Shown here: in pieces, positions 1 through 32,820 of the stretch | Position numbering within the stretch: the first letter of the stretch is position 1 | Layout: the number at the start of each line of letters is the position of its first letter | Assembly: GCA_021773245.1 (NCBI GenBank) | Contig: JAJFKK010000180.1 | Location: forward strand, 1-32,820 | Source: Gammaproteobacteria bacterium | GTDB lineage: Bacteria; Pseudomonadota; Gammaproteobacteria; Eutrophobiales; Eutrophobiaceae | Direction of reading: 5' to 3' | Length of the DNA stretch: 32,820 nucleotides | Notes under the pieces: model-generated | Seen by the model: the letters and a program-made list of their open reading frames with translations, nothing else | What the model was told of the DNA's origin: nothing | Databases searched by the model: none | Made by a program: the position numbers and the translations under genes

Positions 1-690
1 GTAGTTAATATTTCAGCAGTGGAAACTAATGCTGAATCTAACATGGTTATTTTACTACATGGTCTTGCTCGATCTGATTCTTCATTTAAAAAGATGGAAA
101 AAAGTTTGCAAGAAGAAGCTTATAAAACATGTAATATTTCATATCCATCAACAAAATACCCGATTGAAAAATTAGTATCAGATTTTGTAATACCAGATAT
201 TAATAAGTGCATTAATGACGAGTATAAAACAATAAATTTTGTAACTCATTCTATGGGTGGCATCGTTGTTCGTTATTTAGCAACGCAAGATATTAATTTT
301 AAAATTGGACGTGTCGTTATGTTAAGTCCACCAAACAAAGGAAGTGAAGTCGTTGATACATTAGGAGACTTATGGTTATTTAAAGCGATCAATGGCCCAG
401 CTGGTTTACAGTTAAGCACGAGTGATGAAAGCTTGCCGAATACCTTAGGTGAGCCTAAATTTGAATTAGGCATAATCACGGGTAATCAATCTATCAATTT
501 AATTCTATCTAGTATGATAGAAGGCGATGATGATGGAAAAGTATCTATTGAAAGTGCAAAACTCGAAGGAATGAAAGATTTCCTCGTTGTCAAAGCAACT
601 CACCCTTTTATTATGAAGAATTATTTAGTAATAGAACAGACAAAATACTTTCTTAAAAACTCCGAATTTAAACATTCGTCTGAAATTTAG
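1..690 (+). CDS. alpha/beta hydrolase (lipase/esterase-like), 5' end cut by window
   Basis: The reading frame is open from the first base, so the gene probably begins before the window; a GTG at 19 and an ATG at 43 are internal candidates but would leave no room for a leader. The visible part has the alpha/beta hydrolase layout: an oxyanion-hole strand VILLHGLARSD, the nucleophile elbow THSMGG with the serine codon at 250-252, an acidic stretch GDDDGKVS that suits the catalytic aspartate, and a late THPFIM that suits the histidine. The pattern is that of PGAP1/lipase-like proteins acting on esters. The substrate cannot be read from the sequence. A DUF6122-like gene follows on the same strand after about 30 bases, so the two may be co-transcribed. 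Confidence 0.75.
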   Translation, partial: VVNISAVETNAESNMVILLHGLARSDSSFKKMEKSLQEEAYKTCNISYPSTKYPIEKLVSDFVIPDINKCINDEYKTINFVTHSMGGIVVRYLATQDINFKIGRVVMLSPPNKGSEVVDTLGDLWLFKAINGPAGLQLSTSDESLPNTLGEPKFELGIITGNQSINLILSSMIEGDDDGKVSIESAKLEGMKDFLVVKATHPFIMKNYLVIEQTKYFLKNSEFKHSSEI

Positions 691-719
691 CGTCATAGAA
701 TAAAAGTAAGGCTAAAGAT

Positions 720-1031
720 ATTTTACATATTTCACTTCATATAGTCGTTCCATTGATTGTAGCACTGTTTTTTAAGGCAAAATGGAAAGTAGTATTTCTG
801 ATTATGATGTCGACAATGCTGGTCGACCTTGACCATTTATTAGCTGAGCCTATATACGATCCTAATCGGTGCAGTATCGGCTTTCATCCATTGCATGAAT
901 TTATTCCTATCCTTTTTTATTTCGGTTTTTGCTTTATTAAGCCATTAAGATTTATCGGTATTGGCTTGGTCATACATATGGCATTGGACTCAATTGATTG
1001 TATGTTTAACAGTGGCATATGGTATGTATGA
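720..1031 (+). CDS. small DUF6122-like membrane protein, probable ATT start
   Basis: The product is about 103 residues with hydrophobic segments and the conserved-looking stretches TMLVDLDHLLAEPIYDPNRC and FHPLHE, which I recognise as the DUF6122 family of small membrane proteins of unknown function; the Asp/His-rich core suggests a metal site, by inference only. The first ordinary start codon in frame is TTG at 753, but the frame upstream encodes LHISLHIVVPL, which looks like the normal family N-terminus. No ATG, GTG or TTG precedes it before the stop at 696-698. An AAGG at 708-711 lies eight bases before an ATT at 720, so ATT is my preferred start. If wrong, the gene starts at 753 (92 residues) or has lost its start. 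Confidence 0.6.
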   Translation: MLHISLHIVVPLIVALFFKAKWKVVFLIMMSTMLVDLDHLLAEPIYDPNRCSIGFHPLHEFIPILFYFGFCFIKPLRFIGIGLVIHMALDSIDCMFNSGIWYV

Positions 1032-1143
1032 AAAAAATTAACCAGTTGTTTCTGTTCTATCCTGAGAGTGTAAGCGTTTGTTGCATTAACAAAAATATAG
1101 TCTTACAAGAAAATAAATATTCAGTAAATAAAAACTATAATAA

Positions 1144-2091
1144 TTAGTTAAATTCTTCTGATGCAGCGCTTCTGCCTATTTGCATTGCAACTTCTCGCCA
1201 TTTACGTCCTTCGATGTATTGATGCATAGCATCTGATTCTTGTTCTAGTTCTGTCATACGCGCATTAATGATATCGCCAATACTAATAACGCCAAGCAGA
1301 TGTTCATCATCGTCGACAACAGGCAAATGACGAATACGCTTAGAGATCATAATAGACATTAGTTTTGCCATACTATCTTCCGGGTGACTAACAATTACAT
1401 TGTGAGTCATAAAATCTGTAGCTGGTTTATTTAAGATAGGTTGTCCAGCAGTGGAAATACCATTAACAATATCGCGCTCAGATAATATGCCTGCAATTTT
1501 TCCATCCAGGTTAAGAGCAATAACACAACCAATACGTTTGTCGGTTAAAATTTTACATGCATCGGAGATTAATGTCTCCGGTGTAATGGTTAAAATTGCC
1601 GAATCTTTACTCTTTAATATTGTGCTTCCTGTAATTGTGGCATCAATACTTTGTTGATGTATTTTCTTTGCAAGGTTATCCAATAATTGCGTCGAAAATA
1701 TTTTCAGAATAGGACGGATTTGATGTTTATTTAAAAAATAACCAAAAGGACCATAGCTAGCTGTGTATTCATAACGAATTTTTATAACGACGTTCTTTTG
1801 TTTTTGCTCCATGCTTGCTATACGACGTAAATAACTAATAGGTAATGGATAACTATCTGTTTTCACCTGCATAGTGAAGTGAGATAAAGGTTCCCATTCT
1901 TTGCATTCTTCTTCCCAAATGCGCCCGCTTTTATGATGAATTTGTCTTACCATGCCGAGTCCAGTACCTGAAAGTTGTTCTACTCGAACGATATCGGGTG
2001 CGGTTTCAGAAAACGTTTTCATGTCGGTTAGTATTTCCCAGATAGAATCCAGGTCACCTTTTACACGTTTATCGATTTCTATTGTAAGCAT
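1144..2091 (-). CDS. SRPBCC-domain protein fused to a CBS-domain pair
   Basis: The 315-residue protein has two parts. Residues 1 to about 150 look like an SRPBCC/polyketide-cyclase fold: the opening strand LTIEIDKRVKGDLDSIWEIL, the 'TFSETAPDIVRVE' turn, and the EEECKEWEPLSHFTM strand are typical of this ligand-pocket family. Residues about 160-285 form two CBS motifs (TPETLISDACKILTDKRIGC with GILSERDIV, then SMAKLMSIMISKRIRHLPVV with LGVISIGDII), which usually bind adenine nucleotides or similar. No membrane segment or signal peptide is seen, so it is probably cytoplasmic. It is divergent from rnfC across 147 bases holding a strong inverted repeat. The function is unknown; a sensor joining a small hydrophobic ligand to nucleotide state is only a guess. 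Confidence 0.8.
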   Translation of the reverse strand: MLTIEIDKRVKGDLDSIWEILTDMKTFSETAPDIVRVEQLSGTGLGMVRQIHHKSGRIWEEECKEWEPLSHFTMQVKTDSYPLPISYLRRIASMEQKQKNVVIKIRYEYTASYGPFGYFLNKHQIRPILKIFSTQLLDNLAKKIHQQSIDATITGSTILKSKDSAILTITPETLISDACKILTDKRIGCVIALNLDGKIAGILSERDIVNGISTAGQPILNKPATDFMTHNVIVSHPEDSMAKLMSIMISKRIRHLPVVDDDEHLLGVISIGDIINARMTELEQESDAMHQYIEGRKWREVAMQIGRSAASEEFN

Positions 2092-2153
2092 GATATATTT
2101 ATTAACAATTTTACAAGATTGTAATACCTATTCCATCTTCTGCCTATGTGTTA

Positions 2154-2201
2154 TATACCCATGATACTCTAAAATACGCATTTCCAAGTATCATGGGTAT
2201 A
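2154..2201. promoter_or_regulatory. perfect 15-bp inverted repeat between divergent genes
   Basis: The arms TATACCCATGATACT (2154-2168) and AGTATCATGGGTATA (2187-2201) are perfect complements separated by 18 bases. No T-run follows either arm, so it is not an intrinsic terminator. The right arm runs into TATAAT (2198-2203), a good -10 for rnfC, and the left arm read on the other strand gives TATATA in the mirror position for the SRPBCC-CBS gene. An operator that controls both divergent promoters is the simplest reading; a hairpin in a leader RNA is the alternative. Confidence 0.55.
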
Positions 2202-2238
2202 ATCTTGGCAATAATGAATTTCAGGTAGTTATATTAGA

Positions 2239-3786
2239 ATGATTACGGTTTTAGAAAAACCAATCCCGTTTGGTGGAGGAATAGAATTACCTCCAAATAA
2301 AACTATTTCTTTGGAGCCTCCTCTAAGAAAAGCAGAGTTACCAGATTTAATTAAAATCCCATTACGACAACATATTGGCTCGCCTGCAAAATCAATCGTA
2401 AAAGTCGGTGAGACTGTTTTAAAAGGGCAGATGCTTGCAGAAGCACAGGGTTATATTAGTGCGCCGATTCATGCCAGTACTTCAGGAGTTATTAAGGAAA
2501 TAGCAGAACATGCTTTACCTAATCCTTCTGGTGCGAAATCTGAATGTATTGTTATCGAAACAGATGGAAAAGAAACATGGTTTGATAAAAAAGAACCGGT
2601 TGAAAATTATTACAATTTTAGTCCAGTCGAAGTACAGAAAAAAATATGGCAAGCCGGTATTGTTGGTATGGGTGGCGCAGGTTTTCCATCAGCAGTAAAA
2701 ATAATTCCGGGCTTAAGCCTGGATATTGAGTTGTTGATAGTAAATGCAGCGGAGTGTGAACCCTATATAAGTTGTGATGAAGCACTAATCAGAAATTATG
2801 CAAAAGATGTTGTTACAGGAATTGAAGTATTGGCACATGCATTACAGGTAGATGAATGTGTTATTGCGATTGAAGATTGTAAAACAGAAGCAATAGAAAT
2901 TTTAAAAGATGCATTAGAACAACATGCTGAAATAGAAATTAAATTAATATTGATTTCAAATCTTTATCCTGCCGGTGGTGAAAAACAGTTAATTAAATCA
3001 ATTACTGGTATTGAAGTACCTGCTGAAGGATTGCCAGTTGATGTTGGTGTTGTTGTTCAAAATGTAGCGACAGCAGTAGCAGTTAAGAAAGCGATTATCG
3101 ATGGCGAACCTTTGATTAGTCGCATTGTTACAATAACAGGCCCTGGAATAAAACAAGCGTGTAATCTCGAAGTGTTGTTTGGAACGCAGCTTGATGAGAT
3201 TATAAAGCAGTGTGGTGGCTATAATGAGCAGTTCGAATATTTAATTATGGGTGGGCCTATGATGGGCTTTCGTTTACATAGTGATCAAGTTCCTTTAATT
3301 AAAACAACTAATTGTTTATTGGCAGCAGCTTCTGAAATTCAGGCAACAAATGTAAAAGAGTCCGCTTGTATACGTTGCGACGAATGCGCTCCCGTTTGTC
3401 CGGTTAAACTACAGCCACAACAGCTTCATTGGCATACAAAAGAATTTAATTCTGAACGATTGCAGGACTATAGTTTATTTGATTGTATTGAATGTGGTTG
3501 TTGTTCTTATGTTTGTCCAAGTCACATACCCTTAGTTGATGAATTTCGACAAGCAAAAAGTAATATTTGGGATAAAAGACGAAAACAACTGGATGCTGAA
3601 CAACACAGAAAACGTTATCTTGATAAGCAAGCACGAATTGAACAACAAAAGCTGGACAAAATGAATAAGCAGTCAGAAGTTGTTGAGGATAAAATAAATA
3701 ACGAATTTACTTTAAAGAAAAAACAAGATGCTATTGCCGCGGCTGTAAGCCGCGTAAAACAAAAGCGAAAAGATAAGGGAGTTTAA
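2239..3786 (+). CDS. rnfC: Rnf electron-transport complex subunit C (isolated gene)
   Basis: RnfC is the NADH-side, iron-sulfur and flavin-binding peripheral subunit of the Rnf complex, which couples electron flow between NADH and ferredoxin to ion movement across the inner membrane. The 515-residue product has the family order: an N-terminal barrel-sandwich stretch (IPLRQHIGSPAKSIVKVGE, SAPIHASTSG), the Rossmann-like core with GMGGAGFPSAVKI and NAAECEPYI, the SLBB-type region, and two 4Fe-4S clusters at C377-C380-C383-C387 (CIRCDECAPVCP) and C416-C419-C422-C426 (CIECGCCSYVCP). A charged lysine/glutamine-rich tail of about 80 residues follows, as in many gammaproteobacterial RnfC proteins. 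No other rnf gene is next to it, which is unusual since the set is normally rnfABCDGE. Confidence 0.93.
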   Translation: MITVLEKPIPFGGGIELPPNKTISLEPPLRKAELPDLIKIPLRQHIGSPAKSIVKVGETVLKGQMLAEAQGYISAPIHASTSGVIKEIAEHALPNPSGAKSECIVIETDGKETWFDKKEPVENYYNFSPVEVQKKIWQAGIVGMGGAGFPSAVKIIPGLSLDIELLIVNAAECEPYISCDEALIRNYAKDVVTGIEVLAHALQVDECVIAIEDCKTEAIEILKDALEQHAEIEIKLILISNLYPAGGEKQLIKSITGIEVPAEGLPVDVGVVVQNVATAVAVKKAIIDGEPLISRIVTITGPGIKQACNLEVLFGTQLDEIIKQCGGYNEQFEYLIMGGPMMGFRLHSDQVPLIKTTNCLLAAASEIQATNVKESACIRCDECAPVCPVKLQPQQLHWHTKEFNSERLQDYSLFDCIECGCCSYVCPSHIPLVDEFRQAKSNIWDKRRKQLDAEQHRKRYLDKQARIEQQKLDKMNKQSEVVEDKINNEFTLKKKQDAIAAAVSRVKQKRKDKGV

Positions 3787-3790
3787 AAAA

Positions 3791-4285
3791 TTATTCTGTA
3801 AAAAATTGTTGGCTATAAGAAAGCAATAAAGTTTCCGTTGCACCTGCAGGTGTAACATCAAGTTCAAAAGTTATTGTTTCTTCGTTACTAACAGGTAATT
3901 CACCTATGTAATATATAGCGAGCGGATCATCTTCTTTTATTTCTCTTAATGAAACATTCTTTTGCTGGCTACTGAGATTTTTTGCAATGACATTGAATGA
4001 TGCTGTAATAGGAGTTTTAGTATTATCAGTTTTTTCTATAACAGAAATATTGAGCAATGCTCTACTTTTACTGCGAGCTATCTTGTAGCCGCGTGCCACT
4101 TCAGTTGGTAATTGATCGGTGGTTAGGGCATTGATATGGATAATATAATTGCCAAATTCCTTGTCATGAATATTTGTCTCATAAGCAACTCTGCCTGAAT
4201 CTGATTGGTTCGAAGTGGATTGTTGTTCACAAGCACCAAGTGAAATCAATGGTATCAAGAGGAAAATTAGTTTAAGTGTTCTCAT
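3791..4285 (-). CDS. DUF4426 lipoprotein
   Basis: The protein has 164 residues from the chosen start. A lipoprotein signal MRTLKLIFLLIPLISLGAC ends in a lipobox LGAC, so the mature protein should be lipid-anchored in the envelope. The mature part shows the DUF4426 pattern: FGNYIIHINALTTDQLPTEVA, the segment ARGYKIARSKSRALLNISV, and AIYYIGELP near the end. Function of the family is not established. The ATG at 4285 is preferred over the one at 4300 because GGAG lies about nine bases before it and because it gives a proper signal peptide. It converges with rnfC, with only four bases between the two stop codons. A TATAAT on the minus strand at 4327-4332 could be its -10. Confidence 0.82.
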   Translation of the reverse strand: MRTLKLIFLLIPLISLGACEQQSTSNQSDSGRVAYETNIHDKEFGNYIIHINALTTDQLPTEVARGYKIARSKSRALLNISVIEKTDNTKTPITASFNVIAKNLSSQQKNVSLREIKEDDPLAIYYIGELPVSNEETITFELDVTPAGATETLLLSYSQQFFTE

Positions 4286-4812
4286 TATTTCTGTCTCCAT
4301 ATCTGCATCTGACGTGGTCCCTAGTGATTATACTATAGTCGAAATTTAGATTCATAACGAGCAACGAAGTTCTATCAAAAGAAAAAAATTCGATAGCATA
4401 ATATCTTTCCAATTTCTTACATTGTAATTAACACTTTTCTGATCTGGAAAAAATACCATTATTACAATAGATAAAGTATTTATGTGCATAGTCTATCAAA
4501 GTAATAATTGATTTATTTTGCAAAAAAACAGGAAATAGTATCTATTAAATATGTAATAAATTATAAAAGATTAATAAAATCAATGATATATGATAATGGC
4601 CTGTGTATTGCATTATAAATATTAAATATATTTGTCGAATACTTTTACGAAGAAGAAATACAGACGCGCCATGATAAAACAAATAATAATCAATGAGTTC
4701 ACTATTGGATTGATCAGTGTGTCTTAATAATAAGTTAGCTAAAAATAATTCATGAATGTACTTAAAGCGATGATGGTAATTTGAAAATATATAATACTGT
4801 AAAAATATCTCT
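4286..4812. other. AT-rich intergenic region, 527 bp
   Basis: No convincing gene is seen. An open frame on the minus strand (4545-4844) has an unlikely composition and runs into the start of the next gene. The left end holds the promoter region of the DUF4426 gene. The right end has TATAAT at 4790-4795, 18 bases before the ATG of the c-di-GMP protein, with no clear -35 or ribosome binding site. I see nothing else of note. Confidence 0.5.
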
Positions 4813-7800
4813 ATGTTTCGTTTAGTCTCTACTTTATTTTCCACTTTTGGACTTCTCTTTTTTTGCGTGGTTATCGGCCACGCTGATGAATATAGTGAAG
4901 ATAAGATTCAAAATATCCAACTCACAGAGCAGGAACGACAATGGCTCATACAGCATCCTGTGATTCGTGTTGCAATGGATCCTGACTGGGCACCGGTTGA
5001 ATATAGAGATAAGAATGGTGAGTTTGATGGTATTTCAATGGATTACTTGTCACTCTTGGAAAATAAGTTAGGGGTTAGTTTTGAAGTTGTTAAAGGGCTT
5101 ACTTGGCAAGAGGCTGTTGAAGCAATAAAAAATAAACAAGCAGATATGTTTACTTCGGTTACGTATACAAAACAACGCGAAGAATATGCAATATTTACAG
5201 AACCTTATATCACGATTCCTATTCGTATTTTTGCCCGTAATAATATTTCTTATATTGGTTCTATAGATAATATATTAGATAAACGTATTGCTGTAGTTGA
5301 AAATTATGCTATTCATGATTTGCTGACTAATGATTATCCTGAATTAAATTTATTTCCAGTTAAAACTCCCGCTGATGGCTTAACACTACTTTCAAGTGGT
5401 GACGTAGATGCTTTTATAGGTAATGTAATTACTGCTTCTTATTACATTGGTAAATTAGAATTAGACAATGTTAGGACAAGTGGTGAGACAGACTATTCTA
5501 ATAAACAGGCAATGGCGGTTCGTGATGATTGGTCAATTCTAGTTGGTATTCTTCAGAAAAGTCTTGATAGTATTTCCAAAGATCAACACGCAAATATATT
5601 TAACCGTTGGATGTCTATCAGATTTGAATCAAAAATAAATTACACATTAATATGGCAAATTTTAATAGTTTCATTATTTATAATCATATTAATTGTTTAC
5701 TGGAATAGACGTCTTGCTAAGGAGATACAACAACGAAAGTTAATAGAGAGCAAAATTAGAGATCAACATTTCTTACTAGAAAATCTAGTTCAGGAACGAA
5801 CCAGTGCACTAAAAGAAAATGAAGCCAAAGTTCGATTGATTCTAGAATCTATAGGTGAAGGTGTTTATGCAATCAATAAAAACGGTGAAGTTACGATAAT
5901 TAATCCAGCGGCAATGCAGATGCTTGGTTATTCAGCAGAAGAGCTTATCGGAAAAACGATGCATTCAATAGTGCATCATAGTCACCCTGATGGAAGCCCT
6001 TATCCTAGAGAAGAATGTCAAATATATAAAACAGTAAAAAACAGTCAATTTGAGCTTGTCGGAAACGAAGTGCTATGGCGAAAAGATGGTACTAGTTTTC
6101 CAATCGAATACCAATGTATGCCGATTAAGAAAGAAGAAGAAACGATAGGTTCTGTAATCAGTTTTAAAGACATTACTGAACGTAAACAGGCAGAAACAAA
6201 ATTATTGGCTGAACAAGAGCGCACTAAACAAATATTAACAGGAACCAATGCCGGGACATGGTATTGGAATATTGAAACTGAAGAACTCATTATCAATGAA
6301 CGCTGGGCTGAGATTATTGGTTACACATTGGAAGAGTTATCCCCTGTTAAAATAAGCACATGGAGTGCGTCTCTGCATCCAGATGATTTAAAGAATGCAG
6401 AACATATGTTAGAAAAACATTTTAATCATGAGTTAGATTATTATGATGTTGAATTTCGACAGAAGCATAAAAATGGTGATTGGATTTGGATCAATGCCAG
6501 GGGAAAAGTTGCTGTTTGGGATATTGCTGGAAAGCCAAAACGTATGACAGGAACACATCTTGATATAACAGGAAAAAAAAATGCAGAGGAACAACTATTA
6601 CATCATGCTCATTTTGATACTTTAACTGGGTTACCTAATCGATTTCTGGCATTAAATAGATTGTCTCAATTAATTCTTGATGCACGACGCAGTAATAGAA
6701 AGGTTGCTATCTTCTTTTTAGATCTGGATGATTTTAAGAAAATTAATGACACATTAGGCCATGATGTCGGCGATGAAGTTTTAACTGAAGCTGCTAAGCG
6801 CCTGCAAGATTCTATTCGTGATAGTGATACAGTCGGAAGGCTTGGTGGAGATGAGTTTATTGTTTTAGTAAATGAATTAGCGCATATAAATGATGCAGGT
6901 CACGTAGCAGAAAAATTACTAGATAGTTTTTATAGCCCTTTTAGTTATCGTGATCGCGAGTTGATACTCAGCGTAAGTATTGGAATTTCAATTTACCCTG
7001 ATGACGGAGACAATGCTTCCGAACTTTTACGAAAAGCAGATTCAGCAATGTACCATTCAAAGCGAGAGGGACGTAAAACATATTCTTACTTTACTGATGC
7101 AATGAATCAAGATATTACTCGAAGACTTCTTCTTGAAGAACAGATGCATGGGGCAATTGAAAGAAATGAATTTCATCTATGTTATCAACAAAAAATAGAT
7201 ATAAAAACTCGTCGGATAATAGGGGTAGAGGCATTATTGCGATGGAGCAATGAAAAATTAGGAGAAGTCTCTTCATCGGAGTTTATCCCCTTAGCCGAGC
7301 ATACAGGGCAAATAGTGCCTATTGGCGAGTTTGTTTTAAGGGAAGCCTTAAACAAAACAGCTGAATGGCAAAAAGAAAGTAATCAACCATTTTCGATAGC
7401 AATTAACCTTTCGCCCAATCAGTTTAGAGATTTTAATTTAGTTGCTACGATAGAAAATATTATTGATGAATCAGGTGTTAATAAAGAATTAATAGAGTTT
7501 GAAATTACTGAAGGGGTATTTATGAGTGCTCTTACTCAGGTATCAGATGCAATGATTAAATTAACAAAATTAGGAATAACTTTTGCGATGGATGATTTTG
7601 GTACTGGTTATTCCTCTCTCAATTACTTACGTAAATACCCATTTAAAACTTTAAAAATTGACCGTAGTTTTGTGAGTGATATTGCAATTAATATTGCTGA
7701 TATGGAGTTAGTGAATGCAGCAATTGCAATGGCGCATGCGTTAGGGCTGACAGTTGTGGCTGAAGGAGTAGAAACAGAAGAACAGTTAAAAATATTAGAG

Positions 7801-7890
7801 AAAATTGGTTGTGATATTGGCCAAGGTTTTCTTTGGGGTAAACCTTTAATATCAAGTGATATAACGGATATACTTCGTAAGCAACACTAA
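4813..7890 (+). CDS. membrane c-di-GMP protein: SBP_bac_3, PAS-PAS, GGDEF, EAL
   Basis: The 1025-residue protein has a signal peptide (about residues 1-24), a periplasmic bacterial-extracellular-solute-binding-protein-3 domain (about 38-270, with VIRVAMDPDWAPVEY and DMFTSVTYTKQRE), one membrane helix (about 277-297), a short coiled coil, two PAS domains (about 335-455 and 465-590), a GGDEF domain with intact GGDEF at 678-682, and an EAL domain with EAL at 806-808. The inhibitory-site RDSD sits five residues before GGDEF, as in product-inhibited cyclases. EAL catalytic positions look complete: NLSPNQF, EITEG, DDFGTGYSS, LKIDRSF, AEGVET and GQGF. It should sense a small solute in the periplasm and make or break cyclic di-GMP in the cytoplasm; which activity dominates cannot be told. 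It stands alone, with a weak ribosome binding site. Confidence 0.92.
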   Translation: MFRLVSTLFSTFGLLFFCVVIGHADEYSEDKIQNIQLTEQERQWLIQHPVIRVAMDPDWAPVEYRDKNGEFDGISMDYLSLLENKLGVSFEVVKGLTWQEAVEAIKNKQADMFTSVTYTKQREEYAIFTEPYITIPIRIFARNNISYIGSIDNILDKRIAVVENYAIHDLLTNDYPELNLFPVKTPADGLTLLSSGDVDAFIGNVITASYYIGKLELDNVRTSGETDYSNKQAMAVRDDWSILVGILQKSLDSISKDQHANIFNRWMSIRFESKINYTLIWQILIVSLFIIILIVYWNRRLAKEIQQRKLIESKIRDQHFLLENLVQERTSALKENEAKVRLILESIGEGVYAINKNGEVTIINPAAMQMLGYSAEELIGKTMHSIVHHSHPDGSPYPREECQIYKTVKNSQFELVGNEVLWRKDGTSFPIEYQCMPIKKEEETIGSVISFKDITERKQAETKLLAEQERTKQILTGTNAGTWYWNIETEELIINERWAEIIGYTLEELSPVKISTWSASLHPDDLKNAEHMLEKHFNHELDYYDVEFRQKHKNGDWIWINARGKVAVWDIAGKPKRMTGTHLDITGKKNAEEQLLHHAHFDTLTGLPNRFLALNRLSQLILDARRSNRKVAIFFLDLDDFKKINDTLGHDVGDEVLTEAAKRLQDSIRDSDTVGRLGGDEFIVLVNELAHINDAGHVAEKLLDSFYSPFSYRDRELILSVSIGISIYPDDGDNASELLRKADSAMYHSKREGRKTYSYFTDAMNQDITRRLLLEEQMHGAIERNEFHLCYQQKIDIKTRRIIGVEALLRWSNEKLGEVSSSEFIPLAEHTGQIVPIGEFVLREALNKTAEWQKESNQPFSIAINLSPNQFRDFNLVATIENIIDESGVNKELIEFEITEGVFMSALTQVSDAMIKLTKLGITFAMDDFGTGYSSLNYLRKYPFKTLKIDRSFVSDIAINIADMELVNAAIAMAHALGLTVVAEGVETEEQLKILEKIGCDIGQGFLWGKPLISSDITDILRKQH

Positions 7891-8052
7891 TATACTATCT
7901 AGAGGATGATCCAGTGAATATCCCTGTTTATCAGGTTCGGATTATTGATTAGATGCTTCAAATTTCAAAATAACATGTAATGCTATCTTTCTATCGATTT
8001 TATTTAAGAAACGATAACTTCTAACTGGCACATTACGTGCAAGTTTTTGTGC

Positions 8053-8481
8053 ATGATAAATCGCATAAAAATCAGCCTTGTTTTATTTCTTAGTTTAGTT
8101 GCAACACCTACATTAGCTAATGCAGAAATAGGATTGATCGTACCTAAAAAAGGGACGGTTTATTACGCATTATTGGATGGGCTAAAACTATTGGCAGTAG
8201 GAAATATTGAACAATGGATAAGCGGTTCCTGTGATGGAATACGTCTTTGCAGTAACACCTCAGATATAAATCATATTAGGAACTACAGAGCAAAATTACA
8301 GGAAAAAATTGCCACCAGTTGTCTAAAAAAAGGCGGCGAAGCTTTAGATATTGATCATGTTGTCGGTAACCCTGAAATAGATATTGCAGTAAAAATATAT
8401 TTGAATTGTGATGAAAATGGGCCGCCAAGGTTTTATTCTTTAAGACGTACAATGGACTTCTGGTTTTTTATTAGTTTGTGA
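8053..8481 (+). CDS. unknown exported protein
   Basis: I do not recognise this 142-residue protein. It opens with a good signal peptide (MINRIKISLVLFLSLVATPTLANA, cleavage likely after ANA), so the mature part of about 118 residues should be periplasmic or secreted. That part has four cysteines that could form disulfides (GSCDGIRLC, SCLKKGG, LNCDENG) and no domain I can name. The ATG at 8053 is preferred to a TTG at 8047 because it starts the signal peptide directly; no good ribosome binding site is seen for either. It is followed by 490 bases without a gene and is not obviously in an operon. Confidence 0.55.
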   Translation: MINRIKISLVLFLSLVATPTLANAEIGLIVPKKGTVYYALLDGLKLLAVGNIEQWISGSCDGIRLCSNTSDINHIRNYRAKLQEKIATSCLKKGGEALDIDHVVGNPEIDIAVKIYLNCDENGPPRFYSLRRTMDFWFFISL

Positions 8482-8488
8482 AAATTAA

Positions 8489-8502
8489 TTGATATTTGTC
8501 AA
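8489..8502. promoter_or_regulatory. FNR/Anr-like box, 9 of 10 positions
   Basis: The sequence TTGATATTTGTCAA matches the FNR-family consensus TTGAT-N4-ATCAA except for one G. Its centre is 71 bases from the centre of the next, perfect box, about seven helical turns, which suits tandem binding on the same face. Confidence 0.5.
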
Positions 8503-8559
8503 TTGATTGGTACTCATTCAGTTATTTAAGAAAATCTATATTTCAAAAATACTTGATAT

Positions 8560-8573
8560 TTGATTTGGATCAA
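8560..8573 (+). promoter_or_regulatory. perfect FNR/Anr box with class II promoter geometry
   Basis: TTGAT-TTGG-ATCAA matches the consensus at all ten positions. A TATAAT lies downstream at 8593-8598, so a start near 8606-8608 would place the box centre close to -41, the class II activation position. The promoter points to the hemerythrin gene, with a leader of roughly 365 bases. FNR, Anr or a Dnr-type nitric-oxide regulator could use this site. Confidence 0.7.
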
Positions 8574-8807
8574 TTTTATTAATAGCTTGTTTTATAATGG
8601 ATTTTATTAAACATGGAATGAATTATTCGTACGAATATGATTAGTCAGATTTGGCGGGAAAATTACCAACTTGTCTAAATAATATGCATTTCTTTTTTCT
8701 CTATTCTTTATTTAGAGCCATTCTAATAGTCTTTATTAAGGTATTTTAACTGTAATAAGTTAGTAAGCTAAGGCGGATGAAATCACATCTAGCGAAAGTT
8801 TATGTAT

Positions 8808-8821
8808 TTGATATAAATCAA
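8808..8821 (+). promoter_or_regulatory. second perfect FNR/Anr box
   Basis: TTGAT-ATAA-ATCAA is again a full match. A TAATAA at 8846-8851 could serve as the -10, giving a start near 8858 and again a box centre close to -42. This would be the nearer promoter for the hemerythrin gene at 8972. Confidence 0.65.
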
Positions 8822-8971
8822 AAATATTAATTTTAATCGTAATCGTAATAATTAAATTTCCATGAGCGTCTTTTTTAAAAAACATGTTGTCACATGACAC
8901 TGATCAAGGAATTGTTTTATGTTGTTAAACGATAATTCCTATCAGTTTTAAATTTAAAGGAACTAGCCGAT

Positions 8972-9532
8972 ATGCAAGTAACGCATGAACTAATGAATGA
9001 ACATCAACTGATTTTGAAATATATTGAACTAATGGAACGGTACATAAACTTTAGTCAGGCAAACGAGGAAGATAATCTTTTATTTGAGAAAGCGCAGGAC
9101 TTTGTCGATTTTATTAAAGTATTTGCAGATAGCTACCATCATGTAAAAGAAGAAGACATGTTGTTTAAATATTTACAGACTCCCGGTGTGCTATCTCATT
9201 GTAATCCATTACCTGTCATGCTTTCTGACCACGAGCAAGGCAGAATGTTTGTACAGAATATGACAGAAGCGATGTCATCTGAAAACAAGAATAATTTTTG
9301 TACGAATGCATCAAACTACGGTCAACTTATGCAGCAACATATTATGAAAGAAGACAATATCCTTTACCCAATGGCGGAAGAAGGGTTATCTGATGATAAT
9401 AAAATTGCCTTAGATAATGAATATAAACAAATAGAAGAACAGATTGATAAACAGCATATATGGAAAAAATTTCAAGAAAAACATTTAGAACTGGAAAGCT
9501 GCTTAAATAGTAAAGTGACACTTACAGAATAA
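8972..9532 (+). CDS. hemerythrin-like (HHE-domain) protein
   Basis: The 186-residue protein carries the di-iron hemerythrin ligand pattern: HELMNEHQ at the start, YHHVKEEDMLF about residues 55-66, DHEQGR in the middle and QHIMKEDNILYPMAE near residue 125. These helices hold a non-haem di-iron centre that binds oxygen or reacts with nitric oxide in related proteins such as YtfE. No signal peptide is seen, so it is cytoplasmic. The start is supported by AAGGA nine bases upstream. Three FNR-type boxes lie before it, which points to induction under low oxygen or nitrosative stress. The likely role is oxygen or NO handling or iron-sulfur repair; the exact one is inference. Confidence 0.85.
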   Translation: MQVTHELMNEHQLILKYIELMERYINFSQANEEDNLLFEKAQDFVDFIKVFADSYHHVKEEDMLFKYLQTPGVLSHCNPLPVMLSDHEQGRMFVQNMTEAMSSENKNNFCTNASNYGQLMQQHIMKEDNILYPMAEEGLSDDNKIALDNEYKQIEEQIDKQHIWKKFQEKHLELESCLNSKVTLTE

Positions 9533-9563
9533 CAATATCTATATAGATTTAAAAAAGCATAAA

Positions 9564-10421
9564 TTATTTTATTATCTTTAACCACCATCCAAATGCAAAA
9601 CCGGTAATAAACATCAAAATACTATAAGTGACGGCTGGAATCATCATTGTAGTATTACCAATAAGCGTGCCTGACACCAATAATGCCAAAGTTCCATTTT
9701 GAATGCCTACCTCGTAACTAATGGATACGGCTTGAGTTTGCGATAATTTGAAAACTTTAGATAAATAATAACCAAATACAAGGACAAGAATATTTAAAGT
9801 TAATGTTGCCGCCCCTGTTTGCATAAAAAAAGTCAACATTTGTGATTTGTTTTTTAGAATAATCGCTAATATGATGAAGAGTAAAAAGATGACAGAGAAT
9901 ACTCGGATAACAGGTTCGGTTTTATTCGCCGCTTTCTGCCACTTCGATAATATAAACATACCTATAGCCACAGGTATTACGGTAATAACTAAAAGTTGAA
10001 TGATAGTTTTTAGCAACGGAAGCTCAAATTCATTCGCTGAGCCTAAAAAATAATTCATCGCCAATAAGGTCAGTAAAGGAAGAGTTATAGGAGTAATAAT
10101 ACTTGTTATAGCTGTCAAACTAATAGAGAGAGCAACGTCACCCTTTGCTATGTTTGTAAACATGTTTGAGGTTGCACCGCTTGGCGCAAATGAAATAATC
10201 ATTAAGCCTACTGCTAATTCCGGGGGTAATTTAAAAATAATTGCGATTAACAGTGCGATTATAGGTAAAGCAATCATTTGAGCCGAAATTCCAATTATGG
10301 CGGCTTTCGGTTGTTTAAATACACGGGTAAAGTCAGTAATGTGTAAAGATAAACCCAACCCAAACATTATAATGAATAATGATAGAGGAAGAATAACCGT
10401 AGTCAGCAAATCTGCTTGCAT
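9564..10421 (-). CDS. bile acid:sodium symporter (BASS) family transporter
   Basis: The 285-residue protein is almost wholly hydrophobic, with about nine or ten membrane helices and the BASS hallmarks MFGLGLSL near the start, LMIISFAPSGATSNMFT with KGDVALS after it, and YEVGIQNGTLALLVSG near the end. Bacterial members move organic anions such as bile acids, pantoate or keto acids with sodium. The substrate here is unknown. It is transcribed toward, and converges with, the hemerythrin gene. A separate terminator lies between it and the pyruvate dehydrogenase operon upstream, so it is probably its own unit. The start has AAGGAC a few bases before the ATG. Confidence 0.87.
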   Translation of the reverse strand: MQADLLTTVILPLSLFIIMFGLGLSLHITDFTRVFKQPKAAIIGISAQMIALPIIALLIAIIFKLPPELAVGLMIISFAPSGATSNMFTNIAKGDVALSISLTAITSIITPITLPLLTLLAMNYFLGSANEFELPLLKTIIQLLVITVIPVAIGMFILSKWQKAANKTEPVIRVFSVIFLLFIILAIILKNKSQMLTFFMQTGAATLTLNILVLVFGYYLSKVFKLSQTQAVSISYEVGIQNGTLALLVSGTLIGNTTMMIPAVTYSILMFITGFAFGWWLKIIK

Positions 10422-10622
10422 AATGTGTCCTTATGTTTGAAAAATATTTTGAGTTTTCAAGTACAAATTATATTAAAAATCAACTTATTGCTCTCTAATT
10501 TTTTGATTATAGTACTATCTTTTCTATTTCTTTAATTTAGTAGTTTCTAACTTGTAAATAATGTTCGCTTTGGTGACGACCATAGTTGAACATTACAATA
10601 CTTTATCTTCAGGATTAAAAGA
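10422..10622. promoter_or_regulatory. promoter-side gap of the BASS transporter gene
   Basis: This AT-rich stretch, together with the terminator next to it, separates the BASS gene from lpd. It should hold the BASS promoter on the minus strand, but no clear -35/-10 pair stands out. No gene is seen. Confidence 0.35.
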
Positions 10623-10697
10623 TAAAAAAAACGGCGAGTATATTTCTATAATATGTTTGAGGATATCACGATGTGAATAGAAATTTAGGCCCGCCGT
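10623..10697 (-). terminator. terminator of the aceE-aceF-lpd operon
   Basis: Read on the minus strand, a hairpin with an outer stem ACGGCG/CGCCGT (10692-10697 with 10631-10636) and an inner stem of eight pairs (10677-10684 with 10642-10649) is followed by eight Ts. It lies about 100 bases after the lpd stop. Confidence 0.7.
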
Positions 10698-10797
10698 AAA
10701 TAACGCATAAGGAGGAAGAGGTTACCTTATGAGTCCTACAGAACTTATTTATAAATTTTAACTATTGAATCTATTTTCCCCGTACATATTGATGATG

Positions 10798-12552
10798 TTA
10801 TTTCTTGCGTTTCGGTATATATAAATCCGTAATAGTACCTTCAAACACCTCAGCTGCCATTGCCACAGTTTCTGAAAGAGTAGGGTGAGGATGTATTGTT
10901 AAACTGATGTCTTCGGCATCACAACCCATTTCGATTGCCAGTGCGCATTCAGCAATTAAATCACCTGCATTTGGACCGACAATAGCGGCACCAATAATAC
11001 GATTAGATTCTTTATCGAATAATAATTTAGTCATGCCTTCATCTCGACCAAGAGCTAATGAACGACCACTAGCGGCCCAGGGAAATACGCCTTTCCCATA
11101 TTCAATGCCTTTTTCTTTGGCCTCAGTTTCAGATAAACCGACCCAGGCGATTTCAGGATCAGTATAGGCAACAGAAGGAATGACTCGATTATCGAAACTA
11201 ACTTTATGACCGGCGATAGTTTCTGCAGCTATCTTAGCTTCATGTGCTGCCTTGTGTGCCAACATCGGTTGACCAACGATGTCACCTATAGCATAGATAT
11301 GGGATACATTAGTACGTTGTTGATCATCTACCGGTATAAAGCCTCGCTCATCAACATGAACACCTGCCTTATCGGCATTGATCATTTTTCCGTTGGGCTG
11401 TCTGCCAACGGCAAGCAGAATTGCGTCAAACATATCTTCATCAGGCGCATCTTTACCATCGAAACAAACTTTCAAAGCGGCTTTCTTCGCAGTGACTGAG
11501 GTTACGCCTGTGTTAAGATAAATATTTTCATAAAGACCGTTAATTCTTTTTTGTAATGGTCTAACTATATCTTTATCACAACCAGCAATTAGTGAATCTA
11601 GCATTTCAACGATAGTAATCTTGGATCCCAAAGAGGCATAAACGGTTGCCATTTCCAGGCCGATGATTCCGCCACCAATTACCAGCATGCGCTTTGGAAT
11701 ATTTTCAAGTAAAAGTGCATCGGTTGAATCCATGATACGAGGATCGTCTGGCAAGAAGGGAAGTTTAGACGCTTGAGAACCAGCAGCGATGATGGCGTTA
11801 GCAAAAGATATTGTTTGTGTTTTACCGTCGTGTTCAATTTCAATGGAGTTGCTAGAATTAAATTTTGCATAACCCTGGATAACGTCAATCTTTCTTTGTT
11901 TAGCCATGGACTTCAGGCCAGAGGTCAATTTATTAATAACTGATTCAGTCCAGTCTCGTACCGGTTTTGAATCTGGTTTTCTTGAACCCAGGTCTATACC
12001 GTGCTCTTTCAGTTCATCTATTTCTGATATAATTTTTCCGACGTGTAATAGTGCTTTAGAAGGGATACAACCGACATTCAGGCAAACACCACCTAGAGAA
12101 GGGTAACGTTCTATTAATATAGTTTTTAAACCAAGGTCTGCTGCACGAAAAGCAGCCGTATAACCACCAGGACCTGAACCTATTACAATTACATCAGTAT
12201 CGTGGTTAGCATTAGAGGGACTTTCAGTTGCAGAGTCGGGTATTGATGTATGATCTTTAACGGATTCTATTTTTGGTTCAATATCCGCTGCTGTTTCAAT
12301 ATTTTCATTTAATGCCATTACTAGAATGATAGTACCTTGAGATACTGTATCACCGATGCTGACCTTTATCTCATTCACGGTGCCGGCTTTCGGAGAAGGG
12401 ATGTCCATCGTCGCCTTATCACTTTCAAGTGTGATCAAGGTATCTTCTTTCTCTATAACATCACCGATAGAAATGGGTATCTCTATGATTTCAACGAACT
12501 CGAATTCACCGATGTCGGGAACGGATATCTCTTTTAATTCAACCATGCTCAT
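10798..12552 (-). CDS. lpd: dihydrolipoyl dehydrogenase (E3) with N-terminal lipoyl domain
   Basis: E3 reoxidises the dihydrolipoyl group of the pyruvate dehydrogenase complex and reduces NAD. The 584-residue protein begins with a lipoyl domain (residues 1-82, ESDKATMDIP with the lipoylated lysine at 46), then a linker of about 35 residues, and a full flavoprotein: FAD motif VIGSGPGGYTAAFRAADLG, redox-active disulfide C157/C162 in GGVCLNVGCIPSK, NAD motif VIGGGIIGLEMA, and the dimer-domain active site HPHPTLSE. The extra lipoyl domain makes it about 110 residues longer than the common form; this arrangement is known in several proteobacterial PDH operons. Its ATG overlaps the stop of aceF by four bases (ATGA), so translation is coupled. 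Confidence 0.96.
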   Translation of the reverse strand: MSMVELKEISVPDIGEFEFVEIIEIPISIGDVIEKEDTLITLESDKATMDIPSPKAGTVNEIKVSIGDTVSQGTIILVMALNENIETAADIEPKIESVKDHTSIPDSATESPSNANHDTDVIVIGSGPGGYTAAFRAADLGLKTILIERYPSLGGVCLNVGCIPSKALLHVGKIISEIDELKEHGIDLGSRKPDSKPVRDWTESVINKLTSGLKSMAKQRKIDVIQGYAKFNSSNSIEIEHDGKTQTISFANAIIAAGSQASKLPFLPDDPRIMDSTDALLLENIPKRMLVIGGGIIGLEMATVYASLGSKITIVEMLDSLIAGCDKDIVRPLQKRINGLYENIYLNTGVTSVTAKKAALKVCFDGKDAPDEDMFDAILLAVGRQPNGKMINADKAGVHVDERGFIPVDDQQRTNVSHIYAIGDIVGQPMLAHKAAHEAKIAAETIAGHKVSFDNRVIPSVAYTDPEIAWVGLSETEAKEKGIEYGKGVFPWAASGRSLALGRDEGMTKLLFDKESNRIIGAAIVGPNAGDLIAECALAIEMGCDAEDISLTIHPHPTLSETVAMAAEVFEGTITDLYIPKRKK

Positions 12553-13892
12553 AACAGGATGTCGCGGATGTCAGTTAAGATATGCGATAGTTCACGAGTA
12601 AACTCGGCGGCCGCTACCCCATCAATGACACGGTGATCATATGAAAGTGAGAACGGTAAGATAAGTCGTGGGACAAACTGACCATTTTGATAGACGGGTT
12701 TAATCGACCCCTTAGATATCCCCATGATGGCCACTTCAGGTGTATTTACAATAGGTGTGAATCCGGTGCCACTGATATGACCTAAGCTTGAAATAGTAAA
12801 GCAACCACCTTGCATCTCGGCCGGCGATAATTTTTTATCGCGTGCCTTCTGTGCTAGTTCGGCTAACTCTTTGGCAAGATCAAACAAGCCTTTTTTATCA
12901 GCGTCTTTTACCACGGGCACCATCAGTCCGGCTTCGGTATTGACCGCAATACCGATATGAAAATAGTTCTTTAAGATCAAGTTTTCACCATCAGGGCTTA
13001 ATGATGCATTGAACACCGGATACTTCTTCAATGCCACAATGACAGCTTTAATTAAGAAACTGAGTAAGGTTAAGCGTGTGCCATAGCTTTCAGCTTCGTC
13101 TCTTTTTGATTTACGGAAGTCTTCCAGCTCGGTAATGTCGGCTTCATCAAATTGAGTGACATGGGGTACCGTGATCCAACTGCGATGTAAATTCTGTCCT
13201 GACAGGCGTTTTAACCGTGATAAAGACTGGGTTTCTATTGGGCCAAACTTGGAGAAATCCACTGGTGGGATTTCGGGTAAAGCAAAACCACCTTTATCTT
13301 TTTCAAATACACGGTTGTCTGACATCACTGCCTTGGTAAAGGCTTTGACATCGTCTTTGGTAATGCGTCCTTTACGACCACTACCACGCACCAATCCTAA
13401 ATCAACGCCTAACTCACGAGCAAAACGACGTACCGAGGGACTCGCGTGTGCTTGTGCGGATTGACTTTCTCCAACGAGCTGCGCACCGTCCGGCGTAACG
13501 GGTGCCGGACGTTGCGCTCCCTCTGGGTTATTAGAGGAGGAGGGATTAGGCTTGTTTTGACCCGGTGTAGGAATAGTCTCATTTGATTCCTTAACTGAAC
13601 CCACATCATCGTGCGTATTGTTCGAATTTGTTGTTACTTCTTCTTTATTATCTGTCGTCTCTAATACAGCAATGACTGTACCTTCGGAAATGGTATCACC
13701 CACAGAGAGGCTTAATACTTTGACTATACCGGCGGCAGGCGATGGAATATCCATGGTGGCCTTGTCGCTTTCCAATGTTATTAAGGTGTCTTCAACATCA
13801 ATAACATCTCCTACAGCAACGGAAATTTCAATCACTTCAACACCATCAAATTCGCCAATATCAGGAAGCAAGATAGTTTGTTCGTTAGACAT
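12549..13892 (-). CDS. aceF: dihydrolipoamide acetyltransferase (E2) of pyruvate dehydrogenase
   Basis: E2 forms the core of the complex and moves the acetyl group from lipoate to CoA. The 447-residue protein has a single lipoyl domain (1-80, lysine 44 in ESDKATMDIP), a Pro/Asn/Ser-rich flexible linker (about 80-148), a peripheral-subunit-binding domain (about 150-186, ASPSVRRFARELGVDL with GSGRKGRITKDDV) and the catalytic domain ending with SYDHRVIDG, where H420 and D424 are the expected catalytic residues. With one lipoyl domain it is shorter than the three-domain E. coli form. It starts five bases after the aceE stop and overlaps lpd, so the three genes form one operon. Confidence 0.96.
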   Translation of the reverse strand: MSNEQTILLPDIGEFDGVEVIEISVAVGDVIDVEDTLITLESDKATMDIPSPAAGIVKVLSLSVGDTISEGTVIAVLETTDNKEEVTTNSNNTHDDVGSVKESNETIPTPGQNKPNPSSSNNPEGAQRPAPVTPDGAQLVGESQSAQAHASPSVRRFARELGVDLGLVRGSGRKGRITKDDVKAFTKAVMSDNRVFEKDKGGFALPEIPPVDFSKFGPIETQSLSRLKRLSGQNLHRSWITVPHVTQFDEADITELEDFRKSKRDEAESYGTRLTLLSFLIKAVIVALKKYPVFNASLSPDGENLILKNYFHIGIAVNTEAGLMVPVVKDADKKGLFDLAKELAELAQKARDKKLSPAEMQGGCFTISSLGHISGTGFTPIVNTPEVAIMGISKGSIKPVYQNGQFVPRLILPFSLSYDHRVIDGVAAAEFTRELSHILTDIRDILL

Positions 13893-13897
13893 AATCG

Positions 13898-16549
13898 TTA
13901 TACCGTGACTGGATTTGGTGCATCAGGATCAATATCGTATTGTTTGATCGCTTCCGTGACTTTCGATGCGGGTATCTGCCCTTCATGAGCCAGTGCCTTT
14001 AATGCTGCGACAACAACATGGTAACGATTCACTTCAAAGAATTTGCGAAGTTGTGCACGCGTATCGCTGCGACCAAAGCCGTCGGTTCCCAACACTACAT
14101 AGTTACGTTCCGGGATAAAGGCACGTATCTGATCGGCATAAGATTTCATGTAATCCGATGCGGCAATGATGGGGCCTTTATGAGAAGACAAGTTTTTCTC
14201 AATATAACTTTGCTTTGCTTTGTCTTCCGGGTGTAAGCGATTCCAACGTTCGACATCAAGGCCGTCTTTACGCAGTTCATTAAAACTGGTGACACTCCAT
14301 ATATCGGCCTCGATATCAAAGTCATTTTTTAATAACTCAGCAGCGGCGATAACTTCACGTAAGATGGTGCCGGAGCCCATCAGCTGTACTCTGATTTTTT
14401 TACGTCCACCTTTTTGAAAGAGATAGAGTCCTTTTAATATTCCTTCTTCACACCCTTTCGGCATCGGTGGGTGCAGGTAGTTCTCATTCATGACAGTCAG
14501 GTAGTAATAAATGTCTTCCTGGTTTTCGTACATGCGTTTCAAACCATCCTGAATGATCACCGTGAGTTCATAGGCGAAGGTCGGATCATAAGAGACACAG
14601 TTAGGAATAAAGGATGCAAACAATTGGCTGTGGCCATCCTGATGTTGTAGACCTTCACCTGCGAGCGTCGTGCGGCCTGCCGTCCCACCCAGTAAAAAAC
14701 CACGCGAACGTAAGTCTGCTGCTGCCCAGGCCAAGTCACCAATTCGTTGAAAGCCAAACATGGAATAGAAAATGTAAAAAGGGATCATCTGCACACCGTG
14801 ATACTTGTACGAGGTGGCAGCGGCAATCCAGGACGAGAACGCCCCAGCTTCGTTAATACCTTCTTCTAAAATTTGTCCCTTCTTGTCTTCGCGGTAATAC
14901 ATCACTTGATCGGAATCAACCGGTTCATATAACTGGCCTTTGGAAGAGTAGATACCTAATTGACGGAACATGCCTTCCATTCCGAAGGTACGGGCTTCAT
15001 CAGGGACAATAGGGACGATGTAATCTTTTAACTGTTTGTCCTTTAATAAAGTATTTAGTATTCGAACAAAGGCCATGGTGGTCGAGATCTCTCTATCACC
15101 CGTGCCTTCCAATAATTTATTAAATGCATCCAACTTTGGAATCTTGTGATTTTTTGGACGTGGCCACTTCGTTAATAAGAAGCCACCGAGATCTTCTCGG
15201 CGCTGATGCATATATTGATATTCGGGACTGTCTTTGCCGGGATGATAAAATTCTGCATTGGCCACTTGCTCATCGCTTAAAGGTATATTGAATCGATCAC
15301 GGAAAGCCTTTAAGGCATCGTCACCCATCTTCTTTTGTTGATGAGTGTTATTCAGACCTTCACCGGCATTACCCATGCCATAGCCTTTTACTGTTTTAAC
15401 CAGGATGACGGTCGGTTTTCCGTTGTCTTTCACGGCTTCAGCATAGGCTGCATAGACTTTATGTGGATCGTGTCCGCCACGATTTAAACGCCAGATGTCT
15501 TCATCCGACATGTTGGCGACCATAGCTTTTAATTCGGGGTACTTACCAAAGAAATGTTCACGCACATAGGCACCGTCTTTGGCTTTAAAATTTTGATACT
15601 CACCATCGACACACTCCTCCATTCTTTTATATAAGAGACCATCGGTGTCACGGGCGATGAGTGGGTCCCAATAAGATCCCCAAATTACTTTAATAACATT
15701 CCAACCCGCACCACGAAATTCGCCTTCTAACTCTTGAATAATTTTGCTGTTACCACGCACAGGACCATCGAGTCGCTGCAGGTTGCAGTTGATGACGAAG
15801 ACTAGGTTGTCCAACTTCTCGGCACCGGCGAGACGAATAGCGCCCATAGATTCTGGTTCGTCCATTTCGCCATCACCCATGAAGGCCCATATTTTCCGGT
15901 TAGATTTTGGATTTAAATCGCGTGCTTCCATATAACGTAAAAATCGCGCTTGATAGATAGCCATGATCGGTCCAAGTCCCATGGACACGGTAGGGAATTG
16001 CCAAAAGTCAGGCATTAACCACGGGTGAGGGTACGAGGACAAACCATTGCCATCAACTTCCTGCCGAAAGTTATCAAGTTGTTCTTCGGTTAATTGTCCA
16101 TATAAAAATGCACGTGCATAGATACCGGGAGAAGAATGACCTTGAATAAAAATGAGATCACCGGCCTGCTTATCGGTCGCCGCTCGGAAGAAATGATTAA
16201 AGCCGACATCATACAATGTTGCTGAAGAAGCAAAACTAGCGATGTGACCACCGAGTTCAGAACTCTTACGATTTGCGCGCACGACCATGGCCAAGGCATT
16301 CCAACGAACCAGAGATCGGATACGTGTTTCCATTTCAGTATCACCTGGCGTACGTGCTTCCAGATTTGTTGGAATAGTATTGAGATAAGCCGTGGTAGCT
16401 GAGTAGGGTAGATTTGCTCCTGATTTTCTGGCCTTGGCAACTAACTTTTCCAGAAGATAATGGGCGCGTTCGACGCCATCGTTGACAAGAACCGAGTCAA
16501 GCGCTTCTAACCATTCCTGAGTTTCGAGTGGGTCTAAATCCTGATTCAT
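13898..16549 (-). CDS. aceE: pyruvate dehydrogenase E1, homodimeric type
   Basis: E1 decarboxylates pyruvate with thiamine diphosphate and acetylates the lipoyl group of E2. The 883-residue length is that of the homodimeric AceE family. Recognisable stretches include the N-terminal E2-contact region (MNQDLDPLETQEWLEALDSV), FIQGHSSPGIYARAFL, the thiamine-diphosphate motif AFMGDGEMDEPES with the distal NCNLQRLDGPVRGN, and VKTVKGYGMGNAGEG. It is first in the aceE-aceF-lpd operon. The start has no clear ribosome binding site, but the N-terminus is canonical for the family. A candidate sigma-54 promoter lies about 40-55 bases upstream. No pdhR-type regulator gene is adjacent. Confidence 0.96.
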   Translation of the reverse strand: MNQDLDPLETQEWLEALDSVLVNDGVERAHYLLEKLVAKARKSGANLPYSATTAYLNTIPTNLEARTPGDTEMETRIRSLVRWNALAMVVRANRKSSELGGHIASFASSATLYDVGFNHFFRAATDKQAGDLIFIQGHSSPGIYARAFLYGQLTEEQLDNFRQEVDGNGLSSYPHPWLMPDFWQFPTVSMGLGPIMAIYQARFLRYMEARDLNPKSNRKIWAFMGDGEMDEPESMGAIRLAGAEKLDNLVFVINCNLQRLDGPVRGNSKIIQELEGEFRGAGWNVIKVIWGSYWDPLIARDTDGLLYKRMEECVDGEYQNFKAKDGAYVREHFFGKYPELKAMVANMSDEDIWRLNRGGHDPHKVYAAYAEAVKDNGKPTVILVKTVKGYGMGNAGEGLNNTHQQKKMGDDALKAFRDRFNIPLSDEQVANAEFYHPGKDSPEYQYMHQRREDLGGFLLTKWPRPKNHKIPKLDAFNKLLEGTGDREISTTMAFVRILNTLLKDKQLKDYIVPIVPDEARTFGMEGMFRQLGIYSSKGQLYEPVDSDQVMYYREDKKGQILEEGINEAGAFSSWIAAATSYKYHGVQMIPFYIFYSMFGFQRIGDLAWAAADLRSRGFLLGGTAGRTTLAGEGLQHQDGHSQLFASFIPNCVSYDPTFAYELTVIIQDGLKRMYENQEDIYYYLTVMNENYLHPPMPKGCEEGILKGLYLFQKGGRKKIRVQLMGSGTILREVIAAAELLKNDFDIEADIWSVTSFNELRKDGLDVERWNRLHPEDKAKQSYIEKNLSSHKGPIIAASDYMKSYADQIRAFIPERNYVVLGTDGFGRSDTRAQLRKFFEVNRYHVVVAALKALAHEGQIPASKVTEAIKQYDIDPDAPNPVTV

Positions 16550-16837
16550 TTAAATTACATTTATAATAGTAAAACGACTTACTATGGCAAATGTAATGCC
16601 AATTATTTATTTATATAAAAAATAATATTTAAACGAGTTATTAGTAGTAGAAATGCTTATTAAATTTAAAATTAGAGATAAATATAAGAACTAATTTGTG
16701 AAAAGAATACAGTTTTGATCGAACACTTGTTTAATAATGATACAGTTTATTAGTTGTTTAAAAAGAATTAAATAATTCCTAATTGTAGTTGAGGTGAAAC
16801 CTTTAGAAGTTTTTCTTCTTACCTTTAGGGGAGTTTA
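16550..16837. other. gap upstream of aceE with small structured segment
   Basis: No protein gene is seen. The aceE-side end holds the candidate sigma-54 site. Further right there is a small hairpin AGAAG-TTTTT-CTTCT (16805-16819) and an 8-bp direct repeat ACCTTTAG at 16799-16806 and 16821-16828. Together with the larger hairpin that follows, this could be a small plus-strand RNA, but no clear promoter for it is seen. Confidence 0.35.
16586..16602 (-). promoter_or_regulatory. candidate sigma-54 promoter of aceE (or TGGCA-N7-TGCCA operator)
   Basis: On the minus strand the sequence TTGGCATTACATTTGCC has GG and GC separated by ten bases and good -24 and -12 contexts. Transcription would start near 16575, giving a leader of about 26 bases. 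The same bases form the dyad TGGCA-N7-TGCCA, so a palindromic operator is the main alternative. The aldehyde dehydrogenase promoter has the same dual character. Confidence 0.5.
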
Positions 16838-16923
16838 ACGACGAGTGTTTGTATCTAAATTTTTATCCCTTCTGGTCAATATCTATATGACCCAATAGAT
16901 AGAAGACACTCGCCGTATTTTTT
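16838..16923 (+). terminator. long imperfect hairpin followed by T-run
   Basis: The outer arms ACGACGAGTGT (16838-16848) and ACACTCGCCGT (16906-16916) pair with one mismatch. Inside are TATCTA/TAGATA (16852-16857 with 16896-16901) and GGTCA/TGACC (16874-16878 with 16888-16892). ATTTTTT follows on the plus strand. No plus-strand gene ends here, so it may end an unknown small RNA; on the minus strand it sits just after the stop of the NHL-like gene but lacks a good T-run. Confidence 0.4.
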
Positions 16924-16938
16924 GTCATCTCATATCCT

Positions 16939-17826
16939 TCACTTTATTTTGTAAGCGACCAATTTGTTATCCTTCATTAAGGGAATGATGATGAGTTGTT
17001 TTTCCAGGATCACTTCGTGATCGGCAGCGCCGGGAGATAATTCCAGTAGCATCTTGGCATCACCATTAGCCTTTATATGAAATAATTTACCACCTATCCA
17101 ATCGGTAACGTAATAAGCGCCCTTACCATCAGCCTCAACACCATCAAGATTTCCAACCGGTTTACCATTACCCAGTGATCTAATACTTTTATTAATTAAT
17201 GATACGATTTTTAGATGGCCAGGTACTTTTGAATTAAAACCGTCTGTCGGAAAACCCCAACTACCAATAATCATATTTTCCCCTTCAACATGCAGGCCGT
17301 TTGGTGCTTCAAGACCCGCATCAGTTAACCATCGCGGCAACATACCAAGGCTATTCAGCCTGTAGATGGAGTCAGTGAATGTGTCAGCGACATAGACATG
17401 ACCCTTGTCATCCGCAGCAACATCATTCAAATGTGATGCACCATCTGCAACATATCGGTTTAATATCTGACCTTTTTCTATATCAATCTCAACGAGTTCA
17501 TTGATGTCGGAAACATAAAGTTTATCATTTGATATTGTCAGTCCCTTAGGTGCATTAAGACCCAGTACCCAATTCAAATCGATGATTTTACCGTCAGTCG
17601 TTATTTTTGATATGAAACCGTTTCCTAAACGCTTGAAGCCATGTTCATTGATATTCGATACGTATAAAACATCACGTTTCTCATCATAAATTGCGGACTC
17701 TGGTAATTTAAAAACAGCATCGGTTTCCCATGCTTTTTCAAGTTCTATTTCACTTGCTTGCACAGATACCATGAAAAAAATTGCAGCAAACGACAGAGCA
17801 GAAAAATAATATTTAAATTTATTCAT
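16939..17826 (-). CDS. exported NHL/SMP-30-like beta-propeller protein
   Basis: The 295-residue protein starts with a signal peptide (MNKFKYYFSALSFAAIFFMV..., cleavage likely after VQA) and continues as repeated strands of the SMP-30/gluconolactonase or NHL type: ESAIYDEKRDVLYVSNI, APKGLTISNDKLYVSDI, HLNDVAADDKGHVYVAD, APNGLHVEGENMIIGSWG and LDGVEADGKGAYYVTDW. These six-bladed propellers often bind a divalent metal and act as lactonases or esterases, but many have unknown roles. It should be periplasmic. The ATG at 17826 is chosen because AAGGAG lies just before it. It follows ppsR by 115 bases on the same strand and may share its transcript; a functional link is not clear. Confidence 0.75.
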   Translation of the reverse strand: MNKFKYYFSALSFAAIFFMVSVQASEIELEKAWETDAVFKLPESAIYDEKRDVLYVSNINEHGFKRLGNGFISKITTDGKIIDLNWVLGLNAPKGLTISNDKLYVSDINELVEIDIEKGQILNRYVADGASHLNDVAADDKGHVYVADTFTDSIYRLNSLGMLPRWLTDAGLEAPNGLHVEGENMIIGSWGFPTDGFNSKVPGHLKIVSLINKSIRSLGNGKPVGNLDGVEADGKGAYYVTDWIGGKLFHIKANGDAKMLLELSPGAADHEVILEKQLIIIPLMKDNKLVAYKIK

Positions 17827-17941
17827 ACTTATAATCTCCTTATAGATATATAACAATGGTTAAAGAGTAACAACAGAAAGTAAAGTGGTTACTAGAAAAA
17901 CGGATGATGATTCTTTATATGGGATACATATTTCATGTTTA

Positions 17942-18769
17942 TTAGTAACCAGGCCTATGTAAATTTGCTTTTTGAACAATCCGCGTTGCTATTTCTTCTA
18001 TAGAAATAGAACTCGTATCTAAATAAGGGATATCTTCTACTTCAAATATTCCTAATGCCTGTTGTATTTCTTTCTTACATTGTTTTAAGGAAGCATAAGG
18101 ACTATCCGGACGCCTTTCCTGACGGATACGATACAATTGTTCCTGTTTTATACTTAGCCCGATTATTTTATTTTTGAAAGGCCTTAATAGATCCGGCAGT
18201 TTTTCCTTTGCTAAATCTTCTTCTATTAGAGGGTAATTAGCTGCTTTGAGCGAGAACTGCATAGCCAGATAAAGTGCAGTTGGCGTTTTCCCACAGCGGG
18301 AAACACCGATGATTATTACATCTGCATTTTCCAAAGAACGATGGCTTAAGCCATCGTCATGGTTTAAGGCGTAATTCAATGCATTTACACGATAATGGTA
18401 AAGGTCATAATCTCTAATGCCATGCATTCGACCTTTTTTATGAACAGACTGGCAATCTAGGATGCTTTCTAATGGGCTGATAAAGGTAGCAAATAGATCA
18501 AATACTTTAACACCACTGCTTGCAATGATTTCACGAAGCTCATCGTCGACCAATGTACTAAATACCAATGGCGAAGTACTCGATTTGTTTTCTAGTTTTT
18601 TTATTTTTTCAACGGCACTGTATGCTTCTTTAGTGTTTCTCACATAGGGTACGATACTACGTTTGAACTCAATATCAGGAAATTGAGTTAATAATGTTTC
18701 ACCGAGTACTTCTGCAGTTAAACCGGTACCGTCTGAAATAAATAAAACATTCTTTACTGTATCTTTCAT
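17942..18769 (-). CDS. ppsR: PEP synthase regulatory protein (kinase/phosphorylase)
   Basis: This is the DUF299-family bifunctional enzyme that switches PEP synthase off by ADP-dependent phosphorylation of a threonine beside the catalytic histidine, and on again by phosphate-dependent removal. The 275-residue protein has the family opening VLFISDGTGLTAEVLG and the P-loop GVSRCGKTPTALYLA (about residues 155-169), followed by KAANYPLIEEDL and the conserved IGLSIKQEQLYRIRQERRP. Its ATG shares one base with the ppsA stop (TAATG), so the target and its regulator are translationally coupled. Length and motifs are normal. Confidence 0.95.
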   Translation of the reverse strand: MKDTVKNVLFISDGTGLTAEVLGETLLTQFPDIEFKRSIVPYVRNTKEAYSAVEKIKKLENKSSTSPLVFSTLVDDELREIIASSGVKVFDLFATFISPLESILDCQSVHKKGRMHGIRDYDLYHYRVNALNYALNHDDGLSHRSLENADVIIIGVSRCGKTPTALYLAMQFSLKAANYPLIEEDLAKEKLPDLLRPFKNKIIGLSIKQEQLYRIRQERRPDSPYASLKQCKKEIQQALGIFEVEDIPYLDTSSISIEEIATRIVQKANLHRPGY

Positions 18770-21174
18770 TAAACAGCTTTAGAGTGGCTCACCGAGTTTG
18801 GAATACTTACAATATCCATTTTTGAAAGTTTTAACCATGTTTCTATTACTGTATCTGGGTTTAGGGAAATACTCTCAATATTTTGTTCTACTAACCATTC
18901 GGCAAAATCAAAATGATCCGATGGCCCCTGACCACATATACCAATGTACTTATTAACATTCTGACAGGAATCGATGGCTTTCTTTAACATTATCTTTACG
19001 GCAGGATCTCGTTCATCAAAGCCCTCTGAAATTAATCCGGAATCCCTGTCCATTGCCAGTGTTAATTGAGTCATATCATTTGAGCCGATTGAGAACCCAT
19101 CAAAATGTTTTAGAAATTCATCTGCTAACAGTGCATTCGAGGGAATTTCACACATCATGATGATCTTGAGTTCATTTTCTCCACTTCTTAATCCATTTTT
19201 ATCCAATAATTTAATTACTTTTTCTGCTTCAGAGACACGGCGTACAAACGGTATCATCACTTGTACATTTGTCAGCTTCATTTCATCGCGCAATTTTTTT
19301 ACAGCCTGACATTCCAGTTCAAAACAGGCCTGAAACGTTTCAGATACATAACGTGAAGCACCGCGAAAACCAAGCATTGGATTTTCTTCATTCGGCTCAT
19401 ACAGATCACCGCCGATCAAATTGGCATATTCATTTGATTTAAAATCTGACAACCTGAGGATAACCGGTTTAGGGTAAAATGCTGCTGCGATTGTTGCGAT
19501 TCCTTCTGTTAGCTTTTCGACGTAATAATTTACCGGACCATCATAGGCAGCAATTTTTGGATCAATTTTACTTTTCAGCTCCGGTGTTAAATGTTCATAA
19601 TCAAGTAGAGCCTGAGGATGAATTCCAATCATGCGATTGATAATAAATTCTAGGCGGGCGAGACCAACGCCGTCGTTAGGTATCTTTGAAAATGTGAAAG
19701 CGCGATCGGGGTTGCCAACATTCATCATGATCTTGACTGGTTTCGATGGCATTTCATTCAGCTGAATTTCATCAATTGAAAATTTCAGAGTTCCTCTATA
19801 AATATAGCCGGTATCACCTTCTGCACATGATACGGTTATATCTTCCTTAGTCTTGATTAAATCAACGGCATTTCCGCAGCCGACTACAGCAGGCACACCA
19901 AGTTCTCTTGCAATAATTGCGGCATGGCATGTTCTTCCGCCGCGGTTGGTTACAATCGCCGATGCACGTTTCATAACGGGCTCCCAATCCGGATCGGTCA
20001 TATCAGTAACAAGTACTTCTCCTTCCTGTAGCTTATCCATGTCATCGATATTCATAATGACTCTTGCCTTACCTGCTCCTATACGTTGCCCGATACTTCT
20101 ACCAGTAATAATTTTCTCACCTTTCTCCTTGAGACTATATTGCGTCATAACATTAGCGGAATGACTTTGAACTGTTTCTGGTCGGGCCTGGACAATGTAC
20201 AGTTTGCCATCAAGCCCATCCTTGGCCCATTCAATATCCATAGGCTGTTTGTAATGTGTTTCAATGGTCATTGCTATGCGAGCAAGATCCATAATTTCAT
20301 TATCTGAAAGGCAAAATTTATTACGTATGTCCATAGGGACATCTTCAGTAACGATACCTTGTGCATTCTCAGTTTGATCGTAGACCATGCGTATTTCTTT
20401 ACTGCCGGTATTGCGACGCAGGATGGCGGGATTATTTTCGACTAAACATTTTTTATAGACATAAAATTCATCGGGGTTAACTGAACCTTGCACGACTGTT
20501 TCCCCCAAACCGTAACTACCCGTAATGAATACGACGTCACGAAAACCTGATTCTGTATCAAGCGTGAACATGACACCGCTGGCGGCAAGATCGCTACGAA
20601 CCATTTGTTGAACACCTGCAGAAATAGCAATCTGTTCATGTGCAAATCCCTGGTGGACTCTATAAGCGATAGCTCTTGCATTATAAAGAGATGCAAATAC
20701 TTCTTTTATCTTTAGTAAAATATTTTCAATGCCGCTGACGTTTAAAAAAGTTTCTTGTTGTCCGGCAAAAGAGGCATCAGGCAGATCCTCTGCTGTTGCT
20801 GAAGATCTTACGGCAACGGCCAAATCATTGCCGTACTGCTCAGTCATTTTATTAAATGCATTGCGTATATCATGTTCAATACTTTCAGGAAATTCTGTAT
20901 CGATAATGCATTTTTGTATTAATACGCTTGCTTCTGTTAAAGCTGCAATATCATTAATATCCAGTTGTTGCAGAATATTCTGGATTGTTTCTGCTAAACC
21001 TGCCTGGGCAATAAAACTGTTATAGACATGGGTCGTTGTTGCAAAACCACCTGGTACCAAGACACCCGTTGAAGATAAATTAGAAATCATCTCTCCCAAT
21101 GAAGCATTCTTTCCACCTACAAGGTTGATATCATTTTTATTTAAGTGCTCTAAAGCAATTACGTTTTCGTTCAT
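18769..21174 (-). CDS. ppsA: phosphoenolpyruvate synthase
   Basis: PpsA converts pyruvate, ATP and water to PEP, AMP and phosphate and is the entry to gluconeogenesis during growth on lactate, pyruvate or alcohols. The 801-residue protein has the N-terminal ATP-grasp pyruvate-phosphate dikinase domain ([34 protein letters not shown]), the phosphohistidine domain with [19 protein letters not shown] and the catalytic histidine at about 417, and the C-terminal PEP-utilising barrel ending in [20 protein letters not shown] and [12 protein letters not shown]. Length is normal. It is followed directly by ppsR. The ribosome binding site is weak (GGAAA). Confidence 0.96.
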
Positions 21175-21237
21175 TTTTAATTTCCAAAATATTAATTCTA
21201 AACGCTGGGAAAATACCTAGCTCCCTACATAGAAAAA

Positions 21238-21262
21238 CGGCCACCTTGGTGTAAAGTGGCCG
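21238..21262 (-). terminator. terminator of the aldehyde dehydrogenase gene
   Basis: The stem CGGCCAC/GTGGCCG (21238-21244 with 21256-21262) with an 11-base loop is followed by TTTTT on the minus strand. It lies about 28 bases after the aldehyde dehydrogenase stop and separates that gene from ppsA. Confidence 0.85.
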
Positions 21263-21289
21263 CTCGTCGTTGTTAGAAAGTAAATGTTA

Positions 21290-22798
21290 TCAGGCTAGAG
21301 GGCGTGCCACTGTTTGTCCTCTAAGATAATCTTCAAAGGTCTCAACACTGTTGACGCCTCCACCTAGACCACTGAGGTTAACGCCACCATAAGGTAAACC
21401 ATATGCAAAGACGTTATGGGCATTGATCCAACTGTTACCCACAACCAATTCTTCAGCGACGCGTTTGGCACGATCCATATCATTGGTCCATACACTATTA
21501 GCCAGACCATAACTAGAACTGTTGACGAGATCTATGGCGGCATCTTCATCATTAAATGGAACGACGTAAGCAGAGGGGCCAAAAATCTCTTCCTTAAAAC
21601 AGACATTGTCTGTATCGCCTTGAAGTAAGGATGGAGTTACATAATAACCATTTTCGGAACCTTCGGGAGAACAAGGTTTAGCCTCAACAATTGCTTTTGC
21701 ATTTTGTTCCAAACCTTTTTCTTGATAGCTTAAGACACGTTTGCGCTGCACTTCACTAACGACAGGTCCCATTTGACTACTTTCATCAGCACCATTACCT
21801 ATAACGGTTTCATTCAAAGCTCTGGAAGCTTCTTTTACAAACTCATCATAGATGTTTTCGTGAATTAGCCAACGCGTTGCAGTACAACAAACTTGTCCTG
21901 TATTCATTGTAATTGCTCCGGCCAGACTTTCGGCTGTTGTTTTAATATCAACATCATCAAATACTACTGCTGCGCCTTTGCCTCCCAGTTCAAGTTTGAC
22001 CGGGATCAAATTACGACCACAGGTTTCGGCAATTTTACGACCAACTTCGGGTGAACCGGTGAATGACATACGACGCATAAGCGGGTGTTCAGCCATCGGC
22101 ATACCGGCATCTGGGCCATAGCCAGTGACCACATTGACTACGCCATCAGGAATACCTGCTTCCTGGGCCAGCTTGCAGAAGTAAAGAGTGCTTAATGGTG
22201 TTAGTTCGGCTGGTTTAACAACAACAGTATTGCCTGCGGCCAGTGCAGCTGATGTACCCCATGCGAGTAATAAGAATGGAAAATTCCATGGAAATATAAA
22301 TCCACACACACCATGAGGAACACGATTGTAGTGTGCATCCATATCTTCAAGATTTAGTGGCGCAGTATACTTATCATAATCAAGTGATACTTGTGCAAAA
22401 TATCGAAACGCTTGTCCTGAAAAAGGCATTTCAAAACCAACAGCACCTTCAATGGTTTTACCTACGTCCAGAGATTCCAGTTTGCCTAGCACTTCAGCAT
22501 TTTCATCGATTAGATCTGCAAGCTTAAAAAGTATGGCGGCTCGTTCTTCTTTTGGCATCGTTGCCCAAGAAGATGATTGAAAGGCTTTATGCGCTGCTTG
22601 ACAGGCTTGATCTACATGCGTTGCGTTGCCTGCATAGATCTGGGTAAGTTTCTCAGCATTTGCTGGATTGACAACATCGATCGTTTCGCACCCTTCTGGT
22701 GAAACCCATTTTCCATCAATAAACATGGGTATTGTTTCTTGACCAAGAAACATGTCGACATCATTTTGATTGTTTAACTTTGTAGCAGTTACACTCAT
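21290..22798 (-). CDS. NAD(P)-dependent aldehyde dehydrogenase
   Basis: The 502-residue protein is a standard class I/II-like aldehyde dehydrogenase, oxidising aldehydes to acids in the cytoplasm. Visible motifs are the nucleotide-binding FIFPWNFPFLLLAWGTSAAL, the glycine motif FTGSPEVGRKI, the general-base glutamate in KLELGGKGA and the catalytic cysteine C304 in NTGQVCC. The motif EEIFGPSAYV follows near residue 400. Its place divergent from a PQQ alcohol dehydrogenase suggests that it removes the aldehyde made by that enzyme; the chain length preferred cannot be read. GGAAGAGG precedes the ATG and a sigma-54-like promoter lies further up. It ends in its own terminator. Confidence 0.92.
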   Translation of the reverse strand: MSVTATKLNNQNDVDMFLGQETIPMFIDGKWVSPEGCETIDVVNPANAEKLTQIYAGNATHVDQACQAAHKAFQSSSWATMPKEERAAILFKLADLIDENAEVLGKLESLDVGKTIEGAVGFEMPFSGQAFRYFAQVSLDYDKYTAPLNLEDMDAHYNRVPHGVCGFIFPWNFPFLLLAWGTSAALAAGNTVVVKPAELTPLSTLYFCKLAQEAGIPDGVVNVVTGYGPDAGMPMAEHPLMRRMSFTGSPEVGRKIAETCGRNLIPVKLELGGKGAAVVFDDVDIKTTAESLAGAITMNTGQVCCTATRWLIHENIYDEFVKEASRALNETVIGNGADESSQMGPVVSEVQRKRVLSYQEKGLEQNAKAIVEAKPCSPEGSENGYYVTPSLLQGDTDNVCFKEEIFGPSAYVVPFNDEDAAIDLVNSSSYGLANSVWTNDMDRAKRVAEELVVGNSWINAHNVFAYGLPYGGVNLSGLGGGVNSVETFEDYLRGQTVARPLA

Positions 22799-22846
22799 TG
22801 CATATACCTCTTCCAGTTTTATTTTACGAAAATTATTAACAGTGAT

Positions 22847-22863
22847 GGCAAGTTATATGCCAG
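22847..22863 (-). promoter_or_regulatory. candidate sigma-54 promoter of the aldehyde dehydrogenase
   Basis: On the minus strand CTGGCATATAACTTGCC matches the -24/-12 pattern with GG-N10-GC. A start near 22836 would give a leader of about 38 bases containing the ribosome binding site. The sequence also forms TGGCA-N7-TGCCA. Confidence 0.65.
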
Positions 22864-23439
22864 AGGAAGTTGAATGTTCTTCATGTAAATTGGGTTCATA
22901 TACTAAATTGCTGATAATTCAAATCATTACGAATGTAATTAAGTTAAATATTAGGAATATACCCTTTAGTTAAAGAGGACATTCTCTGTTGCACATATTT
23001 GTTTCGTGTAACTTACTGTTACAGGTGTTTACATCAAACGGTTACATAATTAAGTCTTACAAAAGGAAAGTTGTAATTGATTGCATATATCTAGAAAAAA
23101 CCGTTCTAAAAAATAGAATACCCAGGCTTCATCAATGCTTCTATCCAATAACGAATTGAATTTTGTGTCCCTGATTGTTAATGGTGTTTATATCAAAGGT
23201 TAAACGTATAAAAATTATAGCCAACATTTGTCTGTCGCAGCAGCGACACTTGTTTGTTTTTTCATACACTATTTATATAGCGTTTCATCATGATTATAGA
23301 TGTTAATTGTTAAGACTTTAAAAATATTGATTTTTAATCAATATTCATAAAAAAACTAATAAAATAAAGGTGTTAGTCTATAGCATGGATAATTTTATTA
23401 AGCTTGTTTTTATACTGTAGATAGAAACAGTATAAGTAA

Positions 23440-23456
23440 TTGGTATATTAATTGCT
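23440..23456 (+). promoter_or_regulatory. candidate sigma-54 promoter of the PQQ alcohol dehydrogenase
   Basis: TTGGTATATTAATTGCT has GG at 23442-23443 and GC at 23454-23455, ten bases apart. A start near 23467 would give a leader of about 150 bases. It matches the site before the UreI-like gene at 15 of 17 positions. Confidence 0.65.
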
Positions 23457-23616
23457 CCATGTACTCTTGGTTGAAACTTAACTTAATTGCTATTGAAGGT
23501 AATGTTTCTTATTCAATTTTTTAAGCGATAGTTTTGTCATTGTTAAATAAGTAATAAACAAAAAACTGTATGGTTTTTTCAAAACATAACAAATATACGA
23601 GGGGAGGACATGAATA

Positions 23617-25380
23617 ATGTCTAACGTAACTTTAAAAAAACTAGCATATACACTAGCCACGTTTTTAGTGGTGAGTGCAAGTGCTAATGTTCAAGCAGCA
23701 GATGTTACTACTGCGAGAATACTCAAAAATGATGAAGCGCAAAATTGGCTGTCTCATCACAGAACGCTTGATGGTCGACGATTTTCACCACTTAAGAGTA
23801 TTAACAAGAAGAATGTTAAGAACCTTAAAATGGCTTGGACTATGCATTTGGGTGGATTGGAAGGTGTTGAGGACTATCCTCATGGTGGACTTCAAGGTAC
23901 GCCAATCGTTGAAGACGGTATCATGTACGTCACTGATGGTTGGGGTTCAGTTTACGCGATAAAGGTCACTCCGAATGGTGGTGATCTGTTGTGGAAAATG
24001 GATCCTGAGACCGATAGGGATTTCGTAGGACCAACCACATGTTGTGGTGTTAATAACCGTGGTATAGCTCTATGGAATGATAAAGTAGTGTCTCATACGC
24101 TTGACGGTCGATTGGTTGTTACCAATAAAACGACCGGGGAAATAGAATGGGAACGTATCGTAGCTAATCCAGGTATATCTGAATCCCTTACTGCTGCTCC
24201 ATTAATTGTCAAAGACATGGCTATTACTGGTGTCTCTGGTGCGGAATACGGTATGCGCGGTTGGTTGGCAGCAACAGACCTGAATACCCAAAAAGAAGTG
24301 TGGCGTTTCAAAACCATTCCAGAACCAGGTGAGCCTGGCCATGAGACATGGAAAGATGATCATAATGCTTGGGAGAACGGCGGTGGTTCAACTTGGGTTG
24401 TCGGTTCATACGATCCTGCTAACAACGCTATAATCTGGGGTGTCGGGAATCCTGGACCAGACTGGGATCCTGAATACCGCCCTGGTAACAACCTTTACAC
24501 CAATAGTGCTATCTCTCTTGATGCGGACACGGGTAAATTAAACTGGCACTACCAGTACACACCAAATGATCCGTATGACTATGATGGTGTAAACGAAAAT
24601 ACACTGGTCACAATTAACCATAAGGGCAAAAAACGTGAAGTTATGCTACACGCTGATCGTAATGGCTACGCCTATGCTCTGGATAATAAAACCGGTGAGT
24701 TCGTTTATGGTGAAGCGTTTGTTGACAAAATGACATGGACTAATGGTCTTGACCCAAAGACAGGGTTGCCATTGACGTACGATCCAAATTCAGATGTTCA
24801 ATTGTATGCACCAGGAACGGCACCTAACCGTAAAACTAAGGCGGGTATTTCTTGCCCGGGTAATATGGGTGGTAAAAACTGGCCGCCAACATCATACAAC
24901 CCAATATTACACCTCTGGTATATCCCAGTCATCGAAAGCTGTAATACAATGACTGCTGCAGAGACTATTCCTGGTACCCACAAACATAGAAATTGGTGGA
25001 CAGGTGGTGGACCTAGCCAACACGAGCAGATCGTTGGTAGTGTTAAAGCGGTTGATCCAGACACGGGTAAGGTTGTTGCTAAATATCCAATGAAATATCC
25101 AAACCTGGGTGGCACACTCGCAACAGGTGGAGATTTGGTGTTTACCAGCCGTCCTGAAGGCGTACTTGCAGCACTCGATGGCAAAAGTCTGAAAGAACTT
25201 TGGACTTTCAATACTGGTGCTGGTCTGAACGCTCCTCCAATGAGCTTCAGTGTTGATGGCAAACAGTATGTTGCTGTTCTGGTAGGTTTAGGCGGAGCTT
25301 GGCCAAGATGGTTTGTTGACGGCACCAAAGGGCTAGAAAAGCTTAGTTATGGTTCGTCACTTTATGTTTTTGCTTTATAA
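23617..25380 (+). CDS. PQQ-dependent alcohol dehydrogenase with lanthanide-type DYD motif
   Basis: The 587-residue protein has a signal peptide (cleavage likely after VQA, about residue 27) and the eight-bladed propeller of methanol/ethanol quinoprotein dehydrogenases, oxidising alcohols in the periplasm with PQQ. Key residues are present: the vicinal cysteine pair C142-C143, metal ligands E210 (GAEYG) and N278 (GNPGP), the catalytic aspartate D321 in PYDYDGVN, and an arginine in ADRNG. The second aspartate, D323, two residues after the catalytic one, is the established mark of lanthanide-dependent enzymes (XoxF, PedH, ExaF); calcium enzymes have Ala or Ser there. Several stretches differ from ordinary XoxF, so I do not assign that name. 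GGGGAGG precedes the start. The substrate may be methanol, ethanol or another alcohol. Confidence 0.92.
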   Translation: MSNVTLKKLAYTLATFLVVSASANVQAADVTTARILKNDEAQNWLSHHRTLDGRRFSPLKSINKKNVKNLKMAWTMHLGGLEGVEDYPHGGLQGTPIVEDGIMYVTDGWGSVYAIKVTPNGGDLLWKMDPETDRDFVGPTTCCGVNNRGIALWNDKVVSHTLDGRLVVTNKTTGEIEWERIVANPGISESLTAAPLIVKDMAITGVSGAEYGMRGWLAATDLNTQKEVWRFKTIPEPGEPGHETWKDDHNAWENGGGSTWVVGSYDPANNAIIWGVGNPGPDWDPEYRPGNNLYTNSAISLDADTGKLNWHYQYTPNDPYDYDGVNENTLVTINHKGKKREVMLHADRNGYAYALDNKTGEFVYGEAFVDKMTWTNGLDPKTGLPLTYDPNSDVQLYAPGTAPNRKTKAGISCPGNMGGKNWPPTSYNPILHLWYIPVIESCNTMTAAETIPGTHKHRNWWTGGGPSQHEQIVGSVKAVDPDTGKVVAKYPMKYPNLGGTLATGGDLVFTSRPEGVLAALDGKSLKELWTFNTGAGLNAPPMSFSVDGKQYVAVLVGLGGAWPRWFVDGTKGLEKLSYGSSLYVFAL

Positions 25381-25404
25381 ACTAGAGTTACATACAAGCT
25401 GAAT

Positions 25405-25440
25405 ATACATCCCTTCCTTTCGAGGAAGGGATGTATTTAA
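25405..25440 (+). terminator. strong terminator after the alcohol dehydrogenase
   Basis: A perfect 14-bp stem (25405-25418 with 25423-25436) closed by a TTCG loop follows the stop codon by about 24 bases; the following bases are TTAATT. The stem is also complete on the other strand, but no minus gene ends here. Confidence 0.85.
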
Positions 25441-25601
25441 TTAAGACGACATAAAGAAGTAATTTATGTTCCCCAATAATGACAATCAAATTAAGAAACC
25501 ATTAAGATACTGCTGTGTCTCACACTTTAGCGTTTCTATATATTCAAGTTTAACGATACAAATTAACAACCGAATCTAATAATAGATAGGAATTTCAAAT
25601 C

Positions 25602-26444
25602 ATGTCTCTACACTACTTACCCTTTAAACTTTTTGATATTTTATTATTTGCTTTTCTATTGCTAATCTCAGGAACATTAACTGCCCAAGCTCATAATAAT
25701 CCCGAATTTAAAAATGAATTGCTCAAAAGCGTTAACATCGAACCTTTAAGTTCTTCTGGTAGTGAAGAATTTACAGTGGCATTACCTAAAGATTTAATAC
25801 GAGTCGTATGGAGCATTGACTCAGCAGATAAGGACAACATAGTTTTTTCTGTAAAGTCGGGGGATAAGATTATAGCCGAAGATATAAAGAATGGCGCAGA
25901 AACCCTACCAAATATACTTACTGACAATAAATTTATGATTGTGAATGTTAAAGGAACAGAAACGACATTCAAATTAGATGTTCTGGCAAGATTGATAGTA
26001 AAAAAGGAAAAAAAATCAGCTGATACTGATGCTTTTTTAGCAGGAAGAAAAGTGTATAGAAAAGCAAATTGTGTGGGATGTCACAAATGGCATGGCTCAG
26101 GCGGTGGAGGCTATGGAGGCGCAGCTCTTTCTCTAAGAACAACCGGTCTGGACAAAGAGGGATTGAAATACCTGATTCGTTGCGGCAGACCATCAACAGG
26201 AATGCCCTACCATGGTCGTAAAGCCTACAAGGGAGATGATACTAGTTGTTACAACACTACGGCAGAGAAACTTGGTAAAAACATACCGCCTCGGGCAAGA
26301 AGCTTGCTGAGCGAAAGACAATTAAATGTCGTTGTAGATTACGTGGAAAACGTAGTTCAAGGGTCAGGAGAAATAACACTAGAACAATGCGTTGTGTATT
26401 GGGGTGAAAAATCTCGCCAATGCGACGAATTTAGAAATAATTAA
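25602..26444 (+). CDS. monohaem cytochrome c with an unknown N-terminal domain
   Basis: The 280-residue protein has a hydrophobic leader (about 1-30, ending near AQA), then about 110 residues rich in beta-type sequence that I do not recognise, then a class I cytochrome c domain: haem site CVGCH (C157, C160, H161) and a likely sixth ligand M201 in STGMPYHGR. The tail has two more cysteines (EQCVVYWGEKSRQC) that could form a disulfide. Its place right after the PQQ dehydrogenase suggests that it accepts the enzyme's electrons in the periplasm, as cytochrome cL or c550 do elsewhere. It has its own upstream gap after a strong terminator, so it is probably transcribed separately or by read-through. 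AGGA lies before the ATG. Confidence 0.82.
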   Translation: MSLHYLPFKLFDILLFAFLLLISGTLTAQAHNNPEFKNELLKSVNIEPLSSSGSEEFTVALPKDLIRVVWSIDSADKDNIVFSVKSGDKIIAEDIKNGAETLPNILTDNKFMIVNVKGTETTFKLDVLARLIVKKEKKSADTDAFLAGRKVYRKANCVGCHKWHGSGGGGYGGAALSLRTTGLDKEGLKYLIRCGRPSTGMPYHGRKAYKGDDTSCYNTTAEKLGKNIPPRARSLLSERQLNVVVDYVENVVQGSGEITLEQCVVYWGEKSRQCDEFRNN

Positions 26445-26451
26445 TATAGCT

Positions 26452-27117
26452 ATGAAATATTTTTTACTATCCTTTTTAGCCCTGGTTTCTCTTCCAATAG
26501 CCAGCGAGACAGTAGAACCCTTTACTGGCAGTAATAAAACGGAACTACGAGAAATTTCACTTGGTATGCATGTCAAGGATATACCAGATAACCGTTTCAA
26601 AAACTATTCCTGTGCCAGCGATAGCAAGGAATTAAATAATCTCACCGACTTTGAGCAATGCTCGTCAGATGGTCATGGTTTATATGAAGTAGGTCTGCAA
26701 TATGATACTTCTGAAAACGAGTGGGCAAAAATTAATGATAAGTTAGCTGGAACGACAATAGGTGGGCATCCAGTAATACTCTCTATCATGATAACCAAGC
26801 AGGGATTAGTGCAGGGAATCCGGGCATACACTGACCCGGATGCTCGCACCTACTTGAAACGACAGGCTTATCTATTATCGAAGCGTGTAAAAAGTCATTA
26901 TGGAACGGTTAATTGGGAATGCATTGATAAAGAACCGGGAGATGGAGGAAATAAAAAATTTGGTCCTGTCTTTATTGATCAACATTGTATAAAAACATTT
27001 GATGATAAAAAAATTGTTGTCGAATCAAAATTCTATCGCGCGCCTAACCAAACGGGCAAGGAGCACACAAACTCATCAACTCTGGAAATATTTAGCCTGG
27101 TACCCATCCCTGATTAA
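26452..27117 (+). CDS. unknown exported protein in the cytochrome operon
   Basis: I do not recognise a family. The 221-residue protein starts with a signal peptide (MKYFLLSFLALVSLPIASE, cleavage near IAS) and should act in the periplasm. It contains cysteines at NYSCAS, EQCSSDG, WECIDK and QHCIKT, four in all, enough for two disulfides, and no haem motif. The opening LREISLGMHVKDIPDNRF resembles the strand-and-turn found in small periplasmic proteins that begin 'LGM...', but that is weak. The ATG at 26452 is chosen because it begins the signal peptide and sits seven bases after the cytochrome stop; the link to that gene implies a shared role in alcohol oxidation. Confidence 0.65.
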   Translation: MKYFLLSFLALVSLPIASETVEPFTGSNKTELREISLGMHVKDIPDNRFKNYSCASDSKELNNLTDFEQCSSDGHGLYEVGLQYDTSENEWAKINDKLAGTTIGGHPVILSIMITKQGLVQGIRAYTDPDARTYLKRQAYLLSKRVKSHYGTVNWECIDKEPGDGGNKKFGPVFIDQHCIKTFDDKKIVVESKFYRAPNQTGKEHTNSSTLEIFSLVPIPD

Positions 27118-27134
27118 CAGCGTATAGATTTCTT

Positions 27135-27488
27135 ATGAAAGATTACAAGGGTTCATGTCATTGTCGAGAGCTTACCTTTTCTTTTAAGTGCAATCACATC
27201 AATAAAGGACTTCGTTGTAACTGTTCGATCTGTATCCGTAAAGGAGCAATCATGTCGTCAGATATGATTGCTTCTGAAGAGCTTAAGATAAACTCAGGTT
27301 GGGAATCTTTATCTATGTACCAATTTGGAACTCATGTTGCCAAACATTATTTTTGTAAAAGCTGTGGCATTTATCCATTCCATGAAACGATGCGTAAACC
27401 AGGATTTTACAGGGTAAACCTGGCTTGCATTGATAATATTAATCTTGATTCTTTGGAAGTAGAAACCTTCAACGGTAAAGCTTTGTAA
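27135..27488 (+). CDS. GFA-family (glutathione-dependent formaldehyde-activating-like) protein
   Basis: The 117-residue protein has the zinc-binding pattern of the GFA/CENP-V fold: GSCHC (C8, C10), CNCSICIRKG (C28, C30, C33) and FCKSCG (C74, C77), with an intact C-terminal strand region. Named members are said to help glutathione react with formaldehyde, but most family proteins are uncharacterised. Its position 17 bases after an exported protein and the cytochrome of a PQQ alcohol dehydrogenase makes an aldehyde-handling role attractive, which is inference. No signal peptide, so it is cytoplasmic, unlike its two operon neighbours. Confidence 0.85.
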   Translation: MKDYKGSCHCRELTFSFKCNHINKGLRCNCSICIRKGAIMSSDMIASEELKINSGWESLSMYQFGTHVAKHYFCKSCGIYPFHETMRKPGFYRVNLACIDNINLDSLEVETFNGKAL

Positions 27489-27814
27489 GTTCAAGCATAT
27501 GCTTTATCTCTCTAAAATTTAAACAGCGTTTAAACATATTGTGACAGCTGTAGCATTCATTTATAACAATATAGCTATTAGCACAGACGAATAGATAAAC
27601 TGGTTTATTACTAGAATGGTTATGCTTCATAACGGATCAAGTCATTGATTTAAAATAATATTCCCCTTTACTTAGCTTTCCATATCGTTACGTATAAATT
27701 AGCAGTCGTTACTTTGGTATAGTTATTGCTCTTTTACTCCCCTGTAAGCTAGCCAAGATCAGTTTATTAAAAAAATAATTATTAATTACTTACAAATATC
27801 TTAGGGGAAAAACT
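27489..27814 (+). promoter_or_regulatory. 326-bp control region of the UreI-SoxYZ pair
   Basis: No gene is seen. It contains the palindrome AAGCATATGCTT (27493-27504), an inverted repeat TTTAAAC-AGC-GTTTAAA (27518-27534) and two TCGTTAC copies exactly 21 bases apart (27685-27691, 27706-27712) that abut the sigma-54-like promoter. Confidence 0.5.
27714..27730 (+). promoter_or_regulatory. candidate sigma-54 promoter of the UreI-SoxYZ pair
   Basis: TTGGTATAGTTATTGCT has GG (27716-27717) and GC (27728-27729) ten bases apart. It is nearly identical to the alcohol dehydrogenase site. A start near 27741 gives a leader of about 74 bases that includes the AGGGG ribosome binding site. Confidence 0.65.
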
Positions 27815-28324
27815 ATGAGCGATGCACTACTTGTTCTTTATGGCGCAGTACTTGTTGTTAACGGTAGCTTTCTGTTGGGGAAAGTTGAAGCTAAATCAGT
27901 CTGGCCAGTTAACGTTATTATTGGTGTTATTGCAATAATCTGTGCCATGTATATTGGGCTTACAGGAAGTCAGGGCGATGCCTCTGTTTTTGTTGCCACT
28001 CTGTTGCTGGTGTTTGCTGTTGTCTTCACTATGATGGGGATCAATCTGGCAAATGATCTTGATGGTAAATCAATGGGCTTTTATTGCGTATTTGGTGCAG
28101 TAGTCTGTGTAGTATGGAGCTTTACATTTTATGCTAACTTGGGTGCGATAACATTTGCTGTATTTTGTCTGGTTTGGGCTGTGTTGTTTTCATTATTTGC
28201 AGGTATTCTGGCTTTTGGTAAGGATTCATGGGCCGGCTTTACCGGGTATTATTGTTATATTACGACCTTTGCAACATTATTAGTACCTGCTAGTCTTTCA
28301 TTTAATGGTGTACCACTTCCTTAA
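27815..28324 (+). CDS. UreI/AmiS-family membrane channel
   Basis: The 169-residue protein is hydrophobic with six likely membrane helices and opens LLVLYGAVLVVNGSFLLGKV, the signature of the AmiS/UreI family; later stretches such as GINLANDLDGKSMGFYC and SWAGFTGYYCYITTFATLL fit as well. Known members form channels for urea or short amides in the inner membrane. No urease or amidase gene is in view, so the substrate here is open. Its gene comes directly before a SoxYZ-like carrier and behind a sigma-54-like promoter shared in sequence with the alcohol dehydrogenase, so the solute may relate to alcohol metabolism. AGGGG precedes the ATG. Confidence 0.85.
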   Translation: MSDALLVLYGAVLVVNGSFLLGKVEAKSVWPVNVIIGVIAIICAMYIGLTGSQGDASVFVATLLLVFAVVFTMMGINLANDLDGKSMGFYCVFGAVVCVVWSFTFYANLGAITFAVFCLVWAVLFSLFAGILAFGKDSWAGFTGYYCYITTFATLLVPASLSFNGVPLP

Positions 28325-28353
28325 AGCGTACAAGAATATTGAACTATTTTTTT

Positions 28354-29187
28354 ATGTCTAATAGATTATGTATTCTAATATTTTTATCTGTATTCACCCT
28401 GGCTTGCCAGGGTGAAACAGAATCTGAGGATCAACGTTTACTTGATTCAGATAAAGTCTGGGAAGAACGTATCAAGCCAGCATTTTTTTCCGGACAAACT
28501 GTCTTTTTAGATGAACAACATGAAGTGATTCAATTAAAAGCGCCCTACAAGGCAGAGGATCCAGCTACAGTTCCCATCTCAATTCATTTTCATGCTCCGA
28601 CAACTAAAGATGATTATATTAAAAAAGTCTACATCTTCGTTGATAAAAACCCGTCTCCAGTAACAGGTATTTTCGATTTTACCAAACCGGGTAGTAAAGC
28701 AGACCTTGCTTTGAGAATTAGGGTGAACGAATTTAGTTATGTCCGTGCAATAGCCGAGACAGTTGATGGTAAGCTTTATATGACAAAGAGCTTTGTAAAA
28801 GCTGCGGGTGGTTGCTCAGCTCCTCCTCCAGCTGGACCAGCTAAATTTACAGGTAAAATGAAAACTCGCATTATGAGCAAAGTGAGTTTGTCAGAACCGA
28901 ATCTTGTGCAATTAAAAATTAAACATCCAAATTATTCAGGGATGGAAGCCGCTGCACCCGGGAAAGAAAAACCAAAGGCTTATTTCATCAAGAATTTAAA
29001 TGTGACGCTTAACGGAGAATCAATACTGAATGCAGATCTGACTTTTTCAATAAGTACCGATCCAAGCTTCAGGTTTTACATTACACCGGAGCAGTATGGT
29101 GTACTACAAATCACAGCAACTGATACAAAAGATGCTGTTTTTACGCATAATCATGATGTCGACGAGCATAATGTTTCAAGATATTAA
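28354..29187 (+). CDS. quinoprotein dehydrogenase-associated SoxYZ-like carrier lipoprotein
   Basis: The 277-residue protein resembles the fused SoxY-SoxZ carriers found near PQQ dehydrogenases. The first half is SoxY-like, with a carrier-type cysteine C154 in AAGGCSAPP at the position of the SoxY GGCGG tail; the second half (from about residue 165, TRIMSKVSLSEPNLVQLKIKH) is SoxZ-like and ends in a His/Asp-rich tail HNHDVDEHN. A signal MSNRLCILIFLSVFTLAC with a lipobox TLAC implies a lipid anchor. The ATG at 28354 is chosen over an upstream TTG because it begins the signal. In the Sox pathway such cysteines carry sulfur; what this version carries for the quinoprotein is unknown. It follows the UreI-like gene by 29 bases. 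Confidence 0.85.
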   Translation: MSNRLCILIFLSVFTLACQGETESEDQRLLDSDKVWEERIKPAFFSGQTVFLDEQHEVIQLKAPYKAEDPATVPISIHFHAPTTKDDYIKKVYIFVDKNPSPVTGIFDFTKPGSKADLALRIRVNEFSYVRAIAETVDGKLYMTKSFVKAAGGCSAPPPAGPAKFTGKMKTRIMSKVSLSEPNLVQLKIKHPNYSGMEAAAPGKEKPKAYFIKNLNVTLNGESILNADLTFSISTDPSFRFYITPEQYGVLQITATDTKDAVFTHNHDVDEHNVSRY

Positions 29188-29219
29188 GACTTATCGGTTT
29201 TATTGGTGTGATGTTTTCC

Positions 29220-30443
29220 TTATATACTCTGCGAAGCAGCTTGTAGTTTTGTCACATGATCTTTTTCATCGATTGGCCAGTGAAGTAAAGCTGCTACAAG
29301 ACCTAAAATAATTCCACATATCCAGATGCCATTATAAGTATGATAGGTTTCGTAGAGCCAACCACCTAACCAGACCCCGCTAAAACTTCCTAATTGATGA
29401 CTTAGAAAAACCACACCATATAAGAATGTCATGTAGCGTGTGCCAAAAAACACAACCACCAGACCGGATGTAGGAGGCACTGTTGCCAGCCACAAGAAAC
29501 CCATTATCGCACTAAAGAGAAGAATACTTGTCAACGAGACCGGCATCATTATGAATAAACTTATCGACACGACTCTACCCAAGTAAATTAACGATAATAT
29601 CTTTCGCATAGGATACTTGCCCGATAGAACTCCTGCATAGAAAGCACCAATCACATTACAAAAGCCAATTAAACTGATACTCCATGCCCCTACTTTGGCA
29701 TCGAAACCCAAGTCCACAACATAACCAGGCATGTGTACGGTTATAAAGGCAACGTGAAAACCACAAACAAAAAAGCCCAAAAGTAAAAGTGTATATGAAC
29801 GTACCTTTAATGCTCGTAATAATATTTGCCAGAGGGACCCGCTTATTTCCGAACTTGTTTTATCAGAAGTTCCGCTATACGGTGCCAATGGCAAGGCTAA
29901 AACAATCATTAATAATGCCGAAATACTTAAAAGCTGAAGTGCTTGAAACCAACCAGCGAAGTCAATAAGTTCCTGTATTAAAGGGACGAGTATGAATTGT
30001 CCAAAACTGCCGGCCGCCGTACCGACACCTAATACCCATCCTCGACGACCTACCGGTGCAGCTCGCACAAGGACAGGCAGCACGATACCGAATGCGGTGC
30101 CGGCAATACCTGCGCCGACCATAAGTCCCGCTGATGATATGATTTCCAGTGAAGTTGTACTATATGCCATTCCCCATATTCCCAAGGCATAGAAAATGGC
30201 TCCTGCTAACAAGACTTTTAAGCTGCCATATTTATCAGCAAATCCACCTGCGAATACGGCGACCACTCCCCAAGTCAGATTCTGAATTGCCAGGGCCAGA
30301 GAAAGAACATCTCTGCCCCAACCATGACTTATTGATAATGGTTGCATGAATAGACCAAAACCCGATCTGTAACCAAATGAAAGCATCAGCAGCAAACAAG
30401 CACTAATTAGAACGGGAATGATTGGTTTTAGATCGTCGCGCAT
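29220..30443 (-). CDS. MFS transporter
   Basis: The 407-residue protein has about twelve membrane helices and the major-facilitator layout: SFGYRSGFGLFMQPL in helix 1, the helix 2-3 loop motif GGFADKYGSLKVLLAG, and a second half starting near SYTLLLLGFFVCGFHVAFI. The 'GFGLFMQPLS...GWGRDVLSLA' opening is like that of the oxalate/formate and monocarboxylate antiporter branch. It ends 33 bases from the SoxYZ-like gene, convergent. Upstream is the lut operon on the same strand with a 165-base gap, so import of lactate or another monocarboxylate is a reasonable guess but not shown. Confidence 0.85.
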   Translation of the reverse strand: MRDDLKPIIPVLISACLLLMLSFGYRSGFGLFMQPLSISHGWGRDVLSLALAIQNLTWGVVAVFAGGFADKYGSLKVLLAGAIFYALGIWGMAYSTTSLEIISSAGLMVGAGIAGTAFGIVLPVLVRAAPVGRRGWVLGVGTAAGSFGQFILVPLIQELIDFAGWFQALQLLSISALLMIVLALPLAPYSGTSDKTSSEISGSLWQILLRALKVRSYTLLLLGFFVCGFHVAFITVHMPGYVVDLGFDAKVGAWSISLIGFCNVIGAFYAGVLSGKYPMRKILSLIYLGRVVSISLFIMMPVSLTSILLFSAIMGFLWLATVPPTSGLVVVFFGTRYMTFLYGVVFLSHQLGSFSGVWLGGWLYETYHTYNGIWICGIILGLVAALLHWPIDEKDHVTKLQAASQSI

Positions 30444-30608
30444 AATAACTTTTCTTTTAACTTTAAGTCACAATTGGAATAACTTAGATCAATATTGCAA
30501 AAAAGCGGGTGTGCATGGTGACTTACCACATTCACTACACTTTTTGTTACGTAATTGACTTCGTTTTAAATCTCATCGAAATTCAATTATTAGATAGTTT
30601 GACTTTAA

Positions 30609-31262
30609 CTATTCATTGATAATAATAACATGAAGTTTTTTAGGGCCGTGTGCACCTATTTCAATTTCATATTCTATATCTGCAGTACGACTCGGACCTG
30701 TAATAAGATTAATTGTTCTGGGTAGTTCACGTTTATCTGCGCGCAGAAGTTTCCAGACATCTTCCATAGACTTAACAATGTTGGTGGAGTTTAAAACAAT
30801 CAAATGATGTTCTGGTAAGAAATTCATCCCAGTAGGAGAGGAGGGTGATGAAAGCAGAACCAGCGTTCCTGTTTCTTCTATTCCCATCGATGCATTGGTA
30901 ACAGATACAATAAGCGATTCCGCGTCATATTGTGTCGTAACATCAGCTTCATTCCAGTCAATGTCTTGCAGAGTTGAATTTTCTGGAATAGTTACAGTTG
31001 TTTTTATTTGATTTTTTGCAACATACTGATGCACTTCTTTAACTAATTCATTTGTATTGCTAATAATACTAACAGTAGCACCAACATCCTTTAGCTTAGA
31101 CAAAAATAACTTTAGATCGGAAACATAATTAATTTTTGCTTTTTCTTTCATGCTTTGGTTTAACTCCTCGCTAATATTCAGCTTAGAAATTTCTTTTTTT
31201 TCAGTCACACAACGGATCTTTTCTAGAATTTCGTCACGAGAATTTTGATTATTATTATTCAC
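30609..31262 (-). CDS. lutC: lactate utilisation protein C (LUD domain)
   Basis: LutC is one of three parts of the LutABC iron-sulfur L-lactate oxidation system. The 217-residue protein carries the LUD/YkgG fold, with ESLIVSVTNASMGIEETGTLVLLSS and LLRADKRELPRTINLITGPSRTADIEYEIEIGAHGPKKLHVI given here only in part: the end GPSRTADIE and GAHGPKKLHV are the conserved family finish. It starts at GTG, which overlaps the lutB stop by eight bases and follows AAAGGAAAA. It is third in the order lutA-lutB-lutC. Confidence 0.92.
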   Translation of the reverse strand: MNNNNQNSRDEILEKIRCVTEKKEISKLNISEELNQSMKEKAKINYVSDLKLFLSKLKDVGATVSIISNTNELVKEVHQYVAKNQIKTTVTIPENSTLQDIDWNEADVTTQYDAESLIVSVTNASMGIEETGTLVLLSSPSSPTGMNFLPEHHLIVLNSTNIVKSMEDVWKLLRADKRELPRTINLITGPSRTADIEYEIEIGAHGPKKLHVIIINE

Positions 31263-32682
31263 ACTTTTTTTCCTTTTGCTCTAACCATAGTGACTGAAAT
31301 GTTTTACCTTGCGGAGCTGGAAAGTTACGTGAGCTTGTCCATCCACGCGCAAGCGGAAGGAATTTTATGCTTCCTTTTCTTGCAGTAATTAAACTAAGTA
31401 AATAAATTCCGGTATTGCTTGCCCAGTGATAAGCTTTGGGATGTTTTGCGAATTGCGCCCAAATTTTTAGAGCAAATCGGGACGTTTTTGAACCTTGATT
31501 TTTTTTGAATTGGCGAACGCGTAATGACCTTAATAATTTAGGCAAAGGTATTTTTACAGGACAAACAGACTCGCAACGTCCGTTTAAGGTACAGGCGTTT
31601 GGTAAATCACCGGCTTCTTCCAAACCCAGTATGGCCGGTGTTAATACGGCTCCCATAGGGCCGGGGTAAACCCAACCATAAGCATGTCCGCCTATCGAGC
31701 CATAGACTGGACAATGGTTCAGACACGCACCACAACGAATACAACGTAACATTTCATTTAATTCACTATTTAATAAATCGGTGCGGCCATTATCAATTAG
31801 CACCATATGCATTTCTTCAGGGCCATCCAGATCGACATCACGTTTTGGACCTGTAAAAAATGATGTATAGGCAGTGATTTCCTGTCCAGTGGCACTTCGA
31901 CCTAGCAACCTGACTAATAGAGAAACATCATCCAGTCCGGGAACTATTTTTTCCAGGCCAGCAGTAACAATATGCACTTTGGGTAATGTACTGCATAAAT
32001 CGCCATTGCCTTCATTAGTTACTACAACCGTTGAACCTGTTTCAGCAACCAGAAAATTTGCACCTGTTATACCTACGTCGGCATTTAAAAATTTTGTACG
32101 CATGATCTTTCTGGCTTCAGCAACCAACTCGGACACTTCTGTTAACTTTTTATCGCAGCCGTATTTTTTATGATGTTTAGAAAATAAATCGATGATTTGC
32201 TGACGGGTTTTATGCACACATGGCACAATGATATGGCTCGGTGCTTCATTAGCTAATTGGACAATGTATTCGCCAAGGTCTGTTTCGATTGGTTCGACAC
32301 CGGCTTCTTCCAATGCTTCATTTATACCAATCTCTTCTCCCACCATCGACTTGCCTTTGACGACGGTTTTTGCATCATGATGTTTGCAAATATCAACAAT
32401 GATTTTACGTGCCTCACTGGCATCCTTGGCCCAATGCAGTTGGCCGCCTTGCGCCGTAAAGTTTTTTTCAAATTCTTCCAGATAATAGTCAAGGTGTGAA
32501 AGAGTATGTTGCTTTATTTGTTTGCCTTTCTCTCTAAGCAATTCAAAATCAGTAACTAGCTTAATTGCATTCAAGCGGTTATGTACCAAACATTTTTTTG
32601 CGGTCAATAATGATTTTTGTAATTCTTTATCAGCTATTGATTTGGCAACATTTTTTTTGAATTGTCGTGACAGTGGCTGCAT
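31255..32682 (-). CDS. lutB: lactate utilisation iron-sulfur protein B
   Basis: LutB combines an N-terminal LUD domain with a ferredoxin-like C-terminal part and passes electrons in lactate oxidation to pyruvate. The 475-residue protein shows KTVVKGKSMVGEEIGINEAL and the GITGANFLVAETGSTVVVTNEGNGDLCS stretch (given in short) of the LUD domain, then two 4Fe-4S motifs, CIRCGACLNHCPVYGSIGG and CTLNGRCESVCPVKIPLPKLL. The C-terminal 60 residues have the usual LutB tail (PLARGWTSSRNFPAP). Overlap with lutC and a 15-base gap to lutA show one operon. Confidence 0.94.
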   Translation of the reverse strand: MQPLSRQFKKNVAKSIADKELQKSLLTAKKCLVHNRLNAIKLVTDFELLREKGKQIKQHTLSHLDYYLEEFEKNFTAQGGQLHWAKDASEARKIIVDICKHHDAKTVVKGKSMVGEEIGINEALEEAGVEPIETDLGEYIVQLANEAPSHIIVPCVHKTRQQIIDLFSKHHKKYGCDKKLTEVSELVAEARKIMRTKFLNADVGITGANFLVAETGSTVVVTNEGNGDLCSTLPKVHIVTAGLEKIVPGLDDVSLLVRLLGRSATGQEITAYTSFFTGPKRDVDLDGPEEMHMVLIDNGRTDLLNSELNEMLRCIRCGACLNHCPVYGSIGGHAYGWVYPGPMGAVLTPAILGLEEAGDLPNACTLNGRCESVCPVKIPLPKLLRSLRVRQFKKNQGSKTSRFALKIWAQFAKHPKAYHWASNTGIYLLSLITARKGSIKFLPLARGWTSSRNFPAPQGKTFQSLWLEQKEKKCE

Positions 32683-32697
32683 ATGATTATGACCTGT

Positions 32698-32820
32698 TCA
32701 TTCAAGCTTTTCGCCGATGGCTGGAATATCTGCCATACCAGCTAATACTTCTACAGTATGAAAACAACGTACAGGTTTCTCCAACCTGTTACACCGACCG
32801 GCAATATTCATTAAGCAACC
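32698..32820 (-). CDS. lutA: lactate utilisation protein A, C-terminal 40 residues only
   Basis: The frame enters from beyond the window and ends at the stop 32698-32700. The 40 visible residues begin GCLMNIAGRC and contain VRCFHTVEVLAG, the usual end of the LutA/YkgE cysteine-rich (CCG) family, where such cysteines ligate iron-sulfur clusters. It lies 15 bases before lutB. Gene order and these residues together support the call although most of the protein is outside. Confidence 0.85.
   Translation of the reverse strand, partial: GCLMNIAGRCNRLEKPVRCFHTVEVLAGMADIPAIGEKLE

Follow-up and report, generated by a model that had tools for sequence, protein, structure and literature searches.

A probable sigma-54 regulon for lanthanide-type alcohol oxidation under a DhaR-like activator in a gammaproteobacterium

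Genes and predicted promoters of the locus

The window, i.e., the whole 32,820-nucleotide stretch of gammaproteobacterial DNA that was analysed, is exactly contig C90 of its genome (G000). It contains genes for an aldehyde dehydrogenase (AldDH), a PQQ alcohol dehydrogenase (ADH), a c-type cytochrome, a UreI-family channel and a fused SoxYZ-like carrier, with a PEP synthase gene on one side and lactate utilisation genes on the other (Table 1). No Rfam match was found in the window, and one tRNA was found on the locus L080. The AldDH exceeded no NCBIfam cut-off among the matches listed (25 of 43 families). The match of UreI to the solved acid-activated urea channel was weak (43 residues, E 0.46), and the SoxYZ-like protein is of the quinoprotein dehydrogenase-associated type.

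Table 1. Positions in the window of the genes and sequence elements discussed in the text (UAS, candidate activator site)
Feature	Position	Strand	Details
PpsR, regulator adjoining PEP synthase	17942-18769		NF005057/NF049928 pair over cut-off
PEP synthase	18769..21174	-	NF005057 and NF049928 (with PpsR) over cut-off; also beside AldDH in NORP93
AldDH, 502 aa	21290..22798	-	PF00171, E 1.6e-149
Predicted sigma-54 promoter (-24/-12) of AldDH	22847..22863	-	CTGGCATATAACTTGCC; GG to ATG 63 nt
37-nt direct repeat, copy 1	23002..23038		contains TGTAAC-N5-GTTACA at 23007-23023
37-nt direct repeat, copy 2	23161..23197		78% identical to copy 1
Candidate UAS	23233..23248		TGTCGCAGCAGCGACA; start 209 bp before the ADH -24 GG; in the other direction, 372 bp to the AldDH GG
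Predicted sigma-54 promoter of ADH	23440..23456	+	TTGGTATATTAATTGCT; GG to ATG 175 nt
PQQ ADH	23617..25380	+	lanthanide-type residues DYDGVNE and vicinal Cys; TIGR03075 over cut-off
c-type cytochrome after ADH	25602..26444	+	PF13442/PF00034
221-aa protein, conserved near ADH	26452..27117	+	no Pfam or NCBIfam match
Candidate single UAS half-site TGTGACA	27540..27546		176 bp upstream of the UreI -24 GG
Predicted sigma-54 promoter of UreI-SoxYZ	27714..27730	+	TTGGTATAGTTATTGCT; GG to ATG 99 nt
AmiS/UreI-family channel, 169 aa	27815..28324	+	PF02293, E 7e-28, 98.2 bits (cut-off 25)
Fused SoxYZ-like carrier	28354..29187	+	GGCSAPPP arm; TIGR04557 217 bits, cut-off 140
LutC-like, lactate utilisation (LUD domain)	30609..31262	-	55% to NORP93
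LutB-like, lactate utilisation	31255..32682	-	LutA end follows towards 32820

The ADH is probably periplasmic, judging from its leader-like N-terminus. A second aspartate two residues after the catalytic aspartate marks the lanthanide-dependent PQQ alcohol dehydrogenases of the PedH/XoxF type. The best PDB matches of the ADH were 6zcw and 6zcv, which we take to be PedH; the protein reads DPYDYDGVNE where 6zcw reads DGWDFDGVNE and thus keeps its second aspartate, and 1flg has a serine there. Both the DYD motif and the vicinal cysteines were present in all six ADH homologues looked at. The lanthanide-type alcohol system named in a preliminary description of the window is in line with these residues, and "lanthanide-type" appears a fair label for the predicted enzyme.

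The same description had placed sequences with GG-N10-GC and -24/-12 context upstream of the AldDH gene, the ADH gene and the UreI-SoxYZ pair, and all three were present where, and in the orientation in which, it had put them. They were compared with the sigma-54 consensus context TGGYAY...TTGCW, with GG and GC 10 bases apart, and scored at seven positions (T before GG; Y, A and Y after it; TT before GC; W after it). The ADH and UreI sites scored 7/7, and the AldDH site scored 6/7, having a C at the expected W position. When each 250-bp upstream region was dinucleotide-shuffled 2000 times, at least 6 positions matched in 0.85% (ADH), 0.25% (AldDH) and 0.25% (UreI) of the shuffles, and the range over the regions of the window and its relatives was 0.25-1.15% per region. 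The loci studied, a few of which overlap, have 89 regions upstream of ORFs of at least 200 aa. A score of at least 6 was found in 14 of these regions, nine of which were by our own reading assigned to the regulon. The other five were among the remaining 80 regions, three of them from loci chosen for their activator genes; real genomes therefore give more such sites than shuffles do. Three further window sites scoring 6/7 were dropped, all of them without a UAS half-site in the stretches searched: at 16600 (-), pyruvate dehydrogenase gene; at 4598 (+), GGDEF-EAL gene; and at 8027 (+), ORF 8047.

The ADH and UreI sites share 15 of 17 bases, a likeness which had been considered hard to explain by chance. 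The count is correct, but the likeness is mostly due to a common match to the sigma-54 consensus, and chance is rejected on conservation rather than on the likeness. In the genome scan that had been proposed for the motif, the pattern TTGGYAYNNNNATTGCW has five exact matches in 2.73 Mb, two of which are the ADH and UreI sites. Of the others, one lies within an ORF, one precedes the next listed ORF by 332 nt and one a 309-aa ORF by 53 nt. With at most one mismatch, 71 matches were obtained against 36 for the reversed control pattern, so that the motif alone is only moderately specific. The decisive evidence for the sites is their conservation, not the motif itself.

Conservation of the sites and genes in related genomes

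Orthologous genes were found at locus L043 of Methylophaga sp. NORP93 (ADH 81%, AldDH 75% and UreI 73% identical) and in the genome G249 (ADH 82%, AldDH 78%), in gene orders that differ from that of the window. A -24/-12 site was present in all five orthologous upstream regions. In NORP93 (3/3), the sites lie 118 nt before ADH (L043:16866), 56 nt before AldDH (L043:3674) and 71 nt before UreI (L043:9918, score 6/7), and in G249 (2/2) they lie 125 nt before ADH (L047:14562, minus) and 93 nt before AldDH (L047:17348). No relative of UreI was found among the ORFs of the G249 locus. When the window was compared with L043 by blastn (word size 7), only genes were aligned and none of the promoter stretches. 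Because the sites have been kept before the same genes while the surrounding DNA changed, and share an activator gene and its likely binding site, they are very probably real sigma-54 promoters, and a chance likeness of the three is rejected on their conservation in relatives.

Further genes in the two relatives and in G000 carry such sites. A site scoring 7/7 was found 47 nt before a lactate permease gene of NORP93, and another 7/7 site precedes lutA on contig C3 of G000, which carries LutA and an activator gene. In G249, a site lies 103 nt before the gene of a 421-aa protein, and for the NORP93 protein 56% identical to it the site is at 100 nt, where it falls within small overlapping ORFs. 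Neither protein matched a Pfam or NCBIfam family; "porin-like", the name used for them here, is a guess from size and leader. The SoxYZ-like protein of G249 (57% identical) starts 186 nt after AldDH, and SoxYZ is thus preceded in two genomes by a gene that carries a site, UreI in the window and AldDH in G249. Relatives of the cytochrome were found behind ADH in NORP93 and G249, and relatives of the 221-aa protein in NORP93, G249, L090, L091 and L092.

In three genomes of the same phylum with more distant ADHs (60-62% identical), a relative of the 221-aa protein occurs near ADH, with a cytochrome match between them in two of the three, and a -24/-12 site was found before ADH in none (0/3). The expectation that the motifs would be conserved in relatives was therefore borne out in two other genomes and not in these three. 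The cassette is patchy: of 53 family genomes, the other 52 gave no ADH match at E <= 1e-150, and of 58 relatives searched for UreI, the other 57 gave none. UreI was located in one close relative only, NORP93. In a plasmid search, all ADH relatives were under 60% identity.

RpoN, the activator and its candidate site

RpoN is encoded in G000 (PF04552, E 4.2e-70, 496-aa frame) and was present in 35 of the 40 genomes searched. The preliminary description had called for a Fis-type activator gene near the cluster in related genomes, and one was seen in both relatives. In G249, the gene follows SoxYZ on the same contig at a distance of about 840 nt, and its 645-aa product has Sigma54_activat and HTH_8 domains; in NORP93, a protein 64% identical to it is encoded on the contig of L043, by computation about 2.6 kb ahead of where this locus starts. 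As the window spans all of C90, the flanking genes of G000 were sought on other contigs, and a relative of the activator was found on C3 (2397-4340), divergent from lutA. The left end of C3 overlaps the right end of the window over 788 bp, ungapped and end to end, at 95.4% identity. This suggests that C90 and C3 adjoin each other and were split by sequence variation; the activator gene would then lie about 1.6 kb past the window end, although the overlap may also represent two gene copies.

The three activators are 645-647 aa long, and the NORP93 and G249 proteins share 49-50% identity with the C3 protein. PF00158 and PF02954 were both found in all three, and their C-terminal regions are near-identical (NKWNIT.VSK.L..CRATVYRK). 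The GAFTGA loop is replaced by variants with one or two substitutions, GTFTGA in the C3 and NORP93 proteins and GTFTGG in the G249 protein. A GAF domain was detected in the C3 protein (E 1.8e-7); the domain lists of the NORP93 protein (up to 0.05) and the G249 protein (up to 0.001) contained none. The proteins match the DhaR model (NF008485) over nearly its full length with 262-298 bits; because these scores are under the equivalog cut-off of 551, the activators are described here as working like DhaR and not as being DhaR. AcoR is another enhancer-binding protein of the DhaR type.

A half-site, TGTCNCA/TGNGACA, was read by eye from the upstream regions of the ADH genes of the window, NORP93 and G249. 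In NORP93, it forms the dyad TGTCTCA-N13-TGCGACA at -228, and in G249 the dyad TGTCGCA-N13-TGCGACA at -217. The UreI gene is preceded by a half-site at -176 in the window and at -172 in NORP93, and the porin-like gene of NORP93 by a full dyad at -522. Enrichment was tested with 1260 column permutations in the stretch from -270 to -90 of 12 promoter regions which had been picked for carrying -24/-12 sites; in three of the regions the stretch was shorter (134-143 bases). The motif occurred 13 times in nine of the 12 regions, against a permuted mean of 0.57, and it alone among the 1260 reached 13. Without the three ADH regions, eight half-sites were counted against a mean of 0.44, and two of the 1260, the motif itself included, reached eight. 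This second figure is the fairer one because the regions were preselected for -24/-12 sites and the motif was read from the ADH regions. No exact half-site was found in the tested stretch of three of the 12 regions (window AldDH, NORP93 AldDH and G249 porin-like). TGTCNCA/TGNGACA is proposed as a candidate activator site, enriched 90-270 bp upstream of the predicted promoters.

A genome-wide UAS search for further regulon members proved too unspecific and was rejected. After de-duplication, the three genomes contained full dyads at 38 distinct places, 1.9-3.4 times the number in the reversed control. Thirty-five of these were examined in their loci, and only two, the window's own (L116) and one at L124, have a -24/-12 site within 40-450 bp; the other three are the two ADH dyads and the porin-like dyad of the relatives described above. 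Since dyads occur at 38 places and rarely near a -24/-12 site, the dyad alone does not define the regulon. Exact IHF sites between UAS and promoter were found in two of the 12 regions, compared with a Markov mean of 0.58, and 36 of 300 simulated sets reached this, which gives no support to a role of IHF. The two copies of the 37-nt direct repeat in the ADH-AldDH intergenic stretch are 78% identical at a spacing of 159, and copy 1 is possibly a second regulatory site. In a terminator scan, the dyad at 23233-23248, TGTCGCAGCAGCGACA, was also flagged as terminator-like.

Proposed regulon and comparison with known systems

With a probability of about 0.85, the three sites are considered to be sigma-54 (RpoN) promoters of one regulon, in which a lanthanide-type alcohol system is placed under a DhaR-like activator. 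The sigma-54 regulon put forward in the preliminary description is supported by the presence of RpoN, the five of five conserved sites, the activator gene near the cluster in both relatives and on an apparently adjoining contig here, and the common candidate UAS. Weighing against it are the five of 80 other upstream regions that also score at least 6, the lack of sites before the three more distant ADH genes, the many dyads far from any -24/-12 site, the three regions in which no exact half-site was found, the IHF result, the altered GAFTGA loops, the detection of GAF in the C3 protein only, and the sigma-70-like pair at the ADH site. The sites, their conservation, RpoN, the activator genes and the half-site enrichment are features of the sequences themselves; for activator binding, inducer and pathway, we infer the following scheme. 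RNA polymerase with sigma-54 would remain closed at the -24/-12 boxes until opened by a DhaR-type AAA+/HTH_8 activator, whose relative here is the C3 protein. The N-terminal part of this activator would sense an alcohol, a diol or an aldehyde; the protein would bind TGTCNCA/TGNGACA, mostly 150-230 bp upstream, and its ATP hydrolysis would open the promoter. The predicted targets are the periplasmic, lanthanide-type PQQ ADH, the AldDH and the UreI-SoxYZ operon, with the lactate permease and the porin-like protein as further targets in relatives and probably lutA here.

The lactate genes that carry or accompany sites in the relatives and on C3 suggest a route from a diol to lactate. Lactate is favoured as the product because lactate permease, LutABC, D-lactate dehydrogenase (which adjoins ADH in G249) and PEP synthase recur with the set, and a C3 diol such as 1,2-propanediol would therefore be a likely substrate, although this is a guess from gene content. 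A 1,2-propanediol-like short diol or alcohol would most likely be converted via lactaldehyde to lactate, which would be oxidized to pyruvate by Lut or Dld and then converted to PEP by PEP synthase; UreI could serve as a channel for a small neutral intermediate. There is an even chance that the pathway is a different one, also compatible with sigma-54, in which the substrate of ADH is ethanol, a glycol or some other alcohol and the proximity of the lactate genes has a separate cause. Such a pathway is favoured by the genes next to AldDH in NORP93 that encode FAD-oxidase, FAD-binding and CCG domains like those of glycolate oxidase, and the recurrence of the lactate genes with the set argues against it. 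It is offered tentatively, as a rather doubtful extension, that in a Methylophaga and two other genomes a sigma-54 regulon with a dedicated enhancer-binding protein at TGTCNCA dyads links lanthanide-type alcohol oxidation in the periplasm with lactate metabolism in the cytoplasm, with UreI carrying the neutral aldehyde or diol across the inner membrane.

It is unlikely that the sigma-54 promoters answer to another activator, for example a second one on contig C173 or a two-component enhancer-binding protein, and hence to a different signal. Sigma54_activat was matched 16 times in the genome, in several cases as a weak AAA+ hit, and the C173 protein is 39-41% identical to the C3 protein with a similar HTH end. 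However, among the activators compared, the C3 protein is the closest G000 relative of the NORP93 and G249 activators (50%, against 38% for the C173 protein), and relatives at 39-41% were found in G045 and G019, both of which are without this ADH at E <= 1e-150.

The membership of UreI in the regulon, which had been proposed, is drawn from two genomes, in one of which its site scores 6/7; SoxYZ follows a site-bearing gene in two genomes as well, but not the same gene in both. The reading that sigma-54 acts only at the ADH and AldDH promoters and that the UreI-SoxYZ site is a chance likeness seems quite improbable. It draws on the occurrence of UreI in a single close relative, with the lower-scoring site there, and on the single exact half-site upstream of UreI in the window; set against it are the full score of the window site with its shuffle chance of 0.25% for at least 6, the half-sites at nearly the same distance in both genomes, and SoxYZ after AldDH in G249. 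A sigma-70-type promoter, for which PedR2/EraR-like control offers a precedent in the part of PMC6115532 available and a TAGAAA-16-TATATT pair with TG overlaps the ADH site, is highly improbable, as such sites occur here at chance level (26 against 20.9, sd 4.4) and -24/-12 sites are kept in all five orthologous regions elsewhere.

The favoured sigma-54 regulon resembles several known systems in part. As far as the available text of the sources goes, the quinoprotein ADH gene exaA of Azospirillum is under sigma-54 control with a LuxR-type regulator (Singh et al., 2017, via PMC6115532 and PMC12826043). A PQQ alcohol dehydrogenase gene under sigma-54 is thus common to both, whereas an AAA+/Fis activator, a candidate UAS of its own and several operons with UreI, SoxYZ-like and lactate genes are predicted here. 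In the accessible part of PMC12997753, the ped cluster of Pseudomonas putida comprises PedH, PedI and the SoxYZ-like PP_2677, and the combination of a PedH-type PQQ ADH with adjacent cysteines, an aldehyde dehydrogenase and a SoxYZ-like carrier is the same; neither "UreI" nor "propanediol" occurs in the main text of that source. In contrast to the regulon proposed here, the ped cluster is controlled by PedR1 and PedS2/PedR2, according to the portion available of PMC13390443.

The UASs of AdhR, SadR and BldR, predicted Fis-type enhancer-binding proteins of Clostridiales, mostly lie 100-250 bp ahead of alcohol-gene promoters of the sigma-54 type, which have the consensus TTGGCATNNNNNTTGCT, and in 15 of 39 groups the UAS has TGT and ACA 10-12 bp apart, as given in the available part of PMC6615313. 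A Fis-type activator with an upstream site before sigma-54 promoters of alcohol genes is thus shared, while the enzymes and the phylum are others; the window dyad fits a Clostridiales-like TGT-N10-ACA, but the ADH dyads of NORP93 and G249 do not. The activators share with DhaR the Sigma54_activat and HTH_8 domains, the nearly full-length model match and, in the C3 protein, GAF, and differ from it in scores well under the equivalog cut-off and in their target genes. A lanthanide-type sigma-54 alcohol regulon is not described in the text available from PMC13390443, PMC6115532, PMC6778391 and PMC12997753. If the proposal is true, the Ped two-component systems are not the only kind of control over lanthanide-type alcohol oxidation but are joined by a second, and UreI and the SoxYZ-like protein, two odd genes, are placed in a defined regulon for which an activator and a likely site are named. 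Sigma-54 control over a quinoprotein ADH is already known; the activator type, the candidate site and the content of the regulon are new here.

Additional -24/-12-like sites and a possible small RNA

Three further -24/-12-like sites were found in the window (see table), and the UAS half-site TGTCNCA/TGNGACA, the candidate activator site, was absent from the stretches searched at each of them. Another site lies on contig C3 of the same genome (L080), which carries the AAA+/Fis activator gene, and no ORF of at least 110 aa is present downstream. Beyond this site, CCTCCTTT precedes a hairpin rich in G+C and followed by a T run, GGCCCCGTTAAGGGGCC; the z-score of the fold is -2.0, and an Rfam search of the element returned no match. 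Judged from these sequence features, the element is possibly a sigma-54 dependent small RNA adjoining the activator gene.

Features in and around the predicted regulon (scores are context scores)
Feature	Position	Strand	Score	Setting
-24/-12-like site	window 4598		6/7	before GGDEF-EAL gene
-24/-12-like site	window 8027		6/7	before ORF 8047 gene
-24/-12-like site	window 16600		6/7	before pyruvate dehydrogenase E1 gene
-24/-12 site	L080 2074 (element about 1912-2074)	minus	6/7	contig C3
37-nt direct repeat, two copies, 78%	window 23002-23038, 23161-23197			divergent ADH/AldDH intergenic region
221-aa protein, no known family	window 26452-27117			relatives near ADH elsewhere
343/358-aa protein, unknown family	L043 15463-16494 / L047 2983-4059			near the regulon in both relatives

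Contig ends and intergenic repeat

The contig ends overlap without gaps (window 32033-32820 and L080 1-788, 95.4%), owing either to sequence differences among the assembled strains or to a second copy of lutAB. In the ADH/AldDH intergenic region, one repeat copy holds the palindrome TGTAAC-N5-GTTACA.

Neighboring proteins

The 343- and 358-aa proteins of the relatives Methylophaga sp. NORP93 (L043) and G249 (L047) share 48% identity. The 221-aa protein, which also occurs near ADH in three remoter genomes of the same phylum (26-31% identity), is likely an accessory protein of this type of PQQ alcohol dehydrogenase.
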